A model generated the notes under the pieces. That model had not been told where the DNA came from, searched no databases, and saw only the letters and a list, made by a program, of their open reading frames with translations. 64,000 nucleotides of DNA. Source: Ignavibacteriales bacterium (lineage in GTDB: Bacteria; Bacteroidota; Ignavibacteria; UBA10030). Numbering within the stretch: position 1 is the stretch's first letter; each line of letters opens with the position of its first letter. The stretch covers positions 186,001-250,000 of the forward strand of contig JAPLFR010000009.1 of NCBI GenBank assembly GCA_026390575.1. Direction: 5' to 3'. Shown here piece after piece: positions 1-64,000 of the stretch. The position numbers and the translations under genes are program-made.

Positions 1-57
1 ATGCCTTCGATGCCTCCTGGTGGAATGGGTGGTATGGGCGGCGGGGATATGTATTAA
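1..57 (+). CDS. groL: GroEL chaperonin, C-terminal tail only (partial)
   Basis: Only the last 18 codons lie in the window. They encode a tail rich in Gly and Met (PGGMGGMGGGDMY, then TAA). This is the flexible GGM-type tail at the C terminus of group I chaperonin GroEL, which projects into the folding cavity. The rest of the gene lies to the left. The tail is very characteristic, but only a few residues are visible. A hairpin terminator follows at 140-172. Confidence 0.8.
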   Translation: MPSMPPGGMGGMGGGDMY

Positions 58-139
58 GCAAGTAAAAAGTATGAAGTCAAAAGTATAAAGTATAATTGAT
101 TTCGACTTTTAACACGCAACATATCAGGGTAAATGAAAT

Positions 140-172
140 GCCCCTCGGTTGAAAAACTTGAGGGGCGTTTTT
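140..172 (+). terminator. Rho-independent terminator after groEL
   Basis: Seven-base arms GCCCCTC (140-146) and GAGGGGC (160-166) enclose a 13-base loop and are followed by a T-rich run. This closes the groEL transcript. The stretch 61-110 before it is A-rich low-complexity sequence (AAAAAGT/AAAAGT units). Confidence 0.85.
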
Positions 173-176
173 ATTC

Positions 177-205
177 TTGACATTCCTCTTTAAAAACCTT
201 AGCTT
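177..205 (+). promoter_or_regulatory. Possible sigma-70 promoter upstream of the PUR gene
   Basis: TTGACA at 177-182 is followed by a 17-base spacer and TAGCTT at 200-205, just after the groEL terminator. A second TTGACA at 292-297 has no convincing -10 box. If the first is used, the leader is about 180 bases long. Beyond this the stretch 206-392 shows nothing recognisable except a good ribosome binding site (AAGGGAG, about 379-385). Confidence 0.35.
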
Positions 206-392
206 TTTCCCAGGGATACTACTAAAACCATCCCTCAATACTTCGTTTTAATGGATACTCCAGGTTGTAGCAGTTTTTCATGATTTCAACATTGACATTT
301 TTGTTCTGTTGATTGAGTTGAACGTGCTGTACTAATTCATTACCACGTTTTACTAATTCACAAATCAATACTATCAATAAGGGAGTAATATC

Positions 393-827
393 ATGGACGC
401 ACTATTCAGCAAAATGCTCAAAGCGGGCTCTACCACCTATTTCATGGATGTGAAAGAGGCGAAGAACAACAAGAAATATCTCAGCGTTACAGCAAGTCAG
501 CCGGCGAAGGAAGGCGAGAAGAAATTTACCAGTCGCAGCGTCATCGTCTTCAGCAGCGTTGTAGATGAATTCATCGGCGCACTGAAGGAAGCGAATACTG
601 TTGTCAACGGTGAAGGTGAGTTTACAAAGAGGATGAAGACGGGGAAGATTACATATTTCGTGGATGTGAAAGAAGCGAAAAACGCCTCTCGATATTTGTC
701 CATCACTGAAAGCCAGCCCTCGAAAGAAGATCCAACGAAATTTTCAAGACGAAGTATTACTGTGTTCAATAATGCCGCGAATGATTTTGTGGGAGCAGTC
801 GAAGAGGCAGTTGAACATCTCAAGTGA
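393..827 (+). CDS. PUR-domain (DUF3276-like) nucleic-acid-binding protein, two tandem repeats
   Basis: The 144-residue protein is two copies of one module (about 5-66 and 77-142). Each reads roughly G-x-x-TYF-x-DVKEAKN, then YL-x-(V/I)T-x-SQP, then F-x-(S/R)RS-(I/V)-x-VF, and ends in a helix with F-(I/V)-GA. This is the pattern of bacterial PUR-alpha-like proteins, which bind single-stranded nucleic acid; bacterial members (for example Borrelia BpuR) usually have one repeat and dimerise. Two repeats in one chain would make an intramolecular PUR dimer. There is no signal peptide, so it is cytoplasmic. The start is set by AAGGGAG 8 bases upstream. The last codons recur as a decayed copy at 4235-4285. 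The nucleic-acid role is inferred from the family. Confidence 0.75.
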   Translation: MDALFSKMLKAGSTTYFMDVKEAKNNKKYLSVTASQPAKEGEKKFTSRSVIVFSSVVDEFIGALKEANTVVNGEGEFTKRMKTGKITYFVDVKEAKNASRYLSITESQPSKEDPTKFSRRSITVFNNAANDFVGAVEEAVEHLK

Positions 828-865
828 TTCATACAAGAAGGAATCATAGGAGAGCACAATAAATG

Positions 866-899
866 AATGCGCTGAGAGGGAGGCCCTCAGCGCATTTTA
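866..899 (+). terminator. Rho-independent terminator after the PUR gene
   Basis: Perfect nine-base arms TGCGCTGAG (868-876) and CTCAGCGCA (886-894), followed by a short T-rich tail. Confidence 0.8.
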
Positions 900-996
900 T
901 TGTAAGTCTATCAATGTATCTTGTTCAAGCTGATACAGTATGGGAAATGACGGACCTCAAAGAGTGATAGTCAACAAAATTGTGAATAAGAGGTAC

Positions 997-2820
997 CTAT
1001 TTCATTATGATCATCTTTTTCGTTGCTTGAAATTCTCCTGCTTGAATGCGATAAAAGTAGATACCGCTGGGAATCTCTGAAGTACTACTAAAGAGTTGAG
1101 AATAATTCCCTGCTTTTTTATAGCCATCGACTAATGTCATAAGTTCCTGCCCTATGATATTAAATATTTTTAGACTCACATAACAGGCACTAGGGAGTTG
1201 ATAACGAATGACTGTCGATGGATTAAACGGATTTGGATAATTTTGCTCAAGTGAGCCGGATCGCGGGATATTATCGTTGAAATCGCGAATGCCTGTCGGC
1301 TGCGCAAGCGTAACCCGCAGTTGTTTCGGGTATCCGAATATGTTTTCAAAATATTTTGAATTAAGAGAGAAATATTTATTATATGTTTTTGCCCTCAATC
1401 CTGAAGTCCGAATGTGTATATGCACCGTGCTGGAACTTTGCGGAGCCGCATAAAATTTCATTGGAGTGATGGTGATGCACGAATCAGGAATAATGCCGTT
1501 GCCCATAGCCACCGTGATCGAATCCGATCCGGTGCCGGTGTTGGCGACAATAAAGGATGTGTCAATAACTTCGTTCTTAAGCGAAACAGTATCCAGCTGG
1601 ATGATATCAGCACCCACATCGATCACCGGCGCACCGGATTCATAAAAAAGCTGACGGTCGAGGGCGTACACGTACCCCCTGTTGTCGCCGAAAAATATTT
1701 TACCGTCTGCACTGACGGGAATCGAATTGATGCCGTTGGCAATCCGTAATCTCGCCTTAACAATTCCCGAACACTTATCGATCGCGATCAATGAACCGTA
1801 TGCATTGCCATCGAACGTGTCTCCGGTTCCGAGAACGATGAAACTACTGTCGACTGTCGGTGAGTTGAAGATTCGAAAATCGACCTTGCATTCCCAAACA
1901 AACCGGCCTGTCAATGTGTTAAACGCTTTCGCATTATGCTGTGAAGATCCTCCAATATAGATCAGGCTATCCGACACGACCGGTCCGCCAACAAGAAAGA
2001 GATTTTCATTCGTTCTGGGATCTTTCCAGGACCAGTTCCTTACCCCGGTCCCAGCATTGATCGAGAAAATTGTGCTGCTTATGCCGGCGAAAAACACCGT
2101 ATTATCGTGAACTATGGGAGGTGTATTAATCGCATTGCCGTACGGGCAATTATAGACAGAATGCGTATCAAATTCCCATACCTTATTGCCTGTAGTGATA
2201 TCGTAGGCATACATCACACCATACCAATCTCCGAAGATCACCATATTACCGCTGACCGCAGGCGACACGCGAATTCCACTCTTCCGGGTCGTTTGACATA
2301 TAAATGTTTGCGAACCTGTTTTCATATCAATGCCATACACAAGTCCTTGGTCGGTACCGATGAATGCAATATCATTTACAATCTTCGGGGAAGAATGGAA
2401 ATAGTCATACGATACGTACTGATCGATGAGCTTATCACCATACAATGTAAACTTCCATATCTGTTTGCCCTGAGAATTCAAGGCATAAAGAATGTTGCCG
2501 CTTTCAAAGCATATGATGGAGTTCCAGATCGCTGCGTTCGAACGAATCGGACTACCCGTAGCAAAGCGCCATCGCTCGTTTCCTGTTTGAGCATCAAGTG
2601 CATAAAAATTACTATCCAGACTTCCGACAAAGACCATGCCGTTATAAACAAGAGGTGCAGTGTAAATAGCTCCGTTTGTTTTGAATTCCCATAAGATAGG
2701 ATTCGCCTGTGAATTCGAATTATTATTTTGACTTGCAGCAAAACTGATGTCTGTCATCAGGCCAGTGAGGCAAGAAGCCAGAATGATTGATACAATTGTT
2801 AAATGAAAAATACTGCGCAT
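997..2820 (-). CDS. Secreted PQQ-type beta-propeller protein with type IX sorting domain
   Basis: The 607-residue protein begins with a Sec signal peptide (about 1-28, ending ISFA). About eight propeller blades follow, marked by repeated YALD/YAYD, 'TG...W.F' and 'V.FG' strands as in PQQ-dependent dehydrogenase and BamB repeats (about 45-395). Next come an Ig-like section (about 400-500) and a C-terminal sorting domain starting near 525 with 'LEQNYPNPFNPST' and ending KKMIIMK. Such tails direct export by the type IX system. No dehydrogenase active site is visible, so a binding or structural role is more likely than an enzyme. AAGGAG lies just upstream of the start. It is monocistronic. The divergent side (2821-2964) holds no further gene. 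Confidence 0.85.
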   Translation of the reverse strand: MRSIFHLTIVSIILASCLTGLMTDISFAASQNNNSNSQANPILWEFKTNGAIYTAPLVYNGMVFVGSLDSNFYALDAQTGNERWRFATGSPIRSNAAIWNSIICFESGNILYALNSQGKQIWKFTLYGDKLIDQYVSYDYFHSSPKIVNDIAFIGTDQGLVYGIDMKTGSQTFICQTTRKSGIRVSPAVSGNMVIFGDWYGVMYAYDITTGNKVWEFDTHSVYNCPYGNAINTPPIVHDNTVFFAGISSTIFSINAGTGVRNWSWKDPRTNENLFLVGGPVVSDSLIYIGGSSQHNAKAFNTLTGRFVWECKVDFRIFNSPTVDSSFIVLGTGDTFDGNAYGSLIAIDKCSGIVKARLRIANGINSIPVSADGKIFFGDNRGYVYALDRQLFYESGAPVIDVGADIIQLDTVSLKNEVIDTSFIVANTGTGSDSITVAMGNGIIPDSCITITPMKFYAAPQSSSTVHIHIRTSGLRAKTYNKYFSLNSKYFENIFGYPKQLRVTLAQPTGIRDFNDNIPRSGSLEQNYPNPFNPSTVIRYQLPSACYVSLKIFNIIGQELMTLVDGYKKAGNYSQLFSSTSEIPSGIYFYRIQAGEFQATKKMIIMK

Positions 2821-2964
2821 TTTAAAATACTCCTTTCTTGGATTAAATTGATTGAGTGTAATTAAATAAATTGCAATAGGAATCTCGACCGGATAAAGTC
2901 AGACTGCAGGTATTCGAACCATTTATTTTTAGTAGTGGGATGTGAAAATTGAACGAAAAGTGAC

Positions 2965-4092
2965 TTAATTCGTCATTAAGCGCTGTCTTTTGTACTCAGT
3001 CGGAGTCGTACCGGTATGTTTTTTAAAAGCCTGGTTGAAAGAAGATTTTGTATTAAAGCCGACTTCGTATAGAATTTCAAGGATTGTTTTCCGCTGTGTC
3101 GCTGTGTCCGAGAGGAGGCGCTGAGATTCTTTTATACGGTATGTATTGATAAAATCGTAATAATTTTGACCTAGTGTATTGTTGATAATTTCCGATAGCG
3201 AGCGGTGCGGGATCAATATTTTTCTCGAGAGATCAATTAACGTAATATTAGGATCCAAATAGGGCTTTTCACTTTCCATATATTGGGATAATCTGTTGAG
3301 ATATTGCTTCTCTACTGATTTTGATAAGTAAGGAGTTTTCTGCCGGCTTTCTTCTTCAACACCTGAAAATATTGTAGGATGAATGAGGGCTTTGAAAAAT
3401 ATGTAGTTATAAAAAATAAAAAAAGCGAGAAAGTTTATTAGATCTATACTCGTTGAAATATTTAAGACAAGTACACGCGATATAAAATTAAAAACACTTG
3501 TACACCATGCAATAAGAAATCCATAGAGAACGACACTCAACCAAGACAAATTTATATTTTGAATAGAAGAATATTCCTGTCTTATTTTAGCCCGATAATT
3601 CTTAAGGATGAAAAGAGAGGTAATATTGTAAATAAGTATGTGGATGTGTACGGCTATATTGTAATACCTCCAGAACGACTGAGAAAGGAATGCGTGGTTG
3701 GCAAGTAATGCTTGTTTCGTTTCCACAGAATGAATATGAAACGTACCAGTGAAATAGATTACGGTCAATATGAACGGCAATGCATGAATAATATGCCGTT
3801 TGTTTAAATTAAAATCAGAATATGCCAGGGATTTGATATAGAAATAAAATGTCGGTCCTGCAAGGAAATAGATAGGTACACCAAGGTAAAAAAGATCCGG
3901 ACAAAAAGCATAGATTTCACGATAAAATTGAAAGCATTCATAATTAATGATCATCAATATTTGTTCAATTAAAAATACTGCAAGGATTCTATTAGATTGT
4001 ATATTAGTTTTCCTTAGGACTAAAAAGAAAATAAAAACTGTCAGTTGAAATAAGGCAATGAAGTTGATTATATCCAGCAATCCTACCTTCAT
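2965..4092 (-). CDS. AraC-family regulator with multi-spanning membrane N-terminus
   Basis: Residues 1-240 (of 375) are mostly hydrophobic, with about seven predicted membrane segments, starting with the stretch around residues 8-27. Residues about 265-372 form an AraC-type double helix-turn-helix, with the second helix pair showing 'ILEILYEVGFNTKSSFNQAFKKHTG' and ending TPTEYKRQR. Membrane-bound AraC regulators of this shape are common in Bacteroidota and probably sense an extracellular or membrane signal. The neighbouring secreted propeller gene lies downstream on the same strand, 144 bases away, and could be a target, though nothing proves it. Short dyads lie upstream (4164-4201). Confidence 0.88.
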   Translation of the reverse strand: MKVGLLDIINFIALFQLTVFIFFLVLRKTNIQSNRILAVFLIEQILMIINYECFQFYREIYAFCPDLFYLGVPIYFLAGPTFYFYIKSLAYSDFNLNKRHIIHALPFILTVIYFTGTFHIHSVETKQALLANHAFLSQSFWRYYNIAVHIHILIYNITSLFILKNYRAKIRQEYSSIQNINLSWLSVVLYGFLIAWCTSVFNFISRVLVLNISTSIDLINFLAFFIFYNYIFFKALIHPTIFSGVEEESRQKTPYLSKSVEKQYLNRLSQYMESEKPYLDPNITLIDLSRKILIPHRSLSEIINNTLGQNYYDFINTYRIKESQRLLSDTATQRKTILEILYEVGFNTKSSFNQAFKKHTGTTPTEYKRQRLMTN

Positions 4093-4163
4093 CGTTTTTC
4101 ACTCACCATAAAAATAATTAGAAAGAATATAGTCCCTCGGAGGTTGAATATTCCAGACCCTCC

Positions 4164-4201
4164 TTCAATTGAATGTAATCACTAATTGCATTACGATGCA
4201 A
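4164..4201 (-). promoter_or_regulatory. Dyad cluster upstream of the araC-type gene (possible operator/promoter)
   Basis: There is a perfect palindrome TTCAATTGAA at 4164-4173 and an inverted pair TTGCAT-N4-ATGCAA at 4186-4201. On the minus strand TTGCAT of this dyad also sits 17 bases before TTACAT, a weak sigma-70-like arrangement. A role in autoregulation is inferred only from position. Confidence 0.35.
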
Positions 4202-4234
4202 CTGTCAATTTTGTTACTTTTTTGAGAGCCGAGA

Positions 4235-4285
4235 ACGAATGACTTTGTGGGAGCGGTGGAAGAAGCGGTTGGACATCTGAAGTAG
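4235..4285 (+). pseudogene. Decayed 3' end of a second PUR-domain gene
   Basis: Sixteen codons and a stop read TNDFVGAVEEAVGHLK, almost identical to the C-terminus of the PUR protein at 393-827 (NDFVGAVEEAVEHLK). The DNA matches with mostly third-position changes, so the copy arose from a coding gene. No start codon or upstream PUR sequence remains. A separate terminator follows at 4338. The 3' end has survived while the body was deleted or replaced by the 997-4092 block. Confidence 0.8.
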
Positions 4286-4337
4286 TAATAAGTGATCATG
4301 CGCCAGTCCTCCCTCCCGATAGCGCGTTGGCATTCTT

Positions 4338-4374
4338 AATCCCCGGCGTTTGGTAGAGCGCTGGGGATTTTTGT
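4338..4374 (+). terminator. Rho-independent terminator after the PUR remnant
   Basis: Eleven-base arms AATCCCCGGCG (4338-4348) and CGCTGGGGATT (4359-4369), with one G-U pair, then a T run. It isolates the hsd operon from upstream transcription. Confidence 0.8.
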
Positions 4375-4390
4375 TTCCGACTTATGTTTC

Positions 4391-4419
4391 TTGCATTTGC
4401 TACGAAGTTGAAGTACTAT
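4391..4419 (+). promoter_or_regulatory. Likely sigma-70 promoter of the hsd operon
   Basis: TTGCAT (4391-4396), a 17-base spacer and TACTAT (4414-4419), placed after a terminator and about 50 bases before hsdR. The -10 box is the same as in the repeat-borne promoters at 36137 and 39077. Confidence 0.5.
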
Positions 4420-4468
4420 TAATCAAATTTGCCAGCAAATAGACCAAGGTGATTCCAGAGAACTACTG

Positions 4469-6925
4469 ATGGCGAGCAACATACAAAACCTTTCCGAGCG
4501 TGATATTTGCACTAAATTTATCACTCCTGCAATTGTGAAAGCAGGATGGGATATCCAGACTCAATTGATGGAAGAAGTTTCGTTCACTGCTGGCAAGATC
4601 TATGTAAAAGGTAAGCTTACATGTCGCGGCGAAAAGAAGCGCGCAGACTACATCTTGTATTATAAATCCAATATTCCGATAGCAATTGTTGAAGCAAAGG
4701 ATGCTAATAATACTGTCTCGGGCGGTATCCAACAGGCGTTGGTATATTCTAAAATCTTAGATATTCCCTTCGTTTTCAGCAGCAATGGTACTGGATTCTA
4801 TTTTCACGACAAGACCGCAAGCGGTGAATCAATTGAAAAGACACTCCCATTAGATGGTTTTCCGTCACCGGATGAACTGTGGGCGAAATATAAAGCATAC
4901 AAAGGCCTCCAAGATCCAACAGTTGAGAAGATTGTTGAGCAAGATTATTACCCTGACAGCTTCGACCGGAAGCCACGTTATTATCAACAGATTGCCATTA
5001 ATAGAACGATTGAAGCAATAGCGAAAGGTGAAAAGCGCGTTCTCCTTGTGATGGCGACTGGCACAGGAAAAACCTATACTGCATTCCAAATAGCTTATAG
5101 ATTATGGAAAGCAGGTGCGAAGAAACGAATTCTATTCTTGGCCGACCGTACAGCGCTCATTGACCAGGCTCGCCGTAACGACTTCCGATACTTCCGAGAT
5201 AAGATGACGGTGATTAAGAAGAAGGTAGTAGAGACACAGGGGAAGGAAACTCTTGTCTCGACTCATAAGCGCGGTATCGATAGCGCAGACAAAGCATACG
5301 AAGTATTTCTGGGCTTATATCAAGGACTTTCGAGCACTGATGATAATATCAAGGATGCATACAAAGATTTCTCCGCGGATTTCTTTGATCTGGTCATCGT
5401 TGATGAGTGTCATCGTGGAAGCGCTAAAGATGATAGCGCTTGGAGAGAGATACTTACTTATTTCTCAAATGCCACTCATATTGGATTAACTGCAACTCCA
5501 AAAGAAACAGACGTTACTTCCAACAGCGAATACTTTGGCGAACCGATTTACACTTATTCACTCAAGCAAGGTATAGACGATGGGTTTCTTGCTCCATACA
5601 AGGTTGTACGTATCGGTTTGAATGTTGATCTTGATGGATGGAGGCCGCCGAAGGGATACTTGGACAAAGATGGTAATCCTGTCGAAGATCGAATCTATAA
5701 TCGTAAAGATTTTGATCGCAATATTGTTATTGATGAACGCAGAAAACTCGTTGCAAAGAAGATAACAGAGTTCTTAACGGGGGGAACTCGTTTTGAAAAG
5801 ACTATCATGTTCTGTGTTGATATTGAGCATGCTCAAGGAATGCGTAATGAGTTAGTGGCAGTGAATAGCGATCTTGTTGCGGAAAATGATAAGTACGTTA
5901 TGCAAATAACGGGAGATAATAATGAAGGAAAGATGCAGCTGGATAATTTCACTAACCCCGAAGAGAAATATCCTGTTATTGCAACAACGTCAAAACTCAT
6001 GACGACCGGAATTGATGCACAGACTTGTAAAGTTATTGTGCTGGATAGCAACATTCAGTCTATGACGGAGTTCAAACAGATCATTGGGCGTGGTACCCGA
6101 ATTAATGAGGACTATGGAAAGCGATACTTTACCATTTTGGATTTTCGCAGTGTGACAGATCTCTTTGCGGATAAAGAGTTCGACGGTGATCCGGTGAAGG
6201 TAAAAGAAGTAAAAGAGGATGACGACATTTCTACTGTCGATGCAGAAACAAACACTGAAGAGATTGTTATTGATGAAGTATCAGGAAAAGAAGTTGTCTT
6301 TGAGAAACCAAAGGTGAAAGATGCCCTTTCTGAGCATTCGGATAAACTGCACGAGAAACGAAAGAAGATTTATGTAAATAATGTTGATGTATCAGTTCTG
6401 CTTATTCGTGAGACCTACTTTGATGAATATGGAAAGCCAATCACATCAAGTCTGAAAGACTTTACAAAACAAAAGATTGAACATTCGTTTAAGTCACTTG
6501 ATGATTTTTTACAACGATGGAATAGTGCTGACCGTAAAGAGGTATTGATTGAGGAATTGAAACAGCAGGGCATTCTCGTGGATGAATTGCAGGAAGCTGT
6601 GAACAAAGATCTCGATCTCTTCGATATTATTTGCCACATTGCATTCGATAAACCGCCGCTAACAAGGAGAGAGCGTGCGGAAAATGTGAAGAAGCGTAAC
6701 TATTTTACAAAATATGGCAATCAGGCACGTGCAGTACTTGAAAAACTGCTTGAAAAGTATGCCACTGAAGGAATAGAAAATCTTGAATCGATGGAAGTTC
6801 TCAAAGTGCCTCCGTTTGATGAATTTGGTTCAGTAACTCAGATTATAAGTCTCTTTGGCAATAAAGAAAACTATCTTACCGCAGTTAAAGAATTAGAACA
6901 ACAACTCTATAGTTCGGCAGCGTAA
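4469..6925 (+). CDS. hsdR: Type I restriction enzyme, R (endonuclease/translocase) subunit
   Basis: The 818-residue HsdR subunit cleaves DNA after ATP-driven translocation in complex with HsdM and HsdS. Residues 1-150 hold the nuclease fold, with RADYILYY (D60) and AIVEAKDA (E75, K77) as the PD-(D/E)xK centre. Two RecA-like motor domains follow, with Walker A ATGTGKT (196-202), VDECHRGS (DEAD-box-like motif, about 311-318), GLTATP and a helicase C motif QIIGRGTR. The C-terminal part resembles the EcoEI R subunit, which is also about 800 residues. It is first in a five-gene operon and lies 3 bases before hsdM. All key motifs are present, so the enzyme looks active. Confidence 0.95.
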   Translation: MASNIQNLSERDICTKFITPAIVKAGWDIQTQLMEEVSFTAGKIYVKGKLTCRGEKKRADYILYYKSNIPIAIVEAKDANNTVSGGIQQALVYSKILDIPFVFSSNGTGFYFHDKTASGESIEKTLPLDGFPSPDELWAKYKAYKGLQDPTVEKIVEQDYYPDSFDRKPRYYQQIAINRTIEAIAKGEKRVLLVMATGTGKTYTAFQIAYRLWKAGAKKRILFLADRTALIDQARRNDFRYFRDKMTVIKKKVVETQGKETLVSTHKRGIDSADKAYEVFLGLYQGLSSTDDNIKDAYKDFSADFFDLVIVDECHRGSAKDDSAWREILTYFSNATHIGLTATPKETDVTSNSEYFGEPIYTYSLKQGIDDGFLAPYKVVRIGLNVDLDGWRPPKGYLDKDGNPVEDRIYNRKDFDRNIVIDERRKLVAKKITEFLTGGTRFEKTIMFCVDIEHAQGMRNELVAVNSDLVAENDKYVMQITGDNNEGKMQLDNFTNPEEKYPVIATTSKLMTTGIDAQTCKVIVLDSNIQSMTEFKQIIGRGTRINEDYGKRYFTILDFRSVTDLFADKEFDGDPVKVKEVKEDDDISTVDAETNTEEIVIDEVSGKEVVFEKPKVKDALSEHSDKLHEKRKKIYVNNVDVSVLLIRETYFDEYGKPITSSLKDFTKQKIEHSFKSLDDFLQRWNSADRKEVLIEELKQQGILVDELQEAVNKDLDLFDIICHIAFDKPPLTRRERAENVKKRNYFTKYGNQARAVLEKLLEKYATEGIENLESMEVLKVPPFDEFGSVTQIISLFGNKENYLTAVKELEQQLYSSAA

Positions 6926-6928
6926 TCT

Positions 6929-8344
6929 ATGTCCCACAACATTTCCGGTGTAATTAAATCTATCCGTGACATTATGCGTGAAGATCGTGGCGTAAGCGGC
7001 GACGGTCAACGCATTGAGCAGCTTGCTTGGATGCTCTTCTTAAAAATCTTTGACGATAACGACAAGGACCTTGAACTGAGGAAGGATACCTACAAATCTC
7101 CTATTCCAAAGAAATATCAATGGCGTCATTGGGCGGAAAATACCGAAGGAATAACGGGGGATGAGCTTTCAAAATTTGTCGATCAGGAATTGTTTCCAGC
7201 ACTCAGGGAGTTAAGGCCTGCAACAAAACGTGCATATTTAGTGCGCGAGGCGTTTGAAGGCAATAACAACTACATGAAGAGCGGTACCAACATCCGTAAG
7301 GTGTTGAACAAACTTGATGAACTTGATTTTAATGTTGCTACTGAACGGCATCTGTTCGGTGAAATGTATGAAACCATACTGCGTGAATTGCAAAATGCCG
7401 GAGATTACGGCGAGTTCTATACACCACGTGCAGTAACGCAGTTTATGACGGATATGGTGAACCCGAAACTTGGCGAAGTGGTGTTTGACCTCGCGTGCGG
7501 AACAGGCGGATTTTTAACCTGCACCATTGAGCATTTGAAGAAGCAGATCAAGAATGTTCACGACAGACGGATACTGCAAGAGACTGTCCGCGGCAATGAA
7601 TACAAACCGCTTCCATATCTGTTGGCTATTACCAACCTTCTCCTTCACGATATTGAAGAGCCGGATATTACTTACATCGATAGCTTGGGAAGAGAACTGA
7701 CGAGTTACAAAGAAAGGGAGCGTGTAGATGTTATTCTTGCGAATCCGCCGTTTGGTGCAACGGTTTCCAACAATAATGAAAAGAATTTTCCTCAAACGTA
7801 CAGAACAAAAGAGAGTGCCGATCTTTTTCTCATTCTCTTCGTTCATCTGCTTAAAGATGGAGGACGTGCGGCGATTGTATTGCCGGATGGTTCGTTGACA
7901 GGTGAGGGCATAAAACAACGTATCCGTGAGAAACTGTTAACCGATTGCAACCTCCATACCATTATACGATTGCCAAACTCCGTATTTCAACCCTATGCAA
8001 CAGTAGCGACCAATTTATTGTTCTTCACGAAAGGTAAGCCGACAAAGGAGGTTTGGTATTATCAACACCGATTACCAGAAGGGCAAAAGGCATATAACAA
8101 GACACGACCGATACAGTTAAAAGAGTTTGATCCGATAAAAAAATGGTGGAAGAAACGAGAAGAGAGTGAGATTTGTTGGAAGGTTAATATTGATACAATC
8201 AAAGAACGTGGATTTGATTTGGATATAAAGAATCCAACGGTTGTTGAGGAGGAATTAGAATTTACGAGTGGTGAATTGATTGAGAAAATTCAAGAGTCAT
8301 TTAGGATGTCATCTGAAATATTGAATCAACTAAAATCAAGATAG
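6929..8344 (+). CDS. hsdM: Type I DNA adenine methyltransferase, M subunit
   Basis: The 471-residue HsdM methylates adenine N6 at sites chosen by HsdS and protects host DNA. Residues 1-140 are the helical N-terminal domain. The catalytic domain shows the S-adenosylmethionine motif DLACGTGGF (187-195) and the adenine-specific motif NPPF (272-275), preceded by GEFYTPRAVTQFM. Length is normal. It sits 3 bases after hsdR, and its stop overlaps the GTG start of hsdS by one base, so the three are translationally coupled. Confidence 0.95.
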   Translation: MSHNISGVIKSIRDIMREDRGVSGDGQRIEQLAWMLFLKIFDDNDKDLELRKDTYKSPIPKKYQWRHWAENTEGITGDELSKFVDQELFPALRELRPATKRAYLVREAFEGNNNYMKSGTNIRKVLNKLDELDFNVATERHLFGEMYETILRELQNAGDYGEFYTPRAVTQFMTDMVNPKLGEVVFDLACGTGGFLTCTIEHLKKQIKNVHDRRILQETVRGNEYKPLPYLLAITNLLLHDIEEPDITYIDSLGRELTSYKERERVDVILANPPFGATVSNNNEKNFPQTYRTKESADLFLILFVHLLKDGGRAAIVLPDGSLTGEGIKQRIREKLLTDCNLHTIIRLPNSVFQPYATVATNLLFFTKGKPTKEVWYYQHRLPEGQKAYNKTRPIQLKEFDPIKKWWKKREESEICWKVNIDTIKERGFDLDIKNPTVVEEELEFTSGELIEKIQESFRMSSEILNQLKSR

Positions 8345-9828
8345 TGAAACCTCAAATAAAATATATTCCTTTATCTTTCCTTACTTCAGAAACCGAAATA
8401 AAAAAACAGCTTAGGAATACAGTCGTATTTTCTCATTTACTTGACCAATATGAAACAACCACTCTTTCAAATTATCTTGTAAATTCGCAATATGGATATA
8501 CGGCTTCGGCTGCTGCAACTGGAGCTCATAAACTTGTAAGAATTACTGACATCAATGATGGTATGGTTGATTGGGCGAGTGTCCCATCTTGCGATTGTGA
8601 TTCGCATGAACAATATCTCTTGAAGGAAAATGATATTTTAATTGCACGCACAGGCGGAACAACAGGAATAACGTTCTTGGTTAAGAATCCACCAAACAAT
8701 GCAATATTTGCGAGCTACTTAATACGACTGCGAGTTAGCAATGATAATTCTGCAGAATTTATCTATGCCTATTTGAACTCATATATATTTTGGAGTCAAA
8801 TAACAAAACTAAAATCTGGTTCTGCACAGCCTAATGTCAATGCTGAAAAAATAAAGTTACTGGTTATCCCAAAGTGTGACAAGACAGTCCAAGGAAAGGT
8901 AATCCAATCTTTAAATAATTGTGCTGATGAGGAGGTTTATCGGAATCTTACAGATGGTATAGAACACATTGAAAATCAATTTGATAAAGTTCGGAGTTTG
9001 TCTAATGAAATCTCTCACCAACAATCTCTTCTCAAAAAATTACGGCAAGCGATATTGCAGGAGGCAGTGCAAGGAAAACTCGTACCGCAAGATCCAAACG
9101 ACGAACCTGCGAGCGAATTGCTCAATCGCATAAAATCCGAAAAAGAAAAACTCATTGCCGAAGGAAAGCTCCGAAAAGAAAAGCCTCTCCCACTAATAAA
9201 AGAAGAGGAAATACCTTTTGCACTTCCAAAGGGTTGGGTGTGGTGTAGGTTGGGGGATTGTTCAATCAATCGAGATGAAGATCGCATTCCAGTAGCACGT
9301 AATGACAGAGTAATGAAAGAGAAACTTTATGATTACTACGGTGCATCGGGTGTAATCGATAAAATAGATCATTATACACATGACGGAGAATTTTTATTAA
9401 TAGGTGAAGATGGTGCAAATCTTGTTGCAAGATCGACGTCAGTGGCTTTTATAGCAAAAGGGAAATTTTGGGTTAACAACCATGCCCATGTTTTGAAATT
9501 CATTGATCATAGTACACTCCAATACACAGAAATATTCGTTAATGCAATTGACTTGAAACCTTATATCACAGGCGGTTTTCAACCAAAATTAAGTCAAGCC
9601 AATCTAAATAATATTAATATAGCATTTCCACCGTTAGCAGCTCAAGAAAGAATTGTTCAAAAAGTTAATTTGCTTTTTAGTAATTGTGACCAACTCGAAA
9701 AACAAATCGAAGAGAATACGAAGCACTCAGAGATGTTATTGCAAGCGGTGTTAAAAGAGGCGTTTGAAACAAAAACTGTCTATAAAACTCCAGAACATGT
9801 CTATCGGATGGTAGCAGAAAAGAAATGA
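8344..9828 (+). CDS. hsdS: Type I restriction-modification specificity subunit
   Basis: The 494-residue HsdS carries two target-recognition domains, one at about 10-185 and one at about 290-440. They are separated by a helical spacer with the typical LRQAILQEAVQGKL motif and the 'LPKGWVWCRLGD' segment. A second spacer at the C-terminus carries 'PPLAAQERIVQKV' and a coiled coil. The two halves read different halves of a bipartite site, which cannot be predicted here. The start is GTG, overlapping the hsdM stop. The 3' end overlaps the next gene by 4 bases (ATGA), which ties the HipA-like kinase to this system. Confidence 0.93.
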   Translation: MKPQIKYIPLSFLTSETEIKKQLRNTVVFSHLLDQYETTTLSNYLVNSQYGYTASAAATGAHKLVRITDINDGMVDWASVPSCDCDSHEQYLLKENDILIARTGGTTGITFLVKNPPNNAIFASYLIRLRVSNDNSAEFIYAYLNSYIFWSQITKLKSGSAQPNVNAEKIKLLVIPKCDKTVQGKVIQSLNNCADEEVYRNLTDGIEHIENQFDKVRSLSNEISHQQSLLKKLRQAILQEAVQGKLVPQDPNDEPASELLNRIKSEKEKLIAEGKLRKEKPLPLIKEEEIPFALPKGWVWCRLGDCSINRDEDRIPVARNDRVMKEKLYDYYGASGVIDKIDHYTHDGEFLLIGEDGANLVARSTSVAFIAKGKFWVNNHAHVLKFIDHSTLQYTEIFVNAIDLKPYITGGFQPKLSQANLNNINIAFPPLAAQERIVQKVNLLFSNCDQLEKQIEENTKHSEMLLQAVLKEAFETKTVYKTPEHVYRMVAEKK

Positions 9829-10658
9829 ATCGATTAAACAGCATAGAAGCTGTTGAGAAAGTTTATGAGACAGGCTGCAGGCCGCTCCTTGTTCATGCTA
9901 GTGATCTGAATTTCTATGTGTGTAAATACCATATATTGGGCAAGTCAGCTGATAAACTGTTCAGAGAGTATGTTGCAGCATCATTTGCAAAAGAGTGGGG
10001 AATACGTGTCCCTGAATTTTCAGCAGTGACACTAAGAAAGGACCATCTTCCACCTGAACTTGGAATTCGTTCTATCAATCTCAAATACCCATGTTTCGGA
10101 TCGCTTTATAATCGTGAGTATAAGGAAATAGATCAATTTCTCTATGCAATGTCGAATTACGAAAAGAGAAAATTCGCAAATCCCAATGAGTTTCTTACAA
10201 TCGCTTTCTTTGATTTGTGGTTAAGCAATGAAGACCGTCATTCGGGAAACTTTAACTTATTCCTTTCTGTTGAAGATGATGGAACTCATTTAGTAGCATT
10301 TGATCATGAAAGCATATTCAATAATGGTAATCTCGAAAGAGGGCTAACAGTACTTACAGAGGAAGAAACGCTATTATCAAGCCCGCTTCTTTTACGGATT
10401 TTTAGCCGAAAAGAGCTTGCCGATCAAGACCGTGTTGCATTGCTGAAGAAGAAGTGGTACGTTTCAATAAACCAATGTAAAGAAGTTCTTGAAACCATTC
10501 TAGGGCAGACACCAAATGAATGGCATATCGATCTTGAGACTCAACTTTCCCTGATGAGAGAAAAATTATTTAGTGAACGATGGCTGGAAGAGTGCCATCA
10601 GAAATATTTAGAATTTATTCAATTTAATTTTAACAAAAGCCATGAAAACAATATATAG
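9825..10658 (+). CDS. HipA-like (HipA_2 type) kinase coupled to the hsd operon
   Basis: The 277-residue protein has a HipA-type kinase fold. 'RPLLVHASDLNFYVCKY' supplies the nucleotide-binding lysine (K34). 'LFREYVAASFAKEWGIRVPEF' resembles the HipA helix after it. 'DLWLSNEDRHSGNFNLFL' (130-147) gives the catalytic loop N-x-D-R-x(3)-N (D137, N142), and 'VAFDHESIF' (157-165) gives the metal-binding Asp (D160). It lacks the longer N-terminal domain of classical HipA, and no HipB-like antitoxin is adjacent. It overlaps hsdS by 4 bases and the next gene by 17, so it is translated with both. HipA kinases phosphorylate proteins such as GltX; the target here is unknown. A defence or toxin role is inferred from context. 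Confidence 0.78.
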   Translation: MNRLNSIEAVEKVYETGCRPLLVHASDLNFYVCKYHILGKSADKLFREYVAASFAKEWGIRVPEFSAVTLRKDHLPPELGIRSINLKYPCFGSLYNREYKEIDQFLYAMSNYEKRKFANPNEFLTIAFFDLWLSNEDRHSGNFNLFLSVEDDGTHLVAFDHESIFNNGNLERGLTVLTEEETLLSSPLLLRIFSRKELADQDRVALLKKKWYVSINQCKEVLETILGQTPNEWHIDLETQLSLMREKLFSERWLEECHQKYLEFIQFNFNKSHENNI

Positions 10659-11514
10659 CATACTCTCAGCCCAGATTAGACCTGAAGTTCAGGAAAAAAT
10701 AACCTTAGGGCTTTTACTCGCAAGTGAAGGAAAAGTGTTTTTTAACTACTCTCACGGCAAGTTGAAAGCTTTGAAACAACTTCTAAGCGATAATAGCTAT
10801 TCCATTCTCCGAAGCACTTTGAAGAATATAGAACAAAATGCAATGATGGAAAGTGAGCAATCGGGAAGGTCGGAAGGACAACCAGTATTTGCTTCGGACA
10901 TGATGCATAAGTTATTCTCAGAAGAATATATCAATTATCTAAGCAAGTATAATAATAATGTAATATCCTTTTCTGCTCCGAAACCGATACTTGTTCAAGC
11001 AACGCAGGAGATATTCCAGAAATTATATCAGCAATTTATTGATGATACAATATCGATCGTAGAAGGTGTGCCGCGGATAAACAGTTTTAATACATATAAG
11101 ACAATACATGTATCCCAGTTGGAAAGACACTTCAATATTGACCGAGAATTGTCGGCTCCAGAAATTCCATATCTTATTGCGCCGGTTAAACTAGATTTGA
11201 TTGGCAGAAATGAATATCCTGTATTTGCCAGGGAAATCGATCTAGATCAAAGAGTGAACATAATCGAATATGATTTGGCTCAGTTGTTTTTATTACGTTC
11301 TGCATTTGAAGGGCAGCGTCAAAATTCCTTCGGATATGTCGTCGCAAATGAACCTGAAGGAAAAAATACAAAAAACTTTCAGATCTGGAAGCAACTAAGA
11401 GAAAACTTTCCTTTTGAGTATGTCGATACGTCGGAATGTGGAAGAATTCTTGAGTATGCAGAAAAACACGGCGTCAAACCATTGATTCAGCAAAATAAAG
11501 AGACTGCCTTTTAA
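10642..11514 (+). CDS. DUF3037-like protein, partner of the HipA-like kinase
   Basis: The 290-residue protein starts 'YSILSAQIRPEVQEKITLGLLLASEGKVFFNYSHGKLKALKQL' (5-47). This fits the start of DUF3037 proteins, which read roughly Y-x-I-x-x-x-P-x-x-x-E-x-(V/I)-x-(I/L)-G, then F, then S-x-x-K-(L/I). DUF3037 genes are often found next to HipA-like kinases, which supports the assignment. The C-terminal half (about 150-280) has no recognisable motif. There is no signal peptide or membrane segment. The gene overlaps the kinase by 17 bases and ends the operon about 100 bases before a strong terminator. It might be an antitoxin, substrate or adaptor of the kinase, but nothing in the sequence decides this. 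Confidence 0.6.
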   Translation: MKTIYSILSAQIRPEVQEKITLGLLLASEGKVFFNYSHGKLKALKQLLSDNSYSILRSTLKNIEQNAMMESEQSGRSEGQPVFASDMMHKLFSEEYINYLSKYNNNVISFSAPKPILVQATQEIFQKLYQQFIDDTISIVEGVPRINSFNTYKTIHVSQLERHFNIDRELSAPEIPYLIAPVKLDLIGRNEYPVFAREIDLDQRVNIIEYDLAQLFLLRSAFEGQRQNSFGYVVANEPEGKNTKNFQIWKQLRENFPFEYVDTSECGRILEYAEKHGVKPLIQQNKETAF

Positions 11515-11613
11515 TCTTTATTTACCTCAATATTCAAAAACCATTGCGTCCGTAGTTGTTCCCTCACCTTGTCTTTCCTGCCAAAAAGCCGTACCTTACT
11601 AAATATGGCATTT

Positions 11614-11644
11614 CTTGATCTGGCGACAGGTCAAGTTTTTTTTT
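11614..11644 (+). terminator. Rho-independent terminator of the hsd-hipA operon
   Basis: Arms CTTGATCT (11614-11621) and AGGTCAAG (11628-11635), a GGCGAC loop and a run of nine T. It separates the restriction operon from tilS. A perfect TATAAT at 11644-11649 directly follows and may be the -10 box for tilS, although its -35 is poor. Confidence 0.85.
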
Positions 11645-11686
11645 ATAATAGTGGACAGAACAAAGACGCATCTGTCTTTTGCATGT

Positions 11687-13075
11687 ATGCATTCTCTCGA
11701 AGTAAAACTTGAAAAATACAATCAGCGTCATCGGTTAATAGCACCGGTGCAATCCGTTCTTCTTGCGGTAAGCGGCGGCGTGGATTCAATGGTTATGCTT
11801 CATCTGTTCTCAAGAGTTCGTGAACGACTGAAACTGAAGCTTTCGGTTATTCACGTCAATCACCAATTGCGCGGTGAAGAATCGATGGGGGATGAAAAAT
11901 TCGTCATGGAGATGTCGAATTTTTATCACATTCCATTCTCTTGTGAGCGAATCGATGTGATGTCGTATGCTCATGAGCTTGGACTTTCAAAACAACTTGC
12001 TGCCCGCTGTCTTCGTTATGAATGCTTCGAACGTATCCGCGTCCAAGCAGGCACAGATACGGTTGCCACAGCACACCACGCGGATGATAATGCAGAAACA
12101 GTGCTTCTCAACATAATGCGAGGAACCGGCATTCACGGTTTGGCGGGAATCCCACCGAAACGCGAGACAGGTTGTATTATTCGTCCGTTACTTTTTGCAA
12201 CACGAAAAGAGATTGAAACGTATGCGGTAGAGCAGGGCATCACGTACCGAAATGATTCGTCAAATCGTTCGCTTGCATATCGAAGGAACGAACTGCGGCA
12301 CAACATTCTTCCAATACTGCAGAAGAGTCATCCCAAGATCGTCAAGACCTTAAATCAAATTGCCGGCACGATGTTGGACGTAAACGAAAAAATGCGAAGA
12401 ATTGTTGATGAAACAATGCGTGCTCTCATCCAAAAAGATCCACAGGGGCGCTTAACGTTACATGTGGAAAAACTGAAGTTGGAACCGGATTTTCTGTGGG
12501 ATGAAATTTTTGTTGAAGTCCTTCATCGGTTGGGTATTGAACCGACAGAAAAGAAAGTGAGTGCGCTTCACCGGCTTTGCACTCAACCAACAGGACGCAG
12601 TGTAGAATTAGGCAGCAGATTTGCATCATACCATGATCGCGAGTATGTTGTTTTCAAAATCACAGACGACGAACAATTGAAGAGCAGAAAAGTTGAATTT
12701 GGCAAAAGCTACGACTACAAAAATTGTCTTATTTCGATCAGTACACCGGAACGCGTGCCATCCGCCTTTGCCGGAACGCATGAAGTTGAATACATCGATG
12801 CCGAGCGATTAGGCCAACAACTTGTTTTGCGCACTTGGCAGAGCGGTGATTGGTTTATTCCGCTTGGCATGAAAACGAAAAAAAAGTTGAGCGATTTCTT
12901 TACAGATCAAAAAGTACCGCGGTATCAAAAATCTTCCATTCCTGTTCTAGAATCTGACGGCACTATCGTGTGGATTTGCGGCAAACGGTTAGACGATCGA
13001 TTCAAATTGACCGATCGGACACACACAGCAATTCGGCTTACCTGTCAACCATCAACAAGAGCTCACCATGTCTGA
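11687..13075 (+). CDS. tilS: tRNA(Ile)-lysidine synthase
   Basis: TilS attaches lysine to C34 of tRNA-Ile(CAU), changing its codon reading from AUG to AUA. The PP-loop ATP-pyrophosphatase motif SGGVDS lies at 29-34, followed by 'HVNHQLRGEES', the 'TAHHADDNAETVLLNIMRGTG' segment and the 'YRRNELRHNILP' motif. The TilS C-terminal substrate-binding domain is present ('WQSGDWFIPLGMK...KKLSDFFTDQKVP'). ATG 11687 is chosen because an upstream in-frame TTG (11615) lies inside the preceding terminator stem. The gene overlaps hpt by 8 bases, the usual tilS-hpt-ftsH order. Confidence 0.95.
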   Translation: MHSLEVKLEKYNQRHRLIAPVQSVLLAVSGGVDSMVMLHLFSRVRERLKLKLSVIHVNHQLRGEESMGDEKFVMEMSNFYHIPFSCERIDVMSYAHELGLSKQLAARCLRYECFERIRVQAGTDTVATAHHADDNAETVLLNIMRGTGIHGLAGIPPKRETGCIIRPLLFATRKEIETYAVEQGITYRNDSSNRSLAYRRNELRHNILPILQKSHPKIVKTLNQIAGTMLDVNEKMRRIVDETMRALIQKDPQGRLTLHVEKLKLEPDFLWDEIFVEVLHRLGIEPTEKKVSALHRLCTQPTGRSVELGSRFASYHDREYVVFKITDDEQLKSRKVEFGKSYDYKNCLISISTPERVPSAFAGTHEVEYIDAERLGQQLVLRTWQSGDWFIPLGMKTKKKLSDFFTDQKVPRYQKSSIPVLESDGTIVWICGKRLDDRFKLTDRTHTAIRLTCQPSTRAHHV

Positions 13076-13631
13076 ATTCATAAAAATCAATGGCGATACA
13101 TTTGAACCTTTCATTACGGAAGAGCAAATCCGTAACCGCATTCAAGAACTCGCTGCGCGCATCAATACCGACTATGCGGGAAAGACGCCAATATTTATTG
13201 GTGTCTTAAACGGTTCGTTCATTTTCCTTGCCGATCTCATTCGCGAGATTACTGTCGATTGCGAGATGGATTTCTTCAAGCTCTCGAGCTATGGCGATGC
13301 TAAAATTTCCTCCGGACAAGTAAAGCTATTGAAGAACCTCAATTGTGAGGTGGCGGGGCGTGATATCATTGTTGTAGAAGATATTGTTGACTCTGGCCTC
13401 TCTATTGCCTTCATTAAAAATATCATTGAAAAAGAAAATCCAAAGTCACTGAAGCTCGTCTCTCTCTTGTTAAAAAAAAGCGTGGCGAAAATTGACTTTC
13501 CGGTTGATTATGTTGGATTCGAAATTCCGCCGGATTTCGTCATTGGCTATGGCTTGGACTACGCGCAAAAAGTTCGTAACTTGAAATCAATTTATCGGCT
13601 TAATCCGCAAGGAACTATCAAGCCAGAGTAA
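13068..13631 (+). CDS. hpt: Hypoxanthine phosphoribosyltransferase
   Basis: The 187-residue purine-salvage enzyme converts hypoxanthine or guanine plus PRPP to IMP or GMP. The PRPP-binding loop reads [11 protein letters not shown] (about 103-113). '[16 protein letters not shown]' is the N-terminal loop and '[26 protein letters not shown]' the C-terminal base-binding and flap region. Length is typical. It is coupled to tilS by an 8-base overlap and is followed closely by ftsH. Confidence 0.95.
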
Positions 13632-13657
13632 GTGTGTGCCCGACCATGGAGTTTGAA

Positions 13658-15778
13658 ATGAGTACCGATATGCAGGATGATAACAAAGAAAAAAAGAACC
13701 AGAACGCACCTCAGAAAAAACGTTCGGCACCTCCCTTTTTCCCAAAACGGCCGATGAAACAGCCGCGAGAAGAGGAATCGCCGTGGGGAAAATTTGGAAA
13801 AGTTATATTGAGCTGGATTGCCATTATTCTTGCAGTATTTCTTTTCATGTGGATGTTCCGTACGAATGAGGAAACGGAATATGAAGTCAACTTTACGACC
13901 TTCCAGCAATTACTGAACGATCAAAAGTTCAGTGATGCATCAGTGAAGATAAGCGGGTATGCCATTTTCGATTTTCATGGGAAACTGAAAGACCCGATGG
14001 ATATTCAAACAGCCAGCGGTAAGACTGCACGCAACGCAACGCGAATTACACTGACGCTTCCCTATACGAATCTTGACGATGCACTTGTGACATCGTGGAT
14101 GACAAAAGGTCTGAAGTTTCGAGTTGAAAAGGAAGACAATACGTGGATGAATGTCGCAGTCAGTATTTTGCCTTGGATTTTGCTCATTGGAATTTGGCTG
14201 TTCATTTTCCGGCGAATGCAAGGCAGTGCAGGCGGAGCAGGAGGAACGAAAGGATTGTTCTCGTTCGGTAAGAGCCGCGCAAAACTGTTAACAGAAGGAT
14301 TGATGCAGGTAACGTTTGCCGACGTTGCAGGTGCGGACGAAGCTAAGGTAGAATTGCAGGAGATTATTGAGTTTCTGCGTGAGCCGGCGAAGTTTCAGCG
14401 GCTCGGTGGGAAAATCCCTAAGGGTGTATTGTTACTTGGTCCTCCGGGTACCGGCAAAACATTGCTTGCACGCGCGGTCGCGGGAGAAGCAGGCGTGCCG
14501 TTCTTCTCTATCAGCGGTGCGGACTTTGTGGAAATGTTCGTGGGAGTAGGTGCAAGCCGCGTGCGAGATTTATTTGAGCAAGGAAAAAGAAGTGCTCCTT
14601 GCATCATTTTCATCGATGAGATCGATGCTGTTGGCAGGCATCGCGGTGCCGGAATCGGCGGGGGACATGACGAGCGTGAACAGACGCTGAACCAGTTACT
14701 GGTAGAGATGGATGGCTTTGAGCAAAACACTGGTGTTATTATTATTGCTGCGACAAACCGCCCGGATGTTCTCGATCCCGCGTTGCTGCGACCAGGACGA
14801 TTTGATCGGCAGATAGTTGTGGATCGGCCGGATGTGAAAGGACGCGAGGGGATTTTCCGAGTACATACGAAAAATATTCCGTTGTATGAGGATGTGCGAT
14901 TAGATGTTCTTGCAAAAGGAACACCGGGGTTATCAGGTGCCGATATCGCTAATCTTGTGAACGAAGCCGCATTGCTTGCTGCACGGCAGAATAGTAAAGC
15001 TGTGGCAATGCATCACTTTGAAGAAGCGAAAGATAAAGTGATGATGGGAACGGAACGGAAGAGCATGCTTATTTCCGACAAAGAAAAGAAAGTAACTTCG
15101 TATCACGAATCAGGTCATGTGTTGGTAGCCCGGTGCCTGCCTGAAGCTGATCCAGTCCACAAGGTGACGATTATTCCGCGCGGGCGCGCACTTGGTGTGA
15201 CAACGTACTTGCCAATTGACGAGAAACATACATACTCACGCGAATATCTTGAGGCAATGATCACGTATGCCCTTGGTGGACGCGCTGCAGAAAAGTTAGT
15301 CTTCAATCAATTTACCACAGGCGCCGGCAACGATATTGAACGCGCTACCGAACTTGCCCGTAAAATGGTGTGCGAATGGGGCATGAGTGATAAACTTGGC
15401 CCGTTGGCGTACGGTGCAAAAGAAGAAGAACTCTTTTTAGGACGTGAGGTTACTAAGACTCGCGCCTTCAGTGAAAACACTGCAATCGCTATCGATGCTG
15501 AAGTGCGATTAATTGTCATGCGAGCAATGAAACGTGCGGATAAAATCCTTAAGGAAAACGCAAAAATTCTTCATCGCCTGGCAAATGCATTGCTTGAGCG
15601 CGAAATCCTCGATTCAGAAGAAATAGATAAAATTATTCGCGGGGAAGAATTGCCGCCGGTTGACAAACATGTGAATGGAGCACAATCTGCTCAAACGGAA
15701 TTACCGGAAGTGAAACCGTTACCAGCAAAGGTGAGTGTGCTGGCACCACCGGCAATAAGCGAAGAGAAAAAATCATAG
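13658..15778 (+). CDS. ftsH: ATP-dependent zinc metalloprotease FtsH
   Basis: FtsH is the membrane-anchored hexameric protease that degrades damaged membrane proteins and regulatory proteins. Two membrane helices (about 50-67 and 169-185) flank a periplasmic domain. The AAA module has Walker A GPPGTGKT (261-268), Walker [10 protein letters not shown] and the second region of homology with arginine fingers ([19 protein letters not shown]). The zinc-binding HESGH motif is at 483-487. The N-terminal 45 residues are Lys/Pro-rich and longer than in E. coli. ATG 13658 has GGAG six bases upstream; in-frame ATG 13646 and GTG 13634 are less likely. The stop overlaps the next gene's GTG by one base. 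Confidence 0.95.
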
Positions 15779-16482
15779 TGCCTGACGCCGATGAGGAGAA
15801 ATGGAGTGTGCGCGGTAGCGAGTTAAGGCATCTCGATCATACCGCAACCATCGATTACAAACATGAGTTGGTAAGGAAGGCAATTCATCTTTTTTCTCTT
15901 TCAATCCCTACTATTTATTTTTTTATCTCTAAGCAAATGGCACTTTACCTTCTTGTGCCAATTACAACGGTGTGCATCGTTATTGACGTAGCACGGCACT
16001 ATATTCCAAGTGTTGCACGATGGTTTTACAAATGGTTTGGCTGGCTTCTGCGGCGGCACGAAACCGACGTCAACAAAAAAAGATTAAGCGGTGCGTCGAA
16101 TGTGCTTATTTCAGCGTTGTTATGCGTACTCTTGTTTCCCAAAGTCATAGCACTTAACGCTTTTACTATTCTTATAATCTCGGATACTACTTCTGCCCTT
16201 ATCGGCAGACGATTCGGCAGACATCGTTTTTTTGCTAAAAGTCTTGAAGGATCGTTGGCATTCTTTATCTCTGCTCTCCTCGTGATTCTCATTGCACCAA
16301 AGATTGACCAGCTTCCCATGGAATACTTCATCGGCTTCATAGCAGCAGCAATCGGTACTGTCGTCGAGGCACTTTCTGTTAAAATTGACGACAACATTTC
16401 AATTCCTCTCTCCGTTGGTTTCTCCCTCTGGCTACTTTATGCATGGCTTCTTCCAGGAATAAATCTTCTACGGTTAGTATAA
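15778..16482 (+). CDS. Dolichol/polyprenol/diacylglycerol-kinase-like membrane protein
   Basis: The 234-residue protein has about six membrane helices. The most telling part is 'LIISDTTSALIGRRFGRHRFFAKSLEGSLAFF' (about 137-168). It matches the conserved SDT-x-A-x-(V/I)-GR-x-x-G, then KS-x-EGS pattern of the CTP-dependent SEC59/VTE5/DGK1 family and related cytidylyltransferases. Members phosphorylate dolichol, phytol or diacylglycerol using CTP. The substrate here is not known; undecaprenol or another isoprenoid alcohol is plausible. The GTG start overlaps the ftsH stop, so it is probably co-transcribed with tilS-hpt-ftsH. Confidence 0.75.
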   Translation: MPDADEEKWSVRGSELRHLDHTATIDYKHELVRKAIHLFSLSIPTIYFFISKQMALYLLVPITTVCIVIDVARHYIPSVARWFYKWFGWLLRRHETDVNKKRLSGASNVLISALLCVLLFPKVIALNAFTILIISDTTSALIGRRFGRHRFFAKSLEGSLAFFISALLVILIAPKIDQLPMEYFIGFIAAAIGTVVEALSVKIDDNISIPLSVGFSLWLLYAWLLPGINLLRLV

Positions 16483-16650
16483 ATCGTTTTAAGACGCGTT
16501 ATACGAGTGCTATTTCCTGCGTTTATAATAGGTTTTCTCGTGTACCGTCGGATGGAGAACTCTTGGCAAATTCAGCAAGTCCAGTGAGCCCTATTTCTGA
16601 ATTGTATAACCGTAACAATTTGTAACGTTGTATTGAACATGAAAGGAGGA

Positions 16651-16699
16651 GCCTTTCCATGGATCAAGATTATTCTTGAGGAGGCTTCCATGGAAAGGC
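16651..16699. repeat. Long inverted repeat between convergent genes
   Basis: Arms GCCTTTCCATGGA (16651-16663) and TCCATGGAAAGGC (16687-16699) are perfect 13-base inverted copies. Inside them TCAAGA (16664-16669) pairs with TCTTGA (16674-16679) around TTAT. No T run follows on either strand, so a classic terminator is doubtful. It sits between convergent genes and could block read-through or be a processed or mobile palindrome. The rest of 16483-16720 shows nothing else. Confidence 0.7.
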
Positions 16700-16720
16700 T
16701 TGAGAGGAAGACATATATTA

Positions 16721-18727
16721 TTAAAGAGTTATAGTAACCTCGCCAGCTTCGATATTTTCTAATATTTCAGCAAGTTGTTCCGGTGTGATTGGTTTCGTTA
16801 ATACAGCATATGCACCGTATTGCTTTAGTGCTTCGCGATTTGCATCGGAATCTTGTCCGGTGACGATAATGATTGGAATGTTGGCAGTCATCGGATCTGA
16901 TTTCAATGTGCGAACCATTTCTTCGCCATTCATGTCTGGCATATCATTATCAGAAATAATCAATTTCGGATTAAAGTCGCGTGCGAGTTGCAACGCCTCT
17001 GCGCCATCCGATGCGTGCAGAATATTTGCATCTGGCAGCATTCGCTTGATATATCGTGTGTGCAACATCCGCATCCCGTGTTCATCATCAACGACGAGAA
17101 TGTTCTCGCATGTTCCGGGCCGGCTTTTAGGAAGAGTAATAAGGAAGAGTGTTCCAGTGCCGGAATGACTTTTTACTTCAATCGTGCCATTATGTTTCGA
17201 AACAATTTCGTGAACAACCGGTAAACCAAGTCCAGTTCCTTTTTCACCCTGTAATCCTTTACGAGTATATTTCTCTTCGATCTTGAACAGCTTGTGTACA
17301 TCTTCTTCAGGTATACCGATACCCGTATCGCGAACTCCAATAACCCATTGATCGTCCTGTTCTTCGATTAATTCTACAGTGATTGCACCGCCTGCTGGTG
17401 TGAACTTGAGAGAATTACCGATGAGATTTCCAAACACTTGTCCCAGCATATGCCTATCGCCGCGTACCGCTATATTTGCCGGCAATGTTGATTGCAGTTT
17501 CACTTGTTTCTGATGTGCAAGCCCCAAGAGAGAGTTAACACTCTTTTTAGCGATATCCTGCAAATCGATTTCTGTTTGTTCAAGTCGTGTATGTCCGGAT
17601 TCTAAACGCGACCAATCAAGCAGCTTATTGACCAATGCAAGTTGATCCTGAGCTCCTTCTTGTATATACGCGACAAATTGTACTCGGTCTTCAGATGTGA
17701 GTTGATCATTTTCTTTTAAAAGGATATCGCAGAATCCCAGGATGCTGCTGAATGGAGAGCGAAGATCGTGTGAGAGGATTGAAAACAGTTTGTCTTTCTT
17801 CGCATTTAATTCAGCTAATGCATTCTTGGATTTTTCCAGCGCCCAGACATATTCCTGCAATTTCTTTTCCATCGCTTTGCGGGCAGTGATATCTTCTAAT
17901 ACACCTTCATAGCCGATCACTTTTCCGTTTTCATCATGTAAGGTACGGGCGTTTTCCAGCACGGTAAGAATTTTTCCACTTTTTCTTTTCAGGCTCAATT
18001 CGGCATTGACAACATATCCTTTTTTCTGCAGGGTCTCTGTTACTGTTTGACGTTCATCGGAATTACCATAGATGTCACTAGCGATATCAAGATCTGCAAG
18101 TTCAAAGAAATTGTTGTACCCAAGCAGTTTCAGCATAGCGCGATTAGCATTCATTAATTTTCCATCGACACTGCTTTGAAACATCGGCATCACCGAGTTT
18201 GCAAAGAGGCCGCGGTATTTCGATTCGCTTTCTGTAAGGGCATTTTGAGTGAGTTTTTCGATGGTGATATCGCGAAATCGTGAAAGCAGTAATACGCGTC
18301 CATCATCTGTCTCTATATAGGAATCATTAATTTCAACATTGATGGTGTGGTTTGTCCATAGTACTAATCTTCGTTCATAGTGCGATTCTGCTTGGCGCTC
18401 TTTGAAGTGTGATTCATAGTTGCGAATCATCTTCTCACGGTTTTCCACGTCGGCGTAAATACTGGTAAAGAGGTGACCGACCAGTTCTTCAGAGTTCCTT
18501 CCTACAAGCCGGCAAAATGCTGGATTGATAGCAACGATAATTCCATTGCCATCTGTTAGCCTCATTCCTTCATTTGAGTTCTCCCAGATGGATGTAAAAA
18601 TCTTTGTGGCATTGCGCAGACTATTATTCGGAAAATTTTGCCTGTTTGACAGCATGACCGATCGTGCTGCCTGTGCGGTTGACGGTATGAACGGGATTAT
18701 GTTGATACCACTTGTTGCTGCTTCCAT
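16721..18727 (-). CDS. Hybrid PAS sensor histidine kinase with receiver domain
   Basis: The 668-residue protein contains, in order, two PAS domains (about 43-155 and 168-285), a HisKA dimerisation domain with 'LFSILSHDLRSPFSSILGF' (phospho-acceptor H320), a HATPase domain (about 420-535; 'NLIGNSLKFTPAGG', 'DTGIGIP', 'GEKGTGLGLP') and a C-terminal receiver domain (542-660) with VVDDE, phospho-acceptor D593 in 'LIISDNDMPDMNG', and a conserved late lysine (LTKP). No membrane segment is seen, so it is cytoplasmic and probably senses a small ligand or redox state through the PAS domains. There is no neighbouring response regulator. AAGGAGG lies just upstream of the start. Confidence 0.92.
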   Translation of the reverse strand: MEAATSGINIIPFIPSTAQAARSVMLSNRQNFPNNSLRNATKIFTSIWENSNEGMRLTDGNGIIVAINPAFCRLVGRNSEELVGHLFTSIYADVENREKMIRNYESHFKERQAESHYERRLVLWTNHTINVEINDSYIETDDGRVLLLSRFRDITIEKLTQNALTESESKYRGLFANSVMPMFQSSVDGKLMNANRAMLKLLGYNNFFELADLDIASDIYGNSDERQTVTETLQKKGYVVNAELSLKRKSGKILTVLENARTLHDENGKVIGYEGVLEDITARKAMEKKLQEYVWALEKSKNALAELNAKKDKLFSILSHDLRSPFSSILGFCDILLKENDQLTSEDRVQFVAYIQEGAQDQLALVNKLLDWSRLESGHTRLEQTEIDLQDIAKKSVNSLLGLAHQKQVKLQSTLPANIAVRGDRHMLGQVFGNLIGNSLKFTPAGGAITVELIEEQDDQWVIGVRDTGIGIPEEDVHKLFKIEEKYTRKGLQGEKGTGLGLPVVHEIVSKHNGTIEVKSHSGTGTLFLITLPKSRPGTCENILVVDDEHGMRMLHTRYIKRMLPDANILHASDGAEALQLARDFNPKLIISDNDMPDMNGEEMVRTLKSDPMTANIPIIIVTGQDSDANREALKQYGAYAVLTKPITPEQLAEILENIEAGEVTITL

Positions 18728-19068
18728 TGTATCCTCCTTGAGACTTTTGTCTCACTCCTTTATTCTTTCTTCCAGAAAGTGGCACAAGGCGGGTACCGTA
18801 GGCATATCATTGATTACAGCCAAGAATCGAGGTTATTGAGAGTTATATCCTTGAAGATTCTACAATTGGAGGTGGAAGGAAAAGAATAAGACGCGTTAAG
18901 CTTTTTACTTGATGGGTAAATTCAAAAAAAGACTTTTAAAAGGCTCTTTGTATCCCCAAAAGGCGTAATTCCGAAATGCAATTGTTAGCATAGTTGTCAG
19001 ATGATCGCACATTCTTTGTGATGTACGTTAAAATTCCCTAAAAAAGAGTTAGATCTATAACTTCATCA

Positions 19069-19097
19069 TTGACATTCGTACATGCGTTTGTTATCAT
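19069..19097 (+). promoter_or_regulatory. Sigma-70-type promoter of the surface-protein gene
   Basis: TTGACA (19069-19074), 17-base spacer, TATCAT (19092-19097). The start codon at 19147 follows about 50 bases later. The same bases make an in-frame TTG extension of the downstream reading frame very unlikely. The rest of the gap 18728-19146 shows only the ribosome site of the histidine kinase and AT-rich sequence. Confidence 0.65.
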
Positions 19098-19146
19098 TTG
19101 GCAAAGATTAAATCCAACAAACTATCCATTTCGTCACGGGGGTACT

Positions 19147-21756
19147 ATGAATTATTCCTCTACAGCTTTTCGGTTTACCGTGGTCTGTATTGTTGTGCTA
19201 ACATTTTATTCAGTATCTACAATTACATTCGCACAACAATCTTCACAAATGGCGGGCGCTCCTGCTGGAACAGTAAGCCATTTAAAAAACAGTGTACCAT
19301 CCAGCCTTAAGAAAATAACAAAGGCGACAAGAAGTGCGCGTACAAATACAGTACAATATACCACCACCACATATACATTTAGTGACATTACTATATTTTC
19401 CTATTTCGACAGTACTGATGTGATCATCACAAATAGTATTGGAGACACCGTAGGGGTTGCCTGGATGCGAGCAGATACTTTGTATTCTATTTCTCCCGGA
19501 ACTGGCATTTACTCCATTAGTGGGAACAAAACATTTTCTGTTCTCATTGGAGATGCAATTACAAATTATGTGAATGGATATTTTGCCCTTAATGAGAGTG
19601 GTCGCGGTGTGAGCACAAAGTTCAATACATGGATGATGTTAGGAGGCGGTTTTGATCCGCATTTCATCGTGTTCGCTTATGAAGATGGCACTCAATATAC
19701 TATAAAAAATCTACAGACAGGAGCATTTGTTTATGCAGGTTCTCTTAATGACGGCCAGTATCTAGATTTTCCGAATGTTGCAAGTATAGAACGACAAGCT
19801 TTGCAAGTCACCAGCAATAAACCTGTCTCTGTCCTTTCCTACACCGATCAAGATTATTACGTGCCTTCTTCAAATGGCAATTTTGCAGGTACGCTCTTCT
19901 ATGGGTTTTCTGGATATTACTGGGAAAACTCAATTACGGTAACTTCTTATGCTGAAAATAATCATGTTCTGATAACCAATCTTGCAACGGGAGATACGAT
20001 TGCTGATGCGACACTTGGCCTCTGGCAAGTAAAAACAATTGGTATTTACCAGGATACATTTTGGAAAATTGTTTCAACCGGCACGGTGACTGCAGCGAAT
20101 ATACCATTTGCCGGATGGACAGGTAGTTATTATTATATGGCACGCAGTGCGGATTCGACAGGTACAAATACCGGCAGAGCATATGTTATTCCAGCTATTG
20201 CAAGCACTATTTCAATTTCTTCATATGATGATAATAACCGAGTAAAAGTCACGCTCTTAGGAGATACTACATATCCGTACACATCTCCGTCTCTCGTTGC
20301 CGATACTCTTCTACAATCCGGTAAAGGATATATCTTTAATTCAAATTATGGCAACAATGTCTACAGAATTGAGGGAACAGGAAGAGTTTCAGTTTTACAA
20401 TGTAACGGTAGTGCAGGAGCTGATTTTATGCCGTTAGGGTATGCATTAAATTTACCTGACCTCGCTATATCACAAAGTGATATCTCTTTTACACCCCCGG
20501 ACAGCGTCTATCGCAGCGGCGATAAAATTCAAATTGGTGTCACCGTCTACAATTATGGAACACTGGATGTTTCCGATGTTCTTGTTGTGCTGTACGATGG
20601 AAATCCTGATGCAGGAACACCGCCTTCCATTGGAAGCTTTGTTGCTCCCTTGATTCCTGCGGGAGGAAACTATACAAAGACGATTTCTTATATCGTTCCG
20701 GTGAATGCGAAGTATCATAATATTTATGTCAGGGTAGATCCAAACAATTCAATTTCTGAATCGAATGAATCGAACAATACTTCATTCAGGCCTCTGAAAT
20801 CGAATCAAGATCTGCTTCCGCCGCTTTCTGTGTACGTCACTGCACCTGAGGCTCTTGAACTTCTTGGTTCCGTTCTTACACCAAACCCATTTACTGTTCA
20901 TGCAGATATTTTTAATACAGGGACAGTGAGTGCTGACGGAGTCCATATTCAACTGTTACTTTTTAATGGACTCGAAGCTGATTCAGGCTCAGTAGATACA
21001 ACCATCGCCTCACTGGCCGCGCAAACCACGTTAGGACTCGATTGGAAAATCAATGCAAAGAAAGATTCATCCGGATTGAACCTTTACACAATCAGTATTA
21101 GCGGTACCAATGTTGTTTCAAAAGATGTCAATCGTGCTATCCTTGTACCGGATATCATTCCACCTGCCAAGCCGACGGGGCTGACTTTGACCATGCAGGT
21201 GAATAGTAAGGTGATGCTGACATGGACACAAAATGCAGAAAAAGATCTCGCTGGATATAAAATCTATTATTCATCTGATTTCAGCTTCGCTGGAACAGAG
21301 GCAAATGAAGGACCTTCTCCTGTTTCTGTTTCGACACTCGATACTGCATATCTTACAGGATTAACCGGCGGCACTACATATCGATTTAAAATATCTGCAA
21401 TCGATCTTTCTAATAATGAAAGCGCCTACTCGGATACCGTTGCTGTTCAAACAACGATAGCAGGAGTATCGAGGGATCAATCGACAATCCCAACAAGCTA
21501 TGCTCTCAACCAAAATTTTCCAAATCCATTTAATCCCAGTACTACGATTAAATTCGATTTGCCAAAAACAGGATTCACAACATTGAAAATTTATAATATG
21601 CTGGGACAGGAAATTGCTACGTTGGTCAATGATGTAAAACTTACCGGGCGTTATACCGTTCAATGGAATGGTTCGAATATGACTAGCGGGTTGTACTTCT
21701 ACAAGCTCATTTCAGGAGAATTTATACAGGTGAAAAAGATGCAGTTCATTAAATAG
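19147..21756 (+). CDS. Large secreted surface protein: IgGFc-binding-like, CARDB, FN3 and type IX sorting domain
   Basis: The protein has 869 residues. A Sec signal peptide (about 1-30, ending TFAQQ) is followed by a long N-terminal domain with 'ITNSIGDTVG', 'GTQYTIKNL' and 'NKPVSVLSYTDQDYY', a layout resembling IgGFc-binding-like adhesive domains. Next come two CARDB-like Ig domains (about 450-680; 'PDLAISQSDISF', 'VYNYGTLDVSDV'), a fibronectin type III domain (about 690-780; 'KVMLTWTQNAEKDLAGYKIYY') and the sorting domain from about 790 ('NQNFPNPFNPST', ending KKMQFIK). An adhesive or matrix role is inferred; no catalytic site is visible. The start is set by the promoter at 19069-19097 and GGGGG upstream of ATG 19147. 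Confidence 0.85.
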   Translation: MNYSSTAFRFTVVCIVVLTFYSVSTITFAQQSSQMAGAPAGTVSHLKNSVPSSLKKITKATRSARTNTVQYTTTTYTFSDITIFSYFDSTDVIITNSIGDTVGVAWMRADTLYSISPGTGIYSISGNKTFSVLIGDAITNYVNGYFALNESGRGVSTKFNTWMMLGGGFDPHFIVFAYEDGTQYTIKNLQTGAFVYAGSLNDGQYLDFPNVASIERQALQVTSNKPVSVLSYTDQDYYVPSSNGNFAGTLFYGFSGYYWENSITVTSYAENNHVLITNLATGDTIADATLGLWQVKTIGIYQDTFWKIVSTGTVTAANIPFAGWTGSYYYMARSADSTGTNTGRAYVIPAIASTISISSYDDNNRVKVTLLGDTTYPYTSPSLVADTLLQSGKGYIFNSNYGNNVYRIEGTGRVSVLQCNGSAGADFMPLGYALNLPDLAISQSDISFTPPDSVYRSGDKIQIGVTVYNYGTLDVSDVLVVLYDGNPDAGTPPSIGSFVAPLIPAGGNYTKTISYIVPVNAKYHNIYVRVDPNNSISESNESNNTSFRPLKSNQDLLPPLSVYVTAPEALELLGSVLTPNPFTVHADIFNTGTVSADGVHIQLLLFNGLEADSGSVDTTIASLAAQTTLGLDWKINAKKDSSGLNLYTISISGTNVVSKDVNRAILVPDIIPPAKPTGLTLTMQVNSKVMLTWTQNAEKDLAGYKIYYSSDFSFAGTEANEGPSPVSVSTLDTAYLTGLTGGTTYRFKISAIDLSNNESAYSDTVAVQTTIAGVSRDQSTIPTSYALNQNFPNPFNPSTTIKFDLPKTGFTTLKIYNMLGQEIATLVNDVKLTGRYTVQWNGSNMTSGLYFYKLISGEFIQVKKMQFIK

Positions 21757-21800
21757 TACGCGCTGCATAGCCGCAATCATTTGATTCTAGAAGAAGGAAT

Positions 21801-21842
21801 GACTGCCCGTTTTTCTCGATAGAGAGAGAAAGACGGGCAGTT
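21801..21842. terminator. Bidirectional terminator between convergent genes
   Basis: GACTGCCCGT...TTTCTC (21801-21817) pairs with GAGAAAGACGGGCAGT (about 21826-21841). T-rich tails lie on both sides. It closes the plus-strand surface-protein gene and the minus-strand exonuclease operon. Confidence 0.75.
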
Positions 21843-22445
21843 CTATTTTGAAGGCACAGGTGACCAACCGTTCTGAAAACGGAGCAGTTCGCTTACGAGA
21901 TGAATATCATGCTTGCGTTGAACGTAGGAAATAAATTTAACGAGTACAAGCGCAGTAGCGTACGCGTCGCCGGAAGCGCGATGACGTTCGGGAATGGTAA
22001 TATTCAATGCTGTGGTTACCGGACCAAGAGATTTACTGGGCAAATGCGGCAAAATTATGCGGCTCAGTTTGACTGTGCATAACTGCGAATTATTAAGTTC
22101 AATTCCGCGCTCGCGCATTGTGGTTTGAGAAACAAAACCCCAATCGAATTGTGCATTATGCGCAACGAAAATTGCATTGCCTAAAAAATCTGCAATCGTT
22201 GGAGCTACTTCTCTCGCGGTTGGTGCATCTGCAACCATCAAGTTATCGATCCCTGTTAGATTTGTGATAGAAGCAGGGATGGAAACCAATGGATTAATCA
22301 ATGTTGAAAATTCATCTAACAGAACGCCGTTCTTAACTTTCATCATTGCAATTTCAGTAATTCGATCTTCTATCGGATTCAGACCAGTTGTTTCAACATC
22401 TACTACAACGAATGTACCATCAGATAAGTGGGAATCTTGTATCAA
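21843..22445 (-). CDS. DnaQ-like 3'-5' exonuclease (DEDDh)
   Basis: The 200-residue protein has the exonuclease fold of the DNA polymerase III epsilon family. Exo I reads VVDVETTGL (D17, E19), exo II is 'FVAHNAQFDWGF' with Asp, and exo III is HRASGDA (His, Asp), giving the DEDDh set. It lacks the DNA polymerase-binding tail of E. coli DnaQ, so it may be a stand-alone proofreading or repair nuclease rather than the replisome subunit. It starts 10 bases after the ABC exporter stop and is the last gene in a long minus-strand series. Confidence 0.88.
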   Translation of the reverse strand: MIQDSHLSDGTFVVVDVETTGLNPIEDRITEIAMMKVKNGVLLDEFSTLINPLVSIPASITNLTGIDNLMVADAPTAREVAPTIADFLGNAIFVAHNAQFDWGFVSQTTMRERGIELNNSQLCTVKLSRIILPHLPSKSLGPVTTALNITIPERHRASGDAYATALVLVKFISYVQRKHDIHLVSELLRFQNGWSPVPSK

Positions 22446-22455
22446 TTCTTGGATC

Positions 22456-24252
22456 TCAATTAGTTTTGATTTCTTGATCTTTATACTGAAGCTCGTAGAG
22501 CTTCCGATAGATGCCGTTCAGCGCAAGCAATTCTTGATGAGTGCCCATCTCGCGGATTTCACCTTTATGTAAAACAATAATCTTATCTGCGCTTTGGATA
22601 GTCGAGAGGCGGTGTGCAATGACGATCGATGTTCGTCCTTGAAGCATTTTTTTAATTGCGTGCTGAATCAATTGTTCGGTTTCGGTATCAACGCTTGAAG
22701 TCGCTTCATCCAGTATAAGAATCCGTGGATTGAAAGCCAGTGCGCGTGCGAAGGAGAGCAATTGTTTCTGCCCGACGGAAAGTGTGGCACCACGCTCTTT
22801 TACTTCTGCAGCATAGGTATTCGGCAAGGCATCAATGAACCGATGCGCGCCAACCAAACGCGCGGCTGCTTTGACGCGTTCGATGGGAATTGTTTCATCG
22901 CCAAGGTGAATGTTGTTCTGAATATCGCCGGAAAATAAAAATACATCCTGCAGTACGACGGCAATATGTTTGCGCAAATCTTTCGGACTGACATGCTGAA
23001 TATTGATGCCGTCAATCAAAATCTCACCTTGCTGAATATCGTAGAACCGGCTTAACAAGTTGATAATGGTCGTTTTGCCTGCGCCGGTATGTCCGACGAT
23101 TGCTACCGTCTGTCCTTGCTTAATACTGAAGGAAATATTTTTTAGAATCCATTGAGCTGCATGCTCATTATCTGCCGGAGGATTATACGCAAAAGAGACA
23201 TTGCGAAATTCGATGTCGCCGCGGACATGCTTCAACGGGAGGAGTACCGACGGAATGTTCAGAACTGTTTTGTCATCCAACAATTGAAAGAGTCTTTCTG
23301 AAGATGCCATTGCAGTCTGAAGGATGTTGTATTTTTCAGAAAGATCGCGGATGGGGCGCCAGAACATCTCGTTGAATTGCACAAATGCCATCACTGTTCC
23401 GACCGTGACGACACCTTCCAGCGCATTTCGCCCCGCATACCAGATAATGAGTCCCACCGCTACTGCACCGATGAGATCAACGCCCGGATAAAAAACAGCA
23501 TAGTAGAAAATTGAGCGGATATTTGCATCGCGATGTGCAGCATTGATGTCTGAAAACTTTGAATACGACTTTTTTTCACGATTAAAAATTTGATCCACAA
23601 GCATACCGGTGATGTGCTCCTGCATGAATGTGTTGATGCGGGCTATTTGAATACGGACATCGCGGTAGGTTTCTCGGGCTTTTTTGCGAAAAAGAAATGT
23701 GCCATAAAAAAGAAACGGCAGCACGCTCAATGTGACAAATGCTAACTTCCAATTCATGGAAAACATAAAATAAAAAATCCCTGCGATAGTAAAAACATCG
23801 CTGAAAACCATGACAATGCCGGAGGAGAACATTTCGTTCAGTACTTCCACATCGTTTGTCACGCGGGTGATGAGTCTGCCGATGGGATTGTGGTCGTAAA
23901 ACTTAAGCGAAAGTTTCTGAAGATGTCGATAGACTTCCATCCGAAGATCAAAAATTGTACGCTGCCCAATCCATTGTGTTAAGTACGCGTTGGCATATTG
24001 GACGAAACCGCGCACAATCATAATTGCGAGAAACACCAGCATTGTGACAAGCAAGCCGTGTCTATCACCTTGTACAATGTTCGTATCCACAGCAATTTTT
24101 GTGAAGTACGGGCGCACCGCTTCCATAGCGCTGACCAGTAAACTAAGCACAATGCCAAGCGCAACATGCCAGCGATACGGCTTCAAATATTTAATGAGCC
24201 GCCGCATGAGGCGGGCATCGTATGCTTTACCTAAGACTTCTTCTTCTTGCAT
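22456..24252 (-). CDS. ABC exporter half (MsbA/MDR-like), consensus catalytic NBD with atypical signature motif
   Basis: The 598-residue half-transporter has six membrane helices (about 25-320) fused to a nucleotide-binding domain. Walker A is VGHTGAGKTT (about 380-389), the signature motif reads LSVGQKQ rather than LSGGQ (about 489), and Walker B is ILILDEATSSVD with the catalytic Glu intact (about 510). Its partner encoded at 24739-26499 has the reverse pattern. Together they look like a heterodimeric exporter with one degenerate ATP site, as in LmrCD or TM287/288. The substrate (drug or lipid) is unknown. Between the two halves lies a small gene bounded by A-rich inverted sequences. Confidence 0.9.
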   Translation of the reverse strand: MQEEEVLGKAYDARLMRRLIKYLKPYRWHVALGIVLSLLVSAMEAVRPYFTKIAVDTNIVQGDRHGLLVTMLVFLAIMIVRGFVQYANAYLTQWIGQRTIFDLRMEVYRHLQKLSLKFYDHNPIGRLITRVTNDVEVLNEMFSSGIVMVFSDVFTIAGIFYFMFSMNWKLAFVTLSVLPFLFYGTFLFRKKARETYRDVRIQIARINTFMQEHITGMLVDQIFNREKKSYSKFSDINAAHRDANIRSIFYYAVFYPGVDLIGAVAVGLIIWYAGRNALEGVVTVGTVMAFVQFNEMFWRPIRDLSEKYNILQTAMASSERLFQLLDDKTVLNIPSVLLPLKHVRGDIEFRNVSFAYNPPADNEHAAQWILKNISFSIKQGQTVAIVGHTGAGKTTIINLLSRFYDIQQGEILIDGINIQHVSPKDLRKHIAVVLQDVFLFSGDIQNNIHLGDETIPIERVKAAARLVGAHRFIDALPNTYAAEVKERGATLSVGQKQLLSFARALAFNPRILILDEATSSVDTETEQLIQHAIKKMLQGRTSIVIAHRLSTIQSADKIIVLHKGEIREMGTHQELLALNGIYRKLYELQYKDQEIKTN

Positions 24253-24269
24253 AATTCAAGTCTAAAGTG

Positions 24270-24288
24270 ACAAGTAAAAAGGAAAAAG
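24270..24288 (+). repeat. A-rich flank left of the four-helix-bundle gene
   Basis: ACAAGTAAAAAGGAAAAAG matches, in inverted orientation, the stretch at 24710-24735 on the other side of the gene. Similar AAAAGT-rich sequence occurs at 61-100 and 26505-26550. It may be low-complexity drift or the border of an inserted cassette. Confidence 0.45.
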
Positions 24289-24326
24289 TAAGAAACAAAA
24301 ATTCAAAAGAAAAAGTGAACTATTGT

Positions 24327-24695
24327 TCATCGTATCTTACGCTTCCCTCGTGCTGTGCTAACAATTGCACCGAGAATTCTTGTGATTTCATCTGACTCTT
24401 GGAAGAGAGTCTCTATCTCTTTATCAATGATTAATTTTGATTCCATTAACAGTCGTATCCAATATTGTGTTTCTCTCGCTTCACGAAGTGCAATATTGGT
24501 TTTATAAATGAAGTCGGCTTTGCTACTTGCCGCAAGAGCTTCCTGTGCATTGGCGCCTATGGAAGTACCGGATCGGATCAGTTGATTTGCAATTGAATTC
24601 CCAGTCCGTGTGTGTGGAATCTTCTCAATGAACTGAATGATTTCAAGTCCAAATTGAAAAGTTCGTTCACGAATATCCATTGGTTTATCTGCCAT
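24327..24695 (-). CDS. Four-helix-bundle protein (23S rRNA intervening-sequence protein family)
   Basis: The 122-residue protein contains the family signature: 'FGLEIIQFIEKIP' in helix 1, 'NQLIRSGTSIGANAQEALAASSKADFIYKTNIALREARETQYWIRLL' in the middle, and a final helix with 'ITRILGAIV'. Such genes were first seen in intervening sequences of 23S rRNA genes and occur widely as solitary genes, often as cassettes; no enzymatic role is established. Here it sits between the two halves of an ABC exporter and is bracketed by inverted A-rich stretches (24270-24288, 24710-24735). This suggests it was inserted after the exporter operon formed. The family assignment is firm; the function is unknown. Confidence 0.9.
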   Translation of the reverse strand: MADKPMDIRERTFQFGLEIIQFIEKIPHTRTGNSIANQLIRSGTSIGANAQEALAASSKADFIYKTNIALREARETQYWIRLLMESKLIIDKEIETLFQESDEITRILGAIVSTARGKRKIR

Positions 24696-24709
24696 ACATA
24701 TTCTTTTTT

Positions 24710-24735
24710 CTTTTTCCTTTTAACTTTTAACTTGT
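24710..24735 (-). repeat. A-rich flank right of the four-helix-bundle gene
   Basis: Read on the minus strand this is ACAAGTTAAAAGTTAAAAGG followed by AAAAAG. It resembles the inverted left flank at 24270-24288. Confidence 0.45.
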
Positions 24736-24738
24736 TAT

Positions 24739-26499
24739 TTACATTGTCTCCAGTTCTTGTTCGAGTAACTGTTTTGTGTGCAGTTCCGAATAGATTCCAT
24801 TGAGTGCTACCAGTTCATCGTGTGTACCGCGTTCCACAATTTCTCCGTTTTGAAGCACGATGATTAAATCGGCATCCTTCACCGTTGAAATGCGATGACT
24901 GATGATGATGCTAGTTCTGCCCTTCATAAAATCGTGGAGGCGCTGGAGAATTCTTTCTTCTGTGTACGTATCAACAGCAGAAAGCGCATCGTCCAGAATT
25001 AATATTTTGGGTTGGCGCATAATGGCGCGGGCAATGCTTGTGCGCTGTTTCTGTCCGCCGGAAAGTGTAATGCCCCGTTCACCAATGGCTGTATCGAATT
25101 GTTTTGGAAATTCCAGCACGTCTTTGGCAATTTGTGAAATCTCTGCCGCCGATTTTAAATCTTCCTCAACGAAATTATCCACACCATATCGAATGTTTTC
25201 GGCAATCGTTTCAGAGAAAAGAAATGTTTCCTGTGGTACAAATCCGATGTTGGAACGAAGCACTTCAAGAGGAACTGTCCGGATATCGTTCCCGTCGATG
25301 AGCAATTCACCGCGAGTGATATCGTAGAGGCGCGGAAGAAGATTGACCAGCGTCGATTTTCCCGTACCTGTATATCCGACAACTGCGACTGTCATCCCGG
25401 AGTCAATCTTGAGATTGATGTTCTTCAGCGTCGGTTGTGCAGCATTCTTATGAGTGAAGGAAATGGATCGAAATTCTATGTTGCCATCAATATGGTCGAT
25501 GGAATGATCTGTCGTTTCGGTATCTTTTATTTCCGGCTCGGTATCAAAAATTGCAGCTAAGCGGCCCATGGAAGCGGCGCCTTGCTGCAAAATATTTGTT
25601 ACCCATCCAAAAGCAATCATCGGCCAAATGAGCATACCCAGATATGCTGTAAATGCCGTCAATGTTCCGATGGTCATTCGTCCGTCAATTACTTTGAGTC
25701 CGCCAAAGTAGATGGCTATAACGAGCGATAAACCAACAAGGACGAACATCATCGGCCACATAATCGATTGCACCTGTGCAAGCACGAGGTTCTTTTTCAA
25801 ATACTCCCAGCTCAGTTTTCGGAACCGTTCTTCTTCATATTCTTCGCGCACGTATGCTTTGACAATACGAACGCCGGAGAGAGTTTCCTGTGCGCGTGTT
25901 GTGAGTAATGAAAATTGTTCCTGACGATCTGTGAAAATTTTATTCACGAGTTTTCCTAACCGGTAGACGACATAGGACACGAGCGGCATGGGAATGAGCA
26001 CAAGAAGCGTAAGCTGCCAATCATTCATAAACATCATAATCAGGACAAACGACAGCGTCATGAATGTATCGGATGGATACATGATACCAGGGCCGACGAC
26101 GTTACGCACCGCACTAATGTCGTTCGTGGCATGCGCCATCAAGTCGCCGGTTGGTTTATTTTGGAAATAGGAATAGGACAATTTCTGGAGATGCGAAAGA
26201 AGATCGTTCCGCAAATCGAATTCAATATGTCGTGAAGTAACGATAATGGTTTGACGAGTCAGGAATGTAAATATGCCAGCGATGAGGGAGAAGCCGACAA
26301 TAAGTCCGGCCCACATCAGCAGGTCGCCGGAGACGAGTGTGCGCGATTCGATACCTCGCTTCAATTCATCAACAGCTTTACCAAGGAACATAGGCTGGAC
26401 GACCGTAAAAACGTTGCTTCCTATGACCGTCAGCAATCCGAAGAGGAGAGTCTTTTTGTAGCGAATCAGATATGGTTTAAGACGAAGGAGCGGCCGCAT
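24739..26499 (-). CDS. ABC exporter half with degenerate catalytic site (Walker B Glu to Asp)
   Basis: The 586-residue half-transporter has six membrane helices (about 15-305) and a C-terminal nucleotide-binding domain. Walker A is VGYTGTGKST (about 372), the signature is canonical LSGGQKQ (about 479), and Walker B reads ILILDDALSAVD, where Asp replaces the catalytic Glu (about residue 506). In heterodimeric exporters the Asp-bearing NBD and the partner's altered signature form the non-hydrolysing site, and exactly this combination is seen with the gene at 22456-24252. The gene starts 67 bases after serS ends its neighbour, across an A-rich stretch. Confidence 0.9.
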   Translation of the reverse strand: MRPLLRLKPYLIRYKKTLLFGLLTVIGSNVFTVVQPMFLGKAVDELKRGIESRTLVSGDLLMWAGLIVGFSLIAGIFTFLTRQTIIVTSRHIEFDLRNDLLSHLQKLSYSYFQNKPTGDLMAHATNDISAVRNVVGPGIMYPSDTFMTLSFVLIMMFMNDWQLTLLVLIPMPLVSYVVYRLGKLVNKIFTDRQEQFSLLTTRAQETLSGVRIVKAYVREEYEEERFRKLSWEYLKKNLVLAQVQSIMWPMMFVLVGLSLVIAIYFGGLKVIDGRMTIGTLTAFTAYLGMLIWPMIAFGWVTNILQQGAASMGRLAAIFDTEPEIKDTETTDHSIDHIDGNIEFRSISFTHKNAAQPTLKNINLKIDSGMTVAVVGYTGTGKSTLVNLLPRLYDITRGELLIDGNDIRTVPLEVLRSNIGFVPQETFLFSETIAENIRYGVDNFVEEDLKSAAEISQIAKDVLEFPKQFDTAIGERGITLSGGQKQRTSIARAIMRQPKILILDDALSAVDTYTEERILQRLHDFMKGRTSIIISHRISTVKDADLIIVLQNGEIVERGTHDELVALNGIYSELHTKQLLEQELETM

Positions 26500-26504
26500 T
26501 CACG

Positions 26505-26550
26505 TTAAAAGTTAAAATGAAAAAGTAAAAATTCAAAATTGAAAATTCGC
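26505..26550. repeat. A-rich intergenic stretch
   Basis: Units of the type AAAAGTTAAAA and AAATTCAAAATTGAAAATTCG, like those at 61-100 and beside the four-helix-bundle gene. No gene or structured RNA is seen. Confidence 0.5.
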
Positions 26551-26566
26551 AATTGGAAATGCTCAC

Positions 26567-27832
26567 TCATCCAATCACTTCAAACTTTGTATACGGATGA
26601 AGCACTTTTGGAATAATAACTTTCCCTTCCGGTGTTTGATAGTGCTCAATAAGTGCAGCAACGACTCGTGGAAGTGCCAGACCCGATCCGTTCAATGTGT
26701 GAACAATTTCGGGCTTTCCGCCGTTCCCCGGTCGGAATTTTATATTCATTCGCCGTGCCTGAAACGATTCAAAGTTGCTGCACGATGACACTTCTAACCA
26801 TTTTTGCTGACCAGGCGCCCATACTTCAAGATCGTATTTTTTCGCCTGTGTAAATCCCATATCACCTGTGCACATGAGAAGTGTGTGGTAGGGAAGACCG
26901 AGGAGCTGGAGGAGGTGTTCTGCATCTTGCCGCAGTGATTCCAACTCGTCGTACGATGTTGATGGATGAACAAACTTTACCAATTCCACTTTATCAAATT
27001 GATGAAGACGATTGAGGCCGCGCACATCTTTTCCGTATGATCCGGCTTCGCGCCGGAAGCAAGGAGTATACGCAGCATAGCGAACCGGTAAATCTTTTTC
27101 GTGTATTTGTTCTTCTCGATGGAAGTTTGTTACAGGAACTTCTGCTGTCGGAATCATATAGAGCTTATCCCGTTCGACGATATACATCAAATCTTCTTTA
27201 TCTGGAATTTGTCCGGTGCCTCGAGCGCTGTCTTCATTCACGACGATGGGCGGCATAATTTCTGTATATCCGCGTTCGGTTGCTTGATCGAGGAAAAAGT
27301 TGATGAGTGCGCGTTCCAGTGTTGCGCCTTTACCAACATAGAAAGGAAATCCTGCACCGGAAACTTTTGCACCTCGATCGAAATCGACGATGCTCAGCTT
27401 TTCCGTCAATTCCCAATGCGGCTTTAAAGGAAAGTCAGTTTTGAGCATCTCGCCCCACCGGAAAATCTCCTTGTTCTCTGCCGGAGTTTTTCCAATTGGT
27501 ACTGATGGATGCGGGATATTGGGCACAGTAAGAAGAAGAGAATTCAACTTCGTCTCTCTATCACGTATTTCAGGATCTATTTCTTGAATTCTATCCTTCA
27601 CCGATTCCATCTCTGCGATGACTGCACTTGCATCTCCGCCCTGTTTCTTTATTTTGCCGACTTGGGCGGAAACCAGATTACGTTTCGCTTTAAGCGCATC
27701 ACCTTCTTGTATAAGAGCGCGGCGTTTGTCGTCAAGAATAAAAATTTCGTCAAGATTAATAGTAATGCCTTTTGCTTCGGCGCCATTGCGCACGAGGTCG
27801 CGGTTCTCACGAATAAATTTCAAGTCTAGCAT
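26567..27832 (-). CDS. serS: Seryl-tRNA synthetase
   Basis: The class II synthetase charges tRNA-Ser. The 421-residue protein has the N-terminal antiparallel coiled coil that grips the long variable arm (about 27-105) and the catalytic domain with motif 2 'CFRREAGSYGKDVRGLNRLHQFDKVE' and motif 3 'NGSGLALPRVVAALIEHYQ'. 'TAEVPVTNFH' contacts serine. Length is standard. It is followed on the same strand by the exporter genes and preceded, 21 bases away, by the RmlD-like gene. Confidence 0.97.
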   Translation of the reverse strand: MLDLKFIRENRDLVRNGAEAKGITINLDEIFILDDKRRALIQEGDALKAKRNLVSAQVGKIKKQGGDASAVIAEMESVKDRIQEIDPEIRDRETKLNSLLLTVPNIPHPSVPIGKTPAENKEIFRWGEMLKTDFPLKPHWELTEKLSIVDFDRGAKVSGAGFPFYVGKGATLERALINFFLDQATERGYTEIMPPIVVNEDSARGTGQIPDKEDLMYIVERDKLYMIPTAEVPVTNFHREEQIHEKDLPVRYAAYTPCFRREAGSYGKDVRGLNRLHQFDKVELVKFVHPSTSYDELESLRQDAEHLLQLLGLPYHTLLMCTGDMGFTQAKKYDLEVWAPGQQKWLEVSSCSNFESFQARRMNIKFRPGNGGKPEIVHTLNGSGLALPRVVAALIEHYQTPEGKVIIPKVLHPYTKFEVIG

Positions 27833-27853
27833 AATCGTCGTTACCTTTATTAT

Positions 27854-28765
27854 TCAATTTCTGCCGTTGCATCGAAGTTCATGTTTGAGCAGCGTCAATC
27901 CTTCTTTTACGGTGAGGAAACGCATGCCAAGCTGAGTTTCGGCTTTCAATGTTATGAAACCGGATACCATTGGACGCGGTGAAGCTTGTAGAAGATCGAT
28001 CGTCTTGATCCGCTTAATCAATGAAGCATCGAGGTTGAATACTTCAGCTGCTTGTAGCGCAAAATCGTAACGGCTCAATTGATCGCCGCCGCCGACATGA
28101 AAAATACCTTCGCGGTTCAGCTCAAATGCTTTAATCATTGCGATTGCCAAATCGCCAACAAACGTCGGATTGCCAAACTGGTCGTCAACAACTTGAATTT
28201 GTTTTCCGGCTTTCAAACTATTGACAACCCAAAGGGCAAAGTTCGTTTTCACGCCGATTCCGCTGCCATACAAAACAAGTGTTCGTACAATCGTATGTTG
28301 AATCGTCGCACTTCGGATCGCATTCTCGCTGGCGAGTTTCGTCTTACCATAATATCCTAGAGGATGAGGCTTCGCTGTTTCATCGTACGGACCGTTTTTA
28401 CCGTCGAATATATAATCTGTAGAAACATGAATAAGTTGAGCAGCAACCTTACGCGATGCATCTGCAAGATTTTCAACGGCAGTGACATTGACTTTCCATG
28501 CCTCTTCACGGTTCGATTCGCACCAATCGACATTGGTGGCGCCTGCTGCATTTAAAATTACATTCGGCTGGAAACTCGATATAAGGCTTTTCACATCACT
28601 GCGATTCGTTATATCGAGCTGGTTGTAATCAAATAATTTGTTGTCGAACACATACGAGCGTTCAACTGAGGTGTTTAAAACTTCATAATCATTTTGTGTG
28701 CTCAGCATGAGTGAAAGACGCTGGCCGAGTAATCCGTTTGCGCCGCAGATTAGAATACGTTTCAT
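27854..28765 (-). CDS. RmlD-like NAD(P)-dependent sugar-nucleotide reductase
   Basis: The 303-residue short-chain dehydrogenase begins with the Rossmann motif GANGLLGQ (8-15). It shows the RmlD pattern '[35 protein letters not shown]', '[10 protein letters not shown]' and YYGKTK (catalytic Tyr/Lys, YxxxK, about 133-137). RmlD makes dTDP-L-rhamnose; related proteins include the regulatory MAT2B type, so the exact substrate is open. No other rhamnose genes are nearby. It overlaps dapD by 4 bases (start within the dapD stop), so they are co-translated. Confidence 0.8.
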
Positions 28766-29610
28766 CGAAGACTTTCTTCCAATGCAGTCGCCGCATCTGA
28801 TTTGCTGTCACGATACTTTATAATGATTGGTGTAGAGAGCGCGAGATGATTATTTTTTGCAAAGGGCGTATCGATGGCGCGGCTGCCGGGAACGACGACT
28901 GCACTTTCAGGAATGATGAGAGGTGCATCTTTTGTCCGGCGATAAATAGTTTCATTCACTAAATCATAGACAGGAGTGGAGCCAGTGAGAATCACACCCG
29001 CGGCAATAACTGCTCGTTGTTTGATAATGGTACCTTCAAAAATGCCAGTGTTCCCGCCGATGAACACATCATCTTCAACGATAACGGGCAGTTCGCCGAT
29101 CGGTTCCATCATACCGCCTAGTTGTGCGGCGGCGCTTACGTGAACGTGCTTGCCAATTTGTACGCATGATCCGACCAGCGAGTGAGAATCAATCATAGTG
29201 TCACTATCCACATACGCGCCCACATTAATGTACGCTGGAGGCATAATCACCACACCCGGTGCCACGTACGCTCCATCGCGAATAGATGATCCTCCTGGCA
29301 CGATTCGCACTTGATGTTCGAGCGTAAGTTTCTTGAGCGGATATGTACTCTTGTCAAAAAATTTAAAATGCTCGTTTATTGATACATCTGCAAGTTCACC
29401 AAGCCGGAAGCCGAGCAAAATTCCTTTCTTCACCCAGTCATGAACAATCCATCCAGATTTATTTTTTTCGTTCACTGAAGGTGATGCAGCACGGATATCT
29501 CCGTTGTTCAAAAAGAATTTAAACTCATTGAAAGTCTGAATCGCCTCATGCCGGTCTATTTTGTCAATATCTTGCGGATAGTATAATTCAATTCGCTCTT
29601 TGAGAATCAT
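28762..29610 (-). CDS. dapD: 2,3,4,5-Tetrahydropyridine-2,6-dicarboxylate N-succinyltransferase
   Basis: DapD acts in the succinylase branch of lysine and diaminopimelate synthesis. The 282-residue protein has the helical N-terminal domain and a left-handed beta-helix made of hexapeptide repeats (about 105-215; '[51 protein letters not shown]'). '[31 protein letters not shown]' is the family-specific segment. A lysA-type gene lies elsewhere in the window at 39373. The neighbouring PfkB and HisA-like genes have no obvious place in this pathway. Confidence 0.93.
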
Positions 29611-29627
29611 AGTACCAATCTCCTCGG

Positions 29628-30608
29628 CTACCGAATGCCGTTGGTGTTCTTTCCATTCGTTGCCGGTTTAGAAGGAATAATTCCAAGTTGTTCCAATTTC
29701 ACGCGCAATCCTTCCAGCTCCTTTGTACCTTTGAATGTTGCATTCAGAGCGGCGGTTTTATTTGCAAACTCTGCAGCAATAAAACTGTCTTTGGACTTTA
29801 GATATTGATATAAAAATGCCGCACCGAATACATCGCCGCATCCAGTCGCATCTATTGCAGTGCCGAAAGAAACACCGACTATGTCCTTGTGCGTCAGTTT
29901 CTTATGGATATCCTGTACAATCACAGTTACTCCGCGCTCGCTTCGTGTAATGAGAAGTGTCTCGACCATGAGTGGCATCATATGATTGGTAAGCGTTTTC
30001 TCGTCGTATCGCTCTGCTGATAATCCGAGCGCTTCTTCTTCACTCATCTGAATCGAATTCAGCATGAAGCACCATCGCCGCCAATCGGTAATGGGACGGC
30101 GGAAGCGCTTAAATTCCTGGTCTGTACCAAGTGTGAGTGAATGGAAATCAAAATGGATCGGAATACCTTGCTCGCGAGTTTCCATCCGAATATATCCCAG
30201 CGTTTCAAGTGTGATGTCCGCTCCCGAAATCATATTAATCAGCACACCATCACCATCTAAGTACGGTTTGATGCGATTGAATGGAATCGGGGCAGAAATA
30301 TTTTTTGAACATTCAATTCGTGTCTGACCGTCATTCTGATAGAAGAGCTGTACCTGATTCGTGGGACCTTTGAATTTAAAAATCCCGCTTACATCAATAT
30401 TTTTGTACGGTTTTAATTGTTCCATCAATGCTTCATAGTCAGCTTGTCCAACTCCAAAAACCGGCTGAATACAGTCCCTTTCACTCATCAAATTGGCAAG
30501 AGTAAGTAATGTGAACATTATTCCGCCAAATGATTCCTCTTGTATATCTTTTTCGCCGGGTAAATGGACGATGTCTTTGCAGAGATGTCCGATAATTGTG
30601 ATGGTCAT
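29628..30608 (-). CDS. PfkB-family sugar kinase
   Basis: The 326-residue ribokinase-type protein starts '[12 protein letters not shown]' and has the second PfkB signature '[18 protein letters not shown]' (about 255-272), which holds the catalytic Asp and the anion-hole GCGD. The first signature is weak: '[16 protein letters not shown]' instead of the usual G-G-x(0,1)-[GAP]-x-N-x-[STA]. The substrate is unknown; it could be a nucleoside or sugar. It directly abuts the HisA-like gene: its ATG begins on the base after the upstream stop. The two are surely co-translated and may act in one pathway. Confidence 0.82.
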
Positions 30609-31373
30609 TTATACTCTTCGTGTTGGTCCAAGATCCGTGAGCGCTAATTCGTTTATACGCCAAAGTGCCTGACATGGAAAACGATTTTCGTACAATGGCT
30701 TCCCAATAACGACCGAATCAACGCCGTATTTTTCCAGTTCCTGAATGCGCATAAGATCTTTATAGTCGGAAACGCCTCCGCGGGCTGTGATTCGAACTCT
30801 GGTCTTTATCGCAAGTTCCTTCAGTGTATCGTATGGCAATGATTTGTCCATATCACCGTCTTCACGCTCACCGTAGAGAATTCGTGATACACCGATGCGC
30901 ACCATTTTCAATGCAAGCTCAAGCGGCGAGATTTCTGTTGGCGTTGCGCCGCCTTTGATGGAGACTTTTCCACCTTCCGAGATGATAGCAATGTCAATTT
31001 TCCGAGTGCCGAATTCTTTTAATAGGCGCTCGATTAAACCAGGCTGTTCCACGGCTGCAGTAGCAATTGAGACGCGGTAAACACCGAGGTCTAGTACTTT
31101 TTTAATTTCCTCATACGATCGTAATCCGCCGCCCATTTGAATGGGGATATCAACCGCTTTCACCATTCTCCGGATCACATCTTCGTTCACAATTCGTCCT
31201 TCAGCAATTCCATCCAAATCGACCACGTGAAGTGTCTTGGCGTTCTCACCTCGCCACATCACAGCCAATTGAACCGGATCGACAGAGTATATATGTTCTG
31301 ATCCCGAAATGCCATGAACAAATTCGACACAGCATTTGTGACTGATTTCGATTGCAGGATAAATAAGTGTCAT
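30609..31373 (-). CDS. HisA-like TIM barrel lacking the catalytic aspartates
   Basis: The 254-residue protein aligns along its length with HisA, the ProFAR isomerase of histidine synthesis: 'YPAIEI', 'VDLDGIAEGRIVNEDVI', 'PIQMGGGLRSYEEI', 'GVYRVSIATAAV', 'GVSRILYGEREDGDM' and 'ITARGGVSDYKDL'. Both phosphate-binding loops are intact (81-86 and about 199-204). Canonical HisA starts with PAID, but here the general-base Asp is Glu (E9). The second catalytic Asp, in the IDAR/LDTR segment, is replaced by Ile131, and the conserved Thr-Asp pair is Gly-Glu. Histidine isomerase activity is therefore doubtful. ATG 31373 matches the family start; a TTG 10 codons upstream is less likely. No other his gene is adjacent. 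Confidence 0.75.
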   Translation of the reverse strand: MTLIYPAIEISHKCCVEFVHGISGSEHIYSVDPVQLAVMWRGENAKTLHVVDLDGIAEGRIVNEDVIRRMVKAVDIPIQMGGGLRSYEEIKKVLDLGVYRVSIATAAVEQPGLIERLLKEFGTRKIDIAIISEGGKVSIKGGATPTEISPLELALKMVRIGVSRILYGEREDGDMDKSLPYDTLKELAIKTRVRITARGGVSDYKDLMRIQELEKYGVDSVVIGKPLYENRFPCQALWRINELALTDLGPTRRV

Positions 31374-31461
31374 CTTATCGCTTTTCTTAAAAAAACTTTC
31401 CAACTATCAAGGAAAAACGGTTATAGAATTAAAATGCAGAAAAAATCGGCGATATTCAAGA

Positions 31462-31490
31462 AACATAATTAACGTAAAAAAGAATATCAA
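31462..31490 (-). promoter_or_regulatory. Possible sigma-70 promoter of the HisA-like operon
   Basis: On the minus strand TTGATA (31485-31490), a 17-base spacer and TATGTT (31462-31467), about 90 bases before the start codon. Confidence 0.45.
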
Positions 31491-31573
31491 AAAATATTCA
31501 ATTGTGCCGATAGTAGCAATTCAGAAGATGAAAGTTTGCACCTCCATCAAAAACATTGTATTTTCTCCACGGC

Positions 31574-32635
31574 ATGCTTATTCCTCAAAAAATACTCATC
31601 ATTCGATTCAGCTCCATAGGCGATATTGTACTCGCTGCGCCGTTACTACGCGTGCTTCACTCTCGCTTACCAACTTCTCAGATAGATTTTGTGGTGCGGA
31701 AGGAATACGCTGAACTCGTCCGACATAATAAAAATCTCAATCACATATATGAATTTGATGCAAAGACTGGATTGTCCGGGCTGCGTAAGCTTAAACATCA
31801 ACTTCGTGCGGGGCACTACGATCTTGTCATAGATATCCATAATAGTTTACGAAGTCGGTATCTTCGATGGATACTGGGGGCGAATGATATTGTCGTTATC
31901 TATAAGCGGATAGTTGCTAGAATGTTACTCATTCGATTGAAAAAGAATTTCTATCGAAGTGTGGTCTCGGTTGTCGATCGATACATAGAGCCTGTACAAA
32001 AGTATGGGATTGAAAATGATGGTAAAGGTCTTGAGTTGTATATTTCAGATGAGATCCGTGCCCAAGCGGCAGCCAAAATGAAAAAGATGGAAATTCATCA
32101 GTCTGGCACGATGATCGGCTTTTGTCCTTCAGCAAAGCACACAACCAAGTGCTGGCCGCAAGAGCGTTTCGAAAAATTGGGTATTAAGTTATCGAAGGAT
32201 TTTAACGCAAAGATACTTCTCTTTGGCGGATCTCAAGATAAAGAAAAATGTTCTTCCATCGCTTATGTAATAAATTCATTAGGGGGGGAAGGCAGTGCAA
32301 CAGATCTCAGCGGTGAATTATCGCTGCTGGAAAGCGCGGTTGTGATGGAAGCATGCACTCTCATCGTGACGAACGATTCTGGTCTGATGCATATTGCATC
32401 TGCAATGAAGAAAAAGGTAGTAGCGATCTTTGGTCCGACAGTTCGTGAATTCGGCTTCTTTCCGGTAGGCAACGAACACATCGTCCTAGAACGGAAGGAT
32501 TTGTATTGCAGGCCGTGTTCTCATATAGGCAGCAAAACCTGCCCTGAAGGGCATTTTCGATGCATGAAAGAAATTTCGATGGAAGAAGTAGCCGATGCGG
32601 TACAACACTTAGGCTTTCGTAAATTAAAAAAATAG
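31574..32635 (+). CDS. Glycosyltransferase family 9 (lipopolysaccharide heptosyltransferase-like)
   Basis: The 353-residue GT-B enzyme begins 'ILIIRFSSIGDIVLAAPLLRVL', the family start. It has the C-terminal half with 'MIGFCPSAKHTTKCWPQERFEKLG', 'ILLFGGSQDKE', 'LIVTNDSGLMHIASAMKKKVVAIFGPT' and a Cys-rich end 'CRPCSHIGSKTCPEGHFRCM'. It adds heptose or a related sugar to lipid A core in the inner leaflet. ATG 31574 is preferred to the upstream in-frame TTG because it matches the family N-terminus. Its 3' end is duplicated as a decayed copy at 38297-38449. Confidence 0.88.
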   Translation: MLIPQKILIIRFSSIGDIVLAAPLLRVLHSRLPTSQIDFVVRKEYAELVRHNKNLNHIYEFDAKTGLSGLRKLKHQLRAGHYDLVIDIHNSLRSRYLRWILGANDIVVIYKRIVARMLLIRLKKNFYRSVVSVVDRYIEPVQKYGIENDGKGLELYISDEIRAQAAAKMKKMEIHQSGTMIGFCPSAKHTTKCWPQERFEKLGIKLSKDFNAKILLFGGSQDKEKCSSIAYVINSLGGEGSATDLSGELSLLESAVVMEACTLIVTNDSGLMHIASAMKKKVVAIFGPTVREFGFFPVGNEHIVLERKDLYCRPCSHIGSKTCPEGHFRCMKEISMEEVADAVQHLGFRKLKK

Positions 32636-32663
32636 TTGACACTTTGAGAAAACTTATTATATT
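32636..32663 (+). promoter_or_regulatory. Strong sigma-70 promoter for the secreted lamin-tail protein
   Basis: TTGACA (32636-32641) starts on the base after the heptosyltransferase stop, then a 16-base spacer and TATATT (32658-32663). The leader before ATG 32962 is about 290 bases. It contains an inverted pair GTACATCC (32750-32757)/GGATGTAC (32773-32780) and a tiny ORF (see 32775). Confidence 0.6.
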
Positions 32664-32774
32664 TTTCCTTCGTATATGAAGATCCCGATAAGATGTTATT
32701 GATTTACGGGAAGGGAGTGTTCCGAGGCTTATAAGATTCAAGAAGTACCGTACATCCGCAAGGAGGCTTGAAGG

Positions 32775-32795
32775 ATGTACACATTAACGGCATAA
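32775..32795 (+). other. Possible six-codon leader ORF in the long 5' leader
   Basis: AGGAGG at 32761-32766 lies 8 bases before ATG, encoding MYTLTA then stop. The ribosome site overlaps the loop of the GTACATCC/GGATGTAC hairpin. A regulatory leader peptide is possible, but a chance occurrence is equally so. Confidence 0.25.
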
Positions 32796-32961
32796 AATAT
32801 TTTCACATCCATTTTTCACAATTCGCTATCGGAAAAAAAGCGAGAAGGCCCTCCTGCGTTCTGAAATGGAGTGCCTTAGCGTACGGTACGATGGGATAAT
32901 GTGCGCAAAATATTTCTTCACTTAATTAACTACCACAAACAATATTTTTCGGGAGGATATC

Positions 32962-35871
32962 ATGAAAACAAAGACACATGTGCTAACGGCCATGGTTGCT
33001 ATATTCTGCTTGATTGGCGGAACTGCGACGGCATGGGGTCAGATTGCTGCTTGGGATTTTACAGGTGCGGGAACCACCTCGCTTCCAACATATGCGGCGA
33101 CGACATTTGATGCTCATTTAGTTTCAACTTCAGGGGCGAACAATATTACTCGCGGAGCTGCCGCGTCTTGGAGTAACGCGAGTAATTCTTTCAGAACCAC
33201 GGGATTCAAAAATGAAGGCATTTCTTCTTCGAACACAGATTATTTTCAAATCACACTGACAGCTGTTTCAGGATATGCCGTTTCTCTCTTGACAATCGAT
33301 GCAAAATATAGCGGTACACAAACATTTGTAGGTTCTTCAGGAGTGACATCCCAATTCGCCTATAGCGTAGATGGAACGAACTTCACCTTGATAAGTTCAT
33401 CCTTCAACCTTTCTGGATCAGTTCCGTTAACGATGGCTCAAATCGATTTATCTGGAATCACTGCATTACAAAATGTTGCTGCTGGTACGACTATTACGAT
33501 TCGTTATTATGCAAGCGGACAAACGACAACTGGTGGGTGGGGATTCTACTCGTCAACTTCCGGTCAAAATGGTCTTACAATTGGTGGAACTGTGACAAAT
33601 TCTTCGGCTCCAGTGATATCGACTGTTGGGACACTTTCTTCCTTCGGAAATATTATTGTAGGCAATCATTCTGCAGAACAGTCTTACACAATTTCAGGAA
33701 CAAATCTTACCGATGATATCATTGTCACTTCTCCAACAGATTTTGAAATTTCGCAGACAAGCGGCTCGGGATTTTCAACAAATCCAATCACATTAACTCA
33801 AGCCGGCGGGATCGTTTCGACCACAACAATTTATGTACGGTTTTCTCCTTTGAATACTGGAGTGAAGTCAGTCAATATAACAAATGCTAGTACTGGTGCG
33901 ATAACACAGAATATTGCTCTTAGCGGTACGGGGATAAATATAAACACTTCTGATATTATTGAAAATACAGGTTTCACGTATCCTACAAATATTGCTTACG
34001 AGAATTACCAGGCGACGGATATAGTCGGCGGAAGCAGTGATATTGAAATTGCTCAGTTCACGATCCGTGATGGCGGTGCATCCGCTGAGAGAGATTCGTT
34101 CGGAACAATCTTAAATTCCATCACATTTAATATTACTAATTTTTCTTTTATACGGAGAATTGCTTTATATGACGGGGCAACAGAAGTTGGAACAGAAGCA
34201 GCGGGAGCTTCTTCGGTCACATTCTCCGGCTTTGCGATATCTGCAGTCGATGGAGGCACAAAGGATTTTAGCATACGAGTGAGTTTAAATACTACTGTAA
34301 CCGACAATCAAAAAATTCAATTAACAGTGAGCGGTGCTGCTGCTGATTTAACCGGCTCACTGTTTGCTACTTCGAATGCGGGCGGGGCCGCAAGTTCAAT
34401 TATTGGAGATAATAATAAAATTGAAGTCACTGCAACTCGGTTAGTCAATACCACAAATAAACCGCCTGCCAGTGTTTATATAAACGTGCCTTTTATTGTT
34501 GAAATAAAAGCCACGGATATAAATAATAATACGGATCTTGACGCTGTTCATTCCATAACATTAACTAGAACAACCGGAACAGGAACACTTACTTCAGCAA
34601 CAAGTCTGACACAATCAATGTCATCCGGTGTTTATTCATGGTCTGACGTTGCCTATAACACTGTGGAATCATTTGTCATAACAGCCGCAGCGTCCGGATT
34701 AACGAGTGCGGTGTCAGGTAGTATTTCATGCTTGAATATTCCTGTTGCCAATCATGTCGTGATCGCTGAGATATATGGCGGTGGCGGAAATTCTGGTGCA
34801 CCATATACGAACGATTATATTGTGTTATATAATCCGACTATTTCTTCGATAGATTTAACAGGTTGGTCTGTGCAATATAATTCCGCTGCATCGACGACGA
34901 CGACCTGGCAGGTAACTAATTTAAGTGGAAGTATCTTGGCAAACAGTTATTACCTCATTCAAGAAGGGACCGGTGGTGCTGTTGGGACGGTACTTCCTCA
35001 TACTCCAATAGTAACTGGTTCAATTAATATGAATGGCACTGCGGGAAAAGTCGTATTATCCAATTCAACGACGGCTTTTACGGTTCAGGCTCCTTCTGGA
35101 TCATCGGTGATTGATTTTGTTGGTTATGGTTCTTCTGCAAATGCCTACGAAGGAACAGGGTATGCTTACGCACCAAGCAATACGTCAAGCATCAGAAGAA
35201 AAAGTAACGCAGGGACAAACGTTTATGGAAGCGCAAATGGTTATGATGGTGATGATAACTCTCTCGATTTTTACGTTGAATCAAATCTCACTGCTAATTC
35301 GCCTCTTCCCGTTGAATTGATTTCCTTTGCAGCGGTTGCTCAGAAGATGAGTGCCCAGTTGAAGTGGATCACAGCGACAGAAACAGACAACTATGGTTTT
35401 GAGATAGAAAGACGAGAGATTGGAGAAAACGGGTGGCAGAAAGTTGGGTTTGTAAGAGGAGCTGGAACCAGCAACTCCGTACACGCTTATACCTATGCAG
35501 ATAGTAATCTGTCATCGGGGAAGTATGCTTATCGTCTCAAACAAATCGATAACGGCGGTGCATGTAAATATTCGAGCAGCACTGAACTCGAGATGAGCAT
35601 GCCAAAAGAATTGAAACTCTTTGGCAACTTTCCGAATCCATTTAATCCATCAACCAAGGTGCAGTTTACGGTTCCTGTCAATGGCAATGTACGCCTGTGT
35701 GTATATAATGTCGTCGGTCAGGAAGTAATGACACTATTTGATGGTGTAGCTAAAGCGGGAAAACTTTATGAGACGACTTTTAACGCGTCATGTATGGCAA
35801 CAGGCCTGTATTTCTGCGTATTAGAATTCGGCAATCAGCGCATCACGCACAAAATGCTGATGACGAAATAA
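32962..35871 (+). CDS. Secreted multi-domain protein with lamin-tail domain and type IX sorting domain
   Basis: The protein has 969 residues. Residues 1-26 are a signal peptide ending ATAWGQ. Two N-terminal beta-sandwich segments (about 30-215 and 215-330, with 'ITRGAAASWSNASNSFRTTGF' and 'FGNIIVGNHSAEQSYTISGTNL') are like those found before lamin-tail or endonuclease domains in marine Bacteroidota. A lamin-tail domain lies at about 590-770 ('HVVIAEIYGGGGNSGAPYTNDYIVLYNP', 'LTGWSVQYNSA'). The end has 'LPVELISF.A', a beta domain and a type IX sorting tail ('GNFPNPFNPST', about 888 on). No nuclease catalytic site is seen. GGGAGG lies just upstream of the start. Confidence 0.85.
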   Translation: MKTKTHVLTAMVAIFCLIGGTATAWGQIAAWDFTGAGTTSLPTYAATTFDAHLVSTSGANNITRGAAASWSNASNSFRTTGFKNEGISSSNTDYFQITLTAVSGYAVSLLTIDAKYSGTQTFVGSSGVTSQFAYSVDGTNFTLISSSFNLSGSVPLTMAQIDLSGITALQNVAAGTTITIRYYASGQTTTGGWGFYSSTSGQNGLTIGGTVTNSSAPVISTVGTLSSFGNIIVGNHSAEQSYTISGTNLTDDIIVTSPTDFEISQTSGSGFSTNPITLTQAGGIVSTTTIYVRFSPLNTGVKSVNITNASTGAITQNIALSGTGININTSDIIENTGFTYPTNIAYENYQATDIVGGSSDIEIAQFTIRDGGASAERDSFGTILNSITFNITNFSFIRRIALYDGATEVGTEAAGASSVTFSGFAISAVDGGTKDFSIRVSLNTTVTDNQKIQLTVSGAAADLTGSLFATSNAGGAASSIIGDNNKIEVTATRLVNTTNKPPASVYINVPFIVEIKATDINNNTDLDAVHSITLTRTTGTGTLTSATSLTQSMSSGVYSWSDVAYNTVESFVITAAASGLTSAVSGSISCLNIPVANHVVIAEIYGGGGNSGAPYTNDYIVLYNPTISSIDLTGWSVQYNSAASTTTTWQVTNLSGSILANSYYLIQEGTGGAVGTVLPHTPIVTGSINMNGTAGKVVLSNSTTAFTVQAPSGSSVIDFVGYGSSANAYEGTGYAYAPSNTSSIRRKSNAGTNVYGSANGYDGDDNSLDFYVESNLTANSPLPVELISFAAVAQKMSAQLKWITATETDNYGFEIERREIGENGWQKVGFVRGAGTSNSVHAYTYADSNLSSGKYAYRLKQIDNGGACKYSSSTELEMSMPKELKLFGNFPNPFNPSTKVQFTVPVNGNVRLCVYNVVGQEVMTLFDGVAKAGKLYETTFNASCMATGLYFCVLEFGNQRITHKMLMTK

Positions 35872-35937
35872 AGAAGTCCGAATGATGTAATCGGGAATCC
35901 AGGTTGAGGAATATTTTGTAATGGATCCACACTATCA

Positions 35938-35949
35938 ATCCACGTGGAT
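35938..35949. repeat. Twelve-base perfect palindrome in the intergenic gap
   Basis: ATCCACGTGGAT. The gap 35872-36313 holds this palindrome, repeat R1 (36062-36143) and no gene. Confidence 0.4.
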
Positions 35950-36061
35950 GACTGAGAGACTCAAAAGTTTCCACCTGCAACATGGAACGGGAGTGATTAC
36001 CAAACCGGAACCTTGACTAGGTTTAGATACATTTGAGGTTCAAGATGCAGGAATAGTATAA

Positions 36062-36143
36062 AAAAGGCTCGGAGAAATCTGAGCCTTTCTTGTTTATGGA
36101 TCGATGACGGACGTTGAATCAAAATTGAATTTTCCGTACTATA
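36062..36143 (+). repeat. Dispersed hairpin-plus-promoter repeat, copy R1
   Basis: This 82-base element is repeated at 39002-39083 with five differences. It has a hairpin AAGGCTC...GAGCCTT (terminator-like, followed by TCTTGTTT), then GGACGTTGAATC and an A-rich segment. TTGAAT (36114-36119), a 17-base spacer and TACTAT (36137-36142) form a sigma-70-like promoter. The TPR gene starts about 170 bases downstream. One stem base pair changes from C-G here to T-A in the other copy, which preserves pairing. Confidence 0.8.
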
Positions 36144-36313
36144 TATTCTAATAAATGTAGAATTCAAATGAATGGTTTCTGTAAAATCACCAAACAAAGA
36201 GTTCCGTATTTCATAGAGATGTACGATGCCTCGGTGTTTTAAGAAGCTCTTGGTGAGCCTAAATCAAATAAAGAAGAAATATTTAACCGTGGTAAACATT
36301 GGAGTGAATAACA

Positions 36314-36979
36314 ATGAAAAGACAAATAATTACATTTGTTTTGATATTTGGATGTCTTCAACAAATTTCTTTATCTCAGACACAGAAAAGCGCAACCGAT
36401 TGGTATAAAAGTGCGCTCGATAAGTATTACCATAATGACTATCAGGGAGCCATTGCCGATTACGATACGGCAATCAGTCTTAGACCGGATTTTTATTTAG
36501 CATTCAGCAGCAGGGGGCTGGCAAAGTCTAACCTTGAAGACTTTCAGGGAGCTCTTGCCGATTGCAACAAAGCAATTAAATTGAAGCCGGATTTTGCAGA
36601 AGCTTACAACAACAGAGGAATTGCAAAATCTGGTCTTGAAGACTATCAGGGAGCCATTGCCGACTGGACGAAGGCAATCAAGCTGAAGCCAGATAATGCA
36701 AGCGCCTACAACAATAGAGGGAACGCAAAGGAAAGACTTAAGGATTATCTGGGAGCCGTTCTCGATTATAATAGGGCAATCAGTATCAATCCGGATAATG
36801 CAGGTGCCTATGCCAACAGGGGGGCTTCATACTTGGGGCTTAATCTAAAGGACAAAGCACTGGAAGATTTTAATAGGGCAACAATGCGAGGTCATGATGT
36901 TCCTCAGGAGCTTTTGGATAAGTGCAAAGTAGATGTTGATACAACCAAGGGAAATGTAAGTGTTGATACAACCAAGTAA
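36314..36979 (+). CDS. Secreted/periplasmic TPR protein
   Basis: The 221-residue protein has a signal peptide (about 1-22, ending SLSQ) and about five tetratricopeptide repeats, each close to 'YQGAIADYDKAIxLKPDxAxAYNNRGxAK'. It binds partners rather than acting as an enzyme; the partner is unknown. The C-terminus ends with a short internal repeat (VDTTKGNVSVDTTK). GGAG lies 9 bases before ATG. The gene has an AT-rich composition like its neighbours and sits in the mosaic block between repeats R1 and R2. Confidence 0.85.
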   Translation: MKRQIITFVLIFGCLQQISLSQTQKSATDWYKSALDKYYHNDYQGAIADYDTAISLRPDFYLAFSSRGLAKSNLEDFQGALADCNKAIKLKPDFAEAYNNRGIAKSGLEDYQGAIADWTKAIKLKPDNASAYNNRGNAKERLKDYLGAVLDYNRAISINPDNAGAYANRGASYLGLNLKDKALEDFNRATMRGHDVPQELLDKCKVDVDTTKGNVSVDTTK

Positions 36980-37088
36980 AGATGGAATAACTGAGTTTAT
37001 TTTCTGGAAGGAATTCGCTGACACAAAAAACAGTATAATACATAATTTTAATTTTGTACTATTCCCTCCTAAACAAACGTACAGTTGC

Positions 37089-37123
37089 AAATCCTTGATT
37101 GTTAGCACAATCGAGGATTTTTC
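37089..37123 (+). terminator. Rho-independent terminator after the TPR gene
   Basis: Thirteen-base arms AAATCCTTGATTG (37089-37101) and CAATCGAGGATTT (37108-37120), with one G-U pair, then T-rich. The remainder of 36980-37365 shows no gene or other clear signal. Confidence 0.8.
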
Positions 37124-37365
37124 TTAATTCGTAATCATATTCAGCCTGAGAGTTTGCATTCGGTATTAAACAATATTTCTATATCCTTAGACTAAGAAGA
37201 TAGCCTATAATGCAAAAATGAAAGAATAATGGCTGTTTAAAAACTATTAGATATTGAATTTTTCGCTACAAATCTGTAGAATCAAATAAGATCAAAAACA
37301 TTGAACAACTTAATTTCTATTTGTTATTTAGCTATTGGTTTCACTAATTCAAGGGAAAAATTTTT

Positions 37366-38295
37366 TTGAATAATTTCTTACGCCTTCTCGAGTTTATAAC
37401 TTCCTTAATTGCCACAACGGTTCTAATGAACGCTCAATGGGTACAAACAATCGGCCCTTATGGTGGGAATATCACATCGCTTGTAGTAACAGAAAAAAGC
37501 ATTTATGCTGGTACATCAGGAGGAGGCGGAATATACTTGTCAACTAATAATGGTGAAAGTTGGGAGCCGATAGGATTATCTAATAAAGATATTGGAGTTT
37601 TGATGTCTTCGGGGATGTATATTTGGGCGGGTACACAGGGACATGGAATATTTTGTTCAACTGATAATGGTGCAAATTGGAGAGAAGTTAATAATGGCTT
37701 GACTAATAAATATATGCTCAGCTTTACAATATCCGGAGCAAATGCATTTGCGGGGACTACCAATGGTATTTTTTTATCGACAAATAATGGAAATAGTTGG
37801 AAGCAAATTAGTAATGGATTAACTAATAATGATATACGTGCTCTTGCTTCAATGGACGGAAAAATATTCGCAGGGACACCGGATGGAGTTTATATTAAGG
37901 AAGATAGCGGCACAGCTTGGAAAAAAGCAAATAATGGATTGACAAATACATACATCAATGCCTTAGTAACTCAATCAGGATGTGTTATTGCCGGTACGCG
38001 TAACGGATTATTTAGAACGTCTGATAATGGAATAAACTGGAATATAGTAGGAAGGTCAGATAAGGAATTTACTGCGTTATCAACTGATGGAGTAAGTATT
38101 GTTGCCGGAACAGGTTATACAATAAATGATATCGATAAAAGCGATGGAATATATCAGTCAATTGACAATACTGGATTATTTTGGATTCAAGTTGGAGCTA
38201 ATAATACAGTCGTCAATGCTCTAACAGTACTTGGTAAGAATATATTTTCTGCAACGCAACACGGAATAGATGTATATAATGGCATATCAAAGTAA
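37366..38295 (+). CDS. Secreted Ycf48/BNR-type beta-propeller protein
   Basis: The 309-residue protein has a hydrophobic N-terminus (about 1-23, ending LMNA) and about six repeats with 'S-T/D-N-N/DG-x-x-W' turns and 'x-x-NGLTNxxI' linkers, such as 'LSTNNGESWEPIG', 'CSTDNGANWREVNNGLTN' and 'LSTNNGNSWKQISNGLTN'. This is the BNR/photosystem-II-assembly Ycf48-like propeller pattern; in this phylum such proteins are usually secreted and of unknown ligand. The start is TTG with AAGGG about 10 bases upstream; the nearest ATG is too far inside. No sorting tail is present. The gene looks more AT-rich than the housekeeping genes. Confidence 0.82.
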   Translation: MNNFLRLLEFITSLIATTVLMNAQWVQTIGPYGGNITSLVVTEKSIYAGTSGGGGIYLSTNNGESWEPIGLSNKDIGVLMSSGMYIWAGTQGHGIFCSTDNGANWREVNNGLTNKYMLSFTISGANAFAGTTNGIFLSTNNGNSWKQISNGLTNNDIRALASMDGKIFAGTPDGVYIKEDSGTAWKKANNGLTNTYINALVTQSGCVIAGTRNGLFRTSDNGINWNIVGRSDKEFTALSTDGVSIVAGTGYTINDIDKSDGIYQSIDNTGLFWIQVGANNTVVNALTVLGKNIFSATQHGIDVYNGISK

Positions 38296-38296
38296 T

Positions 38297-38449
38297 AAAG
38301 AGCAAATCGTTCTGGAGCGGAAGGATTTATATTGCAGGCCGTGTTCTCATATCGGCGGCAAGACCTGCCCTGAAGGGCATTTACGACGTATGAAAGAGCT
38401 TCAGGATGAAGAAATGGTCAAATTAATTCTGGCTTCTTTACGAATATGA
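38297..38449 (+). pseudogene. Decayed 3' end of a second heptosyltransferase gene
   Basis: In frame from 38306 the DNA encodes IVLERKDLYCRPCSHIGGK, then TCPEGHLRRMKE and continues to TGA at 38447. This is the same as the end of the intact heptosyltransferase (32478-32635) except for a few residues. It starts right after the propeller gene's stop and has no start codon. Close third-position differences show descent from a functional paralogue, not a recent copy. It is the second example in this window of a surviving gene tail. Confidence 0.85.
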
Positions 38450-38537
38450 GTGAATTGTGAGGGTAATTTCAATTAGATTTATTATATTGAAATGATTAAC
38501 ATATATTCAATACTAAATCTATAAGGAGAAAACCACG

Positions 38538-38936
38538 GTGGATAATTCTATAGAGAATAATATAACATCATATTCCAGTAACATTCGCACGTTTGAAGAG
38601 TTAGAGCAAATTAGCACCGAGGGAGAAAAATCGAATGGGTGGTATATATTGTTGGAAGGGAAAATCGGTGTTATTAAACACGACCGGCAGGTGGCCGAAT
38701 TAAGTAGGCGCGGAGTCGTATTCGGTGAATTGAGTTTTATCCTTAATACTCCACAAACTGTTTCGCTTGTTGCACTCGAGACAACAAAAGCAGTGCATTT
38801 CGATATGCCTCTAGATCAGCTCATTACAGAATATCCCGATGTAACAAAAAAAGTACTCATCAATCTTGCCGAACGCCTGGCGAAAACGACCGAAGATTAT
38901 ATTTCATTTGTTGAAAAGGATATCAAACCTCTGTAA
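38538..38936 (+). CDS. Cyclic-nucleotide-binding-domain protein (Crp-type sensor domain only)
   Basis: The 132-residue protein contains a single cNMP-binding fold with 'EKSNGWYILLEGKIGVIKHDRQVAELSRRGVVFGELSFILNTPQTVSLVALETTKAVHFDMPLDQLITEYPDVTKKVLINLAERL' (about 30-122). The usual phosphate-binding-cassette pattern (GE(L/I)...R(T/S)A) is only partly kept: 'GELSFILNTPQTVSL' lacks the Arg. There is no helix-turn-helix, so it is not a transcription factor by itself. The ligand is uncertain. The start is GTG with AAGGAG upstream (38522-38527). It lies between the heptosyltransferase remnant and repeat R2. Confidence 0.82.
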   Translation: MDNSIENNITSYSSNIRTFEELEQISTEGEKSNGWYILLEGKIGVIKHDRQVAELSRRGVVFGELSFILNTPQTVSLVALETTKAVHFDMPLDQLITEYPDVTKKVLINLAERLAKTTEDYISFVEKDIKPL

Positions 38937-39001
38937 AAAAAATATATCTATGGCCGCTTGTCATAGATAGATTGCTAGGGTAAAGGTGTCGGTGGAGTTT
39001 G

Positions 39002-39083
39002 AAAAGGCTTGGAGAAATCTAAGCCTTTCTTGTTCATGGATCGATGGTGGACGTTGAATCAAAATTGAATTTTCCGTACTATA
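39002..39083 (+). repeat. Dispersed hairpin-plus-promoter repeat, copy R2
   Basis: Second copy of the 82-base element at 36062-36143. The hairpin AAGGCTT...AAGCCTT is followed by TTGAAT (39054-39059), a 17-base spacer and TACTAT (39077-39082). tRNA-Arg begins 24 bases later, so here the element probably ends the upstream transcript and starts tRNA transcription. Confidence 0.8.
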
Positions 39084-39106
39084 ACTAAGGATCACAAAAA
39101 TTCCAT

Positions 39107-39180
39107 GGCCCCGTAGCTCAGGTGGATAGAGCAACAGCCTTCTAAGCTGTGGGTCGCGTGTTCGAGTCACGCCGGGGTCA
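39107..39180 (+). tRNA. tRNA-Arg (anticodon UCU)
   Basis: A complete cloverleaf can be drawn: acceptor stem GGCCCCG/CGGGGTC (with one G-U), D arm GCTC...GAGC, anticodon stem ACAGC/GCTGT with loop CTTCTAA (anticodon TCT, reading AGA/AGG), and T arm GCGTG-TTCGAGT-CACGC. Discriminator A; the terminal CCA is not encoded. The promoter is in repeat R2 and a terminator follows at 39241. Confidence 0.95.
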
Positions 39181-39240
39181 CACGATCTCATCATGGTTTT
39201 AGAGATCGAGCTATCTTAAAAACTTTCAGCGATGAACAGG

Positions 39241-39264
39241 AGCCTCCAATGATGGAGGCTTTTG
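39241..39264 (+). terminator. Rho-independent terminator after tRNA-Arg
   Basis: Perfect eight-base arms AGCCTCCA (39241-39248) and TGGAGGCT (39253-39260) with a four-base loop, then TTTTGT. A weaker hairpin CGATCTC/GAGATCG lies at 39183-39208. Confidence 0.85.
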
Positions 39265-39372
39265 TGTCTCTACTATCGTTCCCAATATTGTCTCTCTGGT
39301 TGCGATATACTATATTAAAACATCAATGAAACATTATACATGCTGAAAAGAAATCAAAGAGAACGAATATTT

Positions 39373-40722
39373 ATGGCTGATCGGCAATACTGGTGGTTTT
39401 TCAAAGGTTTTGATGTGAGAAACAACAAGGTGTGGTCCCGCTCGTATACGGAATGCGATCTAGATGAGCTGGCAAAATCCAGTTCTACTCCTTTATATCT
39501 TACGAACGGAAAAAGAATTGAAGATAAAGCGAGACTCATCAGGGAAGCTTTCACAAAAAATTATACAGGTATTGTCGATATTCATTATGCCGTAAAGGCA
39601 AATTACTGCCCTCAAATTCTTGATCTTATTGCGATGCTTGGTTTGGGCGCAGACGTCGTTTCTCCCAACGAGGCAATTCTTGCAGAACAGCGTGGAATTT
39701 CCAGACAGAGAATCATGTTTACTGGAACGTCTGTTTCCAAAGAAGATCTAGAACAACTTGTGAAGTTCGGTAATTATAAAATCGACATTGATTCAAATTC
39801 ACAACTTAAAAAACTTGGAGAGCACAGGGACGAATGGAATATTCAAGGCTTACATCTTTCCATACGATTGAATCCTAATGTTGGCGCCGGTCATAATCCT
39901 GATGTTATCACTGCCGGCTCAAAAAATGAAGAGGGTGTTCCAATAAAGTTCGGAATAGAGCAGAACAAAATTGTTGATACATTTCTGGATGCGCGTGAGT
40001 ATGGATTTCATCCCGATACCCTGCACATCCATATTGGTTCCGGCTGGCTTGGGAATGATGTTGATAGTTTCAGAATCGCTTTGCAGAATACTCTTGAAGT
40101 TATCAATGAATTAAAGAAACACAATTTTACCAACCTGAATCTCAATGTTGGCGGAGGTCCCGGTATCAGATATAGAGAGTCTCAAAAATCTTTTCCCTTT
40201 AATACGTATGCCGCGATGATCAGTGAAGAAATAGAAAAGAACGGAGTTGCAATAAACAAATTAATTGTCGAGCCGGGCAGAAGTTTAGTCGGAGATTCAA
40301 CGATTCTCTTAACGAAGGTGAATACTGTTGAGGAGAAGAATGGCTTACTCCATGCCTATACTGATGCAAGTATGGGGACATTGATTCGGCCAAAACTCTA
40401 TCATGCATATCATGAAATAATTAATGTATCAAATCCAAACGGTCCTCTCAGCGTGTATGCTATTGACGGTAATGTCTGCGAAACGGGTGATACCTTCACG
40501 CAAGATCAACCGAGGGAAATTCCTGAGATTCGAGAGGGGGATGTGTTAGGTATTCTTGATACCGGCGCCTATGGTGATGTCATGTCTTCAGCATATTGCT
40601 TAAGAAGTAGAGCAAATATTCTGATGGTGCACAATGGCAAACTTATTAAGTGTTCAAAAGGTATTGAAGACTTGGACCAGATACTGCACCGGTTTAACGT
40701 TGATACGAGATTAGAGCGTTAA
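39373..40722 (+). CDS. lysA: PLP-dependent decarboxylase, diaminopimelate decarboxylase family
   Basis: The 449-residue fold-type III PLP enzyme has the PLP lysine in 'DIHYAVKAN' (K75), the pyrophosphate-binding 'GGGPGIRY' region, 'EPGRSLVGDS', and 'GNVCETGDTF' with the Cys near the active site. The last pattern fits the LysA/ornithine-decarboxylase group. Diaminopimelate decarboxylase makes lysine from meso-DAP and is the most likely identity; a related amino-acid decarboxylase cannot be excluded. ATG 39373 is preferred over ATG 39340 because AGAGAA lies upstream of it. It is monocistronic, with a terminator at 40763. Confidence 0.78.
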   Translation: MADRQYWWFFKGFDVRNNKVWSRSYTECDLDELAKSSSTPLYLTNGKRIEDKARLIREAFTKNYTGIVDIHYAVKANYCPQILDLIAMLGLGADVVSPNEAILAEQRGISRQRIMFTGTSVSKEDLEQLVKFGNYKIDIDSNSQLKKLGEHRDEWNIQGLHLSIRLNPNVGAGHNPDVITAGSKNEEGVPIKFGIEQNKIVDTFLDAREYGFHPDTLHIHIGSGWLGNDVDSFRIALQNTLEVINELKKHNFTNLNLNVGGGPGIRYRESQKSFPFNTYAAMISEEIEKNGVAINKLIVEPGRSLVGDSTILLTKVNTVEEKNGLLHAYTDASMGTLIRPKLYHAYHEIINVSNPNGPLSVYAIDGNVCETGDTFTQDQPREIPEIREGDVLGILDTGAYGDVMSSAYCLRSRANILMVHNGKLIKCSKGIEDLDQILHRFNVDTRLER

Positions 40723-40762
40723 CGAAACGATGAATAAAAATCTTAAAATGAATCTTCTCACA

Positions 40763-40788
40763 CCCAAGCTCTGCTTGGGAGTTTTTTT
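40763..40788 (+). terminator. Rho-independent terminator after the decarboxylase gene
   Basis: CCCAAG (40763-40768) pairs with CTTGGG (40774-40779), followed by a run of seven T. It is the first of three palindromes in a row. Confidence 0.75.
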
Positions 40789-40792
40789 CCCG

Positions 40793-40863
40793 GAAGCTCA
40801 GCTTCTATATTTATTATGAGGCAGGGCTTCAATCCTGTTCGTTCCCAAACTGAGTTTGGGAAC
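40793..40863. repeat. REP-like palindrome cluster
   Basis: After the terminator come GAAGCT-C-AGCTTC (40793-40805) and a perfect ten-base inverted repeat GTTCCCAAAC-TGA-GTTTGGGAAC (40841-40863). Similar GTTCCCAAAC...GTTTGGGAAC units are known as intergenic repeats in several bacterial genomes; no transposase is nearby. Confidence 0.6.
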
Positions 40864-40899
40864 GAGGTGATTATAAAACTGTATACATTTGAGGTTGCT

Positions 40900-43089
40900 A
40901 TGAAACGCTTCTATGCTCTGATTTTTATCATACCTGTTTTTCTATATGGTCAACCTTCACAAAAAACCCTCACCGTCGAAGACATTTTTCATTCATCAAA
41001 ATTCAGCGGAAAGTCTGTTGCAGGAATTCATTGGATGATGAATGGTGCACAGTTCTCTTATCAACAGTTTGATACAAATACTCAAACGGAAAATATTTTC
41101 ACTTTTCGGTGTTCGGATGGATCGCGATCCCTGCAGGTTAATGCATCACTCCTGAAGCTGCATCCAGATGATCCGCCTTTTCGATATTTATCCTACCAGT
41201 GGTCTTCGCAAGAAGACAAAATCTTATTTGTGTCAGCGCCACCGGACAAACAGTACCTCTCGCGATTAACGCCAGAGGGAAATTACTTTCTCTATGATAT
41301 TCAAAAGCACACTTTTATTCGCTTAACAAATGTCAATGAATCACAATTCAATCATAAATTTTCTCCGGATGGAACAAAACTTGGGTTCGTCCGCGGGAAC
41401 AACATACTTGTTCTCGATCTCGCCTCCGGCATCGAAACACAGCTTACCCATGATGGGGCAGAGCATGTGATCAATGGAAAATTTGATTGGGTGTATGAGG
41501 AAGAATTTGGAATATCGGATGGATGGCAATGGTCGCCTGATGGGAAACATATCGCCTTCTGGCAGCTTGATGAAAACAGGGTGCCGAACTTCAAGATGAC
41601 AGATTTTATGACGGAGAACGATGATGATATTGTCATGAAATACCCCAAACCCGGTGATCCGAATTCCATCGTCAAAATTGGCGTCGTTTCTCTTGAATCT
41701 AAAAATATTACGTGGATGGATATTGGTCCGGATAATGATATGTATGTTCCTCGAATACAGTGGTCACCTGATGGGAACACTCTTGCCATTCAGCGGTTGA
41801 ATCGTCTTCAAAACAAGCTTGATATATTGTTAAGTAATATCGAAACTGGAAAATCTCGAATTCTTCACACTGAGGAAGAGAAGACATGGATTGAAGAAGG
41901 ATATGAATTCCGATTTCTCAAGAAGAAAAATCAATTCTTAAAATTTTCCGAACGGGATGGATACAATCATATTTACCGTTATAATATGAATGGCAAAATG
42001 GTCAATCAGGTGACGAAAGGGAAATGGGATGTTAGCTCTCTTGATGGAATTGATGAAGTCAATGAATTGATCTATTTCACCGCTGGAGTAAAAACACCGA
42101 TTGAAAAGCAATTCTATGTCGTCACAATGGATGGAAGTTCGATGCATCAATTAACACAGGACGGGTTTTCACATTCCATCGATATTGCACCAGACGCTCA
42201 ACACTTCATTGATAAATATTCTAATACAACGACACCCACGAAAACAGCACTTTACGACATCACAGGAAAATCAAAATGGATGATTGAAAAAAATTTGATT
42301 CCTTCTCTCAATGAGTACGATTTGAATACAACAGAATTCTTTACTTTTAAAACAAGCGATGGTGCCGAACTCAACGGTTCAATGATTAAACCGTCTCCTT
42401 TTGAATCACAGAAAAAATACCCGGTTTTGTTTGAAGTGTATGGCGGACCCGGCTCTCAGAGTGTAACGAACACTTGGGGAGGATCGACTGCATTGTGGCA
42501 GCACATGCTGGCGCAGAGGGGATATATTATTGTCAGTGTCGATGGTCGCGGAACAGGCGGACGAGGAAAAGCATTTAAGGAAATTGTATATCATCAACTC
42601 GGTAAATGGGAAGTGAACGATCAAATTGAAGCAGCAAAATATTTGGCTGGTCTGAAATTTGTGGATGCTTCACGAATAGGAATCTGGGGATGGAGTTACG
42701 GCGGATATGTCGCAGCATCAATCATACTCAGAGGAGCAGAATTTTTTAGCACTGCTATTGCAGTTGCACCGGTAACTGATTGGCGATTCTATGATGATAT
42801 CTACACGGAACGTTACATGGGGTTACCCAAAGATAATCCTGATGGATATAAAGAAAGTTCAACTCTCGAGTATATTGATAAACTGAAAGGGAATCTGTTC
42901 CTTATTCATGGTACAACTGATGACAATGTTCACTGGCAAAATACTGTCCAGCTTGTCGATGCATTGGAGAAAGCAGGAAAGCAATTCCGTACCGCGTTCT
43001 ATCCGAATCGGAATCACAGTTTAAAAGGGGGCAACACGCGCCTGCATCTGTTTGAAATGATTACAAATTATATTGTGGAGAAATTGTAA
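40900..43089 (+). CDS. Secreted dipeptidyl peptidase IV (S9B prolyl oligopeptidase family)
   Basis: The 729-residue enzyme cleaves Xaa-Pro dipeptides from peptide N-termini in the periplasm or at the surface. A signal peptide (about 1-17, ending YG) precedes the eight-bladed DPP-IV propeller (about 40-460; 'WQWSPDGKHIAFWQLDE', 'YVPRIQWSPDGNTLAIQRLNR'; the 'DWVYEEEF' loop binds the substrate N-terminus). The alpha/beta hydrolase domain has nucleophile S599 in GWSYGGY, Asp in 'HGTTDDNVH' (about 674) and His in 'NRNHSL' (about 706). ATG 40900 has GAGG upstream and starts the signal peptide; an ATG 28 codons earlier would give a non-secreted extension. Confidence 0.92.
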   Translation: MKRFYALIFIIPVFLYGQPSQKTLTVEDIFHSSKFSGKSVAGIHWMMNGAQFSYQQFDTNTQTENIFTFRCSDGSRSLQVNASLLKLHPDDPPFRYLSYQWSSQEDKILFVSAPPDKQYLSRLTPEGNYFLYDIQKHTFIRLTNVNESQFNHKFSPDGTKLGFVRGNNILVLDLASGIETQLTHDGAEHVINGKFDWVYEEEFGISDGWQWSPDGKHIAFWQLDENRVPNFKMTDFMTENDDDIVMKYPKPGDPNSIVKIGVVSLESKNITWMDIGPDNDMYVPRIQWSPDGNTLAIQRLNRLQNKLDILLSNIETGKSRILHTEEEKTWIEEGYEFRFLKKKNQFLKFSERDGYNHIYRYNMNGKMVNQVTKGKWDVSSLDGIDEVNELIYFTAGVKTPIEKQFYVVTMDGSSMHQLTQDGFSHSIDIAPDAQHFIDKYSNTTTPTKTALYDITGKSKWMIEKNLIPSLNEYDLNTTEFFTFKTSDGAELNGSMIKPSPFESQKKYPVLFEVYGGPGSQSVTNTWGGSTALWQHMLAQRGYIIVSVDGRGTGGRGKAFKEIVYHQLGKWEVNDQIEAAKYLAGLKFVDASRIGIWGWSYGGYVAASIILRGAEFFSTAIAVAPVTDWRFYDDIYTERYMGLPKDNPDGYKESSTLEYIDKLKGNLFLIHGTTDDNVHWQNTVQLVDALEKAGKQFRTAFYPNRNHSLKGGNTRLHLFEMITNYIVEKL

Positions 43090-43095
43090 AAGAGA

Positions 43096-43692
43096 TTAAG
43101 GGAGGTGAAGAAACTTGTGCATCTCCTTAATTTCCTTCGAAGTTAACGTGCGATGTTCCCCGGGATGTAATCCGTTGAGGGGGAGGAAAATAATAGCTGT
43201 CCTTACAAGTCGTAATGTGGGATGGCCGACTGCGGCAGTCATTTTTTTCACCTGTCGATTGCGTCCTTCACGCAAGACGAGTTCTATCCACGATGTCGGA
43301 ACGTTTTTTCTGAAACGGATTGGCACAGCTCGCGGGGGCATATGTGGCTCGTGAGTTAACATTTTTGCTTTTGCCGGCTTCGTGCGCTTTCCTTCAATCA
43401 TAATTCCTTTTTGTAATCGTTCGATATCATTTTCGTCCGGAAAACCTTCCACCTGAACAAGATACGTTCGGTCGTGTTCGAACTTTGGATCAGTGATGCG
43501 ATGTTTGATATCATTATCATTCGTTAAGAGAAGAAGGCCTTCGCTGTCTGCATCTAATCTACCGGCGGCATACGTATTTTTTGGAAATGGACCAAAGTCG
43601 GCTAATGATAAATATCCGGCCTCCCGGGTGAATTGAGACAGAACGCCGTAGGGTTTGTAAAAGAGGACGTAAGACTTCGTATGTGATTCCAC
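43096..43692 (-). CDS. RluE-type 23S rRNA pseudouridine synthase
   Basis: The 198-residue protein is the short, S4-less type of the RsuA/RluB/E/F family. 'LFYKPYGVLSQFTREAGYLSLADF' is the N-terminal signature. 'AAGRLDADSEGLLLLTND' contains catalytic Asp47, and 'IELVLREGRNRQVKKMTAAVGHPTLRLVR' is the C-terminal RNA-contact motif. E. coli RluE modifies U2457 of 23S rRNA; the same role is likely. It runs convergently to the DPP-IV gene, 6 bases apart. Confidence 0.9.
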   Translation of the reverse strand: MESHTKSYVLFYKPYGVLSQFTREAGYLSLADFGPFPKNTYAAGRLDADSEGLLLLTNDNDIKHRITDPKFEHDRTYLVQVEGFPDENDIERLQKGIMIEGKRTKPAKAKMLTHEPHMPPRAVPIRFRKNVPTSWIELVLREGRNRQVKKMTAAVGHPTLRLVRTAIIFLPLNGLHPGEHRTLTSKEIKEMHKFLHLP

Positions 43693-43740
43693 GGATGTCT
43701 CAGATGAGATACATACAAGAAATATTAATGTATTTTATTC

Positions 43741-43781
43741 TTGATGGAAATAAAAATCCCCCGACATCTGCCGAGGGATTA
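43741..43781 (-). terminator. Rho-independent terminator after clpC
   Basis: Read on the minus strand AATCCC (43775-43780) pairs with GGGATT (43755-43760), with further partial pairing inside, followed by a TTTTTATTT run. It closes clpC. Confidence 0.75.
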
Positions 43782-43803
43782 TAAATATTTTTAATTGATT
43801 CGC

Positions 43804-46311
43804 TTACTTGGTACCGATTATTTCCTCATCGTGTTTTTCTTGCTGATCGCCTTCAATTTCTTTGGCGGTATACACAAACACAAGCTCTTCTTTTTCTTTA
43901 TCAAAATTTGCGTGTATAGTACTTCCCTGCGCGTACGTTCCTTTCAGAATTTCTTCAGCGCACGGATCTTCGATGTATTTCATGATTGCTCGGCGGAGCG
44001 GCCGCGCACCAAATGCTGGATCGTATCCTTTTTCCACGAGAAAATCTTTTGCTTCTTGGCTCAGCTCAATTGTGATTCCCAGGGATGTCATGCGGCCAAA
44101 GAGCTCTTTCGTGGCAATCTCGATAATCTTATAAATATGAGAACGTTCGAGCTGATGAAAAATAATCGTATCGTCTACGCGATTGAGAAACTCAGGATTA
44201 AAGACTCGCTTGAGCGCATCTTCGATACTAGATTTCATCGTCTTGTATTTGTCCTGGTGTGAATCTGTCCCAAATCCTAATCCGCCTGTAACCTTGATAT
44301 CGCGTGAACCTAGATTTGACGTCATAATTAAAATCGTATTTTTAAAATCAATACGGCGACCGATACTGTCGGTTAGTACTCCATCATCCAATACCTGAAG
44401 TAAAATGTTGAAAACGTCCGGATGCGCTTTTTCAATTTCATCTAACAAAACGACCGAATATGGTTTTCGACGTACTTTTTCAGTCAACTGTCCGCCTTCT
44501 TCATATCCGACATAGCCCGGAGGTGCACCAACAAGGCGCGAGACCGCGAATTTTTCCATATACTCGCTCATATCGATGCGAATCAGCGCTTCATCAGAAT
44601 CGAATAAATAACGGGCAAGCGCTTTTGCCATCTCGGTCTTACCGACGCCTGTAGGACCGAGGAAGATGAAGGAACCGATTGGACGCTTCGGATCTTTCAA
44701 ACCGGCTCGAGTGCGTCGAATTGCTTTCGTCAGCTTGGAAATGGCTTCTTCTTGTCCGACGACCATCTCGGCAAGTGCTGATTCCATTTTGAGTAATTTC
44801 TCGGATTCGCTCTGCGCAACTTTTTGTACTGGAATATTTGTCATCATCGAGACAACCGCGGCGCAATCTTCATCATCGACATCGTAAATCGTACCCTGTG
44901 CTTTCAAATCCCATTCACGTTTTGCAATTTCCAAATCGCTGAGAAGTTTCTTCTCGAGATCGCGCAGGCGTGCTGCTTCCTCGAAATTTTGATTTTTTAC
45001 AACTTGGTTTTTTGATTGCCGAATTTTTTCAATCTCTTCTTCAAGCTGGAGAATTTCTTTCGGCACTTTTATATTGGCGAGGTGCACACGGGCACCGGCT
45101 TCATCCATCACATCGATGGCTTTATCCGGCAGGTACCGATCGGTGATGTACCTATCACTCAACCGCACTGCTGCTTGGAGAGCCGGTTCAGAATAAAGAA
45201 CTCCGTGGTGCTCTTCGTACTTATGTTTTATATTCTGGAGGATCTGTATAGTCTCATCAACCGTGGTTGGATTCACCATAATTTTTTGGAACCGACGGTC
45301 AAGTGCTCCATCTTTTTCTATATATTGCCGGTATTCATCAAGGGTGGTAGCTCCGATGCATTGGAGATCGCCGCGCGCCAGTGCTGGTTTGAACATATTA
45401 GATGCATCTAACGAGCCGCTTGCACCGCCTGCACCGACAATCGTATGCAATTCGTCGATGAAAAGGATGACATCTTTCGATTTCTCCAGTTCATTCATCA
45501 CTGCTTTCATTCGTTCTTCAAATTGGCCGCGATATTTCGTGCCAGCTACTAATGCAGCAAGGTCGAGTGTGACGACGCGTTTATCATGTAAAACGCGAGA
45601 GACTTTCTTTTGAACTATCCGAAGTGCCAAACCCTCTGCAATGGCGGACTTTCCAACTCCCGGTTCACCTATGAGTACCGGATTGTTTTTCTTCCGGCGG
45701 CTCAAAACCTGAGCGACGCGTTCGATTTCCTTTTCGCGTCCGACAATAGGGTCAAGTTTATCTTCAATTGCTAATTTTGTGAGATCACGGCCGAAGTTAT
45801 CCAATACAGGAGTTTTCGATCGATCTTGCTTTTTTTCCGTTGAAACATGTTGTTGTCCGGGAGGAGTGGATGGCTTACCGGAAATAATATTATCCAATTC
45901 ATTTCGTACTACATCATAATGCACATTAAATTGATGCATAATCTGTGCGGCTATATTGTCGTCATCGCGGAGAAGCGAGAGTAATAAATGTTCCGTGCCG
46001 ATCACATCAGATTTGTAGAGTTTCGCTTCCAAATAGGTGATCTTAAGGACTTTTTCTGCTTGTTTTGTTAAAGGTATATTGCCAATGGTAAGCGTTCCAC
46101 CTACGGCGCGAACGGTATCTTCAATTGTTTTCTTCAACTTGTATAAATCTACACCGAGATTGCGAAGAATCTTTACCGCTATCCCTTCACCTTCACGAAT
46201 GACGCCCAAAAGCAAATGCTCTGTTCCGATATAATCGTGCCCAAGCCTGAGAGCTTCATCACGGCTTAGTCGTATGACATCTTGTACTCTATTTGAAAAA
46301 TTTCCTTCCAT
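43804..46311 (-). CDS. clpC: ClpC-type AAA+ chaperone/unfoldase of ClpCP
   Basis: The 835-residue Hsp100 protein has two Clp N-terminal repeats (about 3-75 and 78-145), AAA domain 1 with Walker A GEPGVGKS (215-222), a middle region with a UVR-like segment ('[17 protein letters not shown]', about 420-440) that marks ClpC rather than ClpA or ClpB, and AAA domain 2 with '[15 protein letters not shown]' (about 545-560). The final domain is the ClpB/C D2-small type. It unfolds proteins for ClpP and is usually heat- or stress-induced. A near-consensus promoter lies upstream. Confidence 0.95.
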
Positions 46312-46404
46312 ATAATTTCCCTTAATAACGGAACCATCTATCTTATTAAAACGTCTGAATTCCTATGTCATGAACGGTTTTATAAGAAATAAAGTTTCCT
46401 AATC

Positions 46405-46433
46405 AATATAACCATTTTTACGGGGGCAGTCAA
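46405..46433 (-). promoter_or_regulatory. Sigma-70 promoter of clpC
   Basis: On the minus strand TTGACT (46428-46433), a 17-base spacer and TATATT (46405-46410), giving a leader of about 85 bases. No CIRCE or HrcA-type inverted repeat is seen. Confidence 0.7.
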
Positions 46434-46490
46434 GAAATCGAATACCAACCCCTGCGCACGCGGCGTGTCACTCTTATTAGATGCTTTCTT

Positions 46491-46519
46491 TTGACTATCG
46501 TTCCAAAAAAGGTTAAATT
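46491..46519 (+). promoter_or_regulatory. Sigma-70 promoter of the uppS-bam-lpx operon
   Basis: TTGACT (46491-46496), a 17-base spacer and TAAATT (46514-46519), about 40 bases before the GTG start. It diverges from the clpC promoter. Confidence 0.65.
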
Positions 46520-46560
46520 TACAAATGCATACGATTCATTATTAGAAATTTGGAGAAATT

Positions 46561-47397
46561 GTGCCGTTAGTAAAGGCGACGGGAATCGATAAGAAGCATC
46601 AAGAACAGCTTATTGCAAGTGGTCCGTTGCCAATGCACATCGCCATTATTATGGATGGAAACGGGCGATGGGCGAAACGCCGAGGGTTGCCACGAATTGC
46701 CGGGCATAACGAAGGTGTCAATTCTGTTCGGGATATTATTGAGGCGTGTGCACAACTTGGAGTAAAATATCTTACTCTTTATACCTTCTCTACTGAGAAC
46801 TGGAAGCGGCCTCAAGATGAAGTGTCCATGCTGATGCGCTTATTGGTGAGGGCATTGCGGGATGAACGAGATCGGATGCATCAGAATGAAGTACGCCTGA
46901 AAGTCATTGGGGACTTCCAAGCGCTTCCGCGTGATGTCGCCAAGGAATTATATGATGCGATGGAGATGATGAAGGAAAATTCCGGTTTAACGTTGGTGCT
47001 TGCACTCAGTTACAGCGGTAGGTGGGATATAACAAATGCTATCAAAAAAATGTATGTTGATATTCAAGCTGGAGTGTTAAAGGAAGAGAAGATTACAGAA
47101 GACATAATCGGGAACTATCTTGCAACAAAAAACATTCCGGATCCCGATTTGCTCATCCGGACAAGCGGCGAGTTGAGGCTCAGTAATTTTCTTCTTTGGC
47201 AATCAGCATATTCCGAGATCGTTATATCAAATGAATTTTGGCCTGCCTTTCGACGGAAGCATCTGTATGAAGCAATTGCAGACTTCCAAACGCGTGAGCG
47301 TCGGTTTGGTATGGTGAGTGAGCAAATACAGCAATCCTCAAAAAGTCGTTCTGCCCGGATGATAGAAAGGTTTAAGAAAAGTGTCACGAACTCATAA
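46561..47397 (+). CDS. uppS: Undecaprenyl diphosphate synthase
   Basis: UppS makes the C55 lipid carrier of peptidoglycan and O-antigen units. The 278-residue cis-prenyltransferase has 'IIMDGNGRWAKRRGLPRIAGHNEG' (catalytic Asp32), 'YTFSTENWKRP', 'LALSYSGRWDI' and 'PDPDLLIRTSGELRLSNFLLWQSAYSE'. The start is GTG with GGAG 5 bases upstream. It overlaps bamA by 17 bases, an order found in many Bacteroidota. Confidence 0.95.
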   Translation: MPLVKATGIDKKHQEQLIASGPLPMHIAIIMDGNGRWAKRRGLPRIAGHNEGVNSVRDIIEACAQLGVKYLTLYTFSTENWKRPQDEVSMLMRLLVRALRDERDRMHQNEVRLKVIGDFQALPRDVAKELYDAMEMMKENSGLTLVLALSYSGRWDITNAIKKMYVDIQAGVLKEEKITEDIIGNYLATKNIPDPDLLIRTSGELRLSNFLLWQSAYSEIVISNEFWPAFRRKHLYEAIADFQTRERRFGMVSEQIQQSSKSRSARMIERFKKSVTNS

Positions 47398-49768
47398 ACT
47401 CATTTTCCTCTTCCTCATCGTAATGTTCCAAGCTGGAATTTTACTCGGACAGAAGCAACAGCCGCAACCAGAAGTTTATAAAATTCTCGGTATCAGCGTA
47501 GAGGGACAACGATCAGGAGAACCCTCCGCCATTATCGCCAATACTGGATTGAAAATCGGCGGTGAAATCACTATTCCAAGTGAGCAGACAAAATTGGCCA
47601 TTCAACGATTGCACAACCTTCGAATATTTGATGATGTCCAGATTTTCATAGAGAATCAAGTGCAGGATGGGGTCTATCTCTTAATCAAAGTGAAAGAAAA
47701 TCCAAGATTGGAACGCATTGAAGTCTCCGGTAATGACGAATTGGATGAAGATGAGATTCTTAAAAAAATTAGCCTTGTGAAAGGGCAAATTGTTACACCA
47801 CAGGATCTCTCTTCAGTTGTACGTATATTAAAAAATCAATACGATACAGATGGATACCTGAATGCACGTATTACCCCGACGCTCATAACAGTGAACGACA
47901 CGACCGGGCGCGTGGCGTTGAAAATTGTTATTCATGAGGGGCCAAAAGTGAAGGTGGATTATATCCATTTTCATGGTAATAAACGATATGATGACAGCGA
48001 CCTTAAAGGTGAGATGAAGGAAACAAGCGAAAGAACGTGGTGGAAGTTTTGGGCGACAAATAAATTTGATAAGAAAAAATATCAAGAAGATAAGGATCTC
48101 GTCCTTGCGTTTTATCGAAAGAATGGATTTCGCGATGCCGAAATTCTTTCTGATTCACTGAGTTACGATCGTACAAATAAATACATGACGATTAACATCT
48201 ATTTGTCAGAGGGGCAGCAGTTTTTCGTTAGAAAAATCTTTTGGGAAGGCAATACTGTTTATCCATCTGATGTGCTCAGTGCACGGCTCGGACTCAAACA
48301 AGGTGATGTATTTAATCAGGAAAAGTTTGATCAAAATTTGCACCGCAACGAAGAAGAATCGGATGTCACATCGCTCTATGCCGACAACGGTTATCTCTAT
48401 TTTCAAGTGGAACCTGAAATAAAAGTAGTTGGCACGGACAGTCTTGATATCACACTGCAAATCCATGAACGTAATCAATTCCGCGTTGGACGTGTTTTTA
48501 TTTCGGGGAACACAAAAACGTATGAAAAAGTGATACGCCGCGAATTATTAACGAAGCCGGGTGATTTCTTCAGCAGGCAGTTGATTATCAGAAGTCTGCG
48601 ACAGCTGCAGCAATTAAATTATTTCAATCCAGAAAAATTAAAACCAGATGTCCGTCCGGTCGATGACAAAACAGTTGAGTTGGAGTATTCTGTTGAAGAA
48701 AAATCCAGCGATACCTTCAATATGTCGGTTGGATACAGCGGTGCGTTCGGTTTTAGCGGCGGTCTCGGCCTTACTTTTAATAATTTTTCTTTAAGTGAAC
48801 CATTGCGCGGCGGCGCAGGTCAAGCAATGACATTCGATTATCAATTTGGCGTAAGCAATTATTATCGAACATTCTCGATAGGCTTTACAGAGCCATGGAT
48901 GTTCGATACACCAACATTGTTTGGATTCAGTATCTTCGATACCTATCAATCGTATTATGCAGACCTGCATTATCGCGGCGCGTCCATCCGTATCGGACGG
49001 CGTTTCAAGTGGCCCGATATGTATTTCCGCGGTGACTGGACATTGCGCGTTCAGGAGAACACGTATCATTCCCTTGGCACTGCAACTGCCTATGATTATT
49101 ATTATGAAGGAACAACGACACAGATTGGTATTTCACAAGTTATTTCCCGTAATAGCACTGACAGTCCTATTTTTCCTTCTCGCGGTTCCAGCTTTTCATT
49201 ATTGACCGATATAAACGGCGGTCCAAGTTTCGGCGGTGGAGTTCAAGCAGCACGGTATCACAAGCATGTCTTTAGTGCCGATTGGTATGTGCCTTTAACA
49301 AGTTCCGGCCGAGTGACATTGATGAGCTCTAATTTAGTTGGACTCATTTTTGGCCTTGATAAAAACTCCTACATTCCATATCAAGATTTGTTTTATATGG
49401 GTGGAACGGGACTTGGACAGATTGCTGTAACCCCGTTACGTGGATATGATGATCGCACTGTCGGTCCAGATAATGGCAATATCGGCGGTAAAGCAATGGT
49501 AAAGTACACAACAGAATTACGTTTTGCACTGGCATTAAATCCAATTCCGATCTACACACTCTTCTTTGCCGAGGCAGGAAATGTGTGGCTCGATCATACC
49601 GTTATGGACATGCATGATCTTCGCCGTTCAGCTGGATTTGGTGTTCGTTTATTGGTGAATCCCATCGGTATGATTGGATTCGATTATGGGTATGGATATG
49701 ATGGAGCAACACCGAATGCTGCTGCTCCCGGATGGAAGTTTCATTTCCAATTCGGAAAATCTATGTAG
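47381..49768 (+). CDS. bamA: BamA outer-membrane beta-barrel assembly protein
   Basis: The 795-residue Omp85 protein has a signal peptide (about 1-24, ending GQ), about five POTRA domains (about 28-430; for example 'LLIKVKENPRLERIEVSGNDELDEDEILKKI', 'VRKIFWEGNTVYPSDVLSARL') and a 16-strand barrel with 'GGTGLGQIAVTPLRGYDDRTVG' (the VRGF-like loop) and 'TTELRFALAL'. It inserts outer-membrane proteins. It ends FHFQFGKSM, so the last residue is Met rather than the usual aromatic. The start is GTG, overlapping uppS. It is followed by two Skp-like chaperone genes. Confidence 0.94.
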   Translation: MSRTHKLIFLFLIVMFQAGILLGQKQQPQPEVYKILGISVEGQRSGEPSAIIANTGLKIGGEITIPSEQTKLAIQRLHNLRIFDDVQIFIENQVQDGVYLLIKVKENPRLERIEVSGNDELDEDEILKKISLVKGQIVTPQDLSSVVRILKNQYDTDGYLNARITPTLITVNDTTGRVALKIVIHEGPKVKVDYIHFHGNKRYDDSDLKGEMKETSERTWWKFWATNKFDKKKYQEDKDLVLAFYRKNGFRDAEILSDSLSYDRTNKYMTINIYLSEGQQFFVRKIFWEGNTVYPSDVLSARLGLKQGDVFNQEKFDQNLHRNEEESDVTSLYADNGYLYFQVEPEIKVVGTDSLDITLQIHERNQFRVGRVFISGNTKTYEKVIRRELLTKPGDFFSRQLIIRSLRQLQQLNYFNPEKLKPDVRPVDDKTVELEYSVEEKSSDTFNMSVGYSGAFGFSGGLGLTFNNFSLSEPLRGGAGQAMTFDYQFGVSNYYRTFSIGFTEPWMFDTPTLFGFSIFDTYQSYYADLHYRGASIRIGRRFKWPDMYFRGDWTLRVQENTYHSLGTATAYDYYYEGTTTQIGISQVISRNSTDSPIFPSRGSSFSLLTDINGGPSFGGGVQAARYHKHVFSADWYVPLTSSGRVTLMSSNLVGLIFGLDKNSYIPYQDLFYMGGTGLGQIAVTPLRGYDDRTVGPDNGNIGGKAMVKYTTELRFALALNPIPIYTLFFAEAGNVWLDHTVMDMHDLRRSAGFGVRLLVNPIGMIGFDYGYGYDGATPNAAAPGWKFHFQFGKSM

Positions 49769-49817
49769 AATTATTAGCGTAGTTGAACATTTAATCACTT
49801 AAATAAACGAGGGTACC

Positions 49818-50372
49818 TTGAAAAAAATCATTTGTATTGCCGCACTGGTTGTTTTGGTTGCATCCATTGGCACAGCACAAACAGTGAAGATTGCTTATGT
49901 CAATTCTGAAACTATTCTTCGTGAACTTCCTGAAGCCCAACAAGTGAAGAAGGAGCTTGAAGCCACTATCAAAGGATGGCAGGACGAGCTGGAACGCATG
50001 GGTAAAGAGCTTCAGGATGGTTTAGAAGATTACCAGAAAAAACAAGCTTTGCTTGATCCGAAAATAAAAGCTGACAAGGAAAAAAGTTTACAGGATCTCC
50101 AACAGAAGGCACGTGAATATCAATACCAGAAGTTTGATCAACGTGAAGGTGAAGCAGTAAAACTGCGCGAAAAGAAGTTTGCACCTATTCAAGAGAGGGT
50201 CATGAAAACCATCGAAAAAGTAGCAAAGGAAGATGGATTCAATTATGTATTTGACAAGCTGGAAGCAGCGACTAATCTCCTGTACGCAGATTCAAAGTTC
50301 GACCTGACGTATAAAGTGATCGATCAATTGAAGAGAGGTTTCGCATCTCCAGTACCGACGAAGTCAAAATAA
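49818..50372 (+). CDS. OmpH/Skp-like periplasmic chaperone 1
   Basis: The 184-residue protein has a signal peptide (1-21, ending GTAQ) and the Skp fold: 'VKIAYVNSETILRELPEAQQVKKELEATIKGWQDELERMGKELQDGLEDYQ', a long coiled coil (about 45-125) and the end motif 'AKEDGFNYVFDKLEA'. It ferries unfolded outer-membrane proteins to BamA. The start is TTG with GAGGG upstream. It is followed by a second copy, about half identical by eye, so the two arose by duplication. Confidence 0.9.
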   Translation: MKKIICIAALVVLVASIGTAQTVKIAYVNSETILRELPEAQQVKKELEATIKGWQDELERMGKELQDGLEDYQKKQALLDPKIKADKEKSLQDLQQKAREYQYQKFDQREGEAVKLREKKFAPIQERVMKTIEKVAKEDGFNYVFDKLEAATNLLYADSKFDLTYKVIDQLKRGFASPVPTKSK

Positions 50373-50423
50373 GTTAAATAAGTTGTGGTATCTCCCAATG
50401 AATGATTGATGGAGAAAAATGAT

Positions 50424-50966
50424 ATGAAGAAAATTTCGGCTTTGGTAGGATTCCTCTTGCTCTTGTGCATGGTACAGGCAAGCGCACAGATGAAGATTGC
50501 TTACTTTAATTCAGAAGCAGTTATGAAACAGCTTCCGGATGCGCAGGACGCTCAAAAGCAGCTCGATCAATTCGTTGCCGATTGGCAGCAAGAATTGAAC
50601 AAAATGCAGGATGAGTGGAAGAAAAAGTTTGATGATTATGATAAACGGAAACTCATTATGACTGAACAACGGCGTGCAGATGCTGAACGTGAATTGCGGG
50701 ATATGGACCAAAAAATAGTCGATTTCCGCACACAAAAATTCGGACAGAGCGGCGAGTTGTTCAACAAACAGAATGAACTAATGAAGCCTGTGCAGGATCG
50801 TGTGTTTAAAGCAGTACAGGATATAGCGCGCGAAGACGGGTACGATTACGTGTTTGATAAAAGCGGCGATATCTTGTTAATGTATGCAAATGAAAAGTAC
50901 GACCTGACACAAAAAGTCTTTGCCAAACTCAAGGTAACGACAACAGCTCCATCAACCACAAAATAA
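50424..50966 (+). CDS. OmpH/Skp-like periplasmic chaperone 2
   Basis: The 180-residue protein has a signal peptide (1-22, ending ASAQ), 'MKIAYFNSEAVMKQLPDAQDAQKQLDQFVADWQQEL', a central coiled coil and 'AREDGYDYVFDKSGDILLMYANEKYDLTQKVFAKL'. Homologous to the preceding gene. ATG 50424 with GGAG 9 bases upstream is preferred over a TTG six codons earlier. Paired skp genes between bamA and lpxD are common in this phylum. Confidence 0.9.
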   Translation: MKKISALVGFLLLLCMVQASAQMKIAYFNSEAVMKQLPDAQDAQKQLDQFVADWQQELNKMQDEWKKKFDDYDKRKLIMTEQRRADAERELRDMDQKIVDFRTQKFGQSGELFNKQNELMKPVQDRVFKAVQDIAREDGYDYVFDKSGDILLMYANEKYDLTQKVFAKLKVTTTAPSTTK

Positions 50967-50978
50967 CACAACCGACTT

Positions 50979-52043
50979 ATGACCATTCGTGAGATAGCGG
51001 AGTGGCTTGGCGGGGAAATCGTGGGCGGCAATGTTGAGGGAAAACCGGAGATTGAATGTGTTACAAAAATTGAAGAGGCAACACCCGGCAGTCTCACGTT
51101 CTTGGCTAACCCGAAATACGAAAAATATCTCGGCACAACCAATGCCACGGCAGTACTGGTATCCCGAAAGCTCGACCTAAAGAAAATTGAAAGTCGAGCT
51201 TCACTTATATTTATTCGTGTCGACGATCCATATGTCGCGTTTCTCCATGTATTGAAACGCTTAACACCAACAATGGATCCATTCGCCTCCGGTATCCATT
51301 CGACAGCTGTTATCTCATCTACTGCAACACTAGGGAAAAATGTATCGGTAGGTGCGTATGCTGTGATTGGTGAACATGCAGTTATTGGCAGCAACTCAAA
51401 GATTGGCGAGGGTTGCATCATTGGAATACATGCGCAGATTGGAGCAGATTGTATGCTCTATCCCAATGTCGTTGTCTATCATCAATGCGTACTTGGGAAT
51501 AGAGTCGTTCTTCATTCTGGTGCAGTAATCGGGTCGGATGGATTTGGGTTTGCACCGAAACCGGATGGAACGTACGAAAAGATTCCCCAGCTTGGCATTG
51601 TTGTCATTGAGGACGATGTAGAGATCGGCGCGAACACAACCATAGATCGTGCGGTGATGGGTGATACACACATCCACCGCGGCGTGAAGATAGACAACCT
51701 TGTTCAAATTGCGCACAATGTTGTTGTTGGGGAGAATACGGTCATAGCCGCGCAGACGGGAATCAGCGGTAGTACGAAGATAGGTAAAAATTGTATGCTT
51801 GCCGGTCAGGTAGCCCTTGTCGGTCATATCGAAATCGCTGACCGAACAATTATCATGGGGAAGTCTGGAGTCGCTAACAATATTCTAGAACCAGGCAAAT
51901 CGTTTTTCGGATATCCTGCTGATGAAGCAAGGAAAGCACAACGTGCATACATTGCAATGAAGATGCTGCCGGATATGCTGCACGAGTTCACGGCACTGAA
52001 GAAAAAAGTTGCCGATCTCGAACAAAAACTTTTAGGAAAATAA
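50979..52043 (+). CDS. lpxD: UDP-3-O-acylglucosamine N-acyltransferase
   Basis: LpxD adds the second acyl chain in lipid A synthesis. The 354-residue protein has the N-terminal uridine-binding domain (about 1-100; '[13 protein letters not shown]') and a left-handed beta-helix (about 105-300) with hexapeptide repeats, '[14 protein letters not shown]' and the catalytic His region '[38 protein letters not shown]'. A C-terminal helix ends the chain. The gene lies 12 bases after the skp gene. Confidence 0.95.
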
Positions 52044-52063
52044 GTAAAGGAGAAGTTGAAAGC

Positions 52064-53476
52064 ATGCTCGTTCAGCAAATGACTATCAAGAAACCCGTCT
52101 CTCTGTCCGGTGTAGGACTTCACACCGGCGTGACAACGACGATGACCTTTAAACCAGCTCCTGAAAATTATGGCATCCGATTTCGCCGTGTTGACCTCCC
52201 GGATTCACCGGAAATTCCAGCTGATGTTGATCACGTAGTTGATCTCCAGCGCGGTACAACTCTCGGAATTGGTGATACGCGTGTGCATACCGTCGAGCAT
52301 GTGCTTGCCGCTGTAGCCGGATTGCAGGTTGATAATATCGTTATTGAGCTCAACAACATCGAACCTCCTATTGGTGACGGCAGTTCAAAACCATTTGTCG
52401 ATATGCTGCTTGAAGCAGGGTTAGAAGATCAGGAAGCACCGAAAGATTATCTCATCATAGATCAAGTTATCCATTATCAGGATCCAGCCCGCGGCGTCGA
52501 AATTGTTGCGTTGCCGACAGATGATTTCCGTGTCACGGTCATGGTTGACTACAACAATCCAGCATTGGGAAGCCAGCACACAGGTTTATTCAATCTTGAA
52601 AAAGAATTTGTCACCGAATTTTCTTCGGCACGAACGTTCTGTTTCCTTCATGAAGTTGAAATGCTGTTTGATCAAGGACTCATTAAAGGAGGAAATCTCG
52701 ATAACGCTATCGTCATTGTTGATCGCGATCTGTCGGATGATGAACTACGGAAACTTGTGCATAAACTTGGCCTTGATCACTCGGTGATTCTCGGTTCCTC
52801 CGGTGTATTGAACGATAAAAAACTTCATTACCGCAATGAACCAGCACGACACAAACTACTTGATATGATTGGTGATCTTGCGCTTATTGGCGCGCCCGTT
52901 AAAGCACAGATACTCGCGGCGCGTCCCGGCCACGCTGCTAATATTGAATTTGCGCGCAAAGTTCGAAAGCTGTACCAGCAAAATAAACTCGTTCGTAAGT
53001 ATCAGCATGAGAAAAAGGAAGGCGTTATTTTTGATGTCAATGCCATTCAACGAATATTGCCGCATCGGTATCCGTTCCTTCTCGTTGATAAAATTATTGA
53101 TTTTCAGATGGATGAACATGCCGTCGGTGTGAAAAATGTAACGATGGACGAGAATTTTTTCCAGGGTCACTTTCCCGGCAAACCAATTATGCCCGGTGTA
53201 TTGATTGTGGAAGCTCTTGCACAGGCAGGTGGTGTTCTCATGCTCAATGGAACTGAAAATCCTGGGAATAAATTGGTTTTTTTCATGGCGATTAATAATG
53301 TAAAATTCCGTAAGCCGGTTGTTCCGGGCGATCAGCTCATTCTTGATGTTCGGATGGTGAGCCGCCGTTCTAAAGTAATTCAGATTCGTGGTGAAGCTCT
53401 CGTCGATGGAAATGTGGTAGCAGAAGGTGATTTTACCGCCGCGCTTGTTGACCGTGACGAAGCGAAAACGAAATAA
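52064..53476 (+). CDS. lpxC/fabZ: Fused LpxC deacetylase / FabZ dehydratase
   Basis: The 470-residue bifunctional protein combines UDP-3-O-acyl-GlcNAc deacetylase (LpxC; about 1-310) and 3-hydroxyacyl-ACP dehydratase (FabZ; about 325-470). The LpxC half has zinc ligands H79 in HTVEHVLAA and the HxxxD pair in 'HKLLDMIGDLAL' (about 263-267). The FabZ half has 'ILPHRYPFLLVDKI' and 'HFPGKPIMPGVLIVEALAQAGG' with catalytic His. Fusion is typical of Bacteroidota/Chlorobiota and may balance use of the shared hydroxyacyl-ACP. It lies 20 bases after lpxD. Confidence 0.95.
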   Translation: MLVQQMTIKKPVSLSGVGLHTGVTTTMTFKPAPENYGIRFRRVDLPDSPEIPADVDHVVDLQRGTTLGIGDTRVHTVEHVLAAVAGLQVDNIVIELNNIEPPIGDGSSKPFVDMLLEAGLEDQEAPKDYLIIDQVIHYQDPARGVEIVALPTDDFRVTVMVDYNNPALGSQHTGLFNLEKEFVTEFSSARTFCFLHEVEMLFDQGLIKGGNLDNAIVIVDRDLSDDELRKLVHKLGLDHSVILGSSGVLNDKKLHYRNEPARHKLLDMIGDLALIGAPVKAQILAARPGHAANIEFARKVRKLYQQNKLVRKYQHEKKEGVIFDVNAIQRILPHRYPFLLVDKIIDFQMDEHAVGVKNVTMDENFFQGHFPGKPIMPGVLIVEALAQAGGVLMLNGTENPGNKLVFFMAINNVKFRKPVVPGDQLILDVRMVSRRSKVIQIRGEALVDGNVVAEGDFTAALVDRDEAKTK

Positions 53477-53503
53477 TCTCAAAATAAATGAGAAAAGAGA
53501 TTT

Positions 53504-54295
53504 ATGAGTGTTCATATTCATTCTTTGGCATTAGTTGGAAAAAAAGCACAGCTTGGTGAGAATGTTACAATCGGTCCTTCGGCAATTCTTGGCGACGATG
53601 TCGTTGTTGGTGACGAATCGACGATTGCACCTTATGCAATCATTCAGGATGGAGCGCGTCTTGGCAAGGGATGCAAAATCGCTTCTTTCGCAGTCATTGG
53701 TGGACCGCCGCAAGATTTAAAATATAGAGGCGAGCCGACACTATTAGAACTTGGCGATACATGCGATGTTCGAGAATATGTAACATTAAACCGGGGAACA
53801 ATTGAAACAGGAAAGACTGTTATAGGCAGCAATTGTTTGATTATGGCAAATGCTCACGTGGGCCACGACTGTGTTGTTGGCAATAATTGTATTTTAGCGA
53901 ACAGTGTTGCATTGGCGGGTCATGTCACACTTGATAACTGGGTGATTATTGGAGGGCTGACACCAGTACATCAATTCGTTCGTATAGGAGACAATACGAT
54001 GGTTGGCGGCGGGTACCGGGTTACAAAAGATATTCCACCTTACATTCGGTCTGGCCGAGAGCCGATGGTCTTTGAAGGATTAAATTCTGTAGGATTGCGC
54101 CGTCGCGGTTTTCATCGGGAGGCAATTGAATTCATAGACAAAGCGTATACTCTCATCTATCTCTCCAACTTGAATGTTTCGCAAGCAGTTGTAAGAATCA
54201 AGGAAGAATTGGAGCAGATACCCGAGATTCAAAACATTTTAAATTTCATAGCAAGCAGTAAGCGCGGTATCATTCCGGGTCCTAGTCATCACTAG
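53504..54295 (+). CDS. lpxA: UDP-N-acetylglucosamine O-acyltransferase
   Basis: LpxA carries out the first lipid A step. The 263-residue hexapeptide-repeat enzyme has 'IGGPPQDLKYRGEPTLLELGD', 'VTLNRGT' and catalytic His in 'MANAHVGHDCVVGNNCILAN'. The C-terminal helical domain has 'GLNSVGLRRRGF'. Length and domain order are standard. Confidence 0.95.
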   Translation: MSVHIHSLALVGKKAQLGENVTIGPSAILGDDVVVGDESTIAPYAIIQDGARLGKGCKIASFAVIGGPPQDLKYRGEPTLLELGDTCDVREYVTLNRGTIETGKTVIGSNCLIMANAHVGHDCVVGNNCILANSVALAGHVTLDNWVIIGGLTPVHQFVRIGDNTMVGGGYRVTKDIPPYIRSGREPMVFEGLNSVGLRRRGFHREAIEFIDKAYTLIYLSNLNVSQAVVRIKEELEQIPEIQNILNFIASSKRGIIPGPSHH

Positions 54296-54302
54296 GAAGA
54301 AT

Positions 54303-55079
54303 ATGAATTGGCGATTTGAAAACACCGGTGTTCGTTCTGGTGTTTTTAATATGGAATATGACGAAGCCCTTGCTCGAGCGCTCGTCGAAGGTACAGGTAA
54401 TCCCACTATTCGTGTGTACGGCTGGCAGCCGTTTGCCATCTCGCTCGGTTGGAATCAATCGATAGATGAAATTGATGTCAATAAAACATCGGCAGCAGGC
54501 ATCGATGTCGTTCGTCGCCCCACTGGTGGTCGCGCAATATTGCATGCAAACGAATTGACCTACAGTGTCGTTATGCGAGTGCATAATAAAAACGTTCTTA
54601 CTGTCTATGAGGATATTAGCCGCGCGCTTGTTGCCGGATTGCAAGAGCTTGGTGCGCCTGTCGCTATAGAGAAAAGTCAGCCGCATTTTCCATCGCTCTA
54701 TCGTTCTGCTTCCGCAGTGGCGTGCTTTTCGAGTACCGGACGTTATGAAATTAAATGTAACGGTAAAAAACTTGTCGGCAGTGCTCAACGCCGCTATGCT
54801 GCAGGTGATGGCGAAGAAGTGGTACTACAGCACGGTTCGATCCTGATAGGATCCGAACACAAACAAATGGTAGAATTTCTCAATCTTCCATCTGAAGAAC
54901 AGCGTGTTGCTTTGTTGCAGGAGCTTGATGAAAAAACAACGGAGCTGTCAACGGTTTTAAATCGCAACGTACATTATGATGAAACAGCAGATGCAATTCT
55001 GCATGGATTTCGGAAGGCATGGTTCATATCTCCGGAAATTGTTAGTACGATTGATAAAGAACAAAAGGTGACCATATGA
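54303..55079 (+). CDS. Lipoate-protein ligase / octanoyltransferase (LplA/LipM family)
   Basis: The 258-residue protein belongs to the biotin/lipoate protein-ligase fold. It has 'RRPTGGRAILHANELTYSVVM' (70-91) and 'GKKLVGSAQRR' with the conserved Lys (K156). The motif 'ACFSSTGRYEI' carries C141 at the place of the LipM catalytic Cys, so octanoyl transfer from ACP, rather than free-lipoate ligation, is likely. The C-terminal accessory domain of E. coli LplA is absent. It overlaps panB by 4 bases. Confidence 0.82.
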   Translation: MNWRFENTGVRSGVFNMEYDEALARALVEGTGNPTIRVYGWQPFAISLGWNQSIDEIDVNKTSAAGIDVVRRPTGGRAILHANELTYSVVMRVHNKNVLTVYEDISRALVAGLQELGAPVAIEKSQPHFPSLYRSASAVACFSSTGRYEIKCNGKKLVGSAQRRYAAGDGEEVVLQHGSILIGSEHKQMVEFLNLPSEEQRVALLQELDEKTTELSTVLNRNVHYDETADAILHGFRKAWFISPEIVSTIDKEQKVTI

Positions 55080-55900
55080 AAAATTCATCCACGACATCAG
55101 GTCCTAAGAAAATTACAACAAAAGTCATCGCGGCGATGAAAAAAGACGGATCGCGGATCGCGTGTCTGACGGCCTACGATTATCTTACAGCCCGTCTGCT
55201 CGATCAATCGGGCATAGATTTGATTCTTGTCGGCGATTCACTTGGTATGGTTTTTCAAGGGCAGGAAACAACATTGCCGGTGACACTTGACGAAATGATT
55301 TATCATGCGAAGACAGTTGTTCGCGGCGTCGATCGGGCGATGGTCATTATTGATATGCCATTCATGTCCTATCAGGCAAATGATGAAGAAGGATTTCGCA
55401 ATGCGGGTCGTATCATGAAAGAAACCGGCGCCGGCGGTGTGAAACTTGAAGGCGGCGAACGTACCGCTCATTTAGTGCATATGATGATGCGTGCTGGAAT
55501 TCCGGTGATGGGGCATCTTGGATTGACACCACAGTCGATTCATCAGTTCGGCGGCTTTACTCCGCGCGGTGCGACTCCATCGGAGGCGAAACAGCTGCTC
55601 AAAGATGCGAAAATTTTGGAAGACGCCGGTGCATTTGGCGTGGTACTCGAAAAAATTCCATCAGAGCTTGCGGCGAAAGTGACGAAATCCATTAAGATTC
55701 CGACAATCGGTATTGGTGCTGGTTTGCATTGCGATGGGCAGATTCTTGTGGTGTCTGATATGCTGGGATTGTATGAAGATTTCCATCCGCGTTTCGTACG
55801 CTACTACGCACATCTTGCTGATACAATTCGCCAAAGTGTTGGCGGATATGTAAAAGATGTGAAAGAGGAAAAATTTCCGACTCAAAAAGAAAGCTATTAG
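55076..55900 (+). CDS. panB: 3-Methyl-2-oxobutanoate hydroxymethyltransferase
   Basis: PanB catalyses the first step of pantothenate (CoA) synthesis. The 274-residue protein has 'CLTAYDYLTARLLDQSGIDLILVGDSLGMVFQG', 'GGVKLEGG', 'PVMGHLGLTPQS' and 'IPTIGIGAG..CDGQILVVSDMLGLY' (metal- and substrate-binding). Full length. It is 4-base overlapped with the ligase gene and close to surE. Confidence 0.96.
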   Translation: MKNSSTTSGPKKITTKVIAAMKKDGSRIACLTAYDYLTARLLDQSGIDLILVGDSLGMVFQGQETTLPVTLDEMIYHAKTVVRGVDRAMVIIDMPFMSYQANDEEGFRNAGRIMKETGAGGVKLEGGERTAHLVHMMMRAGIPVMGHLGLTPQSIHQFGGFTPRGATPSEAKQLLKDAKILEDAGAFGVVLEKIPSELAAKVTKSIKIPTIGIGAGLHCDGQILVVSDMLGLYEDFHPRFVRYYAHLADTIRQSVGGYVKDVKEEKFPTQKESY

Positions 55901-55910
55901 ACTAAGGAAG

Positions 55911-56693
55911 ATGAAACCAAAACGTAAACTCAGTATTCTTGTTTCCAACGATGACGGCATTGATGCTCCGGGTATTTATGCACTGGTACAAGAAATGAAA
56001 AAGATCGGTACCGTAACGGTTGTGGCACCGGACAAACAACAAAGTGCCGTCGGTCATGCTATCACGATGAATTATCCCTTGCGTGTCAAAGAATTCAAGA
56101 AGGACGGAAAGTTCTTTGGGTATGCTGTGCAAGGTACTCCCGCGGATTGTGTCAAGCTTGCCGTCCGCGCAATTCTTAAACATGAACCAGATTTGGTCGT
56201 CTCCGGTGTAAATCATGGTTCCAACACTGCGATAAGTATTATTTATTCCGGTACGGTTTCGGCTGCGACTGAAGGAACAATTCTCGGTATTCCGTCTATC
56301 GCGGTTTCGTTGACCACGTACGCACCGGCAGATTTTCGGTATGCGGCGAAATTTGCCCGAAAACTTGCTTTGCTCATCGGCAAACGCGGGCTTCCGCCAA
56401 GCACGTTGCTTAATGTCAACGTTCCTCCCTTGAAGGCGAAAGAAATCAAAGGCGTGCTTATTACTCGGCAAGGCAAAGCAGTGTGGAATGATACGTTCGA
56501 TCATCGGCGAGATCCGAATAATCGCGAATACTACTGGCTTACCGGCGGATTAGAAGAAGTAGATAAGGATTTAGAATTTGATGAAGCGGCAGTACGCAGC
56601 AATTATATTTCTGTCACTCCTATTCAATATGATCTCACAGATTATAAAATGTTTGAAACGATGAAGAAGTGGGGAATAGGAAAGATTAAATAA
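55911..56693 (+). CDS. surE: 5'/3'-nucleotidase SurE
   Basis: The 260-residue survival protein begins 'ILVSNDDGIDAPGI' with the metal-binding Asp pair, then 'VAPDKQQSAVGHAITM', 'GTPADCVKLAV' and 'GVNHGSNTAISIIYSGTVSAATEG'. It hydrolyses nucleoside monophosphates in stress and nucleotide recycling. Normal length. Confidence 0.96.
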   Translation: MKPKRKLSILVSNDDGIDAPGIYALVQEMKKIGTVTVVAPDKQQSAVGHAITMNYPLRVKEFKKDGKFFGYAVQGTPADCVKLAVRAILKHEPDLVVSGVNHGSNTAISIIYSGTVSAATEGTILGIPSIAVSLTTYAPADFRYAAKFARKLALLIGKRGLPPSTLLNVNVPPLKAKEIKGVLITRQGKAVWNDTFDHRRDPNNREYYWLTGGLEEVDKDLEFDEAAVRSNYISVTPIQYDLTDYKMFETMKKWGIGKIK

Positions 56694-56795
56694 GAAGTAA
56701 AAAGTGTATTGAGCAGAACGCTCATAAATGATTGCACACTTCTGAAAGCATATCGCAATTTTTAAATTATCACTGTTTTATTTTGCATTGTTCTT

Positions 56796-59411
56796 ATGTC
56801 AACTCCATTAATGAAACAATACCAGCAGGTGAAGGCGAAGTATCCGGATACGATACTTCTCTTCAGAATGGGCGACTTCTTTGAGACGTTCGATGAAGAT
56901 GCAAAGATAACATCCAAAGTTCTGGGTATTGTGTTGACCAAACGTGGTAATGGCGCTTCCGGTGAAACACCGCTGGCTGGATTTCCGCATCACGCTCTCG
57001 ATGCGTATCTTCCCAAACTTCTACGTGCTGGTTATCGCGTGGCTATCTGCGAGCAGATGGAAGATCCAAAATTTGCCAAAGGCATCGTCAAACGTGATGT
57101 GGTTGAAGTGATGTCGCCAGGTGTAGCGTTCTCGGATAAAGTGTTAGAAGAGAAACAAAATAACTATCTCGCTGCAATTGCACTGCCATCCCCGCTCGCA
57201 ACAAGTGAAGATCGGATTGGATTCGCTTTCATTGATGTTTCCACAGGAGAATTCGGGCTGAGTGAATTTCCGCTGAAACAACTTTTTGAACAGGCGAACA
57301 ATTTACAACCGCAAGAATTACTGGTGCAGAAGCGTGATCTGGAGACGATTAAAACATTGCTCGGCGAACGTTTTCGTGTACTCTATACAAAAGTGGACGA
57401 TTGGGTTTACAACGCAGATTATGCTTACGAGCTTCTCGTCAATCATTTCAAAACTCAATCACTGAAAGGTTTCGGCATCGAAGAAATGCGTATCGGCACA
57501 ATTGCAGCTGGTGCAGTGATGAATTATTTACAGGAAACACAGAAGACAAACATTCTGCACATAAAAAAAATTGTGCCGCATGATGTAAGTGAGTATATGC
57601 TGTTGGACATTTCAACGAAACGCAATCTTGAAATTACCACCAACATCTCTGGGCAACCCGAAGGCACTCTGTATGCCATCATTGATCGTACATGTACGCC
57701 CATGGGCGGGAGAATGCTGAAGCAGTGGATCAATCGTCCGTTAAAACGATTAGAGCCGATACAAGCGCGGCTTACTGCGGTGCAGGAAATGGTAACGAAT
57801 GAATCAACACGGAGCAGAATTCGGGAAGAATTAGATCATATCGGCGATTTGGAAAGACTGATTGCAAAAATTGCCACTGGCAGAGCGAATCCGCGGGAAG
57901 TGAATCAGTTAAAGGCAATGCTGGAACTGATCCCAAATCTTAAATCCCAAATCTCAAATCTGAAAAACCAGACACTCGTGGTGCTGAATAATAACCTTGA
58001 TTCGCTCGCTGATCTTGTTTCCGCCATTGATAAAGCAATTGCAGATGATCCGCCGATTGCATTGGTAGACGGCGGCGTGATTCAGAATGGTTATAACGCG
58101 GAGTTGGATGAAATTCGAGCATTGGCGTATGGGGCGAAAGATTGGGTGGCAAAGCATCAGCAATCGGAGCGCGAACGCACAGGTATTTCATCGCTCAAGA
58201 TTAGTTTCAATAATGTGTTTGGTTATTTTATTGAGGTGACGAATACACACAGGGATAAGGTGCCCGATAATTACATTCGTAAGCAGACGCTGACAAATGC
58301 TGAACGCTTTGTAACTCCGGAATTGAAGGAATATGAAGAAAAGATTCTTCATGCAGAAGAAAAAATTCTTGCACTCGAAACGCGTCTCTTCAATGAACTG
58401 CGTAAAATGATTACTGAACATGCAGAGACAATTCAAACAAACGCGTATGCAATCGCAACGTTGGATTGTTTTGTGTCGCTTGCCGATGTAGCGGTAGAGA
58501 ATAAATATACCTGCCCCATTGTGGATGATTCGCTCTGTATAACGATTCAAGAAGGGCGGCATCCGGTAATCGAAAAACTATTACCGCCAGGTGAGCACTA
58601 TACGCCAAATAATACTCTGCTCGATACGGCATCGGATCAGATACTCATTATCACCGGCCCCAATATGAGCGGCAAGTCGAGTTATTTGCGGCAGGTTGGG
58701 TTGAATGTTTTGCTTGCGCAAATTGGAAGTTTTGTCCCCGCTGCATCAGCCCGCATAGGGATTGTGGATAGAATTTATACGCGTGTCGGTGCGAGCGACA
58801 ACATTGCATCAGGTGAAAGTACTTTTTTGGTGGAAATGCACGAAGCAGCGAATATTGTCAACACGGCGACGGAGCGCAGTCTCATTCTTCTTGATGAAAT
58901 TGGGCGCGGGACGAGCACGTTCGATGGTATCAGTATCGCATGGGCGCTGACGGAGTATTTGCATGAACGAATTGGCGCCAAGACACTTTTTGCAACGCAT
59001 TATCACGAATTAAACGAACTCGCCGATCTTTTTACACGCATCAAGAACTACAAAGTAGATGTGCGCGAGTATGGTGATAAAGTAATATTTCTTCATAAAG
59101 TGATGCCGGGATTTGCCGATCACTCGTATGGAATTCAAGTAGCGCAAATGGCAGGTTTACCGGAAGAAGTAACAGAACGTGCGAAGCAAGTATTGAAAAA
59201 TTTGGAAAGCTCGGAATTGGTGGTGAGAACAAGAGAGAAAAAAGAAATGAAATATGCGAAGAGCAATGGAGAAGTGCAATTAGCAATGTTTGAAGTGAAA
59301 GACGACAAGTTGCGCGAGGAACTCGTCAATCTCGATATTGAACACATGACTCCGCTGGAAGCACTTCAGATATTAGCGATATTGAAGAGTAAAATAGAAA
59401 CGAAGGACTAA
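56796..59411 (+). CDS. mutS: DNA mismatch repair ATPase MutS
   Basis: The 871-residue protein has the N-terminal mismatch-binding domain ('FFETFDEDAKI', the Phe-x-Glu-like wedge region), connector, lever and clamp domains, and the C-terminal ATPase with Walker A 'GPNMSGKSSYLRQ' (about 620-632), 'LLDEIGRGTSTFDG' and 'ATHYHEL'. It recognises mismatches and small loops. The gap before it (56694-56795) is AT-rich with no other feature. DinB and DUF3109 genes follow closely. Confidence 0.97.
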   Translation: MSTPLMKQYQQVKAKYPDTILLFRMGDFFETFDEDAKITSKVLGIVLTKRGNGASGETPLAGFPHHALDAYLPKLLRAGYRVAICEQMEDPKFAKGIVKRDVVEVMSPGVAFSDKVLEEKQNNYLAAIALPSPLATSEDRIGFAFIDVSTGEFGLSEFPLKQLFEQANNLQPQELLVQKRDLETIKTLLGERFRVLYTKVDDWVYNADYAYELLVNHFKTQSLKGFGIEEMRIGTIAAGAVMNYLQETQKTNILHIKKIVPHDVSEYMLLDISTKRNLEITTNISGQPEGTLYAIIDRTCTPMGGRMLKQWINRPLKRLEPIQARLTAVQEMVTNESTRSRIREELDHIGDLERLIAKIATGRANPREVNQLKAMLELIPNLKSQISNLKNQTLVVLNNNLDSLADLVSAIDKAIADDPPIALVDGGVIQNGYNAELDEIRALAYGAKDWVAKHQQSERERTGISSLKISFNNVFGYFIEVTNTHRDKVPDNYIRKQTLTNAERFVTPELKEYEEKILHAEEKILALETRLFNELRKMITEHAETIQTNAYAIATLDCFVSLADVAVENKYTCPIVDDSLCITIQEGRHPVIEKLLPPGEHYTPNNTLLDTASDQILIITGPNMSGKSSYLRQVGLNVLLAQIGSFVPAASARIGIVDRIYTRVGASDNIASGESTFLVEMHEAANIVNTATERSLILLDEIGRGTSTFDGISIAWALTEYLHERIGAKTLFATHYHELNELADLFTRIKNYKVDVREYGDKVIFLHKVMPGFADHSYGIQVAQMAGLPEEVTERAKQVLKNLESSELVVRTREKKEMKYAKSNGEVQLAMFEVKDDKLREELVNLDIEHMTPLEALQILAILKSKIETKD

Positions 59412-59414
59412 GAA

Positions 59415-59915
59415 ATGACACAAAATGAGATTCAAATGTTGTACGACTATGATAAGTGGGCGGATTTGAAACTGCTCGAAGTGATTGCGATGCTAGCCAA
59501 AGATCAGTACAAGAAAGATCTCGCATCCAGTTTCGGCGGAATACATGGAACCCTTGTACATATCCTTTCTGCTGATAAAGTATGGTTCGCCCGTTGGACT
59601 GGGAAGATACCTGTGCTGTTGAAAGCAGAAGATTTCCCGACAGTCGAAGTTGTAAAAAAACAGTGGGATGCTTACCATTGCGAGATGAGTAACTTTGTGC
59701 GGAGTCTCACCGAGGAGAAATTAAACGATCAGATGCCTTACACTGATTTTAAAGGCAATTCATATACTCACCCGCTTTTCCAGCAAATGCAGCATAAAGT
59801 GAATCATTCTTCCTATCATAGGGGACAAGTGGTGACGATGCTGAGGCAGATGGGAGAAAAAGTTGTTAGCACAGATATGATTAATTACATTAGACAAAAG
59901 GAAACTCGTGGCTGA
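59415..59915 (+). CDS. DinB/YfiT-like four-helix metal-binding protein
   Basis: The 166-residue protein has the DinB fold: 'LYDYDKWADLKLLEVIA', a metal-binding His in 'GIHGTLVHILSADKVWFARW' and two more in 'MQHKVNHSSYHRGQVVTMLRQMG'. DinB proteins bind a divalent metal through a His triad; some act in thiol-dependent transfer or detoxification, but most are uncharacterised. The gene lies 3 bases after mutS and overlaps the next gene by 8 bases. Confidence 0.85.
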   Translation: MTQNEIQMLYDYDKWADLKLLEVIAMLAKDQYKKDLASSFGGIHGTLVHILSADKVWFARWTGKIPVLLKAEDFPTVEVVKKQWDAYHCEMSNFVRSLTEEKLNDQMPYTDFKGNSYTHPLFQQMQHKVNHSSYHRGQVVTMLRQMGEKVVSTDMINYIRQKETRG

Positions 59916-60537
59916 AAAACTTTTAAAGATATTACAGAAGCATAAACTTGGACATATCCCTGAACTGCACGTTGACCCGGAAATCCTTACTCAACGTTTT
60001 TCACCTAACAGTTCGATGTGTCACTGCAATGGCACTTGTTGTACGGAAGGAGTGCTCCTTGATGTGAAAGAGAAAGAATTGATTCTTGCACACGCCGACA
60101 TGATTAAAAAGTACCTCGAACCAGAACAGGAAAAAGATGCCGCAAAATGGTTCGATAATAACATCGAACATGATTCTGATTTTCCTTCCGGCAAGTGCGA
60201 TGGGACGGCAGTGCAAGGGAACAGCTGCGTTTTTCTATGCAGCAAAGGTCTCTGTGCCTTACAAAAGACTGCGATGGCGGAAGGGATGGATAAATTTGCA
60301 TTGAAACCATTTTACTGCATCGCTTTTCCAATCACGATAGATGAACACGTGCTGACAACGTATGAACCGGAATTTACGAATCGGCGGCAGTGCTGCAGTA
60401 TAGTTGCTGATGGTCCGATGACGGTACTTGATGTATGTCGTGAAGAATTTGAATATATTCTTGGAACTGAGGGATTAAAGGAGATTGAGGAATTGTTTCA
60501 TGAGGAGCCCTCGCTCTCGCTTGCGAGTACACTATGA
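59908..60537 (+). CDS. DUF3109/YkgJ-like cysteine-rich protein
   Basis: The 209-residue protein has twelve Cys (38, 40, 44, 45, 97, 107, 111, 116, 137, 162, 163, 177), in the clusters 'MCHCNGTCC', 'CVFLCSKGLC', 'FYCIAFP' and 'RQCCS'. This layout matches the DUF3109 group within the YkgJ-type metal-binding proteins, suggesting a metal or Fe-S site. There is no signal peptide. Function unknown. It overlaps dinB by 8 bases and the phosphatase gene by 4, so these three are translationally linked. Confidence 0.72.
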   Translation: MAEKLLKILQKHKLGHIPELHVDPEILTQRFSPNSSMCHCNGTCCTEGVLLDVKEKELILAHADMIKKYLEPEQEKDAAKWFDNNIEHDSDFPSGKCDGTAVQGNSCVFLCSKGLCALQKTAMAEGMDKFALKPFYCIAFPITIDEHVLTTYEPEFTNRRQCCSIVADGPMTVLDVCREEFEYILGTEGLKEIEELFHEEPSLSLASTL

Positions 60538-61766
60538 ATCAACGAAGATTATATCGAACTATCGAAAGTTTCGCTCCTGAACAATTCAAAACAGAAAAAG
60601 ATTTGCTCAAACACGTTCTCAATGAAATCGTCAAGAGCGAAGACATTCTTCTCAAGGGGGGGCGACTTTGGCAGTACGAACCATCCACCGAATCGTACCG
60701 TCTTTTTCACCAGATCGGGCAAATTGAACGGCTCGACCCGGGTTATCGCATTCAAGTTTCACGGTACCCGATGTTCCAGCACCTGACGGAACAGCGTTCC
60801 ATCATTGCAAATGAAACCGACGGGTATCTTCGGAAAAAAGGAATTGTAAAATATTCTGCGACAGGTGTCGGCGATAAAATGCCCTATCGTAACGGAACGG
60901 TCTATCAATATATTTTAGCATTTAATTCGGATTTTTTCGATCAAGATCTTCTTCCTAACCTCAACGTTATCAGCCTTGCAGTCACATCTGTTCTCCGCAG
61001 CAAGCGTATCGAACAAAAAGCTCGACTGCTGGAGCAGGATATCGACAAAGCACGGGAAATTCAATTAGGCATTTTACCAGATCCATTTCTTCATTTTTAC
61101 TTCTATGATATTTATGGAATTTCTGTGCCGGACAGGATCGTCGGTGGAGATTTCTTTGATTATCTCTTTGCAGACGAGGTAAAAGATCGTTTGATGATTG
61201 TCGTGGGCGATGCGGCGAGCAAAGGATTCCGTGCTGCGGCGCAGGCGTTGTATGTTGTCGGCGCCTTGCGGATGGGAATTGCGCATCAAACGAAAACTGC
61301 CGCATTGATGTCAGGGATCAATAAAATTGTGAATCGTTCATTTGCTGAAGAACAATTTGTTTCGATGTTCTATGCCGAGCTGACAGACGGCGCGAAGGGA
61401 TTGCTCCTGTATGCGAACGCCGGACACAATAGTCCGATGGTGTATCACGCACAAGATAAAAGCATTGAGTTGTTAGAACCGACGGGACTCATTCTTGGTC
61501 CTTTCCCCCGCGGCAATTATCGCGTGGAAAGCACCATGCTGAAAAAAGGAGATGTCGCCGTGATTTACACCGACGGTATTACTGAAGCACAACGGAGTGA
61601 TGGTATGCCGTATGGAGAAAAGCACTTAGCGGAAAATATACAGAAGCTTGCGGCTAAGGGAGCGAAGGAGATATGTAAATCATTAATTGAGGATGTTGAA
61701 CTCTTTGCAGAAGGTGCAGAATATTCAGACGACCGAACTATTGTCGTCATTAAACGAGTCAATTGA
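60534..61766 (+). CDS. PP2C-type serine phosphatase with N-terminal sensor-like region (RsbU/SpoIIE family)
   Basis: The 410-residue protein has a GAF-like N-terminal region (about 1-160) joined by a coiled linker ('ARLLEQDIDKAREIQLGILPDP') to the phosphatase domain. Metal-binding motifs are GGDFFD (about 203-208), VGDAASKG, 'YANAGHNSPMV' and 'IYTDGITEAQ'. Such enzymes dephosphorylate anti-sigma antagonists in partner-switching pathways, but no anti-sigma genes lie in this window. It overlaps the DUF3109 gene by 4 bases and is 29 bases before herA. Confidence 0.9.
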   Translation: MNQRRLYRTIESFAPEQFKTEKDLLKHVLNEIVKSEDILLKGGRLWQYEPSTESYRLFHQIGQIERLDPGYRIQVSRYPMFQHLTEQRSIIANETDGYLRKKGIVKYSATGVGDKMPYRNGTVYQYILAFNSDFFDQDLLPNLNVISLAVTSVLRSKRIEQKARLLEQDIDKAREIQLGILPDPFLHFYFYDIYGISVPDRIVGGDFFDYLFADEVKDRLMIVVGDAASKGFRAAAQALYVVGALRMGIAHQTKTAALMSGINKIVNRSFAEEQFVSMFYAELTDGAKGLLLYANAGHNSPMVYHAQDKSIELLEPTGLILGPFPRGNYRVESTMLKKGDVAVIYTDGITEAQRSDGMPYGEKHLAENIQKLAAKGAKEICKSLIEDVELFAEGAEYSDDRTIVVIKRVN

Positions 61767-61795
61767 ACTAAATCTTTCACGAAGAAGGTTGAACT

Positions 61796-63403
61796 ATGGT
61801 AGAACAAAAATATATTGGTGTCGTTGCATCAGTGAATAGCGGAATCATTTCCATTCTTGTCGATCCAAAAACTACTTCGCTGAAGCGGGAGATTAACGGT
61901 AAGACATATTATATAGGACAAATCGGTACTTACTTCTTGATCCCGATGGGGACAATGGTGCTCCTTGGGATGGTATCGGATTTGAAAAAAGAAGACTTGA
62001 ATGTTAATGGACAAGCGCAGCAGCGTTATATTATTCTTGCTTCGATGGTGGGCACCGTAAAAAGTGGACGCTTTGAGCGTGGCGTGTCTATTTTTCCAGT
62101 GGTTGATATGCCGGTGTTTTTTGCAGAAGATGCTGACCTTGCCGTGGCATTTGCAACATTTCAGCGCTATGGATTTTCGATCGGACAGATTTCGCTTTTC
62201 GAGAATCAACGTGCTTTTCTTGATGCGAACAAGTTTTTTGGAAAGCATATTGCTGTGCTTGGCTCGAGCGGTTCCGGAAAATCGTGCGCTGTCGCCTCTA
62301 TCTTACAGAAGGTGTCAAAGTATCCCGATACGAATATCATCATCCTAGATATTCACAACGAATATCATAAAGCGTTCGAGGGGAGCTGCAATCATCTCGA
62401 CATTGGAGAATTTGAATTGCCTTATTGGTTGATGAACTTTGACGAATTGCGTGAAATGTTTATAGATGATAAGGACGAAAACGCCTCGAGCCAGATTACT
62501 GTGCTCAAAGATCTCGTTATCATGTCAAAAAGAGGAAAAAATCCGGAGATGTCGACGATGATAACAATTGATACGCCGGTATATTATGACATCAGCGAGA
62601 TCCGTGCAAAGCTGCAGTTTATGGACACCGAAAAAATAACGATGGGTGCGACAGTGAAGGAGGGACCTTTCTACGGCAAGTTTGCCAGATTCCTTGTCCG
62701 GTTAGATGGTAAGTTGAACGATCCGCGATACGCGTTTATGTTTCGGTTAAAAAATTATATTCAATCTGCTGCCATTAACGATTTGCTCTCGAAGATACTG
62801 GGTGCAGACGGCAGCGCGCAAGTGACAATTTTGGATATGAGCGGTGTGCCGTTCGATATCGTTAATACGATCGTATCGCTTCTGGCGCGCTTAATATTTG
62901 ATTTCAATTTCTGGAATCCCAACAGGCGTGATTTTCCAATTCTCTTGGTGTTTGAGGAAGCGCATAATTATTTACCAAGCAGTGGCACTGCTACGGCCTC
63001 TGCTCGTAAAACTGTAGAGCGCATTGCAAAAGAAGGAAGAAAATACGGTGTCAGTTGTATGATCGTTAGCCAGCGTCCGTCGGAAGTTTCAGAAACAATC
63101 CTTTCGCAATGCAACAATTATGTTGTCCTGCGATTGACCAACCCGCTTGATCAGAATTATATTAGACGGCTGGTGCCAGATACATTTGCAAGTCTTACTG
63201 ATGTGTTGCCCTCACTGAGAACAGGAGAAGCACTCGTTGTGGGTGAAGCAATCTCGATGCCTTTGCGTGTGCAGATCGATTATCCTAATCCGGAACCGGA
63301 TAGCAGCGATATAAGGTTTTATGAGAAATGGAAACAGAGTGATGCCAAAACAAAGATTGCGGAAGTCGTCACGCGATGGTGGAAGCAAGAAAAGGTTAAG
63401 TGA
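61796..63403 (+). CDS. herA: HerA-type DNA-translocating ATPase
   Basis: The 535-residue hexameric ATPase has an N-terminal HAS-barrel (about 1-110) and a RecA-like core with Walker A 'GSSGSGKS' (156-163), Walker B 'ILLVFEEAHNYLP' and the arginine-rich motif 'ERIAKEGRKYGVSCMIVSQRPSEVSETILSQCNNYVVLRL'. An insert of about 100 residues (about 210-320) separates the motifs. HerA works with the nuclease NurA in DNA end resection, or with other effectors in defence systems. No NurA or defence nuclease is adjacent, so the role is open. Preceded by the RsbU-type gene, 29 bases away. Confidence 0.88.
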   Translation: MVEQKYIGVVASVNSGIISILVDPKTTSLKREINGKTYYIGQIGTYFLIPMGTMVLLGMVSDLKKEDLNVNGQAQQRYIILASMVGTVKSGRFERGVSIFPVVDMPVFFAEDADLAVAFATFQRYGFSIGQISLFENQRAFLDANKFFGKHIAVLGSSGSGKSCAVASILQKVSKYPDTNIIILDIHNEYHKAFEGSCNHLDIGEFELPYWLMNFDELREMFIDDKDENASSQITVLKDLVIMSKRGKNPEMSTMITIDTPVYYDISEIRAKLQFMDTEKITMGATVKEGPFYGKFARFLVRLDGKLNDPRYAFMFRLKNYIQSAAINDLLSKILGADGSAQVTILDMSGVPFDIVNTIVSLLARLIFDFNFWNPNRRDFPILLVFEEAHNYLPSSGTATASARKTVERIAKEGRKYGVSCMIVSQRPSEVSETILSQCNNYVVLRLTNPLDQNYIRRLVPDTFASLTDVLPSLRTGEALVVGEAISMPLRVQIDYPNPEPDSSDIRFYEKWKQSDAKTKIAEVVTRWWKQEKVK

Positions 63404-63538
63404 ACTGGTGGGCATTGAATAGGATGTCCCTTGCACTCTATGCTTCCACCTCTTCTCTCTTTCTTGTTGTCAATGATTGTCCTTTGTGTGTGTGAGAAAA
63501 GCATTGCTGCCTTGACGGCAAGTTTTTAAGTACACCAC

Positions 63539-63567
63539 TTGAATCCGACAATTTCCTTTTATACATT
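63539..63567 (+). promoter_or_regulatory. Possible sigma-70 promoter of the terminal lipoprotein gene
   Basis: TTGAAT (63539-63544), a 17-base spacer and TACATT (63562-63567), about 55 bases before the start codon. The remainder of 63404-63619 shows no gene. Confidence 0.4.
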
Positions 63568-63619
63568 GGTGCAGATTGATTTAGCGTAATTTCCTTTGAA
63601 TGACAATCTTGGAGGTAAT

Positions 63620-64000
63620 ATGAAAGGATTTGTCAATCCTATTGCTCTATCTTTTTTTATTCTGGCCGGTTGTTCATCGCTCACGTTAAAACCAGGTGAT
63701 TTTGCTTGGCCTGTCGAGTCTGCCCTAAGCGTTGATGCTCAAGGTAATGTGCAAAGCGAACGTTACAGCTTTTCACTCAATGTCAAAAAACTCCTCTTTA
63801 TCGAAACACAAGACTCTGTCAATATAGCAAAAGTGACTTTGCGGATGATTCGCGATGTAAAGGGTTTTTACTTTATAACAGCGTCACAGTTTAAGAATGT
63901 CTATGTGTTTGAACAAACAGAGGGCGGTCTTAAACTTAAAAATAAAATTTTTGTGGCACAGAATGGACTGAGTGAACCGGCACTTAACCAGCGAGTACCG
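63620..64000 (+). CDS. Predicted lipoprotein, cut off by the window end (partial)
   Basis: 127 codons are visible with no stop. A signal sequence with lipobox LAGC (Cys19) marks a lipoprotein; the following 'SSLTLKPGDFAWPVES' is the mature start. The visible rest is a beta-rich segment with 'LRMIRDVKGFYFITASQFKNVYVFEQ', not a family I recognise. GGAGG lies 4-8 bases before ATG. The 3' part is outside the window. Confidence 0.75.
   Translation, partial: MKGFVNPIALSFFILAGCSSLTLKPGDFAWPVESALSVDAQGNVQSERYSFSLNVKKLLFIETQDSVNIAKVTLRMIRDVKGFYFITASQFKNVYVFEQTEGGLKLKNKIFVAQNGLSEPALNQRVP

Follow-up and report, generated by a model that had tools for sequence, protein, structure and literature searches.

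A HipA-like kinase and a DUF3037 gene carried in an apparently mobile type I restriction-modification cassette of an Ignavibacteriales bacterium

Why does a gene for a HipA-like kinase, followed by a gene for a DUF3037 protein, lie directly behind the specificity gene of a type I restriction-modification (R-M) system, and does the pair work with that system or merely travel with it? We addressed this question in the window, a stretch of 64,000 nucleotides from an Ignavibacteriales genome. The features of the locus are as follows.

About 4115 to 11561, no strand: insertion, by comparison with the empty araC-tilS site in genome G005 (blastn matches to L148 stop at 4114 and restart at 11562).
4469 to 6925, plus strand: hsdR, type I restriction subunit of the EcoAI/EcoEI family (NCBIfam restrict_EcoAI, 1126 bits; Pfam ResIII, EcoEI_R_C and HSDR_N).
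6929 to 8344, plus strand: hsdM, N6-adenine methyltransferase subunit (N6_Mtase, 2e-71; HsdM_N, 3.7e-13).
8344 to 9828, plus strand: hsdS, specificity subunit with a GTG start (Methylase_S, 6.2e-27).
9825 to 10658, plus strand: HipA_2 kinase, the presumed toxin in a pair of HipAD/PDC-M66 type (HipA_2, 1.8e-16; PADLOC PDC-M66A, 4.1e-10).
10642 to 11514, plus strand: DUF3037 protein, presumed antitoxin, with a second, PD-(D/E)XK-like domain at about residues 145 to 277 (DUF3037, 6e-5).
11614 to 11635, plus strand: hairpin followed by nine T, seemingly part of the tilS side and outside the cassette.

The five open reading frames are codirectional, with junctions of +3, -1, -4 and -17 bases, and these coordinates agree with the 3-base gap and the 1-, 4- and 17-base overlaps given in an earlier note on this DNA. 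Pfam and NCBIfam place hsdR, hsdM and hsdS in one block, as in type I R-M systems. From the spacing alone, we infer that the five genes are cotranscribed. The nearest sigma-70-like site (4270 to 4299, 9 of 12 matches) lies upstream of a terminator-like hairpin at 4338 to 4369, and such sites are not commoner between 1500 and 13500 than in shuffled sequence (22 versus 30.9), which leaves the promoter proposed ahead of hsdR weak. Hairpins in the same region are not commoner than in shuffled sequence either (9 versus 10.1). A hairpin with a nine-T tract does follow the block, but the empty-site alignment places the same tract in a same-genus genome without the operon, so this terminator is apparently a feature of the tilS side rather than of the cassette.

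The kinase, of 277 residues, matches the Pfam family HipA_2 (PF20613) with 60.6 bits against a cut-off of 27. Together with the PDC-M66A match, this is the type of kinase found in HipAD/PDC-M66 pairs. Its predicted structure is a kinase fold (pLDDT 92), with HipA and HipT structures among the Foldseek matches. The catalytic residues K34, D137, N142 and D160, already pointed out in the earlier note, are present and invariant in an alignment of 37 close homologs; among ten more divergent kinases N142 varies, whereas N144 is kept throughout. The protein is distant from most of the long-form relatives with which it was compared (21-25% identity). A classical HipBA module was rejected, as the HipA_C match stays under its Pfam cut-off (23.9 versus 30.5 bits) and the kinase gene is flanked by hsdS and the DUF3037 gene, with no adjacent HipB gene.

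The last gene of the block meets the description of a HipAD/PDC-M66 partner by its position, overlapping the kinase gene by 17 bases, and by its match to DUF3037 (PF11236), which at 23.7 bits is marginally above the cut-off of 22.6; no PADLOC family matched the protein at E values up to 1. A DUF3037 gene directly follows the kinase gene in 52 of 53 close loci, the lone exception lying at a contig end. The second, C-terminal domain of the window's protein resembles DNA-cleaving folds devoid of a conserved active site. We rejected a nuclease activity for it, given the middling fold matches (best Z 8.3) and a position 185 occupied by D in 17 and by N in 11 of 36 aligned rows. A search of the PDB with a DUF3037 profile gave no meaningful sequence match. 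Relative to the copy in a same-genus genome, G004, dN/dS is 0.155 for the kinase gene and 0.141 for the DUF3037 gene, and both thus look to be under purifying selection.

A HipA_2 kinase with a DUF3037 protein is an already known anti-phage pair, named PDC-M66, DS-6 or HipAD. The pair is therefore not undescribed, as had been supposed, phage defence having been reported for other members in two studies (PMC12548924, PMC13092281). According to the same sources, loss of the kinase from the Retron-Sda1 operon abolishes defence, loss of the DUF3037 gene is toxic (PMC12548924), and a catalytic kinase residue is required in homologous pairs (PMC12548924, PMC13092281). By this toxicity, the DUF3037 protein would be the "missing" antitoxin. 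The earlier statement that the kinase has no HipB-type antitoxin is thus accurate, in that none of the five block genes is HipB-like, but misleading, and the idea of an undescribed toxin devoid of an antitoxin was dropped because DUF3037 occupies that place in the tested homolog. What appears to be new is the link of a HipAD-type pair with restriction-modification. Among the open-access PMC papers listed for HipA with restriction systems or for genes carried inside type I operons, no title or abstract opening reported such a link; S1 File of PMC12548924, which displays DUF3037 neighbourhoods, may already contain R-M neighbours.

Comparison with related genomes ties the pair to the restriction block. 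The whole block is missing from the araC-tilS site in five of five same-genus genomes. One of them, G004, has it elsewhere, with 89-91% nucleotide identity outside hsdS and 41% amino-acid identity between the two HsdS proteins. Pair and R-M genes are present, absent and displaced together among these genomes, in keeping with the association put forward in the earlier note. By these alignments, the pair belongs integrally to an apparently mobile type I R-M cassette of five genes; the empty site of G005 attests to absence and does not give the direction of change. The same order, R-M-S-HipA-DUF3037, is also found on an alphaproteobacterial plasmid, in another phylum, and the order M-S-HipA-DUF3037 in L060, from a Bacteroidota-side genome. 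Plasmid searches with the P0001 or L088 kinase gave no match, nor did a phage collection searched with the L079 kinase.

We then counted how often related pairs have R-M neighbours. R-M genes were found within about 10 kb at 22 of 75 related loci (15/53 in set A and 7/22 in set B), as called by phmmer with queries that came partly from the same loci; when same-locus queries were omitted, the counts were 13/53 and 7/22. Set A was fetched with window, G004 and phage-kinase patterns and includes the G004 copy (L085). The screen excludes type II and III enzymes, C5 methylases apart, and a weak methylase match at L124 (8.6e-8), below the threshold, was not counted. The R-M proteins were checked with Pfam in 13 of the 22 linked loci; the other nine are phmmer calls (L056, L060, L062, L066, L085, L099, L118, L127 and L135), four of which also have Pfam N6_Mtase places. 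Two linked loci, L065 and L076, have a DUF3037 gene and no kinase. Among the controls, an R-M neighbour was seen at 0/20 for short-form DUF3037 pairs and at 1/20 for classical HipA loci, these being samples of short-form and HipA_C places (one cut at 11.6 kb) rather than of other defence-island genes. Fisher tests of the counts take the loci to be independent, although they are not. An N6_Mtase gene lies within 10 kb at no fewer than 6 of the 22 set B places, that is at least 6/22, against 1.23 expected from the genomes' own density, a hand-read count whose apparent significance is optimistic since about a dozen of these places belong to family f27. Within 5 kb, measured by gene ends, the count is 4/22 against 0.62 expected, or 3/22 if measured from the methylase domain.

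The check proposed in the earlier note for the link to restriction systems gives a mixed result, with an excess over two control sets but no rule. No R-M gene is in view at 53 of the 75 related loci or beside any of six pairs on viral contigs (0/6), indicating that the pair does not need a restriction enzyme. Because R-M genes are themselves members of defence islands, an excess of them does not have to reflect cooperation. The linked loci are mostly codirectional with the R-M genes (18/22), and their arrangements vary. A position always after hsdS was ruled out: the pair follows hsdR in L066, as does the DUF3037 gene alone in L065, and in L133 it lies in opposite orientation between hsdR and hsdS. 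It follows an Eco57I-like methylase in L086, precedes MmeI in L097 and follows an AbiJ-like (AbiJ_NTD4) gene after a type ISP gene in L100; the methylases next to the pairs of L086 (Eco57I kind) and L100 (type ISP) are single-chain enzymes. The L073 pair has a PRTase-CE/AAA protein as well as an Mrr_cat endonuclease for neighbours. In the tree, the window's pair belongs to a supported clade of ten, of which eight are linked to R-M genes; the partner enzymes are of type I, Eco57I-like or type ISP. This grouping was noted after viewing the tree, from which eight pairs were omitted for their short members and five loci for want of a pair.

Taken as a whole, the locus is probably a mobile R-M cassette that carries a toxin-antitoxin pair of HipAD/PDC-M66 type as a second layer of defence. 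The toxicity of the kinase, its target and its trigger are what we infer in the following scheme. As the first layer, the R-M enzyme would methylate host DNA and cut unmodified phage DNA. The pair would be translated from the R-M message and kept silent as a kinase-antitoxin complex. An infection that gets past the first layer would cause the antitoxin to release the kinase, which would phosphorylate a target in the host, probably one in translation, as with HipA, and growth would be arrested ahead of phage release.

Within this second-layer reading, the pair might be independent cargo, a standalone HipAD that has its promoter and transport in common with the R-M genes and exchanges no signal with them, and we give this close to an even chance. 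It would fit the Retron-Sda1 pair, reported to function without its retron partners (PMC12548924), the absence of R-M genes in view at 53/75 related loci and on viral contigs, the unlike types of partner enzymes, the reversed pair of L133, and the G004 copy, where the pair is retained while hsdR, barring an assembly error, is broken into two frames. The R-M linkage of the window's clade across enzyme types is nevertheless above what hitch-hiking would lead one to expect, a pattern noticed post hoc. The other form of second layer, a possible guard role, has a published precedent in PrrC, an anticodon nuclease whose gene lies inside a type Ic R-M operon and which EcoprrI silences and T4 Stp releases (PMC2610378, PMC3874165). 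Here the pair would keep watch over the R-M enzyme, the DNA it produces or the state of methylation, and inhibition or evasion of restriction by a phage would release the kinase. The recurrent, mostly codirectional placement and the R-M-rich clade speak for such a guard, and the antitoxin's second domain, as modelled, could serve as a DNA sensor. On the other hand, some pairs stand alone, the tested homolog has its kinase restrained by DUF3037 and nothing else (PMC12548924), and a specific contact like that of PrrC with EcoprrI is unlikely to have been kept across unrelated enzymes, so a generic cue would be needed; we regard a guard as rather unlikely. A version with such a cue, in which the two-domain antitoxin senses failed or blocked restriction by any N6-adenine R-M system through DNA ends or unmethylated or foreign-methylated DNA, would explain how one clade keeps type I, Eco57I-like and type ISP partners despite the change of enzyme, and we consider it unlikely.

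Two further explanations were considered. Defence islands gather genes, and the junctions in the window could be an accident of a single insertion, in line with the many relatives located elsewhere (53/75) and with other defence neighbours such as those of L073 and L100. Movement of the block as a unit, the excess over two controls and over N6_Mtase density, and recurrence of the gene order in another phylum make mere coincidence quite improbable, and the tree weakens this reading as well. Alternatively, the kinase might phosphorylate HsdR, HsdM or HsdS and in this way control the R-M enzyme, as the four-base overlap with hsdS and the recurrent R-M neighbours could suggest. We judge this very improbable: pairs occur beside no R-M gene at all, the partner proteins are of unlike families, including the single-chain methylases of L086 and L100, and DUF3037 loss is toxic in a homolog whose operon, as described, has no R-M enzyme (PMC12548924).

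If the link between pair and R-M genes is functional, the cassette would represent, beside PrrC, a second and more portable case of a restriction operon with a built-in suicide gene, and would offer a handle on the trigger of HipAD. If it is not, HipAD would still be seen travelling as cargo of an R-M cassette. The relatives beside several R-M types hint at a two-layer phage defence, and natural constructs suited to the question of blocked restriction are at hand: R-M-S-HipA-DUF3037 in the window's genome, its same-genus relative and the alphaproteobacterial plasmid, and M-S-HipA-DUF3037 in L060.

Among known systems, HipAD/DS-6/PDC-M66 is the closest, with a HipA-like kinase gene followed immediately by a codirectional DUF3037 gene and a PDC-M66A match for the window's kinase; the window's pair differs in that it ends a type I R-M block. 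DS-6B reportedly combines DUF3037 with DUF1829 (PMC13092281), whereas the window's DUF3037 protein had no Pfam DUF1829 match at E values up to 1. Classical HipBA and HipBST share the HipA-like kinase fold, but the window's kinase adjoins HsdS and DUF3037 genes, not HipB or HipS. PrrC/EcoprrI resembles the window's pair as a suicide-type gene inside a type I R-M operon. Membership of that system was rejected, since Pfam identifies the extra genes as a HipA_2 kinase and a DUF3037 protein and not as an anticodon nuclease: the window has a kinase with its own partner protein, and silencing by the R-M enzyme is described for PrrC.

The five-gene block of the window encodes, in this order by Pfam and NCBIfam profile matches, HsdR (EcoAI/EcoEI family; 4469-6925), HsdM (6929-8344), HsdS (8344-9828), a 277-aa HipA_2 kinase (9825-10658) and a 290-aa DUF3037 protein (10642-11514), all on the + strand; the coordinates and junctions in the earlier note were exact on recheck. 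The nine-T tract that the note had taken for the operon terminator is present at 11614-11635, but it is common to a same-genus genome lacking the operon and so, from this comparison, may instead be part of the tilS leader. Between araC and hsdR lies a strong terminator-like hairpin (4338-4369, + strand; 14 pairs, T-rich tail), and the sole promoter-like site noted in that interval is upstream of it.

The kinase matches HipA_C below the Pfam cut-off and PADLOC PDC-M66A at 4.1e-10. Its AlphaFold2 model is confident (pLDDT 92), with PI4-kinase, HipA, CtkA and HipT as top PDB matches by Foldseek. Residues K34, D137, N142 and D160 are invariant across 37 close homologs; among ten more divergent ones it is N144, not N142, that never varies.

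Homologous pairs have been studied in other bacteria. PMC12548924 places a HipA-like and DUF3037 pair within the Retron-Sda1 operon, where defence against phage Bas51 was lost on deletion of the kinase and deletion of DUF3037 proved toxic. Neither the reverse transcriptase nor the ncRNA was required; the authors favour a standalone system, PDC-M66 in PADLOC, with the kinase as toxin. According to PMC13092281, the DS-6 (HipAD) pair defends, and does so no longer when a catalytic residue of the kinase is changed; its toxin-antitoxin nature is those authors' hypothesis. Because of the toxicity of the DUF3037 deletion and these toxin-antitoxin readings, DUF3037 probably fills the place of the antitoxin that had been thought missing. 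By extension from the homologs, the kinase would act as a toxin restrained by DUF3037, and together they would block phages, probably through cell arrest; in the window's cassette they would form a second layer produced together with the restriction enzyme.

The DUF3037 protein was modelled with a pLDDT of 84 and a pTM of 0.50. Its second domain (residues ~145-277) has a PD-(D/E)XK nuclease-like shape in model fold comparison, with a middling best Z of 8.3. Position 185 is Asp in only 17 of 36 aligned rows and Asn in 11, and catalysis by this domain is therefore unlikely.

We then compared the block with five same-genus genomes, and the operon is missing from the window's site in all five. In G005, araC adjoins tilS; in G001, G002 and G003 tilS is adjoined by a homolog of window gene 393-827, and in G004 one further ORF separates the two. 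G004 carries all five genes on another contig, with nucleotide identities to the window of 91% for hsdR, 90% for hsdM and 89% from the hsdS end through DUF3037. At the protein level HsdS has diverged (41% identity), with HsdM at 93% and HipA and DUF3037 both at 89%; dN/dS is 0.155 for the kinase and 0.141 for the DUF3037 gene. These comparisons indicate that the block moves as a cassette and that the pair travels with the restriction-modification (R-M) genes and is maintained by selection. The hsdR of the G004 copy (C13, L024/L085) is broken into two ORFs that overlap and differ in frame, perhaps through an assembly error; this copy also has an ORF of 261 aa, with no Pfam match, between hsdR and hsdM. 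The two domains of DUF3037 evolve in very different ways: between G004 and the window, residues 1-135 show 13 synonymous and zero amino-acid changes, and the C-terminal part shows 36 non-synonymous changes.

Of 395 genomes in the phylum, as the tool delimits it, 86 contain DUF3037, at most places as a single-domain protein of ~131 aa. This short form is common beside a HipA_2 gene and may represent a housekeeping branch of the family. We searched for R-M genes with one set of queries, over ~10 kb to either side as far as the contig reached, around two sets of loci: 53 from a scan of GTDB contigs whose kinases are close to that of the window (set A), and 22 with long-form DUF3037, the window itself not counted (set B, L056-L077). 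DUF3037 follows the kinase in 52 of the 53 set A loci, and the exception lies at a contig end. R-M genes were found in 15/53 and 7/22 loci, respectively (13/53 and 7/22 without same-locus queries), versus 0/20 sampled short-form pairs (L152-L171) and 1/20 classical HipA loci; among viral loci with the pair the count was 0/6. The association with restriction is thus more frequent than in controls (22/75), but 53 of the 75 related loci have no R-M gene in view. In set B, Pfam N6_Mtase was present within 10 kb in 6/22 places, where the counts of those genomes themselves would predict 1.23 (P = 0.0007 if the places are taken as independent). The arrangement is codirectional in 18 of the 22 linked loci, and 13 have an R-M gene upstream on the same strand, at most 1 kb away or overlapping. 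A C5-methylase gene was found at one of the 75 related loci (L127) and at none of the 40 controls.

Other arrangements were also seen. Long-form DUF3037 lacks an adjacent kinase at L063, L065, L067 and L076, the L065 copy lying directly after hsdR; at L095 (7457-9184) one kinase is followed by two different DUF3037 genes in tandem; and at L073 (4000-10430) a PRTase-CE/AAA protein and an Mrr_cat endonuclease precede the pair, another defence-like setting.

A tree built from 69 pairs places the window in a clade of ten (support 100/99) in which 8 are R-M-linked, versus 12 of 59 outside. The R-M label requires 12 changes on the tree, against a shuffled mean of 17.5, and 1 of 500 shuffles was as low, a clustering to which near copies such as the window and L085 contribute.

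R-M partners in the window's clade
Window and L085: EcoAI/EcoEI-like type I
L088: EcoR124-like type I
L095: split type I R gene
L089: type I with YhcG-type nuclease and EcoEI-like R
L086: Eco57I-like methylase with TaqI_C
L087: HSDR_N-N6_Mtase fusion with Methylase_S
L100: type ISP with AbiJ-like gene

As judged from these gene neighbourhoods, the clade keeps R-M company while the enzyme type changes. Outside it, the linked partners include enzymes of MmeI type at L114 and L097 and of type I at L056, L060 and L133. The order hsdR-hsdM-hsdS-HipA-DUF3037 recurs at L200, a plasmid locus from the alphaproteobacterium Pseudorhodobacter turbinis, where Pfam confirms R, M, HipA_2 and DUF3037 and the hsdS piece is a phmmer call only (5.7e-7, no Pfam match). 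Two ORFs after this piece were taken from sequence for an IS3-type element, and an ORF resembling the hsdS end overlaps the kinase by 13 bases; in this stretch (5618-8183) an IS3-type element appears to interrupt hsdS, upstream of an intact pair. The only other plasmid record matching the L060 DUF3037 protein, from Hymenobacter, had no R-M gene that we could find.

What the pair does beside these enzymes can be read in several ways. That it is independent cargo, simply carried with the R-M genes, has close to an even chance. On two viral contigs the pair (L079:7983-9652 and L080:814-2483; kinase 33-35% identical) is followed by terminase-like genes, as judged from sequence, and thus is apparently also phage cargo. 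These and other pairs without R-M genes speak against a dedicated guard that senses R-M, as proposed in the earlier note, as do the dissimilarity of the partner enzymes to one another and the retention of the pair in G004 despite its split hsdR (perhaps an assembly error). Such a role would nevertheless fit the recurrence of the R-M link and the candidate DNA-binding fold in the modelled antitoxin, and it has an analogy in PrrC, silenced by EcoprrI and freed by T4 Stp according to PMC2610378 and PMC3874165; we regard it as rather unlikely. We give little weight to control of HsdR through phosphorylation by the kinase.

The pair had been thought undescribed, but HipA-like and DUF3037 pairs are already published, as PMC12548924 and PMC13092281 attest. 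Among the matches listed, and outside the neighbourhood supplement of PMC12548924, no paper describes a link between HipAD and R-M. Newly noted here is a HipAD-type pair, itself already in print, that is built into R-M cassettes.
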